NCBI RefSeq assembly: GCF_020091585.1 | Contig: NZ_CP083582.1 | Span: forward strand, 6,024,536-6,088,535 | Reading direction: 5' to 3' | Source: Kovacikia minuta CCNUW1 | Lineage (GTDB): Bacteria > Cyanobacteriota > Cyanobacteriia > Leptolyngbyales > Leptolyngbyaceae | Length of the DNA stretch: 64,000 bases | Shown here: piece by piece, positions 1-64,000 of the stretch | Position numbering within the stretch: the first letter of the stretch is position 1 | Layout: every line of letters starts with the position of its first letter | The notes under the pieces: model-generated | What the model saw: the letters and a program-made list of their open reading frames with translations, nothing else | What the model was told of the DNA's origin: nothing | The model's database searches: none | Program-made: the position numbers and the translations under genes

Positions 1-2172
1 CGCCAGCAAACCAACCGCCATCTCCAGCGTTACCTGGTCAGTAGTAACACCCTTGGGTAAGGAAGCCCGTTTGGGTTTTGGGTTTTCGTCCGTCGCATCA
101 CCCAGCTGAACGTAGGGACCATAGGCTCCAATCAGGAGATAAATTGGCTCTCCTGTCTCAGGGTGGAAACCAACCTTGTCGGGTCCCTCCGTTTTTTGGC
201 GCAGCAAAACTTCTACCTGCTCCGGATCAAGGTCAGAGGGGGTGAGATCTTTGGGAATGGAGGCTTTGACAGGACCATCTCCATTCTCAACCTCCAGGTA
301 GGCACCAAAGCGTCCAATCCGAACCTTTGCATCCAGGTTTTCCAGGTCAACGGTGCGGGCGGCGGTGGGGTCAATTTGGCTTTCCTGTTCTTTGACCTGG
401 GTTTCCAGCCCCGTGTCCCCCAAATAAAATTCCTTCAAGTAAGGTAACCAATCCACTTCCCCCGTAGAAATATCGTCCAGAGTTTCCTCCATGCGGGCGG
501 TAAAGCTGGTATCAACCAGATCGGGGAAGTATTTTTCCAGCAGTGCCGTGACTGCAAAGGCGGTGAAGGTAGGCACGAGAGCGTTGCCCGATAGTTGGGC
601 GTAACCCCGATCGATAATCGTGCCGATAATGCTGGCGTAGGTGCTGGGGCGACCGATCCCCTCACTTTCCAGGGTTTTGACCAGGGATGCTTCGGTATAA
701 CGGGCGGGCGGTTGGGTTTCGTGCCCGATCGCTTCCAAAGCTGTGCAGGTGGGTGTATCGCCCACCTGCATCGGCGGCAGGATCACTTCCTGATCTTCGA
801 TCGCCGCATTCGGATCGTCCGACCCTTCCACATAGGCGCGGAAGAAACCGGGAAAATCAATCCGTTTTCCGGTGGCACGGAATCCCGCATCCTCCACCTG
901 AATTTGGACAGTGACATGAGTCTGACGTGCCTCCGCCATCTGGGTTGCCACGGTGCGCTTCCAGATCAGGTCATAGAGACGAAATTCCCGATCCTTTAAG
1001 CCCGTTTGTTGCGGGGTACGGAAGCTACTACCCGCAGGGCGAATCGCTTCGTGGGCTTCCTGGGCACCCTTACTCTTGGTGGAATATTGGCGGGGTTCCG
1101 GGCTGAGATAGTTGGAGCCATACATTTCCTGGACACAGGAGCGGGCAGCAGCGATCGCCTGCTGGGATAATGCCACGGAGTCCGTTCGCATGTAGGTGAT
1201 GTAACCCTGCTCATACAAACTCTGGGCAACCCGCATCGTATCCCGTGCCGAAAGCCCCAGCTTGCGGTTGGCTTCCTGTTGCAGGGTGGAAGTTGTGAAA
1301 GGGGGAGAAGGTTTGCGGGTGACGGGACGTTCTTCCAGGTTTGTAACCGTCCAGGTGCGATCGCGAATTCGATCCGCCAATGTTCTGGCGTCTGCTTCGT
1401 TCAGTAGGGCAACGTTGCGCCCTGCAATCACCTGACCCGTCGCCTCATCAAAGTCACTCCCATTCGCGACCCTGGTTCCTGCCAGAGTGACGAGCTTTGC
1501 CTCAAAGGAGGGGGGTGGGGAAGAGGTTCCCCTATCCCCGACTTCTAGCTCTGCCTTCAAATCCCAATAGCTGCCCTGGTGAAACGCCCGTCGTTGGCGC
1601 TCACGCCGAACCAGCAGCCGTACAGCAACGGACTGCACCCGCCCAGCGGAGAGACCGAAGGCAATTTTTTTCCAGAGCAACGGGGAGAGGGTGTAGCCCA
1701 CCAACCGATCCAGGATGCGACGGGTTTCCTGGGCACGTACCAGGCGTTCATCCACATCGCGGCAATGGGCGATCGCTTCCCGGATGGCATCTTCCGTGAT
1801 TTCGTGGAACACCATCCGTTTGATCGGTACCTTGGGCTGGAGCAATTGCAGCAAATGCCAGCTGATGCTTTCCCCTTCCCGGTCTTCGTCCGTTGCCAGA
1901 ATCAGTTCGTCTGCTGCCTTCAGCGCTTCTTTCAACTCCTTGACAATCTTTTTTTTGTCCTGGGGAACCACATACAGAGGCTCAAAATTTGCTTCCACGT
2001 TGACGCCCAGCTGCGCCCACTTCTCCCCCTTGACGCTAGGTGGAATCTCGCTGGCAGATTGGGGCAAATCACGCACATGACCCATCGATGCCTCTACCCG
2101 GTAATCCCTGGGTAAATAGTTACGAATGGTACGTGCCTTAGTGGGAGATTCGACAATAACAAGCTTGGACAT
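1..2172 (-). CDS. topA: DNA topoisomerase I, type IA (3' end outside window)
   Basis: The gene starts at the ATG at 2170-2172 and reads without a stop through the left edge, so 724 codons are visible and the C-terminus is missing. The protein begins [20 protein letters not shown], the usual Toprim start of bacterial TopA. The catalytic tyrosine lies in [10 protein letters not shown], encoded around 1180-1212. The last visible residues ([20 protein letters not shown]) resemble the repeated C-terminal segments of cyanobacterial enzymes. It relaxes negative supercoils by cleaving one strand. It is transcribed away from ndhB, leaving a 372-bp divergent spacer. The family assignment is firm. Confidence 0.95.
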
Positions 2173-2544
2173 GGGTCATTTAATTTGAAGGAAGGGAAGC
2201 TAGGCAGTGGAATGGAAAGAGGTCACCTAATCTTTCTTATAGCCAATATTGAACCTACTACCAGGGATTCACAAAAGTTTCCAGAGCAAAGATTTCAATA
2301 TTAGAAGGGATAGGGGTCATCTTATCGGATCAGGTTCAACTGCTCAAACACAGATAGGGAAAAGCAATCAGCGTTTATTCGAAACAAGCCAATACCATCG
2401 ATAAGGATTCCCATTGGAATTTGATCCAGTGTTAAGGTAGATTGCGAGGTAGAATCCACTGTAAAGGATTTTTGACTTCCTCGCCCTACTGGTGTAGCAG
2501 AGGATCGACCCTAAAGTCACTCAAAATTAATAGGCTCAACTCCA
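2173..2544. other. Divergent intergenic spacer topA/ndhB
   Basis: This 372-bp AT-richer spacer separates the divergent topA and ndhB starts and must hold both promoters. A TAGAAT hexamer lies near 2450, a possible -10 element for ndhB, but no convincing -35 is spaced from it. I see no hairpin, repeat or small gene. Confidence 0.4.
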
Positions 2545-4131
2545 ATGGATTTTGCCACTCTTGCTGCTCAGCTTAATACCGGAATTATTTTGCCCGAACT
2601 GATAGTCACCCTCACGTTGTTGCTGGTCGTGGTGGGGGATTTGATTGTGGGGCGAGTTGCCTCCTCTCGCTGGACGCCCTACCTTGCGATCGCTGGGCTT
2701 CTGAGTGCTGTGGTAGCGCTTTATTACCTGTGGAATGCTCCCGAACCGATCGCGTTTCTGGGAAGCTTCAATGGCGACAATTTGAGTATTGTATTGCGTG
2801 GGATCATTGCCCTCTCTGCTGCGGTGACGATCCTGATGTCAATCCGTTACGTGGATCAGTCCGGCACTTCGCTGGCGGAATATCTCACCATTCTGCTGAC
2901 AGCAACCCTGGGTGGCATGTTTCTGGCTGGGGCAGATGAATTGGTCACCATTTTTGTTTCTCTCGAAACGTTGAGTATTTCCTCCTATCTGCTAACGGGC
3001 TACACCAAACGCGATCCCCGTTCGAATGAAGCAGCGTTGAAATATTTGCTGATTGGGGCATCCAGTTCTGCAATCTTTCTTTACGGTTTGTCCCTGCTGT
3101 ACGGCCTCTCGGGGGGACAAACCAATCTCAACATCATCGCCACCAGTATCTCCGCTGCCGGATTGGATCAGTCGATTGGACTGGTAATCGCCCTGGTGTT
3201 TGCGATCGCAGGTATCGCCTTCAAAATTGCCGCTGTTCCTTTCCACCAGTGGACTCCTGATGTGTATGAAGGGTCCCCTACCCCCGTGGTTGCCTTTCTT
3301 TCCGTCGGCTCCAAAGCGGCTGGGTTTGCCCTGGCAATCCGCCTCCTGGTAACAGCTTTCCCTCTGCTGACCGAGCAATGGCACTTTGTCCTGACTGCCC
3401 TGGCAATTCTCAGCATGATCCTGGGAAATGTAGTCGCCCTCGCCCAAACCAGCATGAAACGTCTGCTGGCATACTCCTCCATCGGTCAGGCAGGGTTTGT
3501 CATGATTGGGTTGGTAATTGGTACGGAAGCTGGATACGCCAGCATGATCTTTTACCTGATGATCTACCTGTTCATGAACCTGGGAGCCTTCACCTGCGTT
3601 ATTTTATTCTCCTTGCGGACAGGTACAGACCAGATCAGCGAGTACGCAGGGCTTTACCAGAAGGATGCCTTACTCACCCTGGGGCTGAGCCTTTGCCTCC
3701 TCTCGTTGGGCGGTATTCCCCCCCTGGTTGGGTTCTTCGGTAAGCTTTACCTGTTCTGGGCAGGTTGGCAGTCGGGGGCATATGGTCTGGTCATCCTGGG
3801 CTTAGTCACCAGCGTTATCTCCATTTACTACTACATCCGAGTCGTCAAGATGATGGTGGTAAAGGAACCCCAGGAAATGTCCGAAACGGTGAAAAACTAT
3901 CCCGAAATCCGCTGGAATTTGCCTGGAATGCGGGCGCTACAGGTTGGTTTATTGATCTCCGTGATTGCGACCACCCTGGCGGGTATTCTTTCGAACCCTC
4001 TGTTTACGCTGGCAAATCAAGCGGTGACTGGAACTCCTATCCTACAGGCAGCCCTGAAGGCAGAGAAACCTGTCGCGATCGAGCAACTTCCCGTCGTCAA
4101 CCCTCCTCGCCAGTTGTCAATGCGGCTTTAA
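2545..4131 (+). CDS. ndhB: NAD(P)H-quinone oxidoreductase subunit 2 (NdhB)
   Basis: This 528-residue polytopic membrane protein is a proton-pumping subunit of the thylakoid NDH-1 complex, used in respiration, cyclic electron flow and CO2 uptake. It belongs to the NuoN/Mrp antiporter-like family: about 14 hydrophobic segments, with the conserved core [20 protein letters not shown] near residues 227-246 and a conserved Glu in the [13 protein letters not shown] segment near residue 141. Length and N-terminus ([13 protein letters not shown]) match cyanobacterial NdhB. It stands as a single gene, as is usual in cyanobacteria, with ndhK as the next gene on the same strand about 450 bp downstream. 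Confidence 0.96.
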
Positions 4132-4587
4132 CAGGCTTTAGCATTGTGGGTTGATTAGCCCATCCCATCGATTCAAGGGGCGAAGCATTCGGACGAGCGG
4201 TTTTGCAGCCATGCCAAACTCATTGCTCCCATGCTTCGCCCCCCACGAAACCTGAAGCTGAATGAATAGCCGCTAAAAAGTTGAGGGCAGCCTGTGTCAC
4301 TGAAGTTTTTTGCCACGGGCGATCGCGTTGGAGCAACGGTTTGCAAGGGCGACGGTTTAAATCGGTATGCCGTCAAACGCTGACACCCGCCACCCAACTC
4401 CTGCTACCTGCCCTACTCCCATTCCTTAAGGGAAATAATTTGCCCAGTGATTGCGGAAAGAACCCATCGTTGACTGTATCTACCTAAACCTGTCAACTAG
4501 CATGGATCACTGCTTAAGCCCGTCACCTGGCATGGATCACTGCTATTTTAGACGGGGCTTCACTTTTGCAGAGAGTTGGATGATCCG
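4132..4587. other. Spacer ndhB-ndhK with palindromic and direct repeats
   Basis: An inverted repeat, GGGGCGAAGCAT at 4177-4188 and its complement at 4231-4242, encloses about 42 bp and looks like a dispersed cyanobacterial palindromic repeat. Nearer ndhK, GCATGGATCACTGCT occurs twice about 33 bp apart (about 4500-4514 and 4530-4544). AAGCCCGTC at 4516-4524 can pair, with one bulged G, with GACGGGGCTT at 4551-4560. No gene is convincing here. Confidence 0.5.
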
Positions 4588-5298
4588 ATGAACTTACCCA
4601 ACGTCACGAATCCGGTATCTCGCCCCGAAGTTACACGAGAACTATCTGAAACCGTCATCCTGACAACCGTGGATGATCTGTTTAATTGGGCAAAAATGTC
4701 CAGCCTTTATCCCCTCATGTTTGGCACTGCCTGCTGTTTTATCGAATTTAGTGCCATGCTCGGTTCGCGCTTCGACCTGGAGCGGTTTGGTGCCTTTCCC
4801 CGGATGACTCCTCGGCAGGCGGATTTGATGATTACCGCTGGTACCATCACAATGAAGTACGCCCCTGCTCTGATTCGCCTGTACGAACAAATGCCAGAGC
4901 CAAAATACGTCATGGCAATGGGAGCCTGCACTATTACAGGTGGCATGTTCAGTGTCGATTCCCCCAGTGCTGTTCGTGGTGTGGACAAACTGATTCCTGT
5001 GGATGTCTATATTCCAGGCTGTCCTCCCCGACCAGAGGCAATTATGGATGCGCTCGTTAAGCTGCGGAAGAAAATTGCCAACGAGAGTATTCAGGAACGG
5101 TACCTGACGGAGCAAACCCATCGCTACTATAGCCGTCCCCATAACCTACAGCTTGCAGCCCCGATTCACGATGGGCAGTATTTGGCTAACCTGAACTCGC
5201 AAAAAACAATGCAACAAATGACAGATGCCGCCGTTCCCTTTACTGCGACATCTCAATCTGTGAAAGCGATCGGTCAGGAAATCGAATCAGAAGCTTAA
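4588..5298 (+). CDS. ndhK: NAD(P)H-quinone oxidoreductase subunit K (NdhK)
   Basis: This is the 4Fe-4S subunit of NDH-1 that carries cluster N2 in the connecting module between peripheral and membrane arms. The cluster ligands are visible: the adjacent Cys pair in GTACCFIEF, one Cys in MGACTITGG and one in PGCPPRPEA. The start chosen is ATG 4588 (236 residues); an in-frame TTG at 4576 would add four residues. In most cyanobacteria ndhK lies in an ndhC-ndhK-ndhJ operon, but neither ndhC nor ndhJ is next to it here: the upstream 450 bp are non-coding and a strong terminator follows. It may be a second, stand-alone ndhK copy. Confidence 0.93.
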
Positions 5299-5313
5299 AA
5301 ACTACTCGAAAAA

Positions 5314-5366
5314 GGTCAGGGAATTATATTAATCTCCCTGACCCATTTACGTTTCTTTTTCTTTTT
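5314..5366 (+). terminator. Rho-independent terminator after ndhK
   Basis: A perfect 9-bp stem (GGTCAGGGA at 5314-5322, TCCCTGACC at 5335-5343) is followed by a T-rich tract up to 5366. It starts 15 bp after the ndhK stop and faces the oppositely transcribed gene beyond, so it should end the ndhK transcript. Confidence 0.75.
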
Positions 5367-5395
5367 GTAGAGACGTTCCAGCGGAACGTCTCTAC
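5367..5395. repeat. Perfect 13-bp-stem palindrome
   Basis: GTAGAGACGTTCC and its exact complement flank a 3-base loop. This matches a type of short palindrome dispersed in cyanobacterial genomes. It lies directly behind the ndhK terminator, between two converging genes, and could act as a second, bidirectional terminator. Confidence 0.7.
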
Positions 5396-5419
5396 AGGTT
5401 TGAATTGGGTTTTAATGCC

Positions 5420-6163
5420 CTAATACACCCAGTTGCAGGGACGCGGACGCCAGCAGGGGTAATAGTTGATAGGTCTGTAGCAACACCGCCAACGGTAGCA
5501 GCCACCCCCACCACGGTAAGAGACGGGGTAGTATTCCTCATAACCACTATCGTAGTAGTCATCCCCGTAGTAAGAGACGGGATAGTAGCTTTCAGTGGTG
5601 TAATCGGAGGCGACCCAGCCACCATCATAGAGGGGAGTCCAGGCATAGCCATCGTTATAAATGACGGATTCATAGTCCTGATCTAGATAGGCACCATCAG
5701 GAGCACCGCCAATGATCCAGTAGGCTGTCCCTGGACCACTCCGAATATTTAAACCAATTCCGCTGTAGGTATCGACATAGCCGATCGGGCGGTAGTTCTC
5801 ATCTAAACCCAACGCTTTTGCTGTTTCAGCACCAACGATTCCGTCAATTCGCTTCAGACCTTGACGAATTTGGAAGTCTGTTACAGCCGTTTCAGTTTTG
5901 GTGTTGTATTTTCCATCAACCTTGATTCCGAGTGCTTTTTGAACTGCTTCCACAGACTGACCAGAATTACCTGGTCCAATCAGGGTGGTTGCAGCCGTTG
6001 CTTTGTCGGGAGCGCCGCCCAAAACGGATACTGCCACGGCAACTCCTGCCAGACCCACTACAGCAGAAGAAGGAATGTTTAGATTTTCGAACGCTTTGAT
6101 TTCAGGATCAGGGTTGGGGTCTTCGTAGTTGATTGCAATGTGAATAAAGGCTAATGATTCCAT
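5420..6163 (-). CDS. Peptidoglycan-binding / bacterial SH3 domain protein
   Basis: The start at 6161-6163 (MESLAFIHIAINYEDPNPDP) is preceded by GAGGAAA at a good ribosome-binding distance; an upstream in-frame start would add 28 residues. The 247-residue protein has a hydrophobic segment near residues 31-47, a PG_binding_1-like domain near 60-115 (GNSGQSVEAVQKALGIKVDG then AVTDFQIRQGL and IVGAETAKALGL), and a bacterial SH3-like domain near 130-180 (GLNIRSGPGTAYWIIGGAPDG, WVASDY). The last 65 residues are rich in Tyr, Gly, Arg and Cys, with a duplicated YYPVSYxGxxYxD unit. It probably binds cell wall or surface glycans; no catalytic domain is visible. Confidence 0.8.
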   Translation of the reverse strand: MESLAFIHIAINYEDPNPDPEIKAFENLNIPSSAVVGLAGVAVAVSVLGGAPDKATAATTLIGPGNSGQSVEAVQKALGIKVDGKYNTKTETAVTDFQIRQGLKRIDGIVGAETAKALGLDENYRPIGYVDTYSGIGLNIRSGPGTAYWIIGGAPDGAYLDQDYESVIYNDGYAWTPLYDGGWVASDYTTESYYPVSYYGDDYYDSGYEEYYPVSYRGGGGCYRWRCCYRPINYYPCWRPRPCNWVY

Positions 6164-7220
6164 AATTTCCTCACTCGCTTTATCCAAAACGTGCATAGAC
6201 CTTAATGGAGAACCGAACTCAGGAACCAACCAGAATTCAATCCTCAATCATCAGAACTTTGCAGCTTGGGTATAGATAGATTACGACCCTCCATACCAAA
6301 CTATCGACCAAATATGCCTGCAACAGACAAAGAGATTGCACGGGTAAAAATGATGCCTTTAGCAAAGTTATTTTGAGATGTGAAAAAACTCTGATCCAGC
6401 AACGAAGACCCTTGATGTAGGCTGCAATCTTCCTTTAATGGTGCATTTGACTTGATTAATATGTAGGAATGAAAAATCGTTCCCATAAATTATCACATCG
6501 AAAGATTTTTGAGAACCCTTGCGCTATCAGGAATTGGCTTCAAGAGAATTCTTTCGTTTCAAAGAACTCTTTGAAGAGATTAAGTGAGCGATCGTCTTAT
6601 ATAAGAAGGTAGTGTCCAGGGTTGATACTTATCGGATCAAAATCAAGCGTGTCAACCATTTAAAAAGAGCGCCAGCCATCTAAACTTTTTTTAAGAAAAC
6701 CCATTCTCAGCCATCCTCTTTGTACAAACTCACCCATTCAGGTGAATCAGTTGGATGAATTGGGCAGAAGTAACCTGTAATAAAAATAAGATTGACTATC
6801 AAGGAGCGTGGGCGATCGCTCTGACCTACCCCCTTGCTTAAAGCCCCGTTGTCGTTTTGTCAGCGGTGCCCCTGCCAAACTGATTACAAATTGAACTTAA
6901 TTTCCGCAAACGTAGTCTAAGTCAAAAGTTTATTCCCAGGAGGATTGAAAGCCTCGGTTTTAGAAGCATCGGTTTCCCCCTACCAGATGGTTTCAAGATA
7001 ATTTTTTCTTTGGTCACATTAAACTAAGATCCGGAGCCTGGGCACCCTACGGCATGCAACCCTTTGCCAGCCGTCATTGCTTCCCCTAAACCTGACGCCA
7101 AACATCTGACACCTGCTATAAAAGTTGAAACTTCTTTGCCAAGCCTCTAATAAACCAGTATTCTGCAAAAGGTTGTTATCTATATGATGAGTTCTCTGGA
7201 CTGCAAGTAGTAAAAAGTCT
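6164..7220. other. Long AT-rich intergenic region
   Basis: These 1,057 bp lie between the divergent peptidoglycan-binding gene and the TolC-like gene. A 61-codon frame on the minus strand (6301-6486) has no recognisable composition, ribosome-binding site or motif, so I do not call it. One HIP1 octamer occurs near 6810. I see no tRNA, transposase remnant or strong hairpin. Confidence 0.4.
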
Positions 7221-9320
7221 ATGCGCCTTTCTCTTCGTTTAGTCTTTGTGTGTGTGGGAGTTTGGGTTGCCCTTGGCAACATTCTGTCGGGGAACGCGGA
7301 ATCTATCCCTGAACAGCCTCAAAACTCTACGAAAGCCAGTCAACCGCAAGCCACTTCATCGCCCAAGCGCTGGCTGCAAGCTGTTCAACAAAAACTATCG
7401 TCCAATACCGAGAGTGAGATGGGCGGTAATTCTGCTGTTAGTCCCCCGGTTTCGGGGGCTTTACAGAAGTTGAACTTTTCTATCCCGACCGTCAGTACTG
7501 CAAAAATTAACGCTGCCAGGGAGCTTTCAACTGCCCCCCCATCTCCAGCTTCAACCCGCAGGCTGCCTGCGCTAACGGCATCGCCCTCGCAGATTAAACA
7601 GCCCTTAAAGCAACCCAGCACTGTTAAGGCGTTTCTGAATTCGCCGCAGGGAACCAGAGTTGCTCAACAGCCCGCTTCTCCGACCACAATTCCTAACCAG
7701 CCTTCCTCCGGGTTTAGCCCCAATCCATTGACCGAGCCGGTGATCGAACCGCTTGGTCAACCCCTGGGTCCGGCTAAACCTGGACGTGCCCCGGAGTATC
7801 TCAATCCCGATCCCAACCCCCTGTCGTTCCCAACGAAGCCTGAAGAGGTGAAGCTGCGGGGAATTCAGCCCATCACCTTGAATCAGGCTTTGGAACTGGC
7901 AGAACGAAATAACCGCACGTTGCAAATTGCCGGGATCACGGTGAATCGGAGCCGATCGGCGCTGACTCAGGCAGAAGCGGAGCTTTTCCCAACCTTGGAT
8001 TTTTCTAGCGCTGTTTCCCGGTCTGAGTCTGCTTCCGGCAGGCTTTCCGATCGCAACTCCAGCGGCAACTCACTGGCCCGTTTGTTGGGGCTTGACAGTG
8101 GCGGATCGAGTGGCGTTAGCCGATCGTTTAATTCTGACTTGACCCTGAGCTACGACGTTTTTACTTCCGGTGGGCGTCCAGCGCGGATTCGGGCTGCTGC
8201 CCAACAACTGCGATCCGATCAGCTTGCCTATGAAATTACCCTAGAATCATTGCGGCTAACGATCGCCAATGCCTACTATGATTTGCAGCAAGCAGATGCC
8301 CAGGTTCGGATTGGTCAGGCTTCTGTAAGAAACTCGCAAATCAGTTTGCGCGATGCTCAAGCCCTGGAAAGAGCAGGGTTAGGCACCCGCTTTGATACCC
8401 TCCAGGCTCAAGTCACGTTAGCCAATTCGCAGCAAACCCTGACCAATGCGATCGCTCAGCAGCAAATCGCCCGTCGCCAACTGGCTCAGTTGCTCAGCAT
8501 TGCACCGTCTGCCGACCTGGCTGCGGCTGACCCGGTGGCAGCAGCGGGAAGATGGAATTTATCGTTGGAAGAAACCATCGTCCTGGCATTTAAGAACCGA
8601 GCCGAGCTTGAGCAACAGTTGGCACAACGGGAACTGGCGCACCAGCAGAAGCTGGCAGCCCTATCTGCCCTGGGTCCAACGTTAAGTGTGTCGGCTCAGT
8701 ATAACGTTCTGAACTCCTTTGGCGTTGCTGGTAGCGGCGGCTGGGCCGATGGCTACAACGTACAGGCTGGATTAAGCTGGCGTCTGTTTGATGGCGGCGC
8801 GGCGCGGGCAAGTGCAAGTCAGCAGGAAGCAAATATCGCGATCGCTGAAGAAAACTTTGCCGACCAGCGCGACCAGATCCGGTTTGCGGTTGAACAAGCC
8901 TATGCCAATTTATCATCCAATCAGGTGAATATTTCCACCGCCCAAACTGGTTTGGTGCAAGCACAGGAAGCATTACGCCTGGCACGGTTGCGGTTTCAAG
9001 CGGGGGTTGGCACCCAAACGGATGTGATCAACTCCGAGACAGCTTTGACCAACGCTCAAGGGAACGTGGTTAGCGCTATCTTGGGATATAATCGGGCGCT
9101 GGCTTCACTCCAGCGTGCGGTCACCAATCTGCCGATCGCCACAGGGGCAACCACACCCTATGTTCCCGATCCGTCCCCTCCCCCCGGGATCAGCAACCTC
9201 ACTCCCTCGACCGGCACCTCAACCCCCTCGACTGGCACCCCAACCCCCTCGATCGGCACTCCCCTTCCCTCAACGATTACCCCACCCACTTCTCCAGGCA
9301 CGGGCACAACCCCTCCCTAG
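7221..9320 (+). CDS. TolC-family outer membrane efflux protein
   Basis: The 699-residue protein begins with a signal peptide (MRLSLRLVFVCVGVWVALGN), then a Pro/Ser/Thr/Gln-rich spacer to about residue 205. The outer-membrane factor core starts at ITLNQALELAERNNRTLQIA and contains two OEP repeats, with typical phrases such as AYYDLQQADAQVRIGQ, RAGLGTRFDTLQAQVTLAN and RFQAGVGTQTDVINSETAL. The trimer would form the exit duct for RND or ABC export. A Thr/Pro/Ser-rich tail of TPSTGT-like repeats ends the protein. The long spacer and tail are typical of cyanobacterial TolC homologues. An M23 peptidase gene follows in the same direction 136 bp downstream. Confidence 0.92.
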   Translation: MRLSLRLVFVCVGVWVALGNILSGNAESIPEQPQNSTKASQPQATSSPKRWLQAVQQKLSSNTESEMGGNSAVSPPVSGALQKLNFSIPTVSTAKINAARELSTAPPSPASTRRLPALTASPSQIKQPLKQPSTVKAFLNSPQGTRVAQQPASPTTIPNQPSSGFSPNPLTEPVIEPLGQPLGPAKPGRAPEYLNPDPNPLSFPTKPEEVKLRGIQPITLNQALELAERNNRTLQIAGITVNRSRSALTQAEAELFPTLDFSSAVSRSESASGRLSDRNSSGNSLARLLGLDSGGSSGVSRSFNSDLTLSYDVFTSGGRPARIRAAAQQLRSDQLAYEITLESLRLTIANAYYDLQQADAQVRIGQASVRNSQISLRDAQALERAGLGTRFDTLQAQVTLANSQQTLTNAIAQQQIARRQLAQLLSIAPSADLAAADPVAAAGRWNLSLEETIVLAFKNRAELEQQLAQRELAHQQKLAALSALGPTLSVSAQYNVLNSFGVAGSGGWADGYNVQAGLSWRLFDGGAARASASQQEANIAIAEENFADQRDQIRFAVEQAYANLSSNQVNISTAQTGLVQAQEALRLARLRFQAGVGTQTDVINSETALTNAQGNVVSAILGYNRALASLQRAVTNLPIATGATTPYVPDPSPPPGISNLTPSTGTSTPSTGTPTPSIGTPLPSTITPPTSPGTGTTPP

Positions 9321-9456
9321 ATCTTCTCGATTCAGTCGTTTAATTTTGAGTGTCTCCCCCAATCCCCACCGCTCCTGACCAACTTCCATCCCAAGCGAAC
9401 AATCTCTTTTCTAGCCTCCCAGAATCCAACCCCTAATCCTTAGCCAGAACTTGACC

Positions 9457-10519
9457 ATGACGTACATCAAGCCCATCGTTTCCCCCCTGCGATCGCTTCC
9501 GAAACAGGTCTTCGTTTCAGGAGTCAGTTTATTCAGTGCGCTGACGATTCTGAGCGGCAGCTCGGTTTGGGCACAAGCTTCTGATCTGGCGATCGATGCT
9601 GTTCCAGCAGAGGCGACACCAGCACCCGCCGCTCCCGATGAGGCATCCGCACCTGCTGAAACGTCGGCTCCGGCTCTGGCGCTGCCTGAGGAGACTCCCC
9701 TGGCTCCGATCCGAGGGATGCCTTCGGAACCAACTAGCTCCTCTGCTCCCAGTTCAAACCCCAGCGAGAGCTATATTGACTCCACTGGTTACAGCGTTGG
9801 GGCAACCGAACGGAGTATTGATCGGGTGGTTACGGGGACAGCGCAGGTTCCTAATTTGCCTGCGACTGTTCAGATTGGGTTCTACCTCAATCCCTAGCTA
9901 TGGGGTAACCTTTGGTCGGGCAACTCCTTCAATCAAAGATTACTATTTTCGAACCCTCCGCCCACCCGCAGCATTGGGTAATGGAAATATCCGTCTGATC
10001 TTTCCGCTATCAATTCCCGCTCCCATCACCTCGCTGTTTGGCTGGCGAGTACATCCGGTTACGGGTGCCCAAAGTTTTCACTCTGGTACCGATCTGGGCG
10101 CACCGATGGGGACGCCTGTACTGGCTGCCTACGCAGGACGGGTAGCGATCGCCGACTTTCTGGGTGGCTATGGTTTAGCGGTGGTGGTTGATCACAACAA
10201 AGATACCCAGCAGACCCTCTATGGACACCTGTCAGAAATTTTTGTGAAACCTGGGGAATGGGTGAAGCAAGGGGTAGTGATTGGACGGGTAGGTAGCACC
10301 GGATTGTCTACTGGCCCTCACCTGCACTTCGAGTTTCGCCAACTGACTCCTGAAGGATGGGTTGCCCTGGACGCAGGGACTCAATTGGAGTACGCCCTGG
10401 CCCAACTGGTGAAAACAATGGGGGGAGTCGCCCAATTGCCCACCAATCCCGATGCTGCCCAAACCCTCAAGCTTGATCTATCTGCCACACTGGATGTGAA
10501 TCTCCGCGATCGCTCCTAA
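9457..10519 (+). pseudogene. M23 (LytM-like) metallopeptidase, frameshifted
   Basis: Two frames together make one exported endopeptidase. The first frame (ATG 9457; an in-frame TTG lies at 9451) gives a signal peptide ending near VWAQA, an Ala/Pro-rich linker, and ends at TAG 9895-9897. The second frame continues with YGVTFGRATPS and the M23 domain: ITSLFGWRVHPV, HSGTDLGAPMGTPV, VVDHN and TGPHLHFEF, with zinc ligands in HSGTD and HLHF. Removing one C from the CCC at 9892-9894 joins them into 353 residues. The domain itself is complete, so either the gene was disabled recently or the base is a sequencing error. Such enzymes cleave peptidoglycan cross-links or activate amidases. Confidence 0.85.
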
Positions 10520-10571
10520 AGCGTGGGAATGCCCCGACCGCATCGCTGGAATGTTATTTCACAAACATTCT

Positions 10572-10678
10572 CTAGAGAATCGGTACAGTATTTCTGAGAA
10601 ACCGGGTTTCTGGTGAGGATATTCAGCGAAAATTGAGCATCTCACAGCAGAAACCCGGTTTCTGTACCGGCGTTCTAG
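10572..10678. repeat. MITE-like element, copy A
   Basis: This 107-bp element is bounded by imperfect inverted ends, CTAGAGAATCGGTACAG and, read inward from the right, CTAGAACGCCGGTACAG. Inside are two copies of an AGAAACCGGGTTTCT-type palindrome. A close copy lies at 54370-54475, and another with the same ends at 59098-59250. Its right end overlaps the stop codon of the ABC permease gene. Confidence 0.8.
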
Positions 10679-11475
10679 TATCCACCAACCTTACCCTGGC
10701 GTTTTGCTTCCTGTGCCGCCCAATGAAACAGGATCACTCCTACGGCAAAATAGGTAACTCCGTTGAGTAGGGCGATCGCAAACTGCCCCCAGTTCAACGC
10801 AACGCCCCTCGCCATTAACTGGCGCAGAATTTCGGCTCCTGGCGTCATGGGTAACAGCACCCCCAACAGGCGAGAAGCCCCGGTCCAGTTTTCGGTAGGG
10901 ACCATCAGCATAAACACTAACCCAAACGGTAAAAAGCCAAGCAACTGTTGCACCCGTTTTAGTAACAATGCTAGAGACCCAGCCGCTAAAGCCAATCCAT
11001 AGGCACCGAGTAAAACCGTCAGCAATGGCAATAGCAGCAACGGGGAAAAGGACAGTCGGCTACCCGTGAGCGCCATAATAATCAGCAAAATTACCAGATT
11101 CTGGGCTAACTGAAGCAGCAGATTTGCCAGTGCCCGGATGATAAACACCGTGGGAGCGCCGTAGGGAGTCAGAAAAATCTGTTCCAGCGTGCCGGTTAGT
11201 GCCTCCTGTTGCAGCCCCCCGGCGATATCGCCCACGATGAAGGTCACGAGAGACCAGAGGACATAACCGACCACGATCGCATCTAATCGTTCATTTCCCG
11301 CTGGGCTAACCGGCGAACTGGGCAGCGCCAACCCCGGACCGGCTACATAACGGGTGGTCAAAAATAATCCATAAAACGCAACGGTCAACCCGACAATACC
11401 CGCGATCGTCTCCGTCGAGTAACGTCGAAACAAAATCCAGCGCCGCTTCAGTTCTGCTAGAAAAAGGGTAAGCAT
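10675..11475 (-). CDS. ABC-2 type transporter permease
   Basis: This 266-residue integral membrane protein has about six hydrophobic segments and the ABC-2 permease pattern: a basic N-terminus (LAELKRRWILFRRY), an extracytoplasmic loop near residues 45-62, and a GGLQQEALTGTLEQIFLTP signature near 85-104 that is typical of the family. It would form the channel of an exporter, perhaps for drugs, lipids or polysaccharide. No ATPase gene adjoins it; a candidate partner of the right family lies at 44338-45267. The stop codon TAG (10675-10677) lies inside the terminal repeat of the adjacent MITE-like element, so the C-terminus may have been changed by that insertion. Confidence 0.87.
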   Translation of the reverse strand: MLTLFLAELKRRWILFRRYSTETIAGIVGLTVAFYGLFLTTRYVAGPGLALPSSPVSPAGNERLDAIVVGYVLWSLVTFIVGDIAGGLQQEALTGTLEQIFLTPYGAPTVFIIRALANLLLQLAQNLVILLIIMALTGSRLSFSPLLLLPLLTVLLGAYGLALAAGSLALLLKRVQQLLGFLPFGLVFMLMVPTENWTGASRLLGVLLPMTPGAEILRQLMARGVALNWGQFAIALLNGVTYFAVGVILFHWAAQEAKRQGKVGGY

Positions 11476-11642
11476 TTTAGGGAATAAGGAGTACGGAGTA
11501 GGGAAAAGACGAAAGGAATCAAAACAACCTCTTCACCCCCTACCCCCTCCACCCTATCACCCCCTCACCTCCAGCCTTCCTCTAGATCCCAATCTCAATT
11601 TTTCGTTATGGTATGCATGCGTCAACCACTGGGAGATATGTC

Positions 11643-12510
11643 ATGCAAATTGGGTTCATCGGCACTGGGTTAATGGGGTTACCCATGGCACAACGGATCC
11701 TGGATGCAGAGTTGCCATTGACGGTCTATAACCGCACGGCTGATCGGGTAGAACCCTTGAAAGCAGCAGGGGCGGCGATCGCATCCTCTCCTGATTCCCT
11801 GCTCCAGATTTCAACCTGCATTGTGTTGATGTTAACCAATGCTGAGGCAGTTCAGTCCGTGTTGCTGTCGGACACGTCCCGCCAGGAACTTGCAGGCAAA
11901 ACAATTATCCAGATGGGGACGATCGCCCCGTCCGAGAGTAAATCGATCCGAGACCAGGTGGAAGCCGCTGGGGGCAGTTACCTGGAGGCTCCAGTTCTGG
12001 GCAGCATCCCAGAAGCAAAAGCTGGCAATCTGATCGTGATGGTGGGTAGCACCCCGGAACAGTTTACTCAATGGCTAACTGTGCTGAAATGTTTTGGTTC
12101 AGATCCAGTGCTGGTCGGTCCCGTGGGAGCGGCAACCACGCTCAAGCTGGCATTGAACCAACTCATCGGTTCGCTGACCGCCGCTTTTGCCACCAGTCTT
12201 GGCTTTGTCCTGCGCCAGGGAGTCGAAGTGGAATTATTTATGCAAATCCTGCGGGAAAGCGCCCTTTACGCCCCCACGTTTGACAAGAAATTGCAGCGCA
12301 TGGTGGAACGGAACTACACCCATCCCAATCTTCCCAACCAAACACCTGCTTAAGGACACCCATCTCTTTCTGGCAGAAGCCGAGTCGCTAAAAGTCAGCA
12401 CCAGTCTAGTCACCGCTGTTAGTAGCATTCTTGCCAGGGCACTGGAATTGGGACTAGCAGATGAGGATTACTCAGCATTGTTCTCAGCAATTAATCCGGT
12501 GGAAGAGTAG
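11643..12510 (+). pseudogene. NAD(P)-dependent oxidoreductase, 3-hydroxyisobutyrate dehydrogenase family, frameshifted
   Basis: The reading starts at ATG 11643 (MQIGFIGTGLMGLPMAQRIL, a Rossmann GxGxxG site). NAD(P)-binding features continue through YNRTADRV, and the family hallmarks follow: a substrate-binding motif (FLEAPVLGS-like EAPVLGSIPEAKAG) near residue 110 and a helical C-terminal domain with the catalytic-lysine region GAATTLKLALNQLIG. The first frame ends at about 12353, but TKHLLKDTHLFLAEAES and the rest of the domain continue one frame over to 12510. One surplus base near 12324-12330 explains this; without it the product has 288 residues. An upstream in-frame ATG at 11613 is less likely. 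Substrate is unknown; glyoxylate/succinic semialdehyde reductases belong to the same family. Confidence 0.85.
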
Positions 12511-12736
12511 GGGAAAGGATGAAGGATAAAGGATAAAGGATAAAAAAGGTAGAGGGCAGAAGGTAGAAGATCGGGAGGACGCGGGGATATGAGAACGCGG
12601 AGAATTCTTCAATTCAAAATTTCTTCCCATTCCCCACTCTCTATTCCCCATTCCCGATCATTAAACTTCAAAATTCAAAACTTAAAACTCCCAATTCAAA
12701 ATTCATAATTCATAATTCATAATTCATAATTCTCCT
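12511..12736. repeat. Composite low-complexity repeat module
   Basis: Ordered blocks of short tandem repeats fill this spacer: AAAGGATAAAGGATAA, then GGCAGAAGGTAGAAG, a GACGCGG block, AATTCTTCAATTCAAAATTT, a CCCCACTC/CCCCATTC block and an ATTCATA block repeated about four times. The same block order recurs in other spacers of this window. No gene is present. Confidence 0.8.
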
Positions 12737-12739
12737 CCC

Positions 12740-13643
12740 ATGCTCAAAACAACGCCTTCTCCCATTCCTTACATCGTGGGTACGATCGCCCTCCTGGCAG
12801 GCGGCTATTGGTGGTTCTACCTGCAACCATCAGCCTCCAACCTCCCCAACCAAGCTTCCGGTTTCACCAATTCTCCCCCATCCTCCTCTGCGCCTGCCGC
12901 TTTCGTTGCACCGAAATCTGTGGCGGGTGGAACTCAAATCAGGGTAGATGGTTCAACAAGTATGGTGACGGTTAACCAAAATTTGAAACGGGCGTTCGAG
13001 ACCCGCTTTCCGGGAACACAGGTGATCGTAAAGGCGAATGGGTCGAATCGAGGAATTCAGGATTTGCGGGCGGGAAGGGTAGATATTGCTGCGATTTCTC
13101 GCCCGCTGACAACCCCAGAGATGAGTCAGGGATTGCGGTCGGTTCCCGTTGCCAGTGACGCGATCGCCCTGGTGGTGGGGGTGAATAATCCTTTCAAAGG
13201 GGGGTTAACCGCTCAGCAGGTGGAAGCCATCTTTCAGGGCAATTTGACGGACTGGGCAGAGGTCGGAGGAAAGGGCGGTACGATCCAGGTGATTAACCGT
13301 CCAGAAGTTAGCGGCACCCACCAGGCATTTAAAGATCGGGTGTTAAAGAACAGCAACTTTGGCACCACTGCCAATATCAAAACCCTGCCGCAGGATGCAA
13401 CAACACCTTTGTTGCGTGCCCTGAGCCAGGACTGGTATCGGCTATGCCACCTATTCTCAGGTGGCACAACAGAAGACCATTCGAGTGGTGACGATCGATG
13501 GCATGCTGCCGAATGACCCCAAATATCCTTACAATCGCACCCTGTTTTATGTCTACAAATTTCCTGCGACCCCTGTAGCTCAAGCCTTTTTAGGCTATGC
13601 AACTTCCCCCCCCGGACAGGCAGCGATCTTTGCTGAAAATTAA
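12740..13643 (+). pseudogene. PstS-like phosphate/substrate-binding protein, frameshifted
   Basis: The N-terminal frame has a membrane anchor (residues 10-26) and a Pro/Ser linker, then a PBP-like domain of the PstS type: IRVDGSTSMVTVNQNLKRAF, GSNRGIQDLRAGRVDIAAIS and VINRPEVSGTHQAFKDRVL. That frame ends at 13516, but the conserved GIGYATYSQVAQQKTIRV segment and the end of the domain lie one frame over to 13643. A single surplus base near 13430-13433 accounts for it and gives 300 residues. It would bind a small anion such as phosphate, or sense it, outside the membrane. No Pst permease gene is adjacent, so its role as transporter part or free binding protein is open. Confidence 0.83.
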
Positions 13644-13670
13644 TACAGGTAGTCTTCAGGTGTTAGGTGA

Positions 13671-13755
13671 TAGGGATTAGGGTGTGGGGTGTGGGGTGTG
13701 GGGTGTGGGGTGTGAAATATGTAGGGTATAGGGTGTGAAATATAGGGTCAAAGAA
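13671..13755. repeat. GGGTGTG heptamer array
   Basis: At least five tandem GTGGGGT-type heptamers are followed by degenerate TAGGGTATAGGGTGTGAAAT units. It resembles the short tandemly repeated repetitive sequences known from heterocystous cyanobacteria. The same heptamer occurs within coding regions near 16765, 17395 and 39650. Confidence 0.8.
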
Positions 13756-13852
13756 TCAAGGAGGTTAAGTCCATCAGACACAAATTTTTGCCCAACCCCC
13801 TCAAAACTTAAAACTTAAAATTTAGAACTTAAAACTCCTCTGGAAACGCCCG

Positions 13853-14497
13853 ATGGAAGAACGATTAACGCCGGAACAACTAACCAAAATCGTGGGTGAG
13901 GTAGAACGCCTTGCCCAACGTCGCCAGGAAGAGATCGATCGGCCGCAACTGGAGGAAATTTTGCGAGAACTGAGTCTGCCCCCAGAGTTGCTGGATGATG
14001 CCCTGATTCAGTTCCAGCGGCGAGAAGCCCTGGCGGTTCAGCAGCGGCGGCAGCGTTGGATTGTGGCGGGAGTACTTGCTGGACTGGTGGCTTTAGGCGG
14101 GGCAGGGTTCCTGTTTTGGCAGCAGCAGCAAACCGTTTTTCGTCAGAACCAGGCGCAGCTTGCCCGTATCTCTGCCCAACAGGATCGAATAACTCCAGTG
14201 CAAAATGATGGCGGCAATCTGGCAACCGTTTCGCGCCAGACAAATCCACTTTTGGTCTACCGAGTTACGCTGAAGGATGCCCCCGTGGGCACGCGGTTGA
14301 ACCTTTCCTGCGACTGGGTTGCCCCCAACGGGGAGGTGGTGAAGCAGAACCGCTACCAAACCCGCGAAATCAGTACCCCCATTTGGGAAACCCACTGCCA
14401 AAACCAACTGGGATCTGCATCACCCGTGGGCACCTGGCAGGTGCGGATGCTGTTGGGCGATCGCGTTCTCAGTGATGCCTCCTTTGACGTGAACTAA
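13853..14497 (+). CDS. Conserved hypothetical membrane-anchored protein
   Basis: I do not recognise this 214-residue protein by name. It has a charged, helical cytoplasmic N-terminus (MEERLTPEQLTKIVGEVERL, to about residue 65), one membrane segment near 70-88 (VAGVLAGLVALGGAGFLFW), a short Gln-rich linker, and a C-terminal domain of about 90 residues likely rich in beta strands, with two Cys (LNLSCDWVAPNG, ETHCQNQL) and ending GTWQVRMLLGDRVLSDASF. The C-terminal domain is probably outside the cytoplasm. It ends 4 bp before the asparagine-synthase-like gene, suggesting an operon of three genes with the LysA-like gene. Confidence 0.7.
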   Translation: MEERLTPEQLTKIVGEVERLAQRRQEEIDRPQLEEILRELSLPPELLDDALIQFQRREALAVQQRRQRWIVAGVLAGLVALGGAGFLFWQQQQTVFRQNQAQLARISAQQDRITPVQNDGGNLATVSRQTNPLLVYRVTLKDAPVGTRLNLSCDWVAPNGEVVKQNRYQTREISTPIWETHCQNQLGSASPVGTWQVRMLLGDRVLSDASFDVN

Positions 14498-14501
14498 AGG
14501 T

Positions 14502-16662
14502 ATGCCTGGACTCCAAACTGCAACGACTCAACCCTATCAGTTTGTAGGCTACTGGGGCTTTGGAGCAGCATTGGCGTTAGAAGAACGGTTGACCCATTTA
14601 GTGAACCAGGCGGCTCCCAGTCAAGCTGTGCCGCAGCAAGGTGGACAATCCCCGCTCCATGCTTCACTAACCCAACCCACCTGGGAATGGAAGGTCGCCT
14701 ATCTAGGGGAATCCACTGGAAAGATTGCCCACCCTCCAGGAATCATCGCTGCGATCGCTGCCTCTGGAGCAGGTGATTCCGCTTGCTCCAAGGGTGCTGC
14801 GGTCGATGCCTGGGTGAAGATTGAGGGCGATCGCCTGATTTTGGGGCGGGAACCCCTTTGGTCGCGTTCCCCTCTATTGGACTCAAATGGGGCAGACCAT
14901 CTGGTTCGCCTCACGGTTGAGTTTTTTGCTGCCCCTCCTCGACTCCCCCCCCATCAGCATCCCGGCTTTATATGGCTATAGCTGTTTCTCCTACGTTCCG
15001 ACCCCCCTAACCCCGATTACTGGAATTTTCTCTGTCCCAGCCGCAACGGAACAGATCTGGGGCTGGGAGGAACCTGGCAAACTGGCTGCGGCAATAACGC
15101 AGCGATCGCTGGAATGGCAGGAGTTAACCCCGCAGTTACAGGACGAGGGGAGGGCGATCGACCAACTCCAAACCTTGCTGAAAGATGCGGTATCCCGGCA
15201 GATTGAGGATTTGGGCGACGACCCCGTAGGCGTTTTGCTGTCCGGTGGATTGGATTCTTCCATCGTTGCCGCTCTATTGGTGCAGGCAGGATTAAAAGTG
15301 CGTGCCTATACCCTCGACTTTGGAACGGTCGGAGTCCCAGAGTTGCCCTACGCGGAACAAGTAGCAGCACACCTCCAGATTCCTCTAACCAGGGTAGATA
15401 TTACCCCCCGGCGCATCCGGCGATCGCTCCTACCCACCGTTCGGGCATTGGATTTGCCCTTTGGGGATGGCGTCACGGTGCCCCTGTTTCTGCTATGCCA
15501 AGCTGCCAGTCAGGAAACACGGGTGATTTTTAATGGCGAAGGCGGCGACCAGTTGTTTGCGGGCTGGACCAATAAACCCCTGATTGCAGCAGGAATTTAT
15601 GAAACCAGGCAGACCGCAGAAACTAGCATTGAGCAGCAATATCTCCGCACCTTCCATCGCCTGTGGGGCTACGAAAAGGTACTGTTTCAGCCGGAAATAC
15701 GGACCCAGATCCAGCACCTCAATCCACAGGACTGGCTCCAGGAAGCGCTGGACCCGACTTTTAGCACTTCTCTGCTCCATCGTCTGCGGCGAGCCAATTT
15801 AATGTTGAAAGGGGCACAAAACATCCATCCCCGTGCCACCGCCCTGGGACTGGCGCATGGGTTAGGGGTGCGATCGCCCTTCTGCGATTTGCCCCTGGCA
15901 GAATGGGCTTTTCAGCTCGCACCGTCGCTCCACCTGCAAGGCTCCTGCGAAAAATACATTCTGAAACGAGCTGTAGAACCCTGGTTGCCGCCCGAAATTG
16001 TCTGGAGAACCAAGCGGGGGATGGGAGTTCCCTTAACTTCCTGGTGTTTGAATGGGCTATGGCATGAACTGGGAACCTGGCTCAACCCAGGGCGACTCCG
16101 GCAGGAAGGACTTTGGGAACCCCAGATCGCGACTCGGATCGCCGCTGGTGAACTGGGCACCCTCCAGGGTCGCCGCATTGGTGAAAGCCTGTGGTTACTC
16201 CTCCTGTGGCAGGTGTGGCAACAGACTTTAGGAGAAACAGCCCCCCCATCCTCCCTCGACCACCCCTTCTGGCTTCCCCCTGGCTGGGACAACAATATCT
16301 GCACTACCGGAAAAGGAGCAAAGAATGCTGAGCCACCCCCCCATCCCCCATCCCCCATCCCCCATCCCCCGTCCCCCCATTTCCCCATCCCCTGGCGCAG
16401 GAACTCCTCGCCACTTACGGTTCCCCCCTCTACGTCTACAGGGGCGATCGCCTGCGCCAAACCATTTGTCAGATCACCCATGCCATCCCCTATCCCCGTA
16501 CCCAGTTCCACTTCGCCAGCGTCACTAACGGCAATATTTCCCTACTTCGCATCTTCCGGGAATCAGGATGGGGACTCCACGCCAACACCCCTGGCGACAT
16601 TTACCTGGGTCTCCAGGCAGGCTTTCACCCCAGCCAGGTCGTCTACAGCGGCAGCAACCTGA
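14502..16662 (+). pseudogene. Asparagine-synthase-like protein, frameshifted
   Basis: The first frame (ATG 14502) encodes a shortened glutaminase-like half ending in VDAWVKIEGDRLILGREPL. Conserved sequence then continues one frame over as GRVPLYWTQMGQTIWFASRL, so one surplus base in 14853-14859 breaks the gene. The synthetase half is intact, with the PP-loop VLLSGGLDSSIVAALLV, FNGEGGDQLFAGW and KYILKRAV. The usual N-terminal catalytic Cys is not seen, so it may work as a non-glutamine ATP-dependent amide or beta-lactam-type ligase. Homology ends near 16300; the open frame runs on to 16662 through a C-rich repeat and across the LysA-like gene in the wrong frame, so the true stop was probably lost. 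Confidence 0.8.
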
Positions 16663-17669
16663 ACCGGGACGAGATGGCACAAATTCTTCATTGGGGGATA
16701 AAAATGCTCAATTTAGATAGTTTGTCCCAGATGCAGCTTTTTTGTGAAGTCTATGAGGAAATGGGGTGTGGGGTGTGGGGTGTGGGGTATGGGGAAGAAA
16801 TTCAAAATTCAAAATTCAAAATTCAAAATTCAAAATTTTCCTCCCCATCCTCCATCTCTCCTCCCTCCTCCCTCTCGCTCCCCCGTTTAGGGCTTCGCCT
16901 CAATCTTCCCGCACTCACGGGAGACAGCCGGATTGGGGTACGTCCAGAGGAGTTTTCCGCCGCGATCGCCCTGGCTCAAAAAGTGGGACTCAAACTCAGC
17001 GGGCTGCACTTTTACCGGGGAACAGGAACCAATGCTACGGTTGCCTTTACCCAGGTGATAGATCGGGTGCTGGCAATCGCCCAACAGCTTCCAGATTGGG
17101 AATTTCTCGACTTTGGAGGTGGGTTTGGCTATCCCTATCGCCAGCACGGAATTGCCTTCAATTGGCAGCAATTTGGCAGGGAGTTGTCCGATCGCCTGGA
17201 GCAATTGGATCGATCGATTGAATTAGTGATTGAGCCAGGCAGGGCAGCGATCGCCGGATGTGCCACCCTTCTGTGCCGGGTTGTTTCCGTCAAATGGCAA
17301 GCCGAAAAACAAATCGTCGGCGTCGATACCACCGTTGCCAATCTTTCAGTACCTTCAGTGCATGGAGGATATCGGGAAATTGTTGCGTTGGCACACCCCA
17401 CACCCCACACCCCACACCCTACTGACATTTGCGGCAACACCACCTACTCCCGCGACTATTTGGGCAAAAACTGTCTGCTGCCCGCACTGGAAATTGGCGA
17501 TATTCTTGCCATTCTGGATGTGGGTGCCTACGGTTATGCCATGTCTTCCCACTTTTTGCACCGCCCCAGACCTGCGGAAGTCCTGCTGCAATCAGGTAGC
17601 CATCGTCTGATTCGCAAACGAGAAGACTACAGTATTTTGTTAGAGAATCAAGTGTTTGAAGCCATCTGA
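16325..17669 (+). pseudogene. LysA/ornithine-decarboxylase-like PLP-fold protein, disrupted by low-complexity inserts
   Basis: An AAAGGAG ribosome-binding site precedes ATG 16325. After four codons a C-rich repeat (about 16333-16392) shifts the frame; the conserved protein resumes as LAQELLATYGSPLYVYRGDR and continues to 17669. It has the alanine-racemase barrel and decarboxylase C-terminal sheet: LDFGGGFGYPY, EPGRAAIAG, CGNTTYSRDYLGK and LDVGAYGYAMSS. Two more inserts occur in frame: about 35 residues after FCEVYEEM (from 16763) and HPTPHTPHP near 17395. The usual PLP lysine (in YAVKAN) seems to be Val in FHFASVTNGN, so ordinary decarboxylase activity is doubtful. It is likely co-transcribed with the asparagine-synthase-like gene. 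Confidence 0.75.
16763..16885. repeat. Low-complexity insert in the LysA-like gene
   Basis: GGGTGTG heptamers, then about five ATTCAAA heptamers, then a C/T-rich CCTCC block lie inside the coding sequence. They encode [23 protein letters not shown] and a Ser/Pro run. The sequence on both sides keeps the same frame and the family similarity. Confidence 0.85.
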
Positions 17670-17800
17670 CTCGTTATCAAAGAAGGCAGAAGGCAAGGAG
17701 GGGTGTGGGGTGTGGGTCAAAACTTTTCCCGATATATCTCATCCCTCATCCTTTCCCTACCACCTACCACCTACCACCTACCACCTGCTGTAACACCTCC
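17670..17800. repeat. Low-complexity spacer
   Basis: A GGGTGTG dimer and four ACCACCT heptamers fill most of this spacer. The heptamers end 10 bp before the next start codon. Confidence 0.7.
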
Positions 17801-19111
17801 ATGAAATGCATCCAGTGCGGTACAGACAATAATTTGAAAGACCGAACCAACAACCAGGGACGGTGCATCAACTGTCAGCATTCGTTTGCGTTTGAGCCAA
17901 CCACAATGGGCACGGTGAAAGTGACTGATCCCATGTTTGCGAAGGCGATCGCAGATATTTCTGCGAATGGCACCCTGTTTTTTACCCCGAAACAGTTGCT
18001 TTACTTATTGGAAAATCGGCTGAGAAGGAGAACCGCTTCACCGGGATGTCTGTTTATATTCTTTTTTGTATTTATGAACATTTGGGCACCGGGCTTTTTC
18101 GGAGGCTTTTTATCGATGGCGACAGGCAATCGATGGCTTCCGTTTGTGCTGGTTTCAGTCGTAACCAACCTGATTTTTATTACTCATTTGCTGCGGTTAA
18201 GCCAGTCAAGCAAACTGAATTACCACGATCGTAGAGAAAATGCCAAATATTTACGGATAGCGGGTGGGCTAATACTGGTCATTGGAATTTTGGGTAGCCT
18301 ATTTTTGTGGAAATCCTATATTTTATTTGTAATTAGTGTGCTACTGGGTATGTCAGCCCTTTATTTGGGAGCAAGGCAACTGGCAAAACAGGCTGCCATT
18401 CCTCAAACTTTTTTAACCAGCCCCCAAGTCTTTCAGCATTGGTTAGCAACCTGGCAACGCCATAACCCGGCGATCGATAAATTGCTTCCCCCACCCCGTG
18501 AAACGAACCCGAACCCCTCAGTTAATTCGGAGATTACTGCCTACAGTTTCGATCGGTTAGTGGTGTGCGATCACGCTGAGATTGCCCAACTCCTGATTGC
18601 AAACAATTTTCACTTTGAAAATAACTGCGCCATTCTCAGCATTACAGGCTATCCCGAAAGTATTTTTGAAACCACCATGACAATGCTGCGCCGAAACCCA
18701 GACCTGAGGGTTTATGCAATTCACAGTTGCACCCCACGGGGAATTCAATTGGCTTATCACCTGCGAACCAGCCCACAATGGTTTCAAAATAGCCAGATTT
18801 CTATTATTGATGTGGGTTTATTGCCCCGCCAAATTATTGCTAATAAGGACATGTTCGTCCAAAATTCCATCGAAATGGTTCAGGCTGCCAGACAGATTCC
18901 ATCCGAGGTGCGACAGGAACTTTCTGCGTCTGAACTAGCATGGTTAGAAGCTGGAAACTTTGTGGAGTTAGAATCCTTTTCGCCCAGAAGAATTATCCAC
19001 GTTTTAAACCACGGGATTGCTGGTAGCCGAGATCTGGGTAGCGATGAAAGTGGCTTAATTTTGGTTGGTGATTCCAGCAATTACATTTATGCCTCTGATA
19101 ATTTTGGCTAA
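17801..19111 (+). CDS. Zinc-ribbon membrane protein of unknown function
   Basis: I chose ATG 17801 because it opens the protein with a zinc ribbon, MKCIQCGTDNN...GRCINCQHSF (two CxxC pairs); the in-frame sequence upstream is repeat DNA. The 436-residue protein then has a short soluble part, four hydrophobic segments in two pairs (about residues 82-130 and 150-185), and a soluble C-terminal half. The C-terminal part has alternating strands and helices (VVCDHAEIAQLLIANNFHF, DLRVYAIHSC, ISIIDVGLLPRQII), suggesting a nucleotide-binding-like or toprim-like fold. I cannot assign a function. It overlaps nothing, and a YjbQ-family gene follows 46 bp downstream. Confidence 0.75.
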   Translation: MKCIQCGTDNNLKDRTNNQGRCINCQHSFAFEPTTMGTVKVTDPMFAKAIADISANGTLFFTPKQLLYLLENRLRRRTASPGCLFIFFFVFMNIWAPGFFGGFLSMATGNRWLPFVLVSVVTNLIFITHLLRLSQSSKLNYHDRRENAKYLRIAGGLILVIGILGSLFLWKSYILFVISVLLGMSALYLGARQLAKQAAIPQTFLTSPQVFQHWLATWQRHNPAIDKLLPPPRETNPNPSVNSEITAYSFDRLVVCDHAEIAQLLIANNFHFENNCAILSITGYPESIFETTMTMLRRNPDLRVYAIHSCTPRGIQLAYHLRTSPQWFQNSQISIIDVGLLPRQIIANKDMFVQNSIEMVQAARQIPSEVRQELSASELAWLEAGNFVELESFSPRRIIHVLNHGIAGSRDLGSDESGLILVGDSSNYIYASDNFG

Positions 19112-19157
19112 CTTCCCCCTCTCCTCACCCCACACTCCACACCCCACACCCCATCCT

Positions 19158-19574
19158 ATGACCCATTACCAACAAATTCTACGCATCCCAACAACGGGCA
19201 AATCTCTGAGTAAAATCACCGCCAAAGTGCAGTCGGTTGTTGCTGATGCTCATGTGCAAACGGGACTGTGTACATTATTTCTACGGCATACGTCCGCTAG
19301 TTTGTTGATTCAGGAAAATGCAGACCCGGATGTGCTGAGAGATTTAGAAAATTTCTTTGCCAAACTGTTTCCAGAGTGGGAGAACTACATCCATAGCACC
19401 GAGGGACCAGACGATATGCCCGCCCATATTCGGACGGCTTTGACGAGTACTTCTGAGCAGATCCCGATCGCCCACGGTCGGCTGCTGTTGGGAACCTGGC
19501 AGGGCATTTACCTGTGGGAACACCGTCAGCACAACCATACCCGTGAGGTTGTTGTGCATGTGATGGGCGATTAA
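19158..19574 (+). CDS. YjbQ family protein (UPF0047, secondary thiamine-phosphate synthase type)
   Basis: The start at ATG 19158 (MTHYQQILRIPTTGKSLSKI) gives 138 residues, the usual family length; in-frame codons upstream are CACCCCA repeat DNA. Conserved family features are FLRHTSASLLIQENADPDV near residue 40, a HSTEGPDDMPAHIRTALTS segment near 78, and the ending GTWQGIYLWEHRQHNHTREV. The conserved His residues likely bind a metal or phosphate. Members of the family have weak thiamine-phosphate synthase activity and may act in cofactor or phosphate-ester metabolism. Its physiological job is not settled. Confidence 0.9.
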   Translation: MTHYQQILRIPTTGKSLSKITAKVQSVVADAHVQTGLCTLFLRHTSASLLIQENADPDVLRDLENFFAKLFPEWENYIHSTEGPDDMPAHIRTALTSTSEQIPIAHGRLLLGTWQGIYLWEHRQHNHTREVVVHVMGD

Positions 19575-19647
19575 ATGCTGCTGGTTCCATAGAAAATGCG
19601 GTTTCTGCCCCGACACCCCTGCTCCTTTGCCCTCTCACCTCCACCCT

Positions 19648-19941
19648 ATGTCTGACCACAACACCCTGTTCCTGCAAACGGCTTCCACTGTCATAAATAA
19701 ACTGGATGCCTGCTATGGGGAAGCCGCACCAGATAGGAAAGTTGAACTTAAAGAGGAGTTGGATAGGGCAGTGATGAATTTTTCAGAAACTCGCTGCAAA
19801 ATTCTGGAGAATGAGGTGCACTGCACCGCAGAGGATGTAGCCCGGATACAAACTCTGCTGAATGAAGTTGAGCAGGCAAGAGAAATTCAAGCGGTGCAGG
19901 CGATCGCAATCCGAGTCACCCAACTTCTGGCAAGCTTGTAA
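19648..19941 (+). CDS. Small helical hypothetical protein
   Basis: The 97-residue protein (from ATG 19648, MSDHNTLFLQTASTVINKL) is predicted all-helical and charged, with a probable coiled coil from ELKEELDRAVMNFSETRC to the end. I recognise no domain and no signal peptide. It lies 73 bp after the YjbQ gene in the same direction. The clean codon pattern and ordered hydrophobic spacing support coding, but the function is unknown. Confidence 0.6.
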   Translation: MSDHNTLFLQTASTVINKLDACYGEAAPDRKVELKEELDRAVMNFSETRCKILENEVHCTAEDVARIQTLLNEVEQAREIQAVQAIAIRVTQLLASL

Positions 19942-20447
19942 GGGCAGGAATTAAGGGGCAAGTGCCCGGTGTCCTCATCATCATCCCCTATCTGGTTAAT
20001 CCGGGGTCACTGATTCCTGTTCGCTTCCATACCCTGCTTTGCTGTCGCGATCCTGTTTGGATTTTGAGAAAGGATTCTGCTGGCATCCCTTCTCATACCA
20101 ATTTGAATTGAAAACGCGACAGATCGGGGAGGGGCGTTTGGCCAAACGCCCCTACAGGATATTGATGTGCCACGAGGACTATTTAATTTGGTATCAAAAA
20201 GTCTCTCCCTCTCACAACTAAATTTAGGACTGCGATCTGGACCAATTAATCGTCCATTTTGGACGTTTTCGGGTAGGCTCTAAGAACCCGATTTAATACA
20301 GAATATAAAATAATTTGCCGAATCCCCTACATTTAGGTATCATCTTAGGCTTTAGAGGGGAATCGTTTATTCCCAACGCTAAATCTAGCGTGTATAGGGT
20401 TTGCATAAACTGGTGAATCTATCAGGAGTTTCCTGGGCAGGTGTGGG
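19942..20447. other. Intergenic region with a MITE-like element
   Basis: The 506-bp spacer holds the palindromic element at 20051-20194 described separately. The rest, including about 200 bp before the next gene, shows no gene. GGACCAATTAATCGTCCATTTTGG-like AT-rich DNA near 20240-20270 may be promoter sequence, but no clear boxes can be named. Confidence 0.4.
20051..20194. repeat. MITE-like element with central palindrome
   Basis: The inner part (20095-20194) has inverted ends ATACCAATTTGAATT and ATTTAATTTGGTAT around a perfect 22-bp palindrome whose half is GGGGCGTTTGG (20131-20152). The preceding 45 bp (20051-20095) recur at 63951-63995 with 38 of 45 bases identical, so the mobile unit may be larger than the palindromic core. 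Confidence 0.7.
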
Positions 20448-23256
20448 ATGGAAAGTTGGAAATTTCTACTGCAAAAGGAAGGCGATCGCTCCTGGTTACC
20501 GCTGGACTCACCCGATGCGGAAATTTTGGAAGGGCGATATCGGATTGTCGCCCGCTCTAGCCAACCGAATATAGAGGTCGAAATTCGGATCAGCCATTTA
20601 ACGATCGGAGAAGATCCTCCCAAGCGGCGGATTCAGAAGCGATCCAATCGGACAAACCAGGATGGGTTAATGGTTGTTATTCCCTATACCCGCTTACAAC
20701 CCGGTATCTGGGAGTTATGCTGTTCTTCTACCGACTTGATGTCTGACCTTCTGGGAGATAGTTGGCAATACGCAGTGAAACTGCAAGTGCTAGCCCAGGA
20801 AGTTGGGGCTGAGGAAACCTGGGAGCCGGATTGGTCTCCCGCTGTCTCAGAGGTACATTCCCACCCTGGCGAATCCTCAATGCCCACCCACCCATCCACT
20901 GCTTTAGTTGATGGGTCTGCGGCGATCGAATTTTCTGAATCAGCGGTTGAATCTCCGACCGAATCTCCAGTTGTTGCGTCTACCGATCAGCATGATGCTG
21001 CAACCCCTGCGGAGACAGTTGTGCCTTCTGAGGCGGCTGTCTCCGTAAATTCAGGGGAGCCAGCGGCGATCGCCAGTTCGGATGCCCAGCCAACTGAAAC
21101 GGAGGCTACCAGCCGTGAGCCAATCCAACTCAGCCCGGAAGTTTCAGAGATCCTGGGAGCCTCAATGGATCGGTTGTTCCAAATTGCGGAACAGATGTCG
21201 AGTCAATTGGTTGATGAGGTTCTGCGCGACTTTGACTTAATCGCTCCCCTGGAAGAAGCTTCCCCCATAGAACCAGAGCCACCCGACTATGAGTTAGCTG
21301 ATGCATCCCTGCAAGCACCACCGGTTACTGCTGCCTCAGAGAACGCTATAGCCGTTGCCGAAAATCCTCCCCCTGTAGCTGGTTATCGCTTGAGGCAGGC
21401 AGCGATGCTCGCTCTCAAGCTAGACCAGGAGACGTTGATTGCCTGCCGGGGCGAAGTTTTAACGATTACAGGGCAGGTTGTTGAGGAAGATCGGGCGGCG
21501 ATGTCAGAGACAGCGGAAACTGACCAGTCGTCGGATCAGTTCCCCGCAGATTTCAATGCAGACCGTTCTGATTTCTGGAATCCAGATGCAGACTCCCTCG
21601 ATCTGATGGGTGCTACTGCTCAGGAATTGCAGCTTTACCTGCGAGACCCCCAGAGTTTGCAAGTGCTGGTGAGCGATCGCCTGCCCCTGCCAGACCACCC
21701 CCTTCCCTTCCCGTTCTCTTTTTCCTTCTCCTTGCCAGAGGAAATAACAACCCATTTGATTCTGGGAGAAGTCTTGCTCTGCGGTGCGCTTCCCTCCAGG
21801 CAGGGAACCCTCTCTGCCTTGATGACTCAAGCCTTCACTGTTACGGTTGATCCAAAGGAATTGGTGGGAGAGTTAACCAAGCTGAGTGGTGCGCTAGACG
21901 AAACCCTGGCGAAACATCCGGAAGAAGAAAAAGATCGGATTGATTTGCCGATGGAACTGTCTCACCATCTGGAAAAGGAAAAAGAGAAGGAGCTTTCGCT
22001 CAATCTGTCCTTCCTCGATCCGGAACCGGCAGCAACGGCAGGAGAAGAGCAACCCCACCGATTTGCCACCCTGGCGGGGCATCCCCTGCCACCCCAACTC
22101 TATCAGCCTGACCCGAACCAATCTCGTAACAAGCCGATCGAACTCCCAGAGTTTGCTTTTCCAGTTACCCAATCCGATCCGGTCACTCAAACCGGGGTAG
22201 ATGCGAGCACTACAACGGATGCAGCGATCGAATCCTCAGCGGAAGAATCTGCGGCAACACCAACTGATCTGGGTGAACTATTCTCGTTGCCAGAAGAAGC
22301 AGAAGTTACAGTTGCCGAACCTCTGAGGTCGGAGGCTGAGCCGGAATCGATCGCTCCGGATGCCGCACCCCAACCGATTGAGCCTGAACTGACCGAAGCA
22401 TCTGTCGCGTCCCCATCTTCTGATCCACCTGCCGACGTTTCTTCAGACTCATTAGAGCTGTCGGATGAAGCTCAAGTTCAGGTATCCAACCCGGATGCCG
22501 TGTCTGAGGTTACCGCTGAGTCCTCTGATACATCTGATGAACCAGAGGCAGAACCATCTCCAAATCGATCTGCCCTCTCCAATTCAGATGGGCTTCCAGG
22601 CGCTTAAGCTGCAAGATCGGTTCCTGACAAGATTAAATTCCCTTGCCACCGATGCAGAACTGTCTGCCTGGTTGCGATCGCACCTTACCCCAGAACGAGC
22701 GGCTACCGAACTAAAAGCCAGTTCCCCTGCCCCATCAAAAACTGAAGTAGAGCGGGTTTCCAAGGAAATTGTTGTCAATGATGATGAACCAGAAACCCAC
22801 CATTCCCGGCACCGTAACCGTTCCAGACAATCTAAAGTAGAAACCTCAAATCTGGATCAGGATGAACCCAATGTGCTGATTCTGCCAAAGGATGAGCCAA
22901 TTCCCATGCCCAGGTTAGAAGTAACGGGTGGGGAGTTGGTTTCTGGAACACTGGTCAACATTCGGGTCAAACTTCCCTATGTGGTTCCCCGGATGTATGT
23001 CAAACTTTGGGTGATTGATTGTCAATCCCGATCGCTGCTAGACGGCCCCCGCTGGCTATTAGACTTTTTGCCCAATGGTTTGGGAGATATGGAAGCCTAC
23101 ACCCAATTAACCGTCCCCTTTGGCAGTCTGGCAATTCGGTTTGAGGCGATCGCAATCGAAATGCACACCCAGCGGGAAAGCCATAAAGTGACCGTCGATC
23201 GAGATGTCGTCCCTCCCGACCTGCCCGTTGTATCGTTAGAAGATTTTGAAGCTTAG
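20448..23256 (+). pseudogene. Long acidic conserved hypothetical protein, frameshifted
   Basis: The gene starts at ATG 20448 (MESWKFLLQKEGDRSWLPLD). The first frame stops at 22607, and the second frame continues FQALKLQDRFLTRLNSLATD to 23256; one surplus G in GGG 22590-22592 explains the break, giving 935 residues. A folded N-terminal domain (about 1-115) with strand-like repeats is followed by about 600 mostly acidic, Ser/Glu/Pro/Ala-rich residues that look disordered. A beta-rich C-terminal domain follows (MPRLEVTGGELVSGTLVNIR, VVPRMYVKLWVID, LPNGLGDMEAYTQLTVPFG). No signal peptide is seen. I do not know the function; the layout suggests a scaffold. Confidence 0.7.
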
Positions 23257-23302
23257 AATTCCCATCCCTTATTGTCATCCTTCATACGCTACAATGCTCA
23301 AG

Positions 23303-23506
23303 CTGTGACAGGTTATCTGTAAGAAACCCAGATAGGGTCAGAAGTCTGACCAGGGGAAAGTCCGGTGCAAATCCGGCGCTGTGCCGCAACTGTGAACGTA
23401 AAGGCTAAAGCTAAAGACTAAAGGCTAAAGCATTGAGACGAAGTGACCCGCTTTATCCTTCATCCTTTATCTTTCATCCTTTTCAAAGTCAGGATGCCCA
23501 CCTGAA
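23303..23506 (+). ncRNA. Cobalamin (B12) riboswitch
   Basis: The conserved adenosylcobalamin/cobalamin aptamer core is readable: GGGGAAAGTCCGGTGCAAAT then CCGGCGCTGTGCCGCAACTG (B12 box region 23354-23396), and further on AGTCAGGATGCCCACCTG (23487-23504). Between box and 3' strand lies a variable arm of about 85 bp made of AAAGGCT repeats and, facing them, TTTATCC/TTCATCC repeats that can pair with each other. Downstream, CCTGCGAGCCACAGG (23524-23538) can form a small hairpin just before the AAAGG ribosome-binding site of the flavoprotein gene at 23552, so translation control is likely. Confidence 0.92.
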
Positions 23507-23551
23507 GCAACATACACCATCATGCCTGCGAGCCACAGGTAAAGGTTAATC

Positions 23552-24259
23552 ATGCAAAGTTTGGAAGTATTGCGCCGTTCGGTAACGGCAGATTATGTGG
23601 CGACGGTTGTCGCGTCAGAATTTTTGACCCCAACGATTAAAGCAATTCGACTGCGATTAGACCGGGATGAGTTTCGGTTTTTGCCGGGTCAGTCGGTGTG
23701 GCCCAAATTCGAGCGGGACGGGCGCAAATTCAGCAAAATTTATTCCATTGCCTCTTCCCCTTCCCATTGTCCTGAAATTGAACTCTGCGTTTCCCGTGTG
23801 GGGTGGAGTTCAGCCTATGTCCAGGATTTACAAATGGGGCAAATGCTGCCACTACGCGGTCCCTACGGACTCATGACCTTAACCGAGTTGCCCCCCCGCC
23901 CCCGCCTTTATATTGCCGAAGGCTCAGGAATTGCACCGTTGAAAAGCCAGATCGACTGGTTGCATGAGTCTAGTTTTCTCCATTCGGTTTGGCTAGTGCA
24001 GGCAAATCCAGAAACCCCCGACCAACTGCCCTACTACAATTACTGGCAGAACCTGAATCGAACCTGGAAAGCGTTTCAATACCAACCTGCATTGAACCAA
24101 TGCCCAGTTTCCCTGCTGGCACTACAGAACTTGAACCTGGCGGAGTTTGATATTGAAATCTGTGCCATCGGCGATCGCTCCGACCAGATCCAGGAAGCAG
24201 TTCTGACCCTGGGCGCAAAACCCGACCAACTCCGCTCAGAAAAATTCATTGCCTTCTAA
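23552..24259 (+). CDS. Ferredoxin-NADP reductase-like flavoprotein under B12 riboswitch control
   Basis: The 235-residue protein has the FNR-family layout: an FAD-binding barrel with FLPGQSVWPKF near residue 42 and the flavin motif KIYSIASSPS near 66 (family RxYS, here K for R), then an NAD(P)-binding domain starting RLYIAEGSGIAPLKSQIDWL near 125. No iron-sulfur or haem motif is seen, so it should transfer electrons from NAD(P)H to a small acceptor or partner. Because a cobalamin riboswitch precedes it directly, I infer a role in cob(II)alamin reduction or another cobalamin-sensitive redox step. Start ATG 23552 has AAAGG at the right distance. Confidence 0.85.
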   Translation: MQSLEVLRRSVTADYVATVVASEFLTPTIKAIRLRLDRDEFRFLPGQSVWPKFERDGRKFSKIYSIASSPSHCPEIELCVSRVGWSSAYVQDLQMGQMLPLRGPYGLMTLTELPPRPRLYIAEGSGIAPLKSQIDWLHESSFLHSVWLVQANPETPDQLPYYNYWQNLNRTWKAFQYQPALNQCPVSLLALQNLNLAEFDIEICAIGDRSDQIQEAVLTLGAKPDQLRSEKFIAF

Positions 24260-24260
24260 G

Positions 24261-24430
24261 GAGCTGAGGGAAAGGATAAAGGATAAAGGATAAAGAGGCA
24301 GAGGGCAGAAGGCAAAAGGTAGGGAGGGTGTGGCAACACAGAGAAGCGGAGAGAGGAAGAATTCTTCAATTCAAAATTCAAAATTCCCCGTCCACCCCCA
24401 CTCCCTACTCCCCACTCCCCATTCCCTCTT
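24261..24430. repeat. Composite low-complexity repeat module
   Basis: The same order as at 12511-12736: GGATAAAGGATAAAGGATAA, GGCAGAGGGCAGAAGGC, a GGTAGGGAGGGTGTGG block, an AGAGAAGCGGAGA block, AATTCTTCAATTCAAAATTC, and CACTCCC/CCCCATT blocks. No gene is present. Confidence 0.8.
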
Positions 24431-24465
24431 GCCTTGCAACCGCTCTGCTTGCGAGAATGGGGGCT

Positions 24466-25081
24466 ATGAAATCTGAAGAAACGCTCTCAACCAAAGACTC
24501 TAACCCCCTCATCTACAAAGCAACCCGCATGGAAAGGGTGGTGGGAGAATTTCCAAATTCTCTTCATCGCCCTGATTCTGGCACTGTTAATTCGTACCTT
24601 TGTCGCCGAACCTCGCTATATTCCTTCGGATTCAATGGTGCCAACGTTACTTGTGGGCGATCGCCTGGTGGTCGAAAAAGTCTCCTACCGCTTCCACCCA
24701 CCCGAATTTGGAGACATTGTGGTGTTTGACCCGCCCCCCCAATTGCAGGTCTTTGGCTATGCCAAGGATCAGGCATTTATTAAACGGGTGATTGGCACTC
24801 CTGGACAAACCCTTCAGGTGCAGGGCGGTAAAGTTTACCTGGATGGGCAACCCCTTGCAGAACCCTACATTGCCGACCCACCCAATTACCTCTGGGGTCC
24901 GATGCAGGTTCCCAAAGACACAGTTTTTGTCATGGGAGATAACCGCAACAACAGCAACGACTCCCATATCTGGGGCTTTTTACCCCAAAAGAACATCATC
25001 GGTCATGCCTGGTTCCGCTTCTGGCCGGGCGATCGATTGGGGATAATTGAAACCCCTTCACTGGAGGTTGCCCAACCGTAA
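24466..25081 (+). pseudogene. lepB: Signal peptidase I, frameshifted
   Basis: The start ATG 24466 reads MKSEETLSTKDSNP; the conserved enzyme continues one frame over as WKGWWENFQILFIALILALL, with one surplus C in the run 24504-24508 as the simplest cause. The rest is a complete type I signal peptidase of 204 residues: one N-terminal membrane segment, the catalytic Ser in YIPSDSMVPTL, the catalytic Lys in DRLVVEKVSYRF, and boxes FGDIVVFDPP, FIKRVIGTPGQTL, and FVMGDNRNNSNDSHIWGFLP. It cleaves signal peptides on the outer face of the plasma or thylakoid membrane. The break affects only the divergent N-terminal tail. Confidence 0.9.
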
Positions 25082-25119
25082 TGCAGATACATTTTTCTAG
25101 TTTTGTGAGTACTCTTTAA

Positions 25120-25401
<282 letters not shown>

Positions 25402-25473
25402 GGTGCTTTACTGCATCCATCTAGTTTTTCTATCTTCAACCCGCCAAGCGAAGTCGTAAGCCAATTTAAACCC

Positions 25474-25680
25474 ATGACCGCAACTGAGTTATTTTCTACG
25501 CTGAGGAGTTTGCCTCGTGCAGACAAGTTGAAAGTCATGCAGTTCCTGATCACGGAACTAGCGCGAGATGAGGAACCAACACTTCAATCGGGAGCAACTT
25601 ACTCGCTCTGGTCGCCACTCAATTCGCATGAAGCTGCCCACAAACTTGCTCAACTTCTAGAATCGGAGCAATCAACGTAA
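25474..25680 (+). CDS. Small antitoxin-like protein paired with retropepsin-like gene
   Basis: This 68-residue protein (MTATELFSTLRSLPRADKLK) is helical, with a phrase LPRADKLKVMQFLITELARDE typical of small cyanobacterial proteins found before toxin-like or protease-like partner genes. It ends at TAA 25678-25680, one base before the start of the retropepsin-like frame, which implies translational coupling. I infer a regulator or antitoxin-like role from layout only. Confidence 0.6.
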   Translation: MTATELFSTLRSLPRADKLKVMQFLITELARDEEPTLQSGATYSLWSPLNSHEAAHKLAQLLESEQST

Positions 25681-25681
25681 A

Positions 25682-26098
25682 ATGCGTGGTGCTCAACGGT
25701 TTGACTTTACAGAGGGGTTTGATACCTTTGGTGTTCCGGATGCATTGCCTCAACTGCCTTTATCCCTGACCTATCAAGGTATGTCGGCAAAGGTTTTAGC
25801 ATTACTTGATACGGGTGCAAGCGTTAATGTTTTGCCCTATAGCATTGGTATTCAACTTGGTGCCGTTTGGGCGCAGCAGACGACTTCTGTAATCTTGGCT
25901 GGCAATTTAGCCTCGGTCTAGGCGCGAGGTTTACTTGTTTCTGCAAGAATTAGCGATTACGATCCAGTTCGACTGGTCTTTGCGTGGAGTTTGTCGAATG
26001 ACGCGCCTCTATTATTGGGGCGAATGAATTTTTTTCTGGAATTTGATGTTTGCTTTTATCGCTCACAACTTGCCTTTGAGGTACGACCTAAATCATGA
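25682..26098 (+). pseudogene. Retropepsin-like aspartic protease with in-frame stop
   Basis: The frame starts at ATG 25682 and has the aspartic protease signature LALLDTGASVNVLPYSIGIQ near residue 40. A TAG at 25919-25921 (codon 80) stops it, but the same frame stays open through GLLVSARISDYDPVRLVFAW and APLLLGRMNFFLEFDVCF, the second half expected of this fold, to TGA 26096-26098. So the full gene would encode 138 residues and carries one nonsense codon, not a frameshift. Single retropepsin domains act as dimers. Either the gene is newly dead, or the base is an error. Confidence 0.75.
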
Positions 26099-26170
26099 GT
26101 TGTTAGGTTGTGCAAAGGTTGATTGTGATCGCTGTGACAAGCGATCGACGAAGCAGAGCGCAGTAAAACC

Positions 26171-26749
26171 TCAAAATTTTAGATAGTGCATCAGTTCTGC
26201 GGTTACTTGGCTGGAGAGAGACAACCGTCGCTGAAGGTGAACCAGGTTGCGGTAGGGACCCTGGACTCGATTTTGGACGATCGCCCGTGCCAGGTACAAA
26301 TCCACGCCTGGAATACGCTGCAGTGCATCTGCTGTAGCAGTATTGGGATTGAGTGGTTGAAGCGCAACGGGAGTATCGTAGTAGCAGAATAGCAACACAG
26401 GTTCCAGGGGTTTTAGCCGTTGCAGCGGCAACCCCAGAACTGCGGCAATATCTTCCAGCGAATGAAGCTGTATGCCAGCCTGGGTCAGTTCTACCAGGGT
26501 ACGGGCTTGATGAATCGAAAGACCGGGCAACCGCAACCAGTCATCCACACTCGCCTGATTCACATCGATTTTGAGACCTGCCGCTGCTGCCGCCGCGATT
26601 TCCTCAACCGACTTGAGCCGATAATAGGGGTCACTAAACAGCGAAGAGGCTCCAAACCAGCGAACTCTAATAACATCAAATTTCTCAAATAACCAAACTC
26701 CTGCTACTAGCAGAACTCCGCTGATCGAAATGACGGTGCCCCATTCCAT
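26171..26749 (-). CDS. Membrane-anchored helix-hairpin-helix (ComEA-like) protein
   Basis: The 192-residue protein has one N-terminal membrane segment (residues 5-20) and tandem helix-hairpin-helix units: IDVNQASVDDWLRLPGLSIH (near 61), then AAVLGLPLQRLKPLEPVL, and a second LNPNTATADALQRIPGVDLY (near 133) followed by NLVHLQRRLSLSSQ. The VNxAxxxxLxxLPG pattern is typical of ComEA-type DNA-binding domains in DNA uptake. With its signal anchor it may bind DNA outside the membrane, but no competence genes adjoin it. Confidence 0.8.
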   Translation of the reverse strand: MEWGTVISISGVLLVAGVWLFEKFDVIRVRWFGASSLFSDPYYRLKSVEEIAAAAAAGLKIDVNQASVDDWLRLPGLSIHQARTLVELTQAGIQLHSLEDIAAVLGLPLQRLKPLEPVLLFCYYDTPVALQPLNPNTATADALQRIPGVDLYLARAIVQNRVQGPYRNLVHLQRRLSLSSQVTAELMHYLKF

Positions 26750-26837
26750 CTAAGAAATTGCTCTAACAGATTCGTTAACGTTGATTACTCCTAATCTATC
26801 GCTTAATTGCCTACTACGTCTAATTTCTACGCACAAA

Positions 26838-27015
26838 ACAGGGGCGAGGAGTGAGGGGTGAGGAGTAAGGAGTAGGAAGGAATAAAGGATAAAAGATAAA
26901 GAAGTTTGTCATTGGTGATTCGTCATTCGTTTGCCTCCTATATCTTCCCCGTCACCCCATCACCCCATCACCTCCATCTAACCCCTACACCTACCACCTA
27001 CCACCTTCTGCCTTC
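26838..27015. repeat. Composite low-complexity repeat module
   Basis: GAGGGGTGAGGAGTAAGG blocks, GGAATAAAGGATAAAAGATA, CATTGGTGATTCGTCATTCG, CACCCCATCACC blocks and CTACCACCTACCACC blocks lie in the head-to-head spacer between the ComEA-like and TM2 genes. No gene is present. Confidence 0.7.
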
Positions 27016-27020
27016 ATTTT

Positions 27021-27419
27021 CTAGGCAATCCGCTCGAGTAACTGCCGCCGTTTTTGCTCAAATTCGTACTCAGAAATTAACCCATCGGCGCGAAGTTGGT
27101 CGAGTTGGCGAACGGCTTCAGCGATCGCACCTACCTTAGCTGGATCAACCCCCTTTGCTTCGGCGAGAGGCTTCACCTCCGAGGAAACTCCACCATTAAA
27201 CTTGAGGTCAAACTCTTCAGAATCCTGGGACAGGTACCAAATACCCTCGATTACACTCGCGACTTTAGGAATCGGAGTCCAGGCAAGCAGCAAATACAGC
27301 ACGCCCCACAGTGGCTGTTGTAAATAAAACTTATGTAGCCCTGAAATCGGAACCGGATTTGCCGCACTTGCAAATGCCAGCAGGGCTGCCATTTTTCGAT
27401 TTTTGGGCTTGCTCCACAT
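27021..27419 (-). CDS. TM2 domain / SHOCT domain membrane protein
   Basis: The 132-residue protein starts MWSKPKNRKMAALLAFASAA. A TM2-type pair of membrane segments follows, with a short turn around GLHKFYLQQPLWGVLYLLLA (residues 27-46), the usual GLHRFYLG-like motif. The C-terminal 35 residues form a SHOCT-like motif, IAEAVRQLDQLRADGLISEY then EFEQKRRQLLERI, which is a short helical oligomerisation unit. The combination is common in bacterial small membrane proteins with no settled function. Confidence 0.85.
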   Translation of the reverse strand: MWSKPKNRKMAALLAFASAANPVPISGLHKFYLQQPLWGVLYLLLAWTPIPKVASVIEGIWYLSQDSEEFDLKFNGGVSSEVKPLAEAKGVDPAKVGAIAEAVRQLDQLRADGLISEYEFEQKRRQLLERIA

Positions 27420-27942
27420 TTCTCCCCAACTCCAGTTGCACTTAATTTAGATTGTAATTGGTGTGAGGAGTGAGGGGTGAGGGATGAGGGGTGAGGTAGG
27501 TGAGGGTTTTAAGTTTTGAGTTTTAAGTTCTGAAATGGGGAATGGGGAGTAGGGTGTGAATTTTCTTCCCCCTCTTCCTCATCTCCCCGACCTCCCCTAT
27601 CTCCCTCGCCTTCTGACTCCTGACACCTAACTCCCCTTCTGCCTTGCTCTCCGCGTCTCTTTCTGCCTTCTGCCCTCTGCCTTTTTATCCTTTATCCTTT
27701 CCCTACTACCTACCACCTGCCACCTAATAAATTGATGTTTTTTCCAAACCTCTCCCCCGAAGCAGTTTGAACACAGTACATTATGATGAGGGGGATCTAT
27801 CAGCTTTGAACACCTGGGTGTAGGTTCCCAATTACCGAAACAATCATCATTGCCAGCCTGAGCTATCTGGAAAGGCAAGCTGGGAAGAAATTTTAGCTAC
27901 CTTATGGATTGGGTTTGTTAAGCTTCTAGGGCTACTGAGTCG
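27420..27942. other. Low-complexity spacer
   Basis: From about 27460 to 27725 this spacer is a chain of blocks: GTGAGGGGTGAGGGATGAGG, GTTTTAAGTTTTGAGTTTTA, GGGGAATGGGGAGTAGGGTG, TTCCTCATCTCC, CTCTGCC/TTCTGCC, TTTATCC and CTACCACCTGCC. The last 200 bp before the J-domain gene are ordinary non-repeat DNA and probably carry its promoter. Confidence 0.7.
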
Positions 27943-28884
27943 ATGTCACAAAGTTCGCTTCCGTCAGACTGGCTGAATCAATTTTCAGATCCTTATGCAC
28001 TTTTAGGGGTTTCCGTCGCAGCAGACGATCGGCGCATCCTTAGCCGTTATCGAACCGTAGCAAAACTACTGCACCCCGACAGCCAGGCACTTGCGGATGA
28101 AGCCGCCAAACAGCTTGCAGGTCAGCTTTTTGCCCGTCTGGTAAACCCTGCCTACCAAAAACTCAAACAGGAGAAGGGGCGGGCAGAGAGTGTGGCGTTG
28201 CTGCGGATTAAAGTACGCCGCCTGAATCGGGAAGCTTCGCTTTCTCCCAAGAGTGCTTTAGCAAACCAACTCATGCAACACCCAGTTGCAGAGGTAGATG
28301 TGTTTTATGAGCAAGCGATCGCCCACCTTGCAGAATCACAATACAAACCACTGGATCAGTTTGAAACCATCACCCGTGAACTGAGCGAGCTAAACCTGGT
28401 TTACTTGCAGCTCAAGATGGGGGAGATGTTTGTTCGCGAGAAACGAACTGGGGTCGTATCCGCCGCGGAAGCAAAACCGCTTCAGTTCACCCCGGTGTCA
28501 ACGACTTCTCCGATCGCAACTGAGAACTATGCCCAACGCCATTATCGACGGGCACAGGAATACATGAAGAAAGCGAACTGGTCGCAGGCGGTGCAGGAAC
28601 TCAGGGATGCGATCAAAATTGAGGCGGACAAGAGTGAGTACCACGCGATGTTGGGAATTGCCTACTTACACCAAAATTTGAAAGGAATGGCAACCGTTCA
28701 TTTCCGGCAGGCACTGAAGCTCAACCCGCAAGATCCCTTAGCGACTAAATACGCAGCCAAACTGGGAATCCAGACGAATGCTGCGACAAATGCTCAACCG
28801 AACGGCAAGGCTGCCAATGCCCAGCAAAACCCAAAAGTAGCCAAAGGCGGCGGGTTATTTGGTCTGTTTCGCTCTCGGAAGTAG
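27943..28884 (+). CDS. J-domain and TPR protein
   Basis: The N-terminus (about residues 14-75) is a J-domain: DPYALLGVSVAADDRRILSR then AKLLHPDSQ, which keeps the HPD tripeptide needed to stimulate DnaK ATPase. The middle is helical, and residues about 185-270 form TPR units (HYRRAQEYMKKANWSQAVQEL, YHAMLGIAYLHQNLKGMATV, HFRQALKLNPQDP). The 313-residue protein ends in an Asn/Ala/Lys-rich linker and GGLFGLFRSRK. It is probably a co-chaperone that brings Hsp70 to a TPR-bound client. Start at ATG 27943. Confidence 0.88.
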   Translation: MSQSSLPSDWLNQFSDPYALLGVSVAADDRRILSRYRTVAKLLHPDSQALADEAAKQLAGQLFARLVNPAYQKLKQEKGRAESVALLRIKVRRLNREASLSPKSALANQLMQHPVAEVDVFYEQAIAHLAESQYKPLDQFETITRELSELNLVYLQLKMGEMFVREKRTGVVSAAEAKPLQFTPVSTTSPIATENYAQRHYRRAQEYMKKANWSQAVQELRDAIKIEADKSEYHAMLGIAYLHQNLKGMATVHFRQALKLNPQDPLATKYAAKLGIQTNAATNAQPNGKAANAQQNPKVAKGGGLFGLFRSRK

Positions 28885-28995
28885 TGAAACCCCTACCTGG
28901 GTGCCCTTAACTCAAACTGATGGCTGAATTAAGATAATACTTAGACGCCTTTAAGGTGATCCCTACCCTGGTTAAAAATAATTTAATTCAAAGCG

Positions 28996-29319
28996 ATGGG
29001 ATTTTTTGATTCTGAGATTGTTCAACAGGAAGCCAAACAGCTATTTGAGGACTATCAGTCGCTCATGCAGCTAGGGGCTGATTATGGGAAGTTCGATCGC
29101 GAAGGCAAGAAGCTGTTTATTGAGCAGATGGAAGCCGTCATGGATCGGTATCGAATTTTTATGAAACGATTTGAGCTATCCGAAGATTTTATGGCTCAAA
29201 TGACGGTAGAACAGCTTAAAACCCAACTGGGTCAATTTGGAATTACTCCTCAACAAATGTTCGACCAGATGCACAGAACATTGGAGCGAATGAAAGCTGA
29301 GGTAGAAAGAACCCCTTAG
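28996..29319 (+). CDS. DUF1825 family protein
   Basis: The 107-residue acidic, all-helical protein starts MGFFDSEIVQQEAKQLFEDY and contains YGKFDREGKKLFIEQMEAVM and TPQQMFDQMHRTLERMKAEV, matching the cyanobacteria-restricted DUF1825 family in length and pattern. No catalytic motif is visible. It is a single gene between the J-domain gene and the convergent PBP gene. The function of the family is unknown. Confidence 0.88.
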   Translation: MGFFDSEIVQQEAKQLFEDYQSLMQLGADYGKFDREGKKLFIEQMEAVMDRYRIFMKRFELSEDFMAQMTVEQLKTQLGQFGITPQQMFDQMHRTLERMKAEVERTP

Positions 29320-29430
29320 AATAATTAAGAATCAAAAATGATGAATTATGAATTGAAGCTCGTGCAAATTTTAGGTGAGCAAGGTAATTCAAATAATTTT
29401 TAATTCTTAATTCAAAATTCCTAATTTTTA

Positions 29431-31344
29431 TTAGGGTCTGGGAAATTCGGAGGGCGATCGGAAGTTTTCTACAGGCACACCACTGAGCGCTTGAGACATG
29501 AAATCGCGCCAGATGGGAGCGACAAATGCCCCTCCGGTGGCACCTTTCCCGACAGGAGTATAGTCATCATTGCCCACCCAAACCGCTGTTGCCAATTGGG
29601 GAACATAACCGACAAACCAGATATCTCGCTCAGAAGAGGTGGTACCTGTTTTACCTGCTGCGGGACGACCCAATTGTGCTGCTGTAGCCGTTCCTCGATT
29701 GATGACCCCCTGAAGCACATCATTCAAAGAAGCGGCTGCCCAGGGGTCAAGCACCAGTTGGGGTTTGGGTGTGTTGTCCAGCAGCACATTTCCCATACTG
29801 TCGGTTACCTGAACAACCAGCGTTGTTTCCGAGTACCAACCGTTACTGGCAAAGGTGGCAAAGGCTCCAGCCATCTCCATCGGTGTCAGGTCAACCGCAC
29901 CCAACGGTAGGGAAACAACGGGTTCGATCGGGGTACGAATTCCGATCGTGCGGCAGACATCAATGACCTTATTCAGCCCAATATCCTGCCCGACCCGCAC
30001 CGCTGGCACATTACGAGATTGCTCTAATGCACTCCGAATGGTGATCGGTCCCTGAAAACCACCATCATAGTTTTGGGGAGAGTAGTATTCGTATCCATCT
30101 GGATAGCTAACCGGGCTATCTGAAACGACCGATTCCGGTGAGTAGCGACCAGAGGCAAAGGCTGTGTAATAAACAAACGGCTTAAAGGCAGAACCCGGCT
30201 GCCGTAAAGCCTGGGTTGCCCGGTTATACTGGCTCTTGCGGTAATCAACCCCGCCGACCATCGCTTTCACAAAATGCGTCCGAGGGTCGATCGCAACCAG
30301 TGCCATCTGATCCGCATAAACCCCCTGATTCAACAGGTTGTCATGCCCCTGCCGAACCACCGCTTCGGCAAGCCGTTGCAGCTTAGTATCGATCGTAGTT
30401 TGAACCCGCATGCCTCCCTTCAGCAAGGCATCCCGTCCAAACCGCTTGGTTAGCTCCTGCACCGCCGCTTCCGTCACATAGGGGATTTCACTTCCTTGAA
30501 ATGAGGTGATTTTGCCCAGTTTGATCGTTTGTTTGCGGGCGGTCGTCTCTTCCTGGGGGGTGATCCACTTCAGATCCCGCATCCGTCGTAAAACAATCAA
30601 CTGCCGCTGCTTTGCCTTTTTGTAATCGATAAAGGGACTGAGGCTTTCGGGGGATGAGATCAACCCTGCCATCATGGCTGATTCTGCCAGGGTCAGTTTT
30701 TCTGCGGACTTGCCAAAATAGCTCTGAGCAGCCGTTTCTGCCCCGTACAGGTTATGCCCCCAATAGACCTGATTCAAATAAAGTTCCAGGATTTGATCCT
30801 TTGAAAGGATCTGTTCCAACCTCAAGGCTAGAACTGCTTCAGCAACCTTACGACTAAAATTTCGCTTAGGCGTCAGAAACAGATTTTTGACCAACTGCAT
30901 CGTCAGCGTCGAACCGCCTTCAACGGTTTCCCCCTTTTCCCAGTTCGCCTTAAAAGCACGAACAACCGCCCCCGGATTAACGCCTTTATGGGAGTAAAAA
31001 TAACTATCTTCAATCCCCAGGACTGCCCGTTTTAGATCAGGGGAGATCTTGTCGAGGGAAACCACTTCCCGGTTTGCCTCACCGTGAAGGCTGGTCAGCA
31101 ACTTTCCTTTGACATCGTAGATATGGGTCGTTTCGCTGGGGACGTAGCTGCGAAGAATTCTGACATCGGGTAGGTTGCGGAAGCTAATCGCCAAACCAAC
31201 CAACCCCCCTGCGACAACGGAACTGGTTAGCATCGCGATCCCAAGTACCATACCGCCCGTTACTTTGCCGACGGCTTTAGCGCCCTGGTATATCGTCTCT
31301 GGAGCGTCAGAATGTTTCCGTTGATGAAGCGCATTGGAGGACAC
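29431..31344 (-). CDS. Class A penicillin-binding protein (PBP1A type)
   Basis: The 637-residue bifunctional cell-wall enzyme starts at GTG 31344. It has one membrane anchor (about residues 30-53), a GT51 glycosyltransferase domain with IEDSYFYSHKGVNPGAVVRA near 112 and GGSTLTMQLVKNL near 142, and a transpeptidase domain with the active-site Ser in PGSAFKPFVYY near 384, the SRN triad in EQSRNVPAV, and KTGTT near 556. It polymerises glycan strands and cross-links peptides in the periplasm. All three transpeptidase motifs are present, so it should be active. It is divergent from tyrS. Confidence 0.94.
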   Translation of the reverse strand: MSSNALHQRKHSDAPETIYQGAKAVGKVTGGMVLGIAMLTSSVVAGGLVGLAISFRNLPDVRILRSYVPSETTHIYDVKGKLLTSLHGEANREVVSLDKISPDLKRAVLGIEDSYFYSHKGVNPGAVVRAFKANWEKGETVEGGSTLTMQLVKNLFLTPKRNFSRKVAEAVLALRLEQILSKDQILELYLNQVYWGHNLYGAETAAQSYFGKSAEKLTLAESAMMAGLISSPESLSPFIDYKKAKQRQLIVLRRMRDLKWITPQEETTARKQTIKLGKITSFQGSEIPYVTEAAVQELTKRFGRDALLKGGMRVQTTIDTKLQRLAEAVVRQGHDNLLNQGVYADQMALVAIDPRTHFVKAMVGGVDYRKSQYNRATQALRQPGSAFKPFVYYTAFASGRYSPESVVSDSPVSYPDGYEYYSPQNYDGGFQGPITIRSALEQSRNVPAVRVGQDIGLNKVIDVCRTIGIRTPIEPVVSLPLGAVDLTPMEMAGAFATFASNGWYSETTLVVQVTDSMGNVLLDNTPKPQLVLDPWAAASLNDVLQGVINRGTATAAQLGRPAAGKTGTTSSERDIWFVGYVPQLATAVWVGNDDYTPVGKGATGGAFVAPIWRDFMSQALSGVPVENFRSPSEFPRP

Positions 31345-31676
31345 GACGATTTTAATTCCTTTAAAATAAATGGACGATCGCTTTATCTAAAACAGTTTCC
31401 CTGACTTAACTAAATCGACCCGTCGATCGCAGAATCAGGAAAAGAATGGAGAGTCTATAGTGTTCTAGCAGCAAGGGTAGCATTATTCCCCCAAGGCGAA
31501 GACAATTTCAAGTTAGAGTAAAGTGATGGCGTTTGTTTCGTCGAGCCTGTTTCAGGTCTGGGGCTGATACCCGTGGAAACTGTCGGTGGAATGACCCTAC
31601 AGAATACGCCTCTACTCTATGAAATACGAACTTTGAGATTATAGTAGTCTGTCCATTAATTGGCGAACGTTGATTG
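31345..31676. other. Divergent spacer PBP/tyrS
   Basis: These 332 bp hold the promoters of both neighbours. A HIP1-like CGATCGC occurs at 31375. No T-box, hairpin with U-tail or small gene is visible; a 71-codon minus-strand frame at 31508-31723 overlaps the tyrS start and lacks support. Confidence 0.4.
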
Positions 31677-32957
31677 GTGAGTGCATTGAAGGTAACAGCA
31701 AATTTGCAAAATGTGGATTCCAATCTAACCCAGAACAGTGAGATTGGGAGCGATCCAGGAAATCTCTGGTTGTACCGGGGAATGAGTGAAATTTTCCCAG
31801 ATCAGCCGGAGTCTAGCAGTGGGGATGAGAATCTAGCTCAGCGGTTGCTCCAGAGCGATCGCCCGTTGCGGGTTAAGTATGGCATTGATCCGACCGGATC
31901 GGACATTCATTTGGGACATACCATCCCAATCCGAAAAATGCGGGCTTTTCAGGACGCTGGACACACGGCTGTCCTGATTATCGGCGACTTCACTGCCCGC
32001 ATCGGTGACCCTACGGGTAAATCGGAAGTCCGGCGGCAGTTAACGGAGGCAGAGGTTCACGCGAATGCCCAGACCTATCTCGACCAACTCCGCCCGATTC
32101 TGGATTTTGACACCCCAGGACGGCTGGAAATCCGCTATAACTCGGAGTGGCTGTCTAAGTTGGATTTGGGTAAAATTCAAGCCCTACTGGCGACGATGAC
32201 CGTGGGGCAAATGCTGGCAAAGGAGGGCTTTGCCGATCGCTACGAGAAGGGCAACCCGATCTATCTGCACGAATTTCTCTACCCACTGATGCAGGGTTAC
32301 GATTCGGTGGCAATTGAAGCAGACGTAGAATTGGGCGGCACCGATCAGAAATTTAACATTGCCGTCGGGCGAGATTTGCAACGACACTTTGGGCTGCGTC
32401 CCCAGTTTGGGTTGCTGATGCCAATTTTGCTGGGGACGGATGGCGTCCAGAAGATGTCTAAATCCCTGGGGAACTACGTGGCACTCACGGAAGATCCGCT
32501 GACCATGTACTCCAAACTAGAGAAAACGCCTGACACGCTGCTGAAGTCCTACTTTGAACTGCTGACGGATCTGCCTCTGGAGCAACTGCCGGAAAATCCG
32601 CGTGCGGCTCAAAAACTCCTGGCATTGACGGTGGTAACGCAATACCACGGGCAAGCAGCGGCAAAACAGGCCCAGAAGGATGCGATCGACCTGGTGCAGG
32701 GCAAAACAAATCAGGCAGATTCAGTCCCAGAGTTTTCCTTAGCAGCAGTGCAGTTTCCCGCCAAGATCTTCTACCTGGTCAGTGCCAGCGGTTTGTGCAA
32801 AACCAGTTCCGATGCCCGTCGCCAAATCCAGGGGGGAGCCGTGCGTCTGGATGGGGAAAAGGTGGAACAGGTCGATCTCACGTTTGATACTCCAGAGTCG
32901 CTAATCGGTAAAGTGCTGCAATTGGGCAAGAATAAGTTCGTTCGGTTTGTGCAATAG
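31677..32957 (+). CDS. tyrS: Tyrosyl-tRNA synthetase
   Basis: The enzyme activates tyrosine and charges tRNA-Tyr. It has the class I signatures [14 protein letters not shown] (HIGH, near residue 77) and KMSKSLGN (near 261), the tyrosine-site region [20 protein letters not shown], and a C-terminal S4 RNA-binding domain ([20 protein letters not shown]). The domain order and the length of about 426 residues match the TyrZ-like form. The start is uncertain: GTG 31677 or TTG 31674 open the frame, while the conserved part ([17 protein letters not shown]) begins about 32 residues later. Confidence 0.93.
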
Positions 32958-34615
32958 ACAGGTGCTCCTAGCCACTCATTCATCGAGTGATATCGATAGA
33001 ATACACCTCTAGACAGGAAATTCTCAGTTTCCAGTGGATATACTGAGGGGAAGGCTTTGTCTGAAGTAAATTGGATTTCTCCTCCCATCTGCCAATGGTT
33101 AAGCGTCTGCGGCAAGAAACATTAATACTCTTAAAAGTCTGGGTAAGCACCTTTAGCCTTTTAGTATTGCTACTTCCTGCCAGTCACACATGCTCACAAA
33201 CAACAACCGAAGCCAATATACAAACTTATATCCAAAGCCTGAGAAGCAAGGATGCAAAAGTTCGGTCGGAGGCTGCTAATTCTCTAGCGGAAATGGGATT
33301 TGAAGCAAAAAAGGCAGTTCCGGCTTTAATAAGCGCTTTGAAAGACAGCAACGTAAACGTTCGGTGGAATGCTGCGTATGCTTTAGGAGAAATGGGTCCA
33401 GAGGCAAAGTCGGCTGCTCCGGCTCTCAAAGAAGTTTTACAAGATGACTATGGTATAGTCCGCTATTTTGCTGCTGATGCTCTAGGAAAAATAGGGCCGG
33501 CAGCAAGCGTAGCAATTCCGAATCTAATTAAGTCTCTAAAGGATGACGATGTAGCTGTTCGGCAGAGATCCGCTGGAGTTCTATCTCGCTTTAATCAGGA
33601 CGCGAAATCGGCTGTTCCTGCTCTAATAGATGCTTTGAAGGATAGTGACTCGAGAGTTCGCAGTAATTCGGCTTATGCATTGGGACAGATAGGTGCGGAT
33701 GCAAAATCCGCCATTCCCTCCTTAGGAGATGCTTTGAAGGATAATGACCCGCAGGTTCGCATTGAATCGGCTTATGCGTTGGGACAAATAGGTATGGATG
33801 CAAAATCTGCCGTTCCTGCTCTAATAACTGCTTTGAAGGATAGCAACCCAGAAGTTCGCTATAACTCTGCTTGTGCTTTAGGAGGGATAGGTGTGGATGC
33901 AAAATCCGCAGTCCCTGCCTTAATAGATAACTTGAAAGACAGTAATGTAAAAGTTCGCATTTGTGCTGTCTATACTTTTGAGCAGATTGGAGCAGATGCA
34001 AAAGCTGCAACTCCTGCACTGGTGGCTGCTTTAAAAGACGATTCTGTAGAAGTTCGAAGGAGAGTTGCTACCGCATTAGGACATATAAGTCCGGGTTCGA
34101 AGGATGTAGTTTCTTCTCTTATCCATGCTTTGAAGGATAATGATGCACAAGTTCGCCGCAACGCTACAGAAGCCTTAAGCAATATAGGGGTCCGGAGGCA
34201 AAAGTTTCAGTTCCAGCGCTCGTAAATGCCCTGAGAGATAATGACGCAGTAGTTCGTTGGAAGACCGCGAGTGTTTTATCTGGTATAGGACCCGAAGCAA
34301 AGGCAGCGATTCCAGCACTAATTATTTGTTTGAGAGATAAATCTGTACTAGTTCGCCGGAATGCAGTTGAAGCTTTAAAAAACATGGGTCCAGAAGCCAA
34401 AGTTGCAATCCCTGTATTGACAGATGCTTTGAAAGATAACGATGCGAAAGTTCGCCAAAGTTCGGCTGAAACTCTCTCTGGTATCGGCACAGAAGCAAAA
34501 GCAGCTATTCCGGCTCTTACTAATGTACTAAAGGATAATGAGGCAGAAGTGAGATGGAGCGCTGCTTATGCTCTATCTCAAATGAGTCCAGAAGCGAAAG
34601 TTGCGGTTCCAGCTT

Positions 34616-35702
34616 CGCCAATTCAAATCTGAAGTGCACCACCTCTAGAAGCTTCCCCTAGAGGGACTCAAAAGGGTAACCTGGCATTTATCACAACAAC
34701 AGGAAACCCTAATGAGCTATACGCAGCTTAGCGCAGATGAGCGCCTGGAACTCTATCGATTGAGACAAAGGGGTGATTTGTCCCTGCGGGCAATTGCCAT
34801 TCGAATGGGACGTTCCCACAGCACCATTTCTCGTGAACTCAAACGCAACCAAAGCTCAGAGCAGATCTATCTACCGGACTTGGCTCAAGCTCAGCAGCAC
34901 GTTCGTCGGCAGCAGTCCAAGCAACCGTTTGTGGGCATCTCTGAGGGTTGTTTGGCGAGGGTGAAAGCGCAACTTCGGCAGTACCATAGCCCGCAACAGA
35001 TTGCCGGTTCACTCAAGCTCAAAGGACTGGAGTGGGTGAGCCATGAGACCATCTATCAGATGATTTATCACAACTATGCCGATATGGGTGCCTATCGTGG
35101 CTATTTACGGCACTCTCACATCCGACGGCAGCATCGGAGCGCCAAGCGACAGAAACGAGGATTGATTCCCAATCGAGTTGGGATTGAACACAGACCTGTG
35201 ATTGCAGAACAAAAGAGTGAAATTGGGCATTGGGAAGGCGATACGATCGTCGGGGGTAATCATTTGGGAGCGATTGCGACGCATGTAGACAAAGCCTCAA
35301 AGTTTCTGGTTGCACGAGTGATGAAAGACCGAACAGCAGGGGAGATGAACCGTGTCAGTATTGCAGCGTTTGAGTCGATTCCAAAAGAGCGACGCAAGAC
35401 GATGACGTTTGATAATGGCAAGGAGTTTAGCAAGCATGAGCAACTAACAGCGAGGTTGGGAGTGCAATGTTATTTTGCCAATCCATATCATTCTTGGGAA
35501 CGTGGGTTGAATGAGCATACGAATGGATTGATTCGACAGTTTTTCCCAAAAGGAACGAATTTTAGAATCGTCAAGCAAGATGAAGTCGATCAAGTAGTTG
35601 AATTGATTAATCATCGACCGAGACAATCGTTAGGTTATCGAACTCCTCATGAGGTATTCTGGGGTCAGTCAGGTGATGGTGCACTTCAGATTTGAATTGG
35701 CG
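34616..35702 (+). mobile_element. IS30-family insertion sequence
   Basis: The 1,087-bp element has perfect 26-bp terminal inverted repeats (34616-34641 and 35677-35702), beginning CGCCAATTCAAATCTGAAGT. It is flanked by a 3-bp duplication CTT (34613-34615, 35703-35705), as expected for IS30. It carries one transposase gene. It sits within the HEAT-repeat array of the NACHT gene in the same orientation. Confidence 0.95.
34712..35695 (+). CDS. IS30-family transposase
   Basis: The 327-residue protein starts MSYTQLSADERLELYRLRQR and has the N-terminal helix-turn-helix of IS30 transposases (LSLRAIAIRMGRSHSTISRE, residues 23-42), then a DDE catalytic core: the first Asp in GHWEGDTIVGG, the second in MTFDNGKEFSKH, and Glu in GLNEHTNGLIRQFFPKGTNF. 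The frame is intact and ends within the right terminal repeat, so the element may still be active. It catalyses cut-and-paste or circle-type transposition. Confidence 0.95.
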   Translation: MSYTQLSADERLELYRLRQRGDLSLRAIAIRMGRSHSTISRELKRNQSSEQIYLPDLAQAQQHVRRQQSKQPFVGISEGCLARVKAQLRQYHSPQQIAGSLKLKGLEWVSHETIYQMIYHNYADMGAYRGYLRHSHIRRQHRSAKRQKRGLIPNRVGIEHRPVIAEQKSEIGHWEGDTIVGGNHLGAIATHVDKASKFLVARVMKDRTAGEMNRVSIAAFESIPKERRKTMTFDNGKEFSKHEQLTARLGVQCYFANPYHSWERGLNEHTNGLIRQFFPKGTNFRIVKQDEVDQVVELINHRPRQSLGYRTPHEVFWGQSGDGALQI

Positions 35703-37647
35703 CTTTAATAAAGACTCTAAAAGATAGTAATGCAGGTGTCCGCAATAATTCTGCCTACGCTTTGAGACAGTTAGGTTTAGATGCGAAAGTTGCGATTCCT
35801 CCTTTGATAGATGCCTTAAAAGACAGCAATTCGGATGTTCGTTGGAATTCTGCTATCGCTCTATGTCGAATGGGTGCGGAAGCAAAAGCCGCAGTTCCTA
35901 CTTTGATGGATACCTTAAAAGAAAACGAAATATATGTTCGTCAGGCAGCAGTCATTGCTCTATGGAATATAGATCCAACCTGGGTTTTTCAAATCAAATG
36001 GTTGGCAGGTATTCTAGCTTATACTCTTTTATTTTTGTTATGGTTGATGATTTTTTGGCTCCGCCCTTTTTGGCTATTTAAAGCTAACAATATTCTAAAA
36101 CCGTACACAGACTTTTCATTACCTGTTCCCTTCGGAAACAACGTAAAATTGCCGATTCGATTCGTAATTCTTGTTGGTTTCTTTCATTATCGGAAGAGAG
36201 TTCTGAATGCTTGGGTATCAGCCTACATAGGTAATGTGAGAAAGGGGTTTGAGAAGAAACATACAGTTAGCGATCGTGCAATCCATATATCAATGCCTGT
36301 TACTATCGACAAAACTACTATTCCAAATTTAACAACTAAACAACTTCAGCCACTCTTTAATGAAAAGCGTTGTTGTCTGTTGATTACAGGTGAAGGTGGA
36401 GCAGGTAAAACAAGTCTGGCATGTCAGTTGGCAAAATGGGCTATGTCAGAGGAAAAAGCGGAAAGACTATGTAAGCACCAAATGTTACCTGTTCTGATTG
36501 AACAAGATTTAGATCCTAAAGTTGCAGATGGGAAAAAACCATTTCAAGAAGTGATTAAAGGACAACTGCAATCGTTAATTGGTGAGTCTGAACCGATTAC
36601 AGATGAATTGCTAGAACATCTCCTTCGTCAACGTCGAGTTCTAGTGATTGTTGATCACTTATCAGAAATGAGTGAGGAAAGCCGCAAAGAAATTCGCCTT
36701 GAAGATTCTAATTTTCTAGCAAATGCTTTGATTGTGACCTCACGTTTAGAGGAAACACTTGATCAAGTACCAAAGACTACTATTAGACCGTTGCGAATTG
36801 AAGGAAATCGGCTCTCATCTTTTATGGAAGCTTACTTAACTCAGAAAGGCAAAAAACAGTTATTTACCGATCCAGAGTACTTCGATGCTTGTAGTCAACT
36901 TTCTCGAATGGTTGGGCAGCGTAATGCAACAGTATTACTCGCAAAACTATACGCTGAACAGATGATTGCCCGAAAAGAAGACGAACAGTCCAAAGCAGAA
37001 ATGCAAGATCTTGCGGCTTTACCAAAAAATATTCCAGATTTAATGCTCAGTTACCTGAATGAACTGAATCGAGGGGCATTGGAGAATCAATTTGACGATC
37101 GCACCGTTCATCAAGATGCCAAAGCGATAGCTTGGGAATGTCTCCAAAATACCTACCGCCCTGCATCTGCAAAACGGGATGCTGCATTAATAGCTATGGC
37201 AGGCGAAAACGCAGAAGCACGACTCAAACATTTGGAAAATCGTTTACGGATTGTTCAGACTATTGGAGCAGCACAAAACCATGTTCGGTTTACCCTTGAT
37301 CCTTTAGCAGAATATCTTGCGGCTTTCCATATTGTTGAAAAATATGGCAGTGATTCAAACAGTTGGCAAACTTTTCTGAAGAATGCAGATTCGTTCCCTA
37401 TAGAAGCTATTCAAGGATTCCTACTGGCAGTAAGGGATTGCTATTTGGCTATGGCTACAGAAGTAATAGTTCCCGATTTTGTAATGGAGACATTGGAACA
37501 GAAGACAGGATTAGTAAGTCATTCAATTCCTCAAACCAATGTCGAGTGAGCGGTAGTTGATCCGTTCTTCGCGATTCGTTGTCCTACCCTACCTTGTTCA
37601 TCACCCGATTGAGATAGAATTACATACACACATAAGCTATTAGTTCC

Positions 37648-38271
37648 GTGTCTACTTCCACACAGTCCAGCGATCAAAATATCGCACAGCCTCCTGCCGT
37701 ATCTACAGAGCCAGTGTGGCGCTTCAGTGTGGCGCAGTACCACCAGATGATTCGGTTGGGCATTTTGACTGAGGATGATCCGGTAGAACTTTTGGAAGGT
37801 TGGCTCGTTTACAAGATGCCCAAAAATCCACCTCACCGGGCAGCCACAAAACTGGCGCGAACGGCTCTGGAAGGAGTTATTCCGGCTGGATGGTATGTCG
37901 ATGGACAGGAACCGATTACCCTGGAAGACAGTGAGCCTGAACCTGATGTGGTGGTGGTTCGGGGCAATACCCGCAATTACCTCGATCGCCATCCCGGTTG
38001 TCAAGATCTGGCACTCGTAATTGAAATTTCAGATACCACTCTGGAACGGGATCGGACTTTCAAAAAGCGCCTTTATGCCCGTGCCGGAATATCCCCGTAC
38101 TGGATCATTAACCTGGTTGAAACCTGTGTTGAGGTTTACTCTGAACCTGTGAATTTAGGTGATGAACCAACCTACCAGCAACAGCAAACCTATCAACTAG
38201 AGGATGTGATTGAAGTCGTAATTGAGGGGCGTGTCGTCGGGCAGGTTGCTGTTCGGGACTTATTCCCCTGA
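37648..38271 (+). CDS. Uma2 family (DUF820) endonuclease-like protein
   Basis: The 207-residue protein starts at GTG 37648. It has the PD-(D/E)xK-like fold typical of the many cyanobacterial Uma2 proteins: VAQYHQMIRLGILTEDDPVE, LLEGWLVYKMPKNPPHR, the acidic motif EPEPDVVVVRG near residue 108, and LALVIEISDTTLERDR with LYARAGISPYWIINL. The conserved residues could bind Mg2+ and cut DNA, but biochemical roles remain unproved. Such genes occur in many copies and are often mobile. It lies 98 bp after the NACHT gene and converges with the cation ATPase. Confidence 0.9.
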   Translation: MSTSTQSSDQNIAQPPAVSTEPVWRFSVAQYHQMIRLGILTEDDPVELLEGWLVYKMPKNPPHRAATKLARTALEGVIPAGWYVDGQEPITLEDSEPEPDVVVVRGNTRNYLDRHPGCQDLALVIEISDTTLERDRTFKKRLYARAGISPYWIINLVETCVEVYSEPVNLGDEPTYQQQQTYQLEDVIEVVIEGRVVGQVAVRDLFP

Positions 38272-38283
38272 TAGTGCTATATC

Positions 38284-41188
38284 TCACTTCTTCCTTGCCG
38301 CATACCAGCGATACACCAACTTCTCCAGTTCGACCCAAACAAACATGAGGGCGCTAAATCCCATACAAATGGCAAGCTCCGTGCCGTTCAAGTAATGGGT
38401 ACCAAAGAAGTTGCGCAGGAAGGGAACATATATCAGCATTAACTGCAAAATCGTAGTTAGGGTGATGGCAGTAATGACGTAGGGATTCGAGAAGGGATTG
38501 AGCTGGACAGTGAGACGTGTATTAGAGCGAATTGCCAGGGCATGCCCCATCTGAGCTACACAGAGGGTCGTAAATACCATTGTTTTCCACCGTTCGGGAT
38601 CGCCGGGGGTGGTTTTTGCGTAGTCGTAAGCCCAGACCATCAGGGCGATCGCCAAAATCGCCAGAATAATCCCAATCCGGATCATGTACGCCCCCAATCC
38701 CCGCGCAAAAATACTTTCGCTGGGGTCATGGGGAGGACGTTTCATCACATCGGGTTCTGCCGGTTCGACGGCCAGAGCCAGGGCAGGCAAGCCATCGGTG
38801 ACCAGGTTCATCCAGAGAATTTGGAGTGGGGTGAGGGGCACCCCCCCTAATCCCAACAGCGGTGCAGCACCAATTGTCAGCAATTCACCGATATTGCTTC
38901 CCAAAATGTATTTAATGAAACGACGGATGTTGGTGTAAACAACGCGTCCTTCCTCTGCCGCTGCCACAATGGTGGCGAAGTTGTCGTCCAGCAATACCAT
39001 ATCGCTGGCATCCTTACTGACATCGGTGCCGGTGATGCCCATAGCGACTCCAATGTCCGCCTGCTTCAGCGCAGGGGCATCGTTGACGCCATCTCCGGTC
39101 ATAGCAACGATCTGGTTCTTGTGTTGGAGTGCCTGAACAATCCGTAACTTATGCTCTGGGGCAACGCGAGCATAGACGCTGACCTCACCCACCTGCTGCT
39201 CTAGTTCGGGGAACTGCATGACCTCCAGATCCCGTCCAGTCAGGACACGATCGCCCGATTTCGCGATGCCCAATTCTTCCGCTACGGCGCGGGCAGTCAA
39301 CTGATGATCGCCCGTAATCATAATCGGACGAATTCCGGCTGTGCGGCAACGGGCAACCGCATCCCGTACTTCTGGACGGGGCGCATCGTGCATAGCGGCA
39401 AGTCCAAGCCAGATGAGATCCCGCTCTGTGGTTTCGTCCGTTCCCTCAGCCGGGACTTCAGCTAAGGGTTTGCAGGCAAACCCCAGCACCCGTAAACCCC
39501 GCTCCGCCATCTGGTTATTTTGTTCCAAAACCAATTGCCGCTGAGACTGGGTGATTGGCGTTGACAAATCGCCTACCTGAATCTGAGTGCAACGCTCCAA
39601 AATCAATTCGGGAGACCCCTTGGTGAACATCATGTAAGGGGGAGGGATGTGGGGTGTGGGGTGTGGGGTGTGGGGTGTAGAGGGGGCTGGCTGATCATCC
39701 CCAATTGCTGATGTCTGGGGGCTGGAGGCTGAGGGCTGAGGGCTGAGGGCTTCTACAATTACGCTCATGCGCTTGCGCTCAGAGGAGAAGGGAAATTCGA
39801 CAACGCGCGGGAAGCGATCTGCCCATTGATCCTTCTGAAAGCCTGCTTTGCCTGCCAGGGAGAGTAAGGCTCCCTCCGTTGGGTCGCCTAAAATAATCCA
39901 CTGGCCAGCTTCTTTTTGCAGAACTGCATCATTACAAACGGTACAAGCCGTTAACAGGTTGAGGAGTTCGGGATCTTCCTGGGGATTAATAATTGCTGGG
40001 TTCTGAATTAGCGTCGATCGGATGAAACGCTCCTTCTGGATCGTAACCATCGCCCGTGACCTGGAGAACCGTGCTACTGGTATGGACGAATTGCACCACC
40101 ATTTTGTTTTGGGTCAGGGTGCCTGTTTTGTCAGAACAAATGGTTGTAACAGACCCCAGGGTTTCGACAGCGGGCAGTTTGCGGATCAGGGCATGGCGGC
40201 GTACCATCCGTTGGGTACCCAATGCTAGGGTGACGGTGATTACGGCAGGAAGTCCTTCGGGGACGATCGCCACTGCCATGCTGAGGGAGACTTCGAGCAG
40301 TTCTTTCCAGCTTTGCAAACCCAGATGGATCATGCCCCCAATCACGACCAGGGCAACCAGTGCCATCGCCCCTGCCACCAGGGTTTTGCTGAGTTGGTCC
40401 ATGCGTTGCTGGAGTGGGGTCGGTTCTGATTCCACCGATTGCAGCATGGTGGCAATGCGTCCCAACTCGGTTTGCATGCCTGTGCCCGTGACCAGAACAG
40501 TTCCCCGTCCCTGAACGACTTCTGTACCCTGAAAGACTAGGTTGATCCGATCGCCCAGGGGGGTATCCTCTGGCAACACCACCTTCGCCTCTTTGTTCAC
40601 AGAATGGGCTTCCCCTGTCAGGGCAGACTCCCGAATTTGCAGGTTGGACTCTTCGAGCAGCCGTCCATCTGCTGCAATCTGCACCCCTGCCTCCAGCAGC
40701 ATGATGTCGCCGGGAACCAGTTCCTTTGAGTCAACTTCCACAATTCTGTCATCGCGGATCGCCCGGACTCTAGAAGACGCCAACTTTTTCAGGGCTGCCA
40801 AATCTTTTTCTGCCTTGCTTTCCTGCAAGTAGCCCAACAATCCATTCAAAATGACGATCGCCAGAATTGCGATCGTGTCCTTAAAGGGAATCTCTCCTGG
40901 AGAGAGCTTTCCAGAGCGTAAATCGATAAAATCTAGCACGCCGGAAATCAGTGCCACCACAATCAGCAAAATCAGCATGATGTTCGTGAACTGTTCCAGC
41001 ATGATTTGCCAATTGCTGCGTCCTTTCGTCTCGACCAACTCATTCGGCCCATAACGCTGGAATTGGGCGGCGACCTGCTGACTGGTTAACCCAGCCTCGC
41101 GATCGCTCTCCAGATGCCTCAGGCTTTGCTCTAGCTCTAACGTATGCCAGAGCGGTGTTGAAGTTGGTGATGAAGAATTGACAGTCAT
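38284..41188 (-). pseudogene. P-type cation-transporting ATPase (Ca2+/P2 type), frameshifted
   Basis: Two overlapping frames together make one ion pump of 967 residues. The first has the actuator [10 protein letters not shown], the membrane motif [14 protein letters not shown] and the phosphorylation site [13 protein letters not shown], and stops at 39986. The second frame (continuing [20 protein letters not shown]) carries the nucleotide domain [13 protein letters not shown], the hinge [20 protein letters not shown] and the C-terminal helices. One surplus base near 40008-40016 breaks the gene. The PEGLP motif suggests the P2A/P2B Ca2+ class. A repeat insert encoding [16 protein letters not shown] lies in the nucleotide domain (39637-39750), apparently in frame. 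Confidence 0.88.
39637..39750. repeat. Low-complexity insert inside the P-type ATPase gene
   Basis: GGGTGTG heptamers (about four) and GGGCTGA repeats (about four) are inserted between MSVIVEAL and [10 protein letters not shown], a loop of the N-domain. The reading frame is kept across the insert. Confidence 0.85.
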
Positions 41189-41233
41189 AGGAAATCCTTG
41201 AAGGAATGCTATAACACCTACAGCACTTGATCA

Positions 41234-41261
41234 TAGTGCCAAATCACAAAGTCTGGCACTA
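41234..41261. promoter_or_regulatory. Inverted repeat between divergent genes (candidate operator)
   Basis: TAGTGCCA and TGGCACTA are exact complements 12 bp apart, in the 120-bp spacer between the divergent ATPase genes. Size and spacing fit a dimeric repressor site. No known regulator can be named, and no U-tail follows, so a terminator is unlikely. Confidence 0.5.
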
Positions 41262-41308
41262 TTAATTAGTATTAAGTTTGTAGATTGCTCTCTATCAACG
41301 ATCGCCAA

Positions 41309-42565
41309 ATGAGCGTCAATCCGTTTAATCCTCAGGCTCTTGTAGGCAGACGAGCAGAACTCAATCAGGTCTGTCATATTCTCGCTTCGGACGGTGATCT
41401 ACTGTTGGCAGGGGTACCGGGCAGCGGTCGGCGCACACTTTTACATCGGGCAGCGCAAACCGTAGGAGTCCGGGTGATCGAAATAGATTGTCTCCGGGCA
41501 ACGGACTCCACCCGCTTTCTCAAACTGTTGGCGGAAGGGATCACCTCTGTGTTTAACGACCCTGCTGAATTGAAATTAATTCAGTACTGGAGCAAGGATC
41601 AGCCCGTTATGCTGGAACAATCCGCGCCAACCCAGGTAAGTTTGACCTGGAAGCTTGATCCCAAGGGTGAATGGTGCCTGTTTCAGAGTCTGTTGTCCCT
41701 GCCACAAATCCTGGCTGAGTGGCTCAACTGTCGCGTTGTCCTGGTGTTTCTAAATTTCCCCCATGTCCGTTCCTGGGATCGCTCAGACAAGTGGCAAAGC
41801 TACCTGCGGCAGGAAATTCAGGAGCAAACACGGGTCAGTTATGCCCTAATTGCTACGGTGGCAGAGAGCTGGGTGCAGCACAGCAATATGCAGGTGATTT
41901 TGTTGGGACCGCTCAAGCATGAAGACCTGCAACCGTGGATAGTGGAGTGCATGGCAGCCCAGGGTTTGCAATTCGACCCAAACAGCGGAGCGCTCCATCT
42001 GTTTTTGGATTACATTCAAGGTCATGTGGGGGAAGCGATCGCCCTTGCCCGTCGGATTTGGTCAGATCAGCTCACACTTCAAGGGGGGGAAAAGGCAGCG
42101 GGCAGCGGGCAGTGGGCAGAAGGGAAGCCAGGAGCCAGGAGCCAGGAGAAGGCGCGGAGACGCGGAGACGCGGAGAATTCCTTAATTCAAAATTCAAAAT
42201 TCAAAATTCAAAATTCTCCTTACCCCACTCCCCACTCCCCACTCCCCACTCCCCACTCCCTCATTTCTGCTCACCAGGTTCACCAAAGTACCCTTTCCCT
42301 GGTCGAAGATTTATCTCTTACCTTTGAGTCGCTCATCCTACTATTGCCACCCAGTCAAGTCAGAGTTCTAGAAAGCCTTGCCCTCGATCCGACTGACAGC
42401 CCCCACTCCCGCGAGTATATTCAGAAACATCAACTTTCTAGGGGAGGAGGACTCCAGGGAGCGCTCGCCAGTTTACAACAAAAAGGATTGGTCTACGGTT
42501 CGGAGTATCATTACCGGATCACAATGCCCCTGTTTGCCTTCTGGTTAAAGCATCATCTCACGTAG
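41309..42565 (+). CDS. P-loop ATPase (AAA/STAND-like) with low-complexity insert
   Basis: I chose ATG 41309 (MSVNPFNPQALVGRRAELNQ); a TTG at 41285 would add eight residues. The 418-residue protein opens with an ORC/AAA-like box (LVGRRAEL) and Walker A GVPGSGRRTLLHRA, followed by a likely Walker B stretch CRVVLVFLNFPHVRSW and, further on, a lid-like helical region. About 60 residues (from GGEKAAGSGQWAEG to YPTPHSPLPTPHS) are encoded by low-complexity repeats and split the protein; the following part has a winged-helix-like end (LQQKGLVYGSEYHYRITMP). It may be an ATP-driven regulator or an archaeal-type ATPase; the role is unknown. Confidence 0.75.
   Translation: MSVNPFNPQALVGRRAELNQVCHILASDGDLLLAGVPGSGRRTLLHRAAQTVGVRVIEIDCLRATDSTRFLKLLAEGITSVFNDPAELKLIQYWSKDQPVMLEQSAPTQVSLTWKLDPKGEWCLFQSLLSLPQILAEWLNCRVVLVFLNFPHVRSWDRSDKWQSYLRQEIQEQTRVSYALIATVAESWVQHSNMQVILLGPLKHEDLQPWIVECMAAQGLQFDPNSGALHLFLDYIQGHVGEAIALARRIWSDQLTLQGGEKAAGSGQWAEGKPGARSQEKARRRGDAENSLIQNSKFKIQNSPYPTPHSPLPTPHSLISAHQVHQSTLSLVEDLSLTFESLILLLPPSQVRVLESLALDPTDSPHSREYIQKHQLSRGGGLQGALASLQQKGLVYGSEYHYRITMPLFAFWLKHHLT
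42083..42262. repeat. Composite low-complexity insert inside the P-loop ATPase gene
   Basis: In order: GGCAGCGGGCAGTGGGCAG, CCAGGAGCCAGGAG, GACGCGGAGACGCGGAG, AATTCAAAATTCAAAATTC and CCCCACTCCCCACTCC blocks. This is the same order as in the spacer modules, but here all of it is translated without a stop. The surrounding protein stays in frame. Confidence 0.88.
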
Positions 42566-42934
42566 TGATTTTATTGAGTACCTCCGTAGTTCCACTTACC
42601 CTGCCTAGAGAATTTTAATGAAAGCTTAATGAAGATCCCTCCCAAAACCCTGAAATCATAAAGCGTTTGTAAAGTTGATTGGTTGCACGGTTGTCATTGC
42701 CTGGGAATTTGCGGTTTAGTCTACGTAATTACCAAGTCACCCTTAAGGGGGAAGCGAAACCCCTCGAAAGGGAGATGCACGTAACAAATTACCAAGCAGA
42801 CCCACAGCCAGTTCTTTCTTATTTTGTATCGGGGTCATTGGGGCAATTACATGCCTCCGAGTTATCAGGGTCGTAGGGTCTAGCAATTCAACCTTTCCTT
42901 GTTGATACCTGCGTTGTTTTCCAGATAGGGAGCC
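42566..42934. other. Intergenic region
   Basis: This 369-bp spacer before the FHA gene has no supported gene. AATTACCAAG occurs twice (about 42727 and 42787). CTTAAGGGGGAAGC and CCCCTCGAAAGGG near 42743-42770 give only weak pairing. A promoter for the FHA gene is expected here. Confidence 0.35.
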
Positions 42935-43486
42935 ATGTTGAATTTGAAACTCTCGTCCACTGACGGACGTACCCTGGATTTTCTGAATCAGAATCCGTCC
43001 ATCTCTCAATCACTTCTTGCTGAATCTGGTCACGATATTGGCCGGGTTTCAACCATTATCCGCCCCGTTCTGGAAGCACCCAGTCGGTGCGAAATCAGTT
43101 CTTACTACATTCAAGCGGTAACAACAGGTCGTACCGCTTTTTTAACGACCAATTTGCCCGAATTAAGAACAGCCCATGTTACAGAAGCTGCATCGGGCTG
43201 GCTGATTGGTCGCAGCCCCAATTGTGCGATCGCCGTGGAAGATCCCTCCATTTCCCGTTGCCATGCTGTGATTGGGCACCGTCCGAACCAGGGGTTTTAC
43301 ATCATCGATGTCGGTAGTAGCAATGGCACCTTTGTCAACGGTTCCCGCCTGGTGGCGATGGAACAGCATCTCCTTCAGGATGGGGATTTGATTAAACTGA
43401 GCCATACCTGTGTCGAATTCTTCGTCTCTGGCTGGAAAAGCCCAGCTGAAGGATTTGAGGATACGGAAGCGGGTAGTCCTATTTAG
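42935..43486 (+). CDS. FHA domain protein
   Basis: The start ATG 42935 has GGGAG upstream. The first 90 residues are unremarkable. A forkhead-associated domain follows from about residue 88: GWLIGRSPNCAIAVEDPSIS, RCHAVIG and IIDVGSSNGTFVNGSRL, with the phosphothreonine-binding Arg, Ser and Asn residues in their expected places. The 183-residue protein ends soon after the domain. It probably reads Ser/Thr phosphorylation of a partner protein; no kinase gene is nearby. Confidence 0.9.
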   Translation: MLNLKLSSTDGRTLDFLNQNPSISQSLLAESGHDIGRVSTIIRPVLEAPSRCEISSYYIQAVTTGRTAFLTTNLPELRTAHVTEAASGWLIGRSPNCAIAVEDPSISRCHAVIGHRPNQGFYIIDVGSSNGTFVNGSRLVAMEQHLLQDGDLIKLSHTCVEFFVSGWKSPAEGFEDTEAGSPI

Positions 43487-43577
43487 GCAAGGACAGGGAT
43501 CTAGAGAACCATTGGGAGAGGGTGCGAGGTTGGGTATTTCGCACTCTTCGACCTTCTTAACAGCCTTGATCAACTCC

Positions 43578-44033
43578 TTATTCCTTCTCCTCACCTTTCC
43601 GAACAAATTGTTTCAAAATTTCCCCTGGCGATCGATCCCAGGTATCTACATGCTCAAAAATCAGAGCTTCTGAGTTGAGCGTGTAGAGAGAATAACCGTT
43701 GAAAAATAGTTTCGCTTTCCAGGGAACCCGCAGCGTGCCGCGCACCGTCCAGTCCGCCCGAATGGTGTTGGGACTGGTCCTCTGCACCTCGTGCAGGTCG
43801 AAATAAAGCTCCGTGAAAAAAAGCCGTCCGTGAAAGCGGAGCGTCCAGAAAATAATCCGGTAGTTGAGCTTACCCTTAAAGGTGTTAACCGGATCGCGAA
43901 AAAAGATATCTCGACTGTAAATCTCGTAGGAAATATCCTTTTCAAAAAGAGTCGGTAGATCGCGGGTAAGAACCTCGATCGCCTGCTCAACTTTTGCTGC
44001 GTACTCGCGATCGTTCAATGTTGGCGGTTGCAC
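43578..44033 (-). CDS. DUF2358 family protein
   Basis: The 151-residue protein starts MQPPTLNDREYAAKVEQAIE. LTRDLPTLFEKDISYEIYSR and DIFFRDPVNTFKGKLNYRII are typical of DUF2358, a family of cyanobacteria and plastids related to the NTF2/SnoaL-like fold. The middle has paired strands (FHGRLFFTELYFDLHEVQR, TIRADWTVRGTLRVPWKAKL). No catalytic residues are established. It converges with the FHA gene. Confidence 0.88.
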   Translation of the reverse strand: MQPPTLNDREYAAKVEQAIEVLTRDLPTLFEKDISYEIYSRDIFFRDPVNTFKGKLNYRIIFWTLRFHGRLFFTELYFDLHEVQRTSPNTIRADWTVRGTLRVPWKAKLFFNGYSLYTLNSEALIFEHVDTWDRSPGEILKQFVRKGEEKE

Positions 44034-44049
44034 GGCGTTATCTTAATAG

Positions 44050-44117
44050 AGGGGTTAGGGGTTAGGAGTTAGGAGTTAGGGGTTAGGAGTTAGGGGTTAG
44101 GAGTAGGAGTTAGGGGT
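44050..44117. repeat. GGGGTTA/GGAGTTA heptamer array
   Basis: About ten tandem heptamers alternate between GGGGTTA and GGAGTTA. They resemble telomere repeats in composition only. The array lies between the DUF2358 and ABC ATPase genes. Confidence 0.85.
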
Positions 44118-44337
44118 CAAAATTGTCATTTTTTACTCCTCCTCGGTTCTCACTTTCAACTCAAAACTTAGAACTTGTTCCAATTTAAATTGGAAACGCA
44201 GCAGATGCTTGTAAGGGCTTGGCACTGCCAGACCTCTTCTAAATGTTGAATTGCCCAAAAGACCGTTTCAATCGGTATCAACACTTAACCCTCTTGCTCT
44301 TAATTCTCAATCCTTAATTTTTTATCTCCCTTTTCAC

Positions 44338-45267
44338 ATGCAGATTCTTGAAGCTCACAATCTCAAAAAGTCCTACACCGAGAAGGGACAAACTGTTGCA
44401 GCGGTGCGGGGGGTGTCGCTCAACATTTCAGCGGGGGAGGTGCTGGCGTTTTTGGGTCCCAATGGTGCTGGAAAAACCACCACCATCAAAATGATTGCGG
44501 GATTGATTCAGCCCGATTCTGGTTGGGTCAGAATTGCTGATCGCGACCCCCACTCCAACGCCCAGGCACTGCGAGCTTTGGGGGCAGTATTGGAGGGAAA
44601 CCGGAACGTTTACTGGCGGATGACACCAGAAGAGAACCTGGAGTATTTCGGCGTGCTGCGGGGCTTGAGCCAACGGGTCGCCCGCCAACGGGGGCAGGTA
44701 TTGTTGGAGCGGTTTCGGCTGATGGATAAGCGCCGGACGCTGGTGCAATCTTTGTCACGGGGGATGCAGCAAAAGCTGGCGATCGCAGTTGCGCTGGTTC
44801 ACCAACCGCCCCTACTACTGCTGGACGAACCTACTCTGGGACTGGACGTGGAAGCAACGGAGGATGTCAAACGGTTGGTGCGGGAGATTGCCCAGGAAGG
44901 CTGCGCCATTCTGTTGACGACCCATCAGTTGGCGATTGCGGAAGAACTGTCCGATCGGGTTGCCATTATCAACAGAGGTGAAGTGATGGTCGAAGAACCA
45001 ACCACTGAGCTAATCCGGCAATTTTCTGGGAGTGCCTATCTGGTTGAAACGGAGGGGGCGATCGATCCAGAGCGCCTGGAAAAAATTGCTGCCCTCGGAA
45101 GTAACGCCGAATCAGAGCGAATCATCCATGTGGCAGAATTGGAAACACTCTACCAGGTGCTGGAAATTCTCAAACCCCTATCTATCCTGCAAGTCCAGAA
45201 AGATCAGGCAAACTTGACGGATGTATTTTTGAAGTTGGTGAGAGAGAGGAGGGAGGTAAACAATTAA
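44338..45267 (+). CDS. ABC-2 type transporter ATP-binding protein
   Basis: From ATG 44338 (MQILEAHNLKKSYTEKGQTV) the 309-residue protein has Walker A GPNGAGKTTTIKM near residue 45, the signature LSRGMQQKLAIAVAL near 137, Walker B LLLLDEPTLGLDVEA near 159, and the switch His in LLTTHQLAIAEEL. The domain and its C-terminal extension (about residue 220 on) match the NatA/DrrA group that energises ABC-2 permeases. No permease adjoins it; the orphan permease at 10675-11475 is a possible partner. Confidence 0.93.
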   Translation: MQILEAHNLKKSYTEKGQTVAAVRGVSLNISAGEVLAFLGPNGAGKTTTIKMIAGLIQPDSGWVRIADRDPHSNAQALRALGAVLEGNRNVYWRMTPEENLEYFGVLRGLSQRVARQRGQVLLERFRLMDKRRTLVQSLSRGMQQKLAIAVALVHQPPLLLLDEPTLGLDVEATEDVKRLVREIAQEGCAILLTTHQLAIAEELSDRVAIINRGEVMVEEPTTELIRQFSGSAYLVETEGAIDPERLEKIAALGSNAESERIIHVAELETLYQVLEILKPLSILQVQKDQANLTDVFLKLVRERREVNN

Positions 45268-45488
45268 GAATTAAGAATTGAGAATTAAGAATTAGGACTT
45301 ACGCAGAAACCGGGTTTCTGAACGAAAATCCGTCATTTAACCGTTTAGATTCTGTCTAGAAACCCGGTTTCTTTCAAACTGTGCGTAAGTCCTAAGAATT
45401 AGGAATTAAGAGTTTTAAGTTTTGAGTACTAACATCTGGCACCTGCCACCTGACACCTGCCACCGAATGATAAGGAGATGGGGGAGGG
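45268..45488. other. Repeat-rich spacer
   Basis: AATTAAG and ATTAGG stretches flank the inverted-repeat element at 45293-45394. ACCTGCCACCTGACACCTGC repeats follow just before the cobA-hemD start, together with AAGGAG and GGGGAGGG purine tracts near the start codon. Confidence 0.6.
45293..45394. repeat. Inverted-repeat element (AGGACTTACGCA ends)
   Basis: The 102-bp element has ends TAGGACTTACGCA and TGCGTAAGTCCTA and, just inside, AGAAACCGGGTTTCT and AGAAACCCGGTTTCT. The inner palindrome is shared with the MITE copies at 10572 and 54370, while the ends differ. I recall AGGACTTACGCA as a frequent dispersed motif in cyanobacteria. Confidence 0.8.
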
Positions 45489-47153
45489 ATGGGAAATGAA
45501 GCAAAATTAGTCAGAGAACGGACGGGCATCGTTTATCTGGTTGGGTCTGGTCCTGGAAATGTCAGTTATCTGACGGTAAGAGGATACCAGCTTCTAACCC
45601 AGGCGGAGGTATTGGTTTACGATGCACTGGTCGATAGTGAGTTATTAAGCCTGGTGCCTGCCCATTGCCTCCAATTGGATGTGGGCAAACGGGGTGGGGA
45701 ACCCAGCATGGCTCAGGCGGAAATCAATCGTCTGTTGGTTCAACACTGCCAGCAGGGATACCAGGTCGTGCGGCTCAAAAGTGGTGATCCGTTCATCTTT
45801 GGGCGGGCACAGGCTGAAATTCAAGCGTTGAAAGCAGCAGGTTGTGCCTATGAAGTGGTTCCAGGTATTTCCTCAGCCCTGGTTGCTCCTTTGTTAGCCG
45901 GAATTCCCTTAACCGATCCGGCATTGAGTCGCTGTTTTGCGATCGTAACCGGGCACGAACCGGATGCCCTAAATTGGGAAGCACTGGCTCAACTTGAAAC
46001 GCTGGTCATTCTGATGGGTGGGCGGCAGTTACCGGAAATTGTGTATCAACTCAGGCAGCATGGTCGATCGCCCCTGACCGCCATTGCCATCATTCGTTGG
46101 GCGGGGCGTTCTCATCAACGTATCTGGGAGGGAACTCTGGCTGATATTGTGGAAAGGACGACCAGCGAATCCCTTTCCCCCTGTGTAATTGTGATTGGGG
46201 AAGTCGTAGGATTCCGAACTTATCTGCAAACAAAGGCGACAGGGAACAATCGTGATCCAAATTCCGTCTTCCTAAAGTCGTCTACTTCCCACCTCAACAT
46301 GCCAACCGTGTCCTATCCTTCCCACTCTCTAATCCCTGGCTCCCAAAGCCTAACCCCTGATCCGCTTTCTGGTAAGACTATTTTGGTAACCCGCTCGGTC
46401 AGCCAGTCCAGCCAGTTTAGCGATCGGCTGCGACAGGAAGGAGCAACGGTGGTCGAAATGCCGACGTTGGAGATTGTGCCCCCTTCAAATTGGGAAGGAT
46501 TGGATCAGGCGATCGCCCACCTGTCGGAATTCAACTGGCTGGTGTTAACTTCTGCAAATAGTGTGGATTATTTCTTTGAACGGCTGGCAACTCAGGTCAG
46601 AGATGTGCGTGCCCTTGCGGGGCTAAAAATTGCCGTGGTAGGAGACAAAACTGCCCAGATGCTGGAAAAGCGGGGCTTAAAACCAGATTTTGTGCCTCCC
46701 GAATTTGTGGCTGACTCTCTGGCTGCCTACTTTCCCAAGCCCCTGCAAGGCACAAAAATTCTATTCCCCAGAGTAGAAAGTGGGGGACGGGATGTCTTAG
46801 TAAAAGATTTTGCTAACCGGGGTGCAGAAGTAACCGAAGTCGCAGCCTATCAATCCCGTTGTCCAGAGACGATCGCACCCGGCGCACTGGAAGCTTTCCA
46901 AAATTGCACGGTGGATGTGATTACTTTTGCCAGTTCCAAAACAGTCAAACACTTCTGCTATCTTCTACAACAAGCCCAGGGAGACGACTCCTGGCAAACC
47001 TGGCTGGATGAAGTATGCATTGCTTCCATCGGTCCCCAAACCAGTAAAACCTGCGAGAGCCTCCTGGGAAGAGTTGATGTAGAGGCTCAGGAATATACGT
47101 TAGAAGGACTGGTGCAGGCGATCGTCGGATGGTTTGAAGCCAACGACTCCTGA
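45489..47153 (+). CDS. cobA-hemD: Uroporphyrinogen-III C-methyltransferase / uroporphyrinogen-III synthase fusion
   Basis: The 554-residue bifunctional protein joins two tetrapyrrole enzymes. Residues about 12-250 are the SAM-dependent methyltransferase CobA: YLVGSGPGNVSYLTVRGYQL, YDALVDSELL, VVRLKSGDPFIFGR and the GISSALVAPLLAGIPLTD box. It makes precorrin-2 for sirohaem and cobalamin. A variable linker (250-295, with CTCCCAAAGCCT-like repeats) leads to the HemD domain (about 300-545: ILVTRSVSQSSQFSDRLRQE, WLVLTSANSVDYFFERL, VITFASSKTVKHF), which closes the uroporphyrinogen-III ring. Such fusions occur in several bacteria. Confidence 0.92.
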   Translation: MGNEAKLVRERTGIVYLVGSGPGNVSYLTVRGYQLLTQAEVLVYDALVDSELLSLVPAHCLQLDVGKRGGEPSMAQAEINRLLVQHCQQGYQVVRLKSGDPFIFGRAQAEIQALKAAGCAYEVVPGISSALVAPLLAGIPLTDPALSRCFAIVTGHEPDALNWEALAQLETLVILMGGRQLPEIVYQLRQHGRSPLTAIAIIRWAGRSHQRIWEGTLADIVERTTSESLSPCVIVIGEVVGFRTYLQTKATGNNRDPNSVFLKSSTSHLNMPTVSYPSHSLIPGSQSLTPDPLSGKTILVTRSVSQSSQFSDRLRQEGATVVEMPTLEIVPPSNWEGLDQAIAHLSEFNWLVLTSANSVDYFFERLATQVRDVRALAGLKIAVVGDKTAQMLEKRGLKPDFVPPEFVADSLAAYFPKPLQGTKILFPRVESGGRDVLVKDFANRGAEVTEVAAYQSRCPETIAPGALEAFQNCTVDVITFASSKTVKHFCYLLQQAQGDDSWQTWLDEVCIASIGPQTSKTCESLLGRVDVEAQEYTLEGLVQAIVGWFEANDS

Positions 47154-47223
47154 CCTTTCCCCCTAGGCTAAGCCGCGGAGATCTGCTAGGTTTTTAGGAC
47201 AGTAGACTGTTGAGGGGAAGAGA

Positions 47224-48144
47224 ATGGGGGCACTGAAAGGGCGGGATCTACTCAGCCTGGCTGATTTGAGCGCCGATGAATTGCAGGAACTCCTGCATTT
47301 GGCAGCCCAATTAAAGTCGGGTGAAGTCACCCCCAAATGTCAGAAAATCCTGGGATTAGTCTTTTATAAAGCTTCAACCCGCACTCGGGTTAGCTTTTCG
47401 GCTGCCATGTATCAACTGGGAGGGCAGGTTCTTGACCTGAACCCCAGCGTTACCCAGGTCAGCCGAGGAGAACCGATCGTTGATACCGCCCGCGTTCTGG
47501 ACCGTTATCTGGATATCCTGGCAATGCGCACCTTTGAACAACGCGACCTGGAAACCTTCGCCAGCTATGCCAAAATTCCTATCATCAATGCACTCAGTGA
47601 TCTGGAACATCCCTGTCAGGTGCTTGCCGATCTGCAAACTGTTCAGGAATCTTTTGGTACCCTGGCAGGACTTACCCTAGTCTACGTGGGGGATGGCAAC
47701 AACGTCGCCCATTCCCTAATGTTGGGCTGTGCGTTAGCAGGTTTGAATGTTCGTATTGCTGCCCCTCCCGATTACCAACCCCTGGCGACGATCGTCGCCC
47801 AGGCACAAGCAATCGCCAACGGACGCACAGAAGTCACCGTCACCGCTGACCCCATTACCGCAGTCAAAGGTGCCCACGTCCTCTATACTGACGTTTGGGC
47901 AAGTATGGGGCAGGAAGACCTGGCAGCAACCCGAATTCCCATCTTTCAGCCTTATCAGGTCAACGAAACCCTACTTTCCTACGCTGACAAGGAGGCGATC
48001 GTACTCCATTGTCTGCCCGCCCATCGGGGAGAGGAAATTACCGATGGCGTCATCGAAGGGGCACAGTCACGGGTCTGGGATCAGGCAGGAAACCGGATGC
48101 ATGCCCAGAAGGCTTTACTGGTAAGTCTATTGGGTGCGGAATAA
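47224..48144 (+). CDS. argF: Ornithine carbamoyltransferase
   Basis: The enzyme makes citrulline from ornithine and carbamoyl phosphate in arginine synthesis. The carbamoyl-phosphate site STRTRVSF is near residue 57, DLEHPCQVLADLQTV near 127 has the HPCQ motif, and the ornithine loop HCLPAHRGEEI is near 265. Length is 306 residues, as expected. ATG 47224 has GAGGGGAAG upstream. It is separate from the cobA-hemD gene by 70 bp, in the same direction. Confidence 0.96.
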   Translation: MGALKGRDLLSLADLSADELQELLHLAAQLKSGEVTPKCQKILGLVFYKASTRTRVSFSAAMYQLGGQVLDLNPSVTQVSRGEPIVDTARVLDRYLDILAMRTFEQRDLETFASYAKIPIINALSDLEHPCQVLADLQTVQESFGTLAGLTLVYVGDGNNVAHSLMLGCALAGLNVRIAAPPDYQPLATIVAQAQAIANGRTEVTVTADPITAVKGAHVLYTDVWASMGQEDLAATRIPIFQPYQVNETLLSYADKEAIVLHCLPAHRGEEITDGVIEGAQSRVWDQAGNRMHAQKALLVSLLGAE

Positions 48145-48322
48145 AAGAGTTTTGAGTTTTAAGTTTTGAGTTTTGAATTGGGGTCGCTGGTTGTTGGTAT
48201 TCCCCCAAACTCCTAGTCCTTAACCCCTAACCTCTTCTACCCTCCGCCTTGAATGTAAATTCGATGATACAAAATTCAAAAAATATTCGTTGATAAAAAG
48301 CTGGACAGGTGTAGAATTTGGT

Positions 48323-48336
48323 GGTACACATGTTCT
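48323..48336. promoter_or_regulatory. LexA (SOS) box upstream of lexA
   Basis: GGTACACATGTTCT fits the cyanobacterial LexA consensus RGTACNNNDGTWCB at every position. It lies 30 bp before the lexA start codon, where it would block transcription, so lexA probably represses itself. Confidence 0.75.
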
Positions 48337-48365
48337 AAGTGCTACCTGACCCTCTCTACACTTTT

Positions 48366-48986
48366 ATGGAACCTCTTACAGAAGCTCAACAACAACTATA
48401 TGACTGGCTAGTAGACTATATTCGCCAAAATCAGCATTCCCCTTCAATCCGGCAAATGATGCGGGCAATGGGGTTAAAGTCTCCAGCTCCCGTGCAAAGC
48501 CGATTAGAGCATTTGAAGTCAAAGGGATACATCGATTGGAATGAGGGCAAGGCGCGAACCATCCGGTTGATGCAGGCAAGCTCACCAGGAGTGCCCATTC
48601 TGGGGGCGATCGCGGCGGGCGGGTTGGTCGAAACCTTTCCCAATGCCGAAGTTGAACATATCGACTTTAGCCATGTGCTGATGAACCCCCGCTACTTTGC
48701 CCTGCGGGTACACGGTTTAAGTATGATCGAAGCCCTGATTGATGATGGTGATGTGGTAATCCTGGAACCTGTGAGCGATCCGAAGGCAATTAAGAATGGC
48801 GCGATCGTTGCTGCCAGAGTCGAAGGTCAAACCACATTGAAGTATTTCTACCGCAAAGGCAGCAAGGTCACATTACAACCTGGTAATCCGGATACCGAAA
48901 CCTATCCTAAAATCGATGTTCCCGCCAGCCAGATCGATGTTCAAGGCATTCTAGTTGGTGTTTGGCGGTTCAAACAAGCTTCGTAG
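48366..48986 (+). CDS. lexA: LexA transcriptional repressor
   Basis: The start at ATG 48366 (MEPLTEAQQQLYDWLVDYIR) fits LexA better than the TTG at 48339. The 206-residue protein has an N-terminal winged helix (SIRQMMRAMGLKSPAPVQSR), then an S24 autoprotease domain: a cleavage region VPILGAIAAGGLVE with Ala-Gly, the catalytic Ser in VHGLSMIEALIDDGD, and the catalytic Lys in GQTTLKYFYRKG. All parts for RecA-stimulated self-cleavage are present, unlike in some cyanobacterial LexA proteins. Together with the upstream box this suggests a working SOS-type circuit. Confidence 0.95.
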   Translation: MEPLTEAQQQLYDWLVDYIRQNQHSPSIRQMMRAMGLKSPAPVQSRLEHLKSKGYIDWNEGKARTIRLMQASSPGVPILGAIAAGGLVETFPNAEVEHIDFSHVLMNPRYFALRVHGLSMIEALIDDGDVVILEPVSDPKAIKNGAIVAARVEGQTTLKYFYRKGSKVTLQPGNPDTETYPKIDVPASQIDVQGILVGVWRFKQAS

Positions 48987-49087
48987 CCCCAGAAATCTGG
49001 GCTTCTTAGCCAGCAATCTGTTGAGGCTGTGGCATGATGACTGCATGCTGCATCTGCGGCAGTTGTCCGTTAGCCTTTGCCTGAATT

Positions 49088-50371
49088 GTGAGAGCAAGCC
49101 AATCCATTCAACACATTTTTCAAAGCCGAAAAATGACAGCCCTGCTTTTGCTCGGCTTTTCATCCGGCTTACCTCTGCTATTGACGGGTCGAACCCTGCA
49201 AGCCTGGATGAAGGAAGCCCAGGTAGATGTCGGGTTAATTGGCTGGTTTAGCTTAATTGGCTTGCCCTATACCCTGAAATTTCTCTGGTCCCCCCTGCTC
49301 GATCGGTTTGTGCCTCCCTTCTTTGGTCGCCGCCGGGGGTGGCTGGTAATTACTCAGATCGGGTTGCTAATGGCGATCGCCGCCATGTCCTTTCAGCAAC
49401 CTGCCCAAACCCTCAAATTATTGGCAATCAATGCTTTAGTGATTGCCTTTCTGAGCGCTACCCAGGATATCGCAGGAGATGCCTACCGCACCGACGTTCT
49501 CCAAGTTAGCGAACTGGGAATTGGCGCGTCAATTTGGGTTTTAGGATACCGGATCGCGATTCTAATTTCGGGTTCTCTGGCGCTGATTCTAGCCGATCAA
49601 GTCCCCTGGCAACTGGTTTATCTATTCTTAGCGGGGCTGATGCTGATCGGACTGACTACCACCTTTTGGGCACCCGAACCAGATGAGGCAGTTCGTCCTC
49701 CAGAAACGTTGATTGATGCCGTTTATCTGCCGTTCAAGGAGTTTTTTGAACGATTGGGACTGGGTGTTGCTGGCTTTGTCCTGCTGTTCATCCTCCTTTA
49801 CAAACTGGGAGATGCACTGGTCAATAACATGGCAACTCCCTTTTTGTTAGACATCGGTTATAGCAAAACAAGCATTGGGGCAATCCAGGGAAGTTTTGGC
49901 TTTTTAGCAACAACCTTAGGGGTGGTTGGAGGCGGTGCCCTCCTAACCCAAATGGGCATGAACCGAGCATTGTGGGTCTGCGGCTTCCTCCAGGCTATCA
50001 GTAATCTGGGCTACTTCTCCTTAACGGTTTTGGCAAAGAACAATCTGTTCCTACTTCTGGCAATCAGCGTCGAAAATTTTTGTGCCGGATTAGTGACAGC
50101 GGCGTTTGTCGCCTACCTGATGAGCCTATGTAATCATTCATTTACGGCGACTCAGTTTGCGCTCCTATCCAGTTTGATGGCCACCAGTAGCATCGTATTG
50201 GCATCACCAGCCGGAGACTTAGCAAAGCTAACCGGGTGGCCTGTTTTTTTTCTGATTACCGTGGCGGCTTGTTTACCGGGATTGCTGCTCCTGCTGGTGG
50301 TTGCTCCCTGGAACGCCAAACCTTCTTTAATATGTAATTTGGATGATGAGAACAACTCAGATTCAGGTTAA
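49088..50371 (+). CDS. AmpG-like MFS transporter
   Basis: This 427-residue membrane protein starts at GTG 49088. It has about 12 membrane segments, the AmpG-type opening MTALLLLGFSSGLPLLLTGR and PYTLKFLWSPLLDRF, and a SATQDIAGDAYRTDVL segment near 140, which is the family hallmark. AmpG imports cell-wall muropeptides for recycling, and this role is plausible here. The last residues are acidic. It lies about 100 bp after lexA in the same direction, without signs of coupling. Confidence 0.88.
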   Translation: MRASQSIQHIFQSRKMTALLLLGFSSGLPLLLTGRTLQAWMKEAQVDVGLIGWFSLIGLPYTLKFLWSPLLDRFVPPFFGRRRGWLVITQIGLLMAIAAMSFQQPAQTLKLLAINALVIAFLSATQDIAGDAYRTDVLQVSELGIGASIWVLGYRIAILISGSLALILADQVPWQLVYLFLAGLMLIGLTTTFWAPEPDEAVRPPETLIDAVYLPFKEFFERLGLGVAGFVLLFILLYKLGDALVNNMATPFLLDIGYSKTSIGAIQGSFGFLATTLGVVGGGALLTQMGMNRALWVCGFLQAISNLGYFSLTVLAKNNLFLLLAISVENFCAGLVTAAFVAYLMSLCNHSFTATQFALLSSLMATSSIVLASPAGDLAKLTGWPVFFLITVAACLPGLLLLLVVAPWNAKPSLICNLDDENNSDSG

Positions 50372-50455
50372 TATCAAATCAGAGATCTTCACAAAACTTG
50401 AGTCGAATCTCAGAAAAATCTACTCCAATTAAATAAAAATTCTTTAGCTATTGCT

Positions 50456-50698
50456 ATGTCGTTCTTTCGGCAGTACATTGCTCCTTTTTTGATTGTGCTC
50501 GTCTTCCTGGTAGCGCTGGTAGCAGTCAGTTCGAGGGCTTTTTTGCCATCGGATATGGCGGCTCCCGCTCCGATCGAGGAAGTAACCCCTCCGAGCGCAC
50601 TGTCACCCGGTTCAGACTCCGTTGCGGGTTTGCCCCCCTCCCTGTCTACCCTGATTAAGGGTTTGCCCGATCCAGTTTTTTCCGCAGAGCAGTTCTAG
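50456..50698 (+). CDS. Small single-span membrane protein
   Basis: The 80-residue protein has one N-terminal membrane segment (APFLIVLVFLVALVAVSSRA, residues 9-28) and a Pro/Ser/Ala-rich tail probably outside the cytoplasm (EEVTPPSALSPGSDSVAGLP). I recognise no family. ATG 50456 follows an AT-rich stretch with no strong ribosome-binding site. The clear membrane topology supports coding. Confidence 0.6.
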   Translation: MSFFRQYIAPFLIVLVFLVALVAVSSRAFLPSDMAAPAPIEEVTPPSALSPGSDSVAGLPPSLSTLIKGLPDPVFSAEQF

Positions 50699-50867
50699 AG
50701 AGTTTTGAGTTCTAAGTTTTAAGTTCCAAATTAAGCAGCCTTCATTGCGTGCTGGTAACTTAAAAGAGTTTTGAAACTTGAATGGGGGAATGGGGAATGG
50801 ATTTTCTTCCTCATCTTCCTCACCTGCTGCCCTCTGCCTACTGCTTTCTGCTTTTCGCTATAAATTT
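50699..50867. repeat. Low-complexity spacer
   Basis: GAGTTTTGAGTTCTAAGTTT, GGGGGAATGGGGAATGG, CTTCCTCATCTTCCTC and CTGCCCTCTGCC blocks lead up to the GNAT gene. No gene is present. Confidence 0.6.
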
Positions 50868-51384
50868 GTGTCCAGTCTGTTGCCATCAGGGTATCGTCTG
50901 CTTCAAGGCTCCGGCTTAGATCGTCCCTTGCTGGTTAAGTTTATGCAGCGAACTTACCGGGAGATGGAACCACGGGGAGATTATGCCCATTTAGCCCAAA
51001 CGGTTGAGCAATACTTTTCCCGCGAAACTCCGCTCTGGTGGGTTGAGAGATCGGACACAAAAACCGTACCTGACCTCCTCCCCCGCCTATTGGATAAAAC
51101 CAGTCCACCGATCGCCTGTCTCTGGCTAGGTACCGCGATCGATCAGATTCGGGGCGATCGTCATACTCATATTTTCCTGCTCTACGTTGCCCCAGAGCAT
51201 CGTCGGCAGGGAATTGGTTCTGCCCTCATGCATCATGCAGAAACGTGGGCAAAGCGAAAAGGGAGATCGACAGATTGGGCTTCAGGTATTTCAATCCAAT
51301 CAAGCTGCCCTCAACCTTTATGAGGGATTAGGCTTCCAGCCCCAGTCGGTGTGGATGGTGAAACCGCTTGGAGGTGAGGGGTGA
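50868..51384 (+). pseudogene. GNAT-family N-acetyltransferase, frameshifted
   Basis: From GTG 50868 (VSSLLPSGYRLLQGSGLDRP) the first frame reaches IFLLYVAPEHRRQGIGSALM, the acetyl-CoA-binding motif (RxxGxG/A), and HHAETWAKRKG. Then conserved sequence shifts frame: GDRQIGLQVFQSNQAALNLY then EGLGFQPQSVWMVKPL. One surplus A in AAAA 51257-51260 explains it and gives 171 residues. GNAT enzymes acetylate amines on small molecules or proteins; the substrate cannot be predicted. Confidence 0.85.
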
Positions 51385-51567
51385 GGAGAATTATGAGTTT
51401 TGAGTTTTGAGTTTTGAGTTTTGAAATGGGGTGTGGGGTGTGGGGTGTGGGGTGTGAATTTTCTTCCCTATCTTCCTCATCTCCCCCATCTTCCTCACCT
51501 TCTGCCCTCTGCCCTCTGCCCTCTGCCCTTTTTTATCCTTCATCCTTCATCCTTTTCTCCCCCTCTC
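51385..51567. repeat. Composite low-complexity repeat module
   Basis: GAGTTTTGAGTTTTGAGTTT, then GGGGTGTGGGGTGTGGGGTG, CTTCCTCATCTCCCC, CTCTGCCCTCTGCCCTCTGC, TTTATCCTTCATCCTTCATC and CCCCTCTCC blocks fill the gap between the convergent GNAT and DUF3370 genes. The order is that of other modules read in opposite sense in part. Confidence 0.8.
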
Positions 51568-53055
51568 CTACTCACTCGGCATACTTCTTACCGTCAACAC
51601 CTGCGGCGGGGTAGAGTCGGGAGGATACAGGAAGTCAAGTTGAACAGTGCGGCGATCGCCCGACGGCATATTAAGGGTTACCAAAGCGTCTCCCTCCTGT
51701 CCTCTTTGCAAAATCAGGTGGATATACCGTGTCAGGGTATTTCCTGAATCATCCTTATAGCGCAAACGAACAGGACCTCGGAAAAAAATACGGCTCTCAG
51801 GGGGTTTGAAGAATAGCAACCCCCCCTTCACTTTGTCTTCTTTCAGTGGGGTTTGAATGGCAACTGTCACCGTCTGCTTTTGCCCGGTTTTGTTATAAAG
51901 CGGCAGGGTCAGGCTGTACTGAATCCCATAGTTACCGTTTGCCTGGTAAGCCGTATCGGGATATCTGACCTCCAGTTTTGCGCTTTGAATTTGTCCGGTA
52001 CCAAACGTTCCGCGATAGAGTGTGCTGAGTCCGTAGGAAAATGCCTGCCCCCGGCGAGGAACACTTAAGTAATCGACCTTGGCACTATCGGTTACATTCG
52101 CTCGCCATTCTGAACCGATCGCAACTCCAGCCACCCGCCCGTATACCACATTGGCGAACTCCTGCTGCTGTTGAATGGGGGTCGGAGGAATGTCACGCGG
52201 ACCAGCCAACCCACTGTTAATCAAAAGTGTCTGCCACTCTTCCAGGGTGGGGACGCGCTCTGAGCCATCGGGATTGCGGGGAGCAAACATTGCCAGGCTT
52301 GCAACATAAATCGGGCCACTACTCCACAAGCGGAACAAACTTGAACGCCCATTCGAAGAGGGCGTTAGATTGCCTACAGGAATGGGGAGATTCATCAGCA
52401 TTTGAGTTGCCCTGGGGGGAATCAACAGCATCGGGGGAATACCTCCCTGTCTCCTGCCCCGCAGCACATCATTCATAGCCCGACTACCCGGTCCAGCGTA
52501 GACCTTGCCTAAAGGATCTTCTACGTAGGTCGGCAAGTCTACAAACAAAGCATCAGGGCGGGTCAGGTAGGTTGCACCTTGTAGCACATCCACTTTGACC
52601 AGTTGATCGGTTGGGTTGTAGAGAATAATTCCCTGAAACAGCGTCCGGGTTTGACTGGAATTGGCAGCTTTGGAAATGTGATGGCTGAAAATGTCAAATC
52701 GACCCTTAAACGGAAAGTTCAAATGGGCAGATGCCATCCGCATCCCATCGGGCGGAAAAGTAGAAAGGAGAATCCCTTCTGATTGAACCAGCTCTGGACT
52801 GTTACTATTAAAAACTGGAACGGCATCCAGCTTTCCTGGTAATGGTCGAAGTTCTTGAGGTTGGAAGACTTCTTGAATTTGAAGGACTTCCTGGGGCTTA
52901 AGAGAGCTTTGGGGAGGAATATTCTCTTGAGGAGGAACAATCTTTTTGGGAGCGGGAGCAACCCTGGGTGGGGGTGAACTGGTCGGAAGGGGTGGGGGGG
53001 GAAAGGGCGCAGAGACCGTTTGGGCGAGGGTAAAAACCGTTAACAGTGGCAACAT
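51568..53055 (-). CDS. DUF3370 family exported protein
   Basis: The 495-residue protein starts MLPLLTVFTLAQTVSAPFPP, a signal peptide, and then has about 55 Pro/Gln-rich residues with PPQ/PQE repeats. The rest matches the cyanobacterial DUF3370 family: LPGKLDAVPVFNSNSPELVQ, GIILYNPTDQLVKVDVLQGA, GPGSRAMNDVLRGRR and a beta-rich C-terminal half. It is probably periplasmic or outer-membrane associated. The function is unknown. Confidence 0.87.
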   Translation of the reverse strand: MLPLLTVFTLAQTVSAPFPPPPLPTSSPPPRVAPAPKKIVPPQENIPPQSSLKPQEVLQIQEVFQPQELRPLPGKLDAVPVFNSNSPELVQSEGILLSTFPPDGMRMASAHLNFPFKGRFDIFSHHISKAANSSQTRTLFQGIILYNPTDQLVKVDVLQGATYLTRPDALFVDLPTYVEDPLGKVYAGPGSRAMNDVLRGRRQGGIPPMLLIPPRATQMLMNLPIPVGNLTPSSNGRSSLFRLWSSGPIYVASLAMFAPRNPDGSERVPTLEEWQTLLINSGLAGPRDIPPTPIQQQQEFANVVYGRVAGVAIGSEWRANVTDSAKVDYLSVPRRGQAFSYGLSTLYRGTFGTGQIQSAKLEVRYPDTAYQANGNYGIQYSLTLPLYNKTGQKQTVTVAIQTPLKEDKVKGGLLFFKPPESRIFFRGPVRLRYKDDSGNTLTRYIHLILQRGQEGDALVTLNMPSGDRRTVQLDFLYPPDSTPPQVLTVRSMPSE

Positions 53056-53469
53056 GAGCGGACGTGGGGAAGTCTTACAGCTAAAACGTTGATTGATAAA
53101 GTTGTTAGGAAGATAGGCTTAGAATGCCCATTTTCAATGGACGATCGCCAATGGACGATCGCCAGTTTCCCAAAGAAACCTGTTTGGACAACGACGGGCA
53201 ATGAGGTTGTGTTTAATCTGTGAGACTGATAGAAGCAAATAGAACATTCGTTAGGAATTGGGAAGGAACAACAAAGCTCTTGAAAACAGGAACGATCTTT
53301 ACACAAGCGAAGCTCATCATAGTTGATTGGCGCTCAATATCCTATCCACATCTACACGATGCGGTAATTTTCATCAGGAGCTTCATAAGCTTTATGAATG
53401 ACTCATGCAAAAGTCAATTCTGATGAATAATGGTTGTTTCAAAGGCAGTAAACATTTTAACTGGACACG
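53056..53469. other. Divergent spacer DUF3370/MORN
   Basis: These 414 bp separate divergent genes. AATGGACGATCGCC occurs twice in tandem (about 53137-53165). AT-rich stretches near 53350-53460 likely hold the MORN gene promoter. No gene is convincing. Confidence 0.4.
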
Positions 53470-54273
53470 ATGGCGCAAAGTTCAAGATTCATGCAGCAAT
53501 TCTTACATCAATCGCCACATTTATTGATGGGTCGATCCTTCTTGAAACCTCAGACCGTATACCAACTCAGTGTTTCAGCACTCAGTGTTTCAGTGACGAT
53601 CGCAGCCAGTATAAATATTATCAGCTACGCCACTCATCTCCCCCCTGTATTTGCAAACACTTTATTAATTGCCAGCAGTTATTGTGAAGGCCAAATGCGG
53701 GATGGTTTGATTAATGGCAGAGGAACCTGTTCTTTCCCAAGTGGCAATCGTTATGAAGGGGAATTGCGGAACGGGAAAAGACAGGGCAAAGGTGCCTTTA
53801 CCTTTGCCAATGGCACACGTTGTGAAGGCGAGTTTCGCAATGATTTATTGAACGGTAAAGGAACTTGTGTTTTTCCCAGTGGAAACCGTTATGAAGGGCA
53901 ATTTCGTGATAATAGGCGAGAGGGAAAAGGCAGTTTTTACTTTGCCGACAATACCCGTTGTGAAGGTGAATTTCGCAATGATTTTCTAAACGGATTTGCA
54001 GTTTGCGTTTTTGCAAATGGCGATCGCTATGAGGGAAACTTTCAGGACAGTAAGAAACAGGGAAGCGGTGTATTTACATTCGCCAACGGAATTCGTTGCG
54101 AAGGAGAGTTTCGTAACGATGGGTTGAATGGGGTAGGAGCCTGTACCTTTCCCAGCGGAAACCGCTATGAAGGAGAATTTCGGGATGGCAGACAAAACGG
54201 TAGAGGAACCTATATTTTCGCCAATGGCAACCGTGTCGATGGCTTATGGAGAGATGGCAGGTATGTCAAGTAG
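53470..54273 (+). CDS. Exported MORN-repeat protein
   Basis: The 267-residue protein has an N-terminal hydrophobic segment (about residues 37-62, VSALSVSVTIAASINIISYA), then eight 23-residue MORN repeats from about residue 77. The repeats alternate between two kinds: one starting CEGEFRND with a second Cys in its GTC stretch, and one starting YEGEFRD. MORN repeats form beta-hairpin rods that bind lipids or proteins. The paired cysteines suggest disulfides if the rod is exported. Start ATG 53470; the long N-terminal part before the hydrophobic segment may mean that the true start is downstream. Confidence 0.88.
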   Translation: MAQSSRFMQQFLHQSPHLLMGRSFLKPQTVYQLSVSALSVSVTIAASINIISYATHLPPVFANTLLIASSYCEGQMRDGLINGRGTCSFPSGNRYEGELRNGKRQGKGAFTFANGTRCEGEFRNDLLNGKGTCVFPSGNRYEGQFRDNRREGKGSFYFADNTRCEGEFRNDFLNGFAVCVFANGDRYEGNFQDSKKQGSGVFTFANGIRCEGEFRNDGLNGVGACTFPSGNRYEGEFRDGRQNGRGTYIFANGNRVDGLWRDGRYVK

Positions 54274-54369
54274 TCAACTTTTTTGAGTTTTTTTAAGCAA
54301 ATCCTCCCGATTATTGCTGTTTGTAAGAATTGCTATATCTCAAGCCCCCTCTTCCTCTAGACTCATCCT

Positions 54370-54475
54370 CTAGAGCATCGGTACAGTATTTCGAGAAACC
54401 GGGGTTCTGGTCAGGATATTCAACGAAACTTGAGCATCTCCCAGAAGAAACCCGGTTTCTGTATCGGCGTTTTAG
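54370..54475. repeat. MITE-like element, copy B
   Basis: This 106-bp copy matches 10572-10678 closely over its full length, apart from about ten changes and a one-base gap. Ends are CTAGAGCATCGGTACAG and, inward from the right, CTAAAACGCCGATACAG. It lies between the MORN gene and the small membrane gene, the latter starting 46 bp beyond its right end. Confidence 0.85.
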
Positions 54476-54520
54476 AGTTTTACGATTACCACTTTTGTTT
54501 CAAAAGGTCTTGAGTTAACT

Positions 54521-54829
54521 ATGCCGCACGCTTCCTGGCACATTTACTTAATGTTTTTTTCAGCGTTGGCTGCGATCGCTGGACTTACTCTTTTGCTCGA
54601 CAAAAATCACCCGAAGGATGCTGAAGGAACCGAGCGGGTTCTATTGTTGATGATTTTTACCTACTGGCTCGTCCATTGCTCAGCGATCGGGGCACAAAAA
54701 CTCATCCCAACCGAATGGGAAACGCTCCTATTGAGCGTAAAACTGACTGGACTGATTGCCTACCTGCTGACCTTTGCCTGTGTCATCAGCTTACCGTTGC
54801 ACAAGGTCTCGGTGAGACAGATGGAGTAG
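54521..54829 (+). CDS. Small three-span membrane protein
   Basis: This 102-residue protein starts MPHASWHIYLMFFSALAAIA and has three hydrophobic segments (about 7-23, 43-60, 74-93). I recognise no family. The ATG follows TCTTGAGTTAACT without a strong ribosome-binding site. Regular hydrophobic segments with charged loops support that it is a real gene. Confidence 0.6.
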   Translation: MPHASWHIYLMFFSALAAIAGLTLLLDKNHPKDAEGTERVLLLMIFTYWLVHCSAIGAQKLIPTEWETLLLSVKLTGLIAYLLTFACVISLPLHKVSVRQME

Positions 54830-55009
54830 GTAGGTGGTAGGTGGTAGGGAAAGGATAAAGGATAAAGGATGAAGGATAAAAAAGGCAGAGGACAGAAAGG
54901 AATAGGGGGGAGGTGATGGGGCGATGGGGTGATGGGGTGATGGGGTGATGGGATTGTTTTATCCCTTATCCCTTATCCCTTATCCCTTATCCTTTCCACT
55001 CCCCACTCC
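54830..55009. repeat. Composite low-complexity repeat module
   Basis: GGTAGGTGGTAGGTGG, AAAGGATAAAGGATAAAGGA, GGCAGAGG, GGGCGATGGGGTGATGGGGT and CTTATCCCTTATCCCTTATC blocks fill the gap between convergent genes and run right up to the mtnP stop. No gene is present. Confidence 0.8.
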
Positions 55010-55882
55010 CTAAAAATACTTTCGCAGCAATAAACCCAGCTTCTCCTTCGTTGCCTGTGAAACCTTATCTAACGGGGTCAAGATTGCGTATTTCAGAGCC
55101 GAGTGGGCATCCGATTCGGGTGGGTTTGCAGTCAGTCGGCGAACCGTTTCCTGAATCACCTTTTGGGCGTTGACCGCATTCCGTTGCAGGTTAGCAATCA
55201 CCATATCAACCGTGACGCTATCGTGGTCGGGGTGCCAGCAGTCGTAATCGGTTACCAGTGCCAGTGTCGCGTAGGCAATCTCGGCTTCCCGTGCCAGTTT
55301 TGCCTCTGGCAAATTGGTCATGCCAATAATGGTTGCTCCCCAACTGCGGTACAAATTGGATTCGGCTTTGGTGGAAAATGCCGGACCTTCCATACAGACG
55401 TAGGTGCCACCCCGATGCAGCGTCACATCCGTGAGTTGAAGACTGGCGACCGCATCCGCCAGGACGGTTGCCAGTTGGGGACAGACAGGATCGCCAAAGG
55501 TAATATGGGCAACGATGCCATCTCCAAAAAAGGTGGAGACGCGGTTTTTAGTGCGATCGATAAACTGGTCGGGCACCACCATATCCAGGGGCTTTGCCTC
55601 CGCTTTCAGGGAACCCACAGCGGAAGCGGAAATTAAATACTTCACTCCCAGACTTTTCATCGCATAGATGTTTGCCCGAAATGGAAGTTCTGAGGGCAAC
55701 AGATGGTGGTTGCGCCCATGTCTTGCCAGGAATGCGACCCGTGTTCCGTCTAATGTCCCCAGGATTAGAGCATCAGAGGGCTTCCCAAAGGGGGTATCAA
55801 TTTGCACTTCCTCCACATCCTTTAACGCCTCCATTTTGTAGAGTCCGCTGCCCCCAATAATGCCGATCGCCGCCTCAGCCAT
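55010..55882 (-). CDS. mtnP: S-methyl-5'-thioadenosine phosphorylase
   Basis: The start at 55880-55882 ([20 protein letters not shown]) gives 290 residues. The enzyme splits methylthioadenosine with phosphate in the methionine salvage pathway. The phosphate loop IIGGSGLY is near residue 9, the second phosphate-contact region [20 protein letters not shown] near 54, and the base/ribose site [20 protein letters not shown] plus [20 protein letters not shown] near 160-200, with [10 protein letters not shown] near 206, all typical. No other salvage genes adjoin it. Confidence 0.95.
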
Positions 55883-55925
55883 GCCAATTCTCCTGTTACC
55901 GTTGCATAACCTTGTCATTCTATAG

Positions 55926-55980
55926 CAGGTGGTAGGTGGTAGGTGGTAGGTGGTAGGTGGTAGGTGGTAGGTGGTAGGGA
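55926..55980. repeat. GTGGTAG heptamer array
   Basis: About seven perfect GTGGTAG heptamers lie upstream of mtnP. The reverse complement (CTACCAC) occurs in the spacers near 17760, 26990 and 27710. Confidence 0.9.
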
Positions 55981-56118
55981 AAGGATAAAGAAGGAGTGGT
56001 TGTCTTTAAGGATGCTTCAAACAGAAGTTGAAAATAGGGGCAGATTGGGTCAATTTGTTTGCTTGAGGGAGCGATCGCAGCCATCATCCAGCAACCTTTA
56101 TGGGAGGCGATCTCGGTT

Positions 56119-56152
56119 AGATCCCCGACTTTTCCAAAAAAGTCGGGGATCT
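56119..56152. repeat. AGATCCCCGACTT palindrome, short form
   Basis: AGATCCCCGACTTTT pairs with AAAAGTCGGGGATCT around a very small loop, and TTTTTC follows. As a strong hairpin with a T-tail it could also terminate plus-strand transcripts. Confidence 0.75.
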
Positions 56153-56321
56153 TTTTCAGTTCACTGACGGTCATTGTTGGGCAGCCAGAAGAGAATTGAG
56201 GTAAATGAAGATGCGATCGAGTTCGCCAACGGCATTGAGTTCGGCTTCTTCTTCCAGGGTCAAAGAACCTGTCTTGTTTTTCTCAAGTAACGCTTCGAGG
56301 CGAGATTGTACACCAACTCCC

Positions 56322-56387
56322 AGTTCCCCGACTTCTGAGTCAATTCAGCAAGTAGGACGAGCGTTTCAACGAAGAAGTCGGGGATCT
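56322..56387. repeat. AGATCCCCGACTT element, long form copy 1
   Basis: The ends CCCCGACTTCTGAGTCAATT and AAGAAGTCGGGGATCT recur in the copy at 57135-57200. It lies 46 bp before the antitoxin start. Confidence 0.7.
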
Positions 56388-56432
56388 TTGTATAGAGGGC
56401 TATAGAATGGAGAATATCGGCGAGGAAAGCTC

Positions 56433-56690
56433 ATGGCCATTCGTGAAACGGCTATTGCTAAATTGCAACAACTTCCCGAACCACTTCTGGAAGTGGTGAA
56501 TGATTTCATTGATTTTGTTATCTATCGGCATCAAACTCCTACGGCGGCTGTTGATTCAGGTGAAACCGTTGAAGCATGGTCACGGTGGTTTAAGGCTGTG
56601 GATTGCTTGGAAGTGACCCCAGCAGCAACAGAACCAAACTATCAGGAAATCCTGTTTTCTAAATATCGGCAACAAGGTTTAGAACTGTGA
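56433..56690 (+). CDS. Antitoxin of a PIN-type toxin-antitoxin pair
   Basis: The 85-residue protein starts MAIRETAIAKLQQLPEPLLE and resembles the cyanobacterial small proteins (LQQLPEPLLEVVNDFIDFVI) that precede PIN-domain toxins. The N-terminal half is helical, and the C-terminal half (FSKYRQQGLEL) may wrap the toxin. Its TGA overlaps the toxin's GTG start, so the two are translationally coupled. Confidence 0.75.
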   Translation: MAIRETAIAKLQQLPEPLLEVVNDFIDFVIYRHQTPTAAVDSGETVEAWSRWFKAVDCLEVTPAATEPNYQEILFSKYRQQGLEL

Positions 56691-57097
56691 TTCTTTGTGA
56701 TGCAGGAGTCTTGTTTTGTCTCGTGGATCGCACCCAACCTAGACATATGCCCTGTAGAAGTGCGGTTATGCGTTCGGCAAAACCGCTGATTACAACCTGG
56801 TCATGCTTAACGGAAGCAATGTACCTTGCTCTTCATCGCGGTGGTTGGGCAATGCAAAAACAGTTGGGGCGGCTTCTTTTAGACAAACTGCTGACAATTT
56901 ATGAAATTCAGGAGAATGACTACGGTCACTTGTTGGAGTTGATGGAACAGTACCGAGATCGCCCAATGGACCTGGCGGATGCAACGTTAGTCGTGATGGC
57001 TGAAAAGACAGGCTATCGTCAAATACTTACCCTCGATTCAGATTTTTTGTTCTACCGGATTGGCAATCAGGATAGTTTCGATGTGATTCAAGTTTAG
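56687..57097 (+). CDS. PIN-domain toxin (VapC-like)
   Basis: The 136-residue protein starts at GTG 56687, overlapping the antitoxin by four bases. PIN-domain acidic residues are in place: Asp in MILCDAGVLFCLVD, Glu in WSCLTEAMYLAL, Asp in RPMDLADATLVVMAEKTG, and Asp in ILTLDSDFLFYRI. These bind Mg2+ for RNA cleavage. It is expected to inhibit growth unless bound by the antitoxin. The pair is flanked by copies of the same palindromic element. Confidence 0.87.
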   Translation: MILCDAGVLFCLVDRTQPRHMPCRSAVMRSAKPLITTWSCLTEAMYLALHRGGWAMQKQLGRLLLDKLLTIYEIQENDYGHLLELMEQYRDRPMDLADATLVVMAEKTGYRQILTLDSDFLFYRIGNQDSFDVIQV

Positions 57098-57134
57098 ATC
57101 AGGGAAACCTGTTCACGGGGTGCGGCTACATCCC

Positions 57135-57200
57135 AGATCCCCGACTTCTGAGTCAATTCAACGAGTGGGCTGAGGGTTGCAGCAAAGAAGTCGGGGATCT
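57135..57200. repeat. AGATCCCCGACTT element, long form copy 2
   Basis: The copy starts AGATCCCCGACTTCTGAGTC and ends AAGAAGTCGGGGATCT. Left and right arms match copy 1 at 56322-56387, while the middle part differs. It lies 38 bp after the toxin stop. Confidence 0.75.
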
Positions 57201-57219
57201 TGTGTGCTGCCACATCCCA

Positions 57220-57253
57220 AGACCTCCGAGGTTTTTGAAAACCTCGGAGGTCT
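57220..57253. terminator. Perfect 16-bp-stem hairpin (AGACCTCCGAGG)
   Basis: AGACCTCCGAGGTTTT is exactly complementary to AAAACCTCGGAGGTCT with a 2-base loop. It lies 123 bp after the toxin gene and about 107 bp past the stop of the convergent caspase-GUN4 gene, so it can stop transcription from both sides. It also belongs to a palindrome type that is dispersed in cyanobacteria. Confidence 0.6.
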
Positions 57254-57360
57254 GAAAGCGCTCGGTGCCAGGTAACGGATCGCCAGAATAACGATTCTTC
57301 GTAGGTCAGGATACTTGATATAAATCTTTAGAAACAGTTGAAAAGCTTATTGCTTACAAC

Positions 57361-59019
57361 TCACAAGTCTCGATGCGAGAGAAGGGAACAAAAGCGCGCC
57401 CCACGCCCCCCTACCAACAAAGGGAGATGTCCCCTAGGTGCTGAGGTGCTAAAAGTCACTCCACCAGGGTGAATCCATGTACTCTTCACTCTCCATCCCA
57501 CACGATCGCCAAATTCATTCCAAGTCTTATCACCTGGATATTGCCCGTCGAGTTTTGCCCCAGATTCGACATAAATTTGCTTTTGCACACTGAAGCCAAA
57601 GTGCCCCTTGCTGTACTTGACCCAGACGCGGTCAATAGTCTTCAAATCTACACAAGGAAAGTTCAATAGTTCGTCTGAAGTAAACCATTCTCCATCCTTC
57701 TTACCGAAGGCTTGAGCCATCACCCGATAGGTTTCCTGATCTGCTTCCTTCCAGTCGCCTGCTTTGAGCAGATCCCGCAAATGAGTGTAGTCAATTCTCA
57801 GCTTAGAGCTGAGGTCATCTTGTGCTGGCGGCGAGGCTGCTGGAGCGAAATCTCCTGATCGAAGGATTGTGTCTGGTGGTAATATGCTTGACACAATGGC
57901 TGGAAACTCGATTCGACGAAATGGTGTGATGGGTTCAGAGCGATCGAGACGGATGCGATAGGTATCCAAAATGGGGGCAATATCTTCCTGCCGCAGTTTT
58001 AAGACGCGCTGGAAGTATTGCAAGTCCTCCAGACTGGTCGCACTGAGTTGGGGGTCGTAGTCCAGGGTTTCCTTAACTGCCTGCTCAAATTCATCCAGCT
58101 TTGCCCAAAACACCTGATAGGGCTGCAACACTTCCTGGGCAATACTCTCTGCTTCCGAAGCAGACAACCCCAACTCCTGCCAGTGAAATCGCAATGCCCG
58201 CTGATCCACTGGGGATAGCCTGCCCCGTTTTTGTTTCGCCCGTTCATCCACTGCTTTGCGGTAGGTCAGCTTTGGATCACCCTGGGGTGCCCGACCAACC
58301 AAAATCTTGTAGCCTTCCCGGACGGCGTAGATTTCGGGTTGCATGGTCGGAGCGGCTTCCTGCACCTTTTCCCTGGCGTATTCGTGCAACTCGTCTACCG
58401 TAATCTGTCCATTATTGTCGAGGTCGGCTGCGCCCGTTTCCAACCCCTGCACCAGATAGCGGGTGTAAATGCTGGCTCCCTCTTTTTCATAGGAAACCTG
58501 GGTTGCTGTCGAGGAGGTCAGCACAGCTCGTCCTTCGCCGCCGAGTTGCGCTTTGACATCAATAATTTCATCTGCCTGTTTTGCCTTCATATCCTTGGCA
58601 AAGGCTCCACTAAAGCAGGAATCCAGAATCAACACCTGCCGTTTAGAACGGCTCTGGCTCATGCAGTGTTGAATAAAACTGGCAGGCACCGCAGTACTGG
58701 TAAAAATGCGCCCTTGCGAATTCTTTTGAGTGGTTCGGGTGGCAAAGTAGAGACTGCCGTTGTCATCCCTGACGCCATGCCCGGAGAAATAGAGCAGGAT
58801 CAGGTCATCCCGGCTGCGGTTCTCGCTAAACAGTTTTTCAATTTCATACTGCATTTGGGTCAGTTCTGGATCCGGCAGCAGATAAACCGTGTCAAACCCA
58901 CCGATCGCGGGGTTTTGCAACACTCCCTGCATGGCTCGAATATCGGCTTGAGTTCCGGGCAGGGAATCTAACCCGCTTTCGTAATCACTCACGCCAATCA
59001 GTAACGCAATCTTTGCCAT
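57361..59019 (-). CDS. Caspase-like protease with EF-hand loop and C-terminal GUN4 domain
   Basis: Start ATG at 59017-59019. Residues 1-245 form a caspase p20-like (metacaspase/orthocaspase) domain: IALLIGVSDYESGLDSLPGT, the catalytic His in LILLYFSGHGVRDD and Cys in VLILDSCFSGAF. A Ca2+-binding-like loop DLDNNGQITVDE follows near residue 200. After a helical linker, residues about 410-535 are a GUN4 domain: YTHLRDLLKAGDWKEADQET, GEWFTSDELLNFPCVDLKTI, WVKYSKGHFGFSVQKQI and DRVGWR. GUN4 binds porphyrins and regulates Mg-chelatase. The last 18 residues look like readthrough after the normal GUN4 end. I infer tetrapyrrole-sensing proteolysis. Confidence 0.92.
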   Translation of the reverse strand: MAKIALLIGVSDYESGLDSLPGTQADIRAMQGVLQNPAIGGFDTVYLLPDPELTQMQYEIEKLFSENRSRDDLILLYFSGHGVRDDNGSLYFATRTTQKNSQGRIFTSTAVPASFIQHCMSQSRSKRQVLILDSCFSGAFAKDMKAKQADEIIDVKAQLGGEGRAVLTSSTATQVSYEKEGASIYTRYLVQGLETGAADLDNNGQITVDELHEYAREKVQEAAPTMQPEIYAVREGYKILVGRAPQGDPKLTYRKAVDERAKQKRGRLSPVDQRALRFHWQELGLSASEAESIAQEVLQPYQVFWAKLDEFEQAVKETLDYDPQLSATSLEDLQYFQRVLKLRQEDIAPILDTYRIRLDRSEPITPFRRIEFPAIVSSILPPDTILRSGDFAPAASPPAQDDLSSKLRIDYTHLRDLLKAGDWKEADQETYRVMAQAFGKKDGEWFTSDELLNFPCVDLKTIDRVWVKYSKGHFGFSVQKQIYVESGAKLDGQYPGDKTWNEFGDRVGWRVKSTWIHPGGVTFSTSAPRGHLPLLVGGRGARFCSLLSHRDL

Positions 59020-59097
59020 CCGCCCTTGCTAGACCCAATTTTTTTACTACTCTAACCGTTAAATGGGAGATGCGCTCCACTGCTGATAGTTGCTGTT

Positions 59098-59250
59098 CTA
59101 GAACGTCGGTGCAGTATTCCTTAAACCACCAATTCCTCGTAGGGGCAATCCCTATGTGGTTGCCCCAACACCTTGCGGGGCAGACACAGAGGTACTGCCC
59201 CTTGTATCTTCAGAGATACTGCCCCTACGAATTCTGTACCGATGCTCTAG
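59098..59250. repeat. MITE-like element, copy C (different interior)
   Basis: This 153-bp element has the same type of ends as copies A and B, CTAGAACGTCGGTGCAG and, inward from the right, CTAGAGCATCGGTACAG, but a different inside, with CGTAGGGGCA and TGCCCCTACG inverted repeats. The 21-bp minisatellite starts at its right end. Confidence 0.75.
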
Positions 59251-59573
59251 TCGAGCAGTCTTTGAAACCAGGCTATCTCTGAACCTGGTCGAGCTACCTC
59301 TAAGCCTGGCTGAGTAGTCTTTGAACCTGGTCGAGCTATCTCTGAACCCAGTCGAGTAGTCTTTGAGCTTGATCAAGCTATCTCTGAACTCGGTCGAGTA
59401 GTCTTTGAACCTGGTCGAGCTATCTCAGAGCTAAGTTAAGCTATCTCTGAACCTGGTCGAGCTACTCCTGAGGGAAGCCGAGCTATCCATTAGCGAAGCT
59501 GAGCTACCTTTAGGCTGAGTCGAGCTACCTCTGAACTGAGTCGAGCCTGCTCAATCGTGAGTCAGCCTACTAC
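59251..59573. repeat. 21-bp minisatellite (about 15 units)
   Basis: Consecutive units of 21 bp (consensus close to TCGAGCTATCTCTGAACCTGG) run without interruption, the first two irregular. In the first half, units of the CTATCTCTG type alternate with TAGTCTTTG units. On the minus strand each unit equals seven codons (type SSTRFRD), but TAG and TGA stops near 59418-59426 interrupt that frame. There are no CRISPR-like spacers. Confidence 0.85.
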
Positions 59574-59698
59574 AGCGAAGGATAAAGGATAAAGGATGAA
59601 GGATAAAAAGCTCTCCTCATCTCCTTACCCCATCACCCCATCACCCCCCAAAAATCCTCTTCCCCACACCCCACACCCCACACCCCACACCCCATTTT
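59574..59698. repeat. Low-complexity repeat module
   Basis: AAGGATAAAGGATAAAGGAT, CCCATCACCCCATCACC, and CCACACCCCACACCCCACAC blocks lie between the minisatellite and the helicase gene. Confidence 0.8.
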
Positions 59699-59788
59699 CT
59701 AACCAGATTTGTCAACAACCCGATCGCTGGGGTTTAAGATCAGAATTACTGATTTTCCCGAACGACTCATGGCTAGTCTGGATCACGA

Positions 59789-62488
59789 TTGGATGAACTG
59801 GGTGTGACTTCCCCTCCTGTATCAGGGCTGGATCTCAAGGCCCTGTTTCCGTTTGAGCTGGATGACTTTCAATTGCAGGCGATCGCTGCCCTGGAAGCGG
59901 GTCGTTCTGTGGTGGTGTGTGCCCCCACTGGCTCAGGTAAGACCTTAATTGGGGAATATGCGATCCATCGGGCACTGAAGCGGGGACGACGGGTGTTTTA
60001 TACCACCCCGTTAAAGGCATTGTCTAACCAAAAACTGCGGGACTTCCGAGACCTGTTTGGGGCGGAGACGGTAGGGTTGCTGACGGGAGATGTGTCGATC
60101 AACCGGGATGCACCGATTCTGGTGATGACTACCGAGATCTTTCGCAACATGCTCTATGGCACACCGATCGGTGAGGTGGGCACTTCCCTGGTTGGTGTCG
60201 AAGCCGTGGTGCTGGATGAATGCCACTATATGAACGATCGGCAGCGTGGCACCGTCTGGGAAGAATCGATCATCTACTGTCCACCCGAAATTCAACTGGT
60301 TGCCCTTTCTGCCACCGTTGCCAACAGTGATCAGCTCACAGACTGGATTCATCGGGTGCATGGTCCCACCGATCTGATCTACTCGGATTTTCGACCGGTG
60401 CCGCTCCAGTTTCACTTCTGCAATCCCAAAGGGCTGTTTCCGCTGCTGGATGATAGCCAGAAGCGAATGAATCCCCGACTCAAACCCAAAGGTGGTAAAG
60501 GAGCCGTCAGAGGCGGCAACCGTCGAGGGCCAAAACAGGATAGCCCCGGTCTGGCTTTTGTTGTCACTCAACTGCAACAGCGGGATATGCTGCCTGCAAT
60601 TTATTTCATCTTTAGCCGTCGGGGGTGTGACCAGGCAATGGCGGAAGCCAGCAAATTACCCCTGTCTCTTGTGAATGCATCAGAAGCAGCCCGTCTCCAG
60701 CTTCAGATTGATGAGTTTCTGGCAAGGAATCCTGAGGTAGGACGGGCAGAGCAGATAGAACCGTTGTATCAGGGCATTGCTGCCCATCATGCGGGCGTCT
60801 TGCCTGCCTGGAAGGGATTGATTGAGGAATTATTTCAGCAAGGATTAATTAAGGTGGTATTTGCCACCGAAACGCTCGCCGCTGGAATTAATATGCCCGC
60901 CCGTACCACGGTGATTTCCAGCCTGTCGAAGCGGACGGATTTGGGGCATCGGTTGCTGAATGCCTCGGAGTTTTTGCAAATGTCAGGACGGGCAGGGCGA
61001 CGGGGCATGGATAGCCTGGGGTATGTGGTGACGGTACAAACGCCGTTTGAAGGGGCACGGGAAGCCTCCTACCTGGCAACAGTGGGAGCAGACCCGCTGG
61101 TGAGCCAATTTACACCCAGCTATGGCATGGTGCTGAATTTGCTCCAAACCCACACTCTGGAGGAAGCCAGGGAACTGGTGGAGCGCAGTTTCGGGCAATA
61201 CCTTTCGACCCTGTACTTGCGTCCCCAACAGGAGGCGATCGCGGCACTGGAAACCGAGTTAGCCCAATTGGAAGCCCAACTGGGATCGGTCAACTGGAAT
61301 TTGTTGGCCCAGTACGAAAAACTCCAGGAGCGGCTCAAAGAGGAACGCCGCCTGTTGAAAATCTTGCAGGGGCAAGCCCAGGAAGTTCGTGCCAGTGAAA
61401 TGCCAGCAGCGCTTTCGTTTGCAGTAGCCGGAACAGTCCTTACCCTGAAGTGGCAACATGTCCCCGTGTCCATCCCTTTACCTGCGGTGCTGGTGACAAA
61501 AACCCGTGGTTCCGGGCAGTTTCCTTACCTGGTCTGCCTGGGACAGGATAATCGCTGGTATGTGGTTACGGTTAGCGACGTGATCAGCCTGCGAGGAGAA
61601 TACCCCCGTTTAGCTGGCGTTGATGATCTGCTGGTGCCGGAGTCTATGCCACTGAAGCCGGGGCAGTCGCGTAGTGGGGATGATCAATCGGGTATGATCG
61701 CCCGCCAAATCCCCGTCATTCCTGCCCTGGTAGAGGATGAAGCGCCCGAAATTTATGCTCAGACACAGCGAATGCTGGCGGTTCAAGCTCAGATTGAGTC
61801 CCATCCGGTGAACAAATGGGGCAACCGTGCCACTATTCTCAAGCGGCAAAAGCGGATGACCGCGATCCAGGAGGAGATCCGAGATCGCCAGGAAAAGCTC
61901 GATCGCCAATCCCAGCGACACTGGGAAGAATTTTTGGCTCTCATTGACATCCTGCAACACTTCGGATGTCTAGACAGACTAACTCCAACCGAATTGGGGC
62001 AGGCAACCGCAGCGATTCGAGGTGACAATGAACTGTGGCTGGGGTTAGCACTCATGTCCGGCGAACTTAATGGTCTTACCCCTTCCCAACTTGCCGCTGC
62101 CTGTGCGGCACTGGTGGTCGAAGTTTCCCGTCCCGATAGCTGGACTCGCTACGATTTATCTGGAGAGGTTGAGGAAGCCCTGGCAGGACTGCGGGGAATT
62201 CGTCGCCGCCTGTTTCAGCTTCAGCGTAAGCACCAGGTTGTGCTGCCTGTCTGGTTGGAATACGAGTTGGTTGGTCTGGTAGAGCAGTGGGCAGCAGGCG
62301 TAGAATGGCTGGAACTTTGTGCAAACACCAGCTTGGACGAGGGAGATGTGGTTCGCATCCTCCGTCGCACGCTTGACTTTCTTTCCCAAATTCCCCACGT
62401 CCCCTATCTATCAGCAGAACTCAAAGCAAATGCCCGTCGAGCGATTCAGTTACTCGATCGGTTCCCGGTGAATGAGGGCGTGGAGTAG
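59789..62488 (+). CDS. Ski2-like DEAD/DEAH RNA helicase
   Basis: The 899-residue protein opens DLKALFPFELDDFQLQAIAA, with motif I CAPTGSGKTLIGEYA, Ia TTPLKALSNQK, motif II DECHYMND, motif III ALSATVAN, and motif VI QMSGRAGRRGMD. The DECH box and the long C-terminal region (about 470-899, with two coiled-coil-like stretches and an rRNA-processing-arch-like domain end) put it in the Ski2/Mtr4-like group found in cyanobacteria. It is likely to unwind RNA, perhaps in RNA decay. The start TTG 59789 is uncertain; a nearby ATG at 59793 is out of frame. Confidence 0.92.
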   Translation: MDELGVTSPPVSGLDLKALFPFELDDFQLQAIAALEAGRSVVVCAPTGSGKTLIGEYAIHRALKRGRRVFYTTPLKALSNQKLRDFRDLFGAETVGLLTGDVSINRDAPILVMTTEIFRNMLYGTPIGEVGTSLVGVEAVVLDECHYMNDRQRGTVWEESIIYCPPEIQLVALSATVANSDQLTDWIHRVHGPTDLIYSDFRPVPLQFHFCNPKGLFPLLDDSQKRMNPRLKPKGGKGAVRGGNRRGPKQDSPGLAFVVTQLQQRDMLPAIYFIFSRRGCDQAMAEASKLPLSLVNASEAARLQLQIDEFLARNPEVGRAEQIEPLYQGIAAHHAGVLPAWKGLIEELFQQGLIKVVFATETLAAGINMPARTTVISSLSKRTDLGHRLLNASEFLQMSGRAGRRGMDSLGYVVTVQTPFEGAREASYLATVGADPLVSQFTPSYGMVLNLLQTHTLEEARELVERSFGQYLSTLYLRPQQEAIAALETELAQLEAQLGSVNWNLLAQYEKLQERLKEERRLLKILQGQAQEVRASEMPAALSFAVAGTVLTLKWQHVPVSIPLPAVLVTKTRGSGQFPYLVCLGQDNRWYVVTVSDVISLRGEYPRLAGVDDLLVPESMPLKPGQSRSGDDQSGMIARQIPVIPALVEDEAPEIYAQTQRMLAVQAQIESHPVNKWGNRATILKRQKRMTAIQEEIRDRQEKLDRQSQRHWEEFLALIDILQHFGCLDRLTPTELGQATAAIRGDNELWLGLALMSGELNGLTPSQLAAACAALVVEVSRPDSWTRYDLSGEVEEALAGLRGIRRRLFQLQRKHQVVLPVWLEYELVGLVEQWAAGVEWLELCANTSLDEGDVVRILRRTLDFLSQIPHVPYLSAELKANARRAIQLLDRFPVNEGVE

Positions 62489-62583
62489 GGGGCAGGGAGT
62501 AGGCGTCAGGTGTCAGGTGTCAGAGAAAGGATTAAAACATCCATCACTCCATCACTCCATCCCCCCTTCACCCCTTCCTCTCC
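62489..62583. repeat. Low-complexity spacer
   Basis: GGCAGGGAGTAGGCGTCAGG, a GTGTCAG repeat, CACTCCATCACTCCATCC and CACCCCTTCC blocks fill the gap between the convergent helicase and response regulator genes. Confidence 0.65.
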
Positions 62584-63324
62584 TCATCCCACCAATCCCG
62601 CTCTCAAGGCTCTTACCGCTGCCTGGGTTCGGTCATCGGCACAGAGTTTGTTGAGGATGTTGCGTACATGGGTTTTGACGGTGCCAACGGTGATGTAAAG
62701 TTTCTCGGCGATCGCCGCATTGCTGCACCCATCCACAATCAGTTGGAGCACTTCCAACTCCCGCTCTGTCAGGGGATAGGCCTCCAACATCTGGTTATAT
62801 TCTGGTTCGGTGGCGCTAATGGCAACGGTCTTGTCCTCTTCTACACCATTGTCAGGCGTTAGCTGACGGGCTTGCTGAAGCACAATCCGGGCGATCGCTG
62901 GATCAATCCAGGAGTTGCCCTCACTGGTGACTCGTAGCGCCTCTGCGAGACTGTCCAGGCTGACATCCTTCATGCAGTAGGAATCGGCTCCAGCCGCAAA
63001 AGCAGCCAAAACCACCTCTTCGTCATCCTGCAAAGTCAGAATCAAGACCCTGGTTTCTGGCTTCTCGTGAACGGGTTCCTCCATCTCAGCTAACTCTGTT
63101 TTTAGACCTTTGAAGCGACGGGTCAACTCAACCCCATCCATGTCGGGTAACCCAATATCGACGATCGCCACATCAGGCTTGGTGGTCTCCAGCAGTTTCA
63201 GCCCCTCGATCGCGTTTGCTGCTTCGCCAACAACTTTAAACCCGCCCCGTTGCTGCAACGCCGTCCGCATGCCAACCCGAGTCAGGTCATGGTCTTCAAT
63301 TAAAGCAATCCGAATATCTTCCAT
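62584..63324 (-). CDS. NarL/LuxR-type response regulator
   Basis: The 246-residue protein starts MEDIRIALIEDHDLTRVGMR, with the receiver-domain acidic pair ED, the phospho-accepting Asp in VAIVDIGLPDMDG near residue 56 and the Lys in SYCMKDVS. An extra loop (TELAEMEEPVHEKPETR) lengthens the receiver. After a linker, a LuxR-type helix-turn-helix ends the protein: LTERELEVLQLIVDGCSNAA and LYITVGTVKTHVRNILNKL. It is a transcription regulator for an unknown histidine kinase signal; no kinase adjoins it. The reading agrees with the family in length. Confidence 0.94.
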   Translation of the reverse strand: MEDIRIALIEDHDLTRVGMRTALQQRGGFKVVGEAANAIEGLKLLETTKPDVAIVDIGLPDMDGVELTRRFKGLKTELAEMEEPVHEKPETRVLILTLQDDEEVVLAAFAAGADSYCMKDVSLDSLAEALRVTSEGNSWIDPAIARIVLQQARQLTPDNGVEEDKTVAISATEPEYNQMLEAYPLTERELEVLQLIVDGCSNAAIAEKLYITVGTVKTHVRNILNKLCADDRTQAAVRALRAGLVG

Positions 63325-64000
63325 AGTCCGTTTCCTTGACTTCCAAAACTAGCTGGGTGTTGCGGGGTTATGCGGGATTCTACTGAAATTCTATACAATC
63401 TAAAATCTTTCGGTTGGGATAGCGAAATTTGTTCACTTTTAATCCTCCTATTAGAGAATTGCAGGATAGCTGATTCAACGCATCTACCCTAGTAAATACT
63501 GAGATCTCTACCCTAGGTTTGATTTTTCGATACCAGGCGTGGGCAGTTTTGATCTACCTAATTGCCTTGTTGCAAAAACGATCGAGCCTCCAGGTCAGCT
63601 ATGGGATCTTACAGCGATTTTCCCATCAGTAAGCCCCAGTCTTGTGGAAGTGGGGTGAGGGGCTTCGACGTGAGCTTCCGACCTAAACGCTCAGCCGAAC
63701 GGTGGGGTTAATCCTAATGAAACCGACATAAGACTCATTATCTGTGAAGTTTGATTTTTAATTCATCTCTTCCCATAATCTCTGTGCAGCGATTTTAGGA
63801 CGACAGGGATACGCTCAACGAATCAGAATTCAATAAGGAGCATCATCAAACCCAAATAAACCGCTGTCCTTATATACAGAAAGCTGAAGACTCGTTGTGT
63901 TCGTCTACAGCTTTCTGCGGCTCTAAAGTAATGAAGCGGCTCTATAACGCTCCTATTTGGATTGTGAAAAAGGATTCCGATGGCATTCTTTCTCACAAAG
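63325..64000. other. Terminal non-coding region with hairpins and a dispersed repeat
   Basis: No gene is visible in these 676 bp. AAGCCCC near 63631 can pair with GGGGCTT near 63658. A strong hairpin, CAGAAAGCTGAAGAC pairing with GTCTACAGCTTTCTG (one mismatch), spans 63877-63917. From 63951 the sequence matches 20051-20095 at 38 of 45 positions and then leaves the window. Confidence 0.5.

Follow-up and report, generated by a model that had tools for sequence, protein, structure and literature searches.

The forward-strand gene at positions 33095-37549 of the window (the whole 64,000-nucleotide stretch of Kovacikia minuta CCNUW1 DNA that we analysed) once encoded a signal peptide, a HEAT array, one membrane helix, a NACHT NTPase, and an NCH4 domain. 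Two interruptions break it: the reading frame slips near 34180-34192, and an insertion sequence (IS) occupies 34616-35702. We read the locus as what is left of a membrane-spanning NLR-like receptor gene, with a probability of roughly 0.45. A sequence-only reading had placed the gene at these coordinates and on this strand, and both held.

An interrupted gene and its repeats

Translation gives a start and a signal-peptide-like segment of 35 residues (33095-33199, hydrophobic window at residues 9-27, KD19 2.24), in keeping with the N-terminal signal peptide called earlier. The first part of the HEAT array, predicted to be extracytoplasmic, follows at 33215-34206 with ten 33-residue units, the last of which enters the frame slip; translations of both frames place the change of frame at 34180-34192, where the slip had indeed been suspected, and it represents either a mutation or an assembly error. 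The array continues in the other frame with four units and the beginning of a fifth (34207-34615) up to the IS, beyond which lie the remainder of the interrupted unit and two complete ones (35703-35974). The IS, noted in the first description and recognised by repeat search, Pfam, and its genome copies, has perfect 26-nt inverted repeats (34616-34641 and 35677-35702) and a CTT on either side (34613-34615 and 35703-35705), and occurs in 14 near-identical copies in the genome, the window one counted. Its 327-aa transposase (34712-35695, +; ORF list and Pfam) carries HTH_38 and rve, from which we take the element to be IS30-like. The gene survives only as remains; the IS inactivates it in this genome. 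Downstream on the same strand come a single transmembrane helix (35975-36061), the NACHT/STAND module (approximately 36296-37399), and NCH4 (NACHT C-terminal helical domain 4, 37400-37516); the protein ends 10 residues past NCH4, with the stop codon at 37547-37549.

All three gene pieces match Pfam HEAT_2 (E 3.8e-74, 2.9e-25, and 4.4e-12), and the array stands well above chance, with a 50-nt stretch in 14 copies, most of them 99 nt apart, so the proposed HEAT array is secure. Two details of it are not: because the unit spacing is mostly 99 nt, the repeat is 33 residues long rather than 39, and the repeats are far from near-identical, the 16 whole units averaging 45% aa and 56% nt pairwise identity (best pair 76% and 81%), with a mean pS of 0.67 at synonymous sites. 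The window repeats are old, as that mean aa identity attests, and their divergence rules out recent expansion in this copy; the recent copying that had been suggested is seen instead in some relatives (L075, L076, L077, L112, L115, L120, and L123), where the best unit pair has a pS of 0-0.05. In sequence, the units resemble E-Z/PBS-type HEAT proteins and the designed alphaReps, the latter being the best solved-structure sequence matches of the downstream gene piece, P0003, and falling on its HEAT part; here the array is instead part of a fusion with a NACHT switch and membrane helix. Two identities proposed by database matches were rejected: phycobilin-lyase matches in NCBIfam come from the HEAT part and lie far under cut-off (CpcE 119.5 against 330), and PADLOC matches of the family fall on HEAT regions, bar two weak P-loop ones (E 0.004 and 0.007).

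The NTPase module and NCH4

The GEGGAGKTSLA motif and Walker B that had suggested a NACHT-type NTPase are both present: Walker A GEGGAGKTS lies at 36389-36415, the Walker B Asp at 36653-36655, and TSR (sensor 1) at 36737-36745. Over 54 aligned rows, G232, E233, G234, G235, G237, K238, and T239 of Walker A, the acidic D320 and E324 of Walker B, and S349 and R350 of TSR are invariant; LDGLDE of the compared NACHT corresponds to VDHLSE in the window, so the second Asp is Ser here. A structure model that includes the NTPase (pLDDT 85.5, pTM 0.77) retrieved NLRP3, NOD2, and NLRC4 with Foldseek at E 2e-9 to 3e-9 (TM-scores by query length 0.41-0.44 in the top three rows), and matches these three at Z 17-18. 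For NLRC4 (Z 18.4, rmsd 5.0, 372 aligned, residues 169-613), the match runs through the winged-helix and following helical part. Therefore, the NACHT/STAND fold is confirmed, and the unrelated NTPase fold that might have undone the earlier reading is not what we found; profile comparison with five NACHTs of the same genome agrees over the nucleotide-binding part (prob 97.6, E 4e-12). Pfam NACHT itself (PF05729, cut-off 26.7) scores 23.8 on the window piece as protein and 26.4 in the genome scan (27 with neighbours in frame); four of the ten relatives scanned (L133, L143, L083, and L119) score above the cut-off. NCH4 is above its cut-off (E 2.7e-16).

The winged-helix motif, FTLDPLAEYLAA (37289-37324), has Leu at the presumed position of the winged-helix His. 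Across 43 rows this column is at least 90% invariant; the register is weakly supported (by hhalign, prob 15.5 and E 0.0017 locally, and no match globally). We take that His to sit in an F-x-H-x-x-F-Q-E-Y motif, a pattern found in 5 of 25 other NACHT frames of the genome, all five with His. Placing the His by sequence match to solved NLRs failed, as the profile search returned no animal NLR, its best matches being ArsA/Get3 P-loops, with one NB-ARC protein at E 0.095. No effector domain was recognised by Pfam, PADLOC, or NCBIfam.

Relatives, layouts, and neighbourhoods

The search for related loci kept the best 80 of 117 confirmed. The layout counts rest on 83 gene rows, near-duplicates and L139 (cut at its 3' end) among them; L068, L088, L113, L137, and L144 (cut, split, or fragmentary) are excluded, as are L099 and L100, which did not match the P-loop pattern. 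Most retain both hydrophobic segments and the core. The array is predicted to lie outside only in 49, on both sides in 16, and inside only in 12, with five of FGE type and one other; the outer-array layout first described is incomplete as an account of the family, being one of four main layouts. Where the outer array stands alone (49/83), any repeat sensor would be outside; the inside-only clade (12/83) keeps the secretion signal and helix, so the outer array is inessential to the core. The two-sided layout, typical of the window's order, adds five or six repeats on the cytoplasmic side, and these repeats occupy the classical sensor position. Layouts track the tree (74 rows including the window, 15 near-duplicate or fragmentary rows left out), with 5 changes against a minimum of 4 and a shuffled mean of 30.4, which rules out frequent shuffling of arrays across the membrane.

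NCH4 marks this family within the order: across 42 of its genomes, all 25 matches fall on genes also found by protein search. NCH4 genes occur in 22 of these 42 genomes and in 17 of 386 in a phylum sample. The cyanobacterial genera named among the best 80 of 117 loci are ones that we take to be filamentous, and a family found mainly in filamentous cyanobacteria is the best reading of its distribution.

Outer HEAT copy number ranges from 3 to 16 across relatives. In a set of five closely related two-sided proteins, no folded part changes faster than the outer array (dN 0.186; NTPase, 0.041; inner array, 0.068; pairs with dS of at least 2 or non-computable left out, 7-10 of 10 pairs kept in this first set). 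No positive selection on the outer array was seen: dN/dS is 0.09-0.13 in two sets, with dS above 1 in one of them; in a third, which varies in copy number and consists mostly of MAGs, the ratio is 0.50. Across 16 two-sided proteins, the presumed binding face of the outer array is as variable as its other exposed positions (0.68 against 0.62), and that of the inner array is less so (0.27 against 0.41). The outer face is conserved among nine Nostoc-type loci (0.021 against 0.075), and again when Calothrix is included (0.167 against 0.229).

The sequence-only reading had anticipated enrichment in defence islands. None was seen in a coarse PADLOC scan around 33 chosen loci, covering up to two ORFs of at least 100 aa per side in the near set and leaving out 3 near and 2 far proteins of at least 1000 aa: among the 25 families most often matched, out of 78 in the near set and 119 in the far set, none was found in more than 3, whether for the 128 near proteins or the 107 farther ones. 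A RecQ-like gene lies near 12 loci, 11 of them Nostoc-type, and a UDP-GlcNAc 2-epimerase near 8. An intact FGE-type paralogue resides in a 53-kb cluster of eight NACHT genes, surrounded by conflict-type genes. A diversity-generating retroelement acting on its FGE end was rejected, as no template copy was found: the next best genome copy of the last 400 bases is 67% identical over most of the query, and direct repeats of at least 70 nt are absent from L064, L134, and L135 and touch no part of the gene in L133.

Topology, rival explanations, and significance

The one strong membrane segment called from the letters was borne out by hydrophobicity and by the model, whose helix at residues 94-122 of P0003 is long enough to span a membrane. 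Homologues lacking a membrane segment ahead of the NTPase would speak against the proposed layout; it is present in 80 of 83 relatives (2 of 83 for a control stretch in the same proteins), and the other three fall just below the threshold, at 1.40-1.57. Since the HEAT array lies between two hydrophobic segments, it is predicted to be beyond the inner membrane, and hydrophobicity thereby predicts a layout of secretion signal, outer domain, helix, and cytoplasmic output. It is very improbable that the array stays inside, with the N-terminal segment and later helix merely associating with the membrane from that side. Such an arrangement would accommodate the lysine and arginine counts around the helix, indecisive as a positive-inside proof of topology (of 84 counted, 48 have more after it, 9 the same number, and 27 fewer), and the second short hydrophobic stretch past the helix in several relatives; against it stand the spanning length of the helix, a basic, hydrophobic N-terminus shared by 79 of 83 relatives (and by 178 of 742 proteins from neighbouring genes), and an [AVSTI]-x-A site after that segment in 66 of 83 (114 of 742). 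Membrane association may extend to NACHTs beyond this family, as a hydrophobic segment also precedes the NACHT in 3 of the genome's 24 other NACHT proteins.

Animal NLRs, which have C-terminal leucine-rich repeats and no membrane helix, resemble the window gene in the fold of the NACHT module and differ from its family in their repeats, which here are HEAT, N-terminal, and predicted outside. The bNACHT proteins are antiphage proteins described as having a C-terminal sensor, central NACHT, and N-terminal effector (PMC12169576), an order that the window copy, with no C-terminal sensor, does not show; the family described here has no known antiphage activity. In bNACHT25, as in the window gene, an NCH-type helical domain comes after the central NACHT (NCH1 in bNACHT25, NCH4 in the window gene), but bNACHT25 begins with a nuclease (PMC12169576), where the window gene has a secretion signal, a HEAT array predicted outside, and a membrane helix. 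In Thiohalocapsa PB-PSB1, NACHT-CLec proteins are described as targets of diversity-generating retroelements, one of them predicted to be periplasmic (PMC10907252). These share NACHT with our family, and the C-terminal FGE domain with its paralogue type; the paralogue showed no template or variable repeat, and HEAT arrays are the only repeat or sensor-like domain in most counted members.

That bNACHT order (PMC12169576) speaks for a somewhat unlikely alternative, in which NACHT/NCH4, with inner HEAT or FGE where present, would sense a cytoplasmic signal, and the N-terminal helix and outer array would serve as effector or anchor; clustered helices might, for example, damage the membrane. Such an arrangement would preserve the classical STAND order, with the effector N-terminal and the sensor C-terminal. 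The two-sided, inside-only, and FGE-type relatives (16, 12, and 5) place a sensor-like domain at the classical C-terminal site, the helix and secretion signal persist where the outer array is missing, and the intact paralogue belongs to a NACHT cluster; yet 49 of 83 relatives and the window copy stop soon after NCH4, with no C-terminal array found, and a large outer array makes an odd effector in relatives that have only that. Less likely still is a receptor outside immunity, reporting envelope state, filament cell-cell contact, or another housekeeping cue through the NACHT switch. Signs of purifying selection on the array, seen in two of the three sets, the presumed filamentous habit, the lack of a recurrent defence neighbour in the coarse scan, and a position stable within clades among housekeeping-looking genes point that way, and the patchy distribution of NCH4, the genes at times broken or cut, and the paralogue's conflict-type surroundings point the other.

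Under the preferred reading of a membrane-spanning receptor, the outer array may act as the family's sensor and the family may be an immune system. The outer HEAT array would bind a protein ligand, either periplasmic or at the cell envelope, the helix would relay the signal, and the NACHT switch would exchange nucleotide and oligomerise in the membrane plane, with membrane damage or partner recruitment as output; the inner array of the two-sided sister clade may bind a conserved cytoplasmic partner. In its fullest form, which we hold tentatively, this would be a transmembrane NLR of filamentous cyanobacteria, with an outward, copy-number-variable HEAT recognition array coupled through the helix to an NLRC4-like NACHT switch, and with one clade monitoring both sides of the membrane.

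Most descriptions of NACHT/NLR switches make them cytoplasmic sensors. With a switch sited at the membrane and its array predicted outside, NLR-type sensing in bacteria would reach events at the cell surface and, if the transmembrane reading is true, one polypeptide would do what animals split between cytoplasmic NLRs and receptors at the surface. The series of layouts, running from outside through both and inside to inside plus FGE, is a natural experiment on the side of the sensor, and the family would offer a simple system for how an outside signal triggers NACHT oligomerisation.

A gene broken by an insertion sequence

The former gene (33095-37549, +) is present in the 8.56-Mb genome that contains the window as three readable pieces: P0001 (33095-34207, +), the first; P0002 (34189-34632, +), the second, whose different reading frame implies a frame slip near 34180-34192; and P0003 (35696-37549, +), the third, 3' of an insertion sequence. 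That element (34616-35702, +) is IS30-like, with perfect inverted repeats of 26 nt and CTT on either flank, and its transposase carries HTH_38 and rve domains; 14 near-identical copies in the genome, this one included and each listed at 100% identity, indicate recent activity. The insertion sequence alone suffices to disrupt the gene. The frame slip could be an assembly error, as further genes of the window also seem split: by eye, a P-type ATPase gene (38284-41188, -) seems divided into two overlapping ORFs and another gene (14502-16662) seems split as well, which suggests assembly indel errors or decay. Elsewhere in the window (41285-42565 and 16674-17669), a short dispersed repeat, translated as NSKFKIQNSK / PTPHSPLPTPHS, lies in-frame in several ORFs.

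A basic, hydrophobic, signal-peptide-like segment opens the translation of P0001, and a single membrane helix (P0003 residues 94-122) follows the HEAT array, in keeping with the signal peptide and the one membrane segment claimed by the sequence-only reading. A linker comes next, then P-loop NTPase motifs (Walker A GEGGAGKTS, Walker B VIVDHLSE and TSR) and the NCH4 domain, immediately ahead of the stop codon. The same reading's near-identical repeats of 39 residues were not found: spacing is mostly 99 nt, or 33 residues, and among the 16 whole units recognised by the repeat profile (one more is split by the insertion sequence) identity averages 45% in residues and 56% in bases, with a mean pS of 0.67 at synonymous sites. 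The array is therefore old rather than fresh.

Fold of the NTPase and its winged-helix motif

The proposed NACHT-type NTPase is borne out by structure and profile comparisons. An AlphaFold2 model of P0003, built from an alignment with 53 relatives, reached a mean pLDDT of 85.5 and a pTM of 0.77; its best solved-structure matches in Foldseek were NLRP3, NOD2 and NLRC4, with E-values between 2e-9 and 3e-9 and TM-scores, normalised by query length, of 0.41-0.44. With VIA-align, these matches span model residues ~170 to 615, with Z-scores of 18.4 for NLRC4 (rmsd 5.0 over 372 residues), 17.7 for NLRP3 and 17.1 for NOD2, and comparing profiles with five of the genome's other NACHT proteins gave a probability of 97.6 (E 4e-12) over the nucleotide-binding part. 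The model of a full-length relative (L066, 1149 residues; pLDDT 82.5) contains an outer superhelix, membrane helix, NACHT and inner HEAT, in an arrangement that its pTM of 0.47 makes unreliable.

The winged-helix pattern F-x-H-x-T-F-Q-E-Y is matched by 5 of the genome's 25 other NACHT frames; the family has F-x-L-D-P-L-A-E-Y at the corresponding place, in a register that a weak local profile alignment supports and a global alignment does not recover. According to PMC12169576, bNACHT25 becomes hyperactive when a His of its NACHT domain is replaced by Leu. If the family's Leu position corresponds to that His, its members may, by analogy, do without the usual ADP-state lock and use another off-mechanism.

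Relatives and their layouts

Relatives are mostly cyanobacterial. Across 42 genomes of the window's order, the core (membrane helix to NCH4) was matched in 24 at E <= 0.001 and NCH4 in 22, and in 20 the match lies inside an open frame of at least 870 aa (in the window's genome, through a paralogue). All 25 NCH4 matches in this set coincide with genes from the protein search; thus NCH4, already an established Pfam family, marks the gene family there. A phylum sample of 386 genomes yielded matches at 1e-20 in 15 and NCH4 in 17. Some copies are broken or cut, with a stop inside the match in one genome (G052) and frames of at most 332 aa in three (G207, G234, G338). The named-genome scan confirmed 117 loci; among the best 80 of these, which were kept, the named cyanobacterial genera are generally known as filamentous, and three loci come from records with the labels Planctomycetota, Chromatiaceae and 'Bacterium', which may reflect mis-binning. 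Rivularia sp. MS3 (L108, 6393-12414) has two family members in tandem, and locus L129 likewise contains two.

Among 83 gene rows, a basic hydrophobic N-terminus opens 79 (versus 178 of 742 neighbour proteins), with a downstream [AVSTI]-x-A site in 66 (versus 114 of 742). A membrane segment precedes the NTPase in 80 rows; a control stretch taken from these proteins has one in 2 of 83. By predicted side, the HEAT array lies only outside in 49 rows (3-16 units), on both sides in 16 (7-9 units outside, 5-6 inside; the usual layout for the window's order) and only inside in 12 (4-12 units); one row (L119) is of another layout. Five rows with two outer units form the FGE type: scanning three of them with Pfam gave a full-length FGE-sulfatase match in P0004 and L133 and a partial one in L135, and L125 and L134 were assigned by our own classing. 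On a core tree of 74 rows (quick method, unrooted), the layouts need 5 changes, where the least possible is 4 and the shuffled mean 30.4, and are thus clade-specific. The window copy groups with 15 two-sided rows and a further seven outside-only ones in a set of 23 (SH-aLRT 95).

Array evolution, neighbourhoods and likely role

When five close two-sided relatives are compared, dN and dN/dS are 0.186 and 0.127 for the outer array, which evolves fastest of the three parts, 0.041 and 0.036 for the NTPase, and 0.068 and 0.055 for the inner array; mean dS exceeds 1 in each part. Outer-array and NTPase dN/dS are alike (0.093 and 0.107) at nine Nostoc-type loci, and are 0.50 and 0.22 at four Microcoleus-type loci, which differ in copy number and come mostly from MAGs; dN/dS gave no sign of positive selection on the whole outer array in any of these sets. 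As the binding face we assumed the four repeat positions randomised in alphaRep. For 16 two-sided proteins, this face of the outer array is about as variable as other exposed positions (0.68 versus 0.62, and 0.38 versus 0.37 in seven close ones); in the inner array the presumed face was less variable (0.27 versus 0.41, and 0.09 versus 0.16). The presumed outer face is conserved at the nine Nostoc-type loci (0.021 versus 0.075; 0.167 versus 0.229 with Calothrix added) and as variable as other exposed positions at three Oscillatoria loci (0.27 versus 0.27). Unlike the window copy, seven outer arrays show recent tandem copying or conversion, with a best unit-pair pS of 0.00 (L076, L112), 0.04 (L075, L077, L115, L120) or 0.05 (L123); L076 has one unit more than L075 (10 versus 9).

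Neighbourhoods are stable within clades: 12 loci (11 Nostoc-type) have a RecQ-like gene (named by eye) nearby, 10 Oscillatoriales-type loci have a member of one gene family (cluster 4), and 8 two-sided loci have a UDP-GlcNAc 2-epimerase (Pfam, on L066) and a small gene. In a coarse PADLOC scan of 128 nearby and 107 farther proteins of 33 loci, no defence neighbour recurred, each family reaching at most 3 proteins per set. The window gene is flanked by a tyrosyl-tRNA-synthetase-like gene (by eye) and a Uma2 gene. The intact FGE-type paralogue (C1:2596690) lies at the edge of a 53-kb stretch (C1:2545251-2597838; L172-L174) that accounts for 8 of the 26 NACHT matches in this genome; 20000 random redistributions of the contig's 25 matches never put more than 6 into any 53-kb span. 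This cluster also contains vWA_CoxE, AAA_5, FHA-TIR-EAD9, caspase and EAD10-NACHT-NCH2 genes, and resembles the vWA-MoxR ternary conflict systems described in PMC7159879.

Among other NACHT frames in this genome, 3 of 24 have a hydrophobic segment preceding NACHT. One NACHT frame (L189, C1:6008137), located 53 kb away from that of the window gene, has such a segment near residue 38. By eye, the window also holds a seemingly caspase-like ORF with a GUN4-like C-terminal part (57361-59019, -), ~20 kb from the NACHT gene, and an ORF of MORN-like repeats after a hydrophobic N-terminal segment (53470-54273).

Among the open-access papers listed, judged by title and abstract opening, none describes the family's layout; an earlier description may exist elsewhere. 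C-terminal HEAT is mentioned for TRADD-N proteins in PMC8195603, and one DGR target is predicted in PMC10907252 to have its NACHT/CLec domains in the periplasm.

Anatomy, fold, layout conservation and the broken copy are shown by the computations. Of the alternative readings, inside-out signalling seems rather unlikely, and a non-immune receptor more unlikely still. The most likely reading, with a probability of roughly 0.45, is sensing of the outside via a membrane-anchored NACHT switch: from the predicted topology, the HEAT array would lie outside and bind a ligand, and the NACHT switch inside would oligomerise and then give an output.
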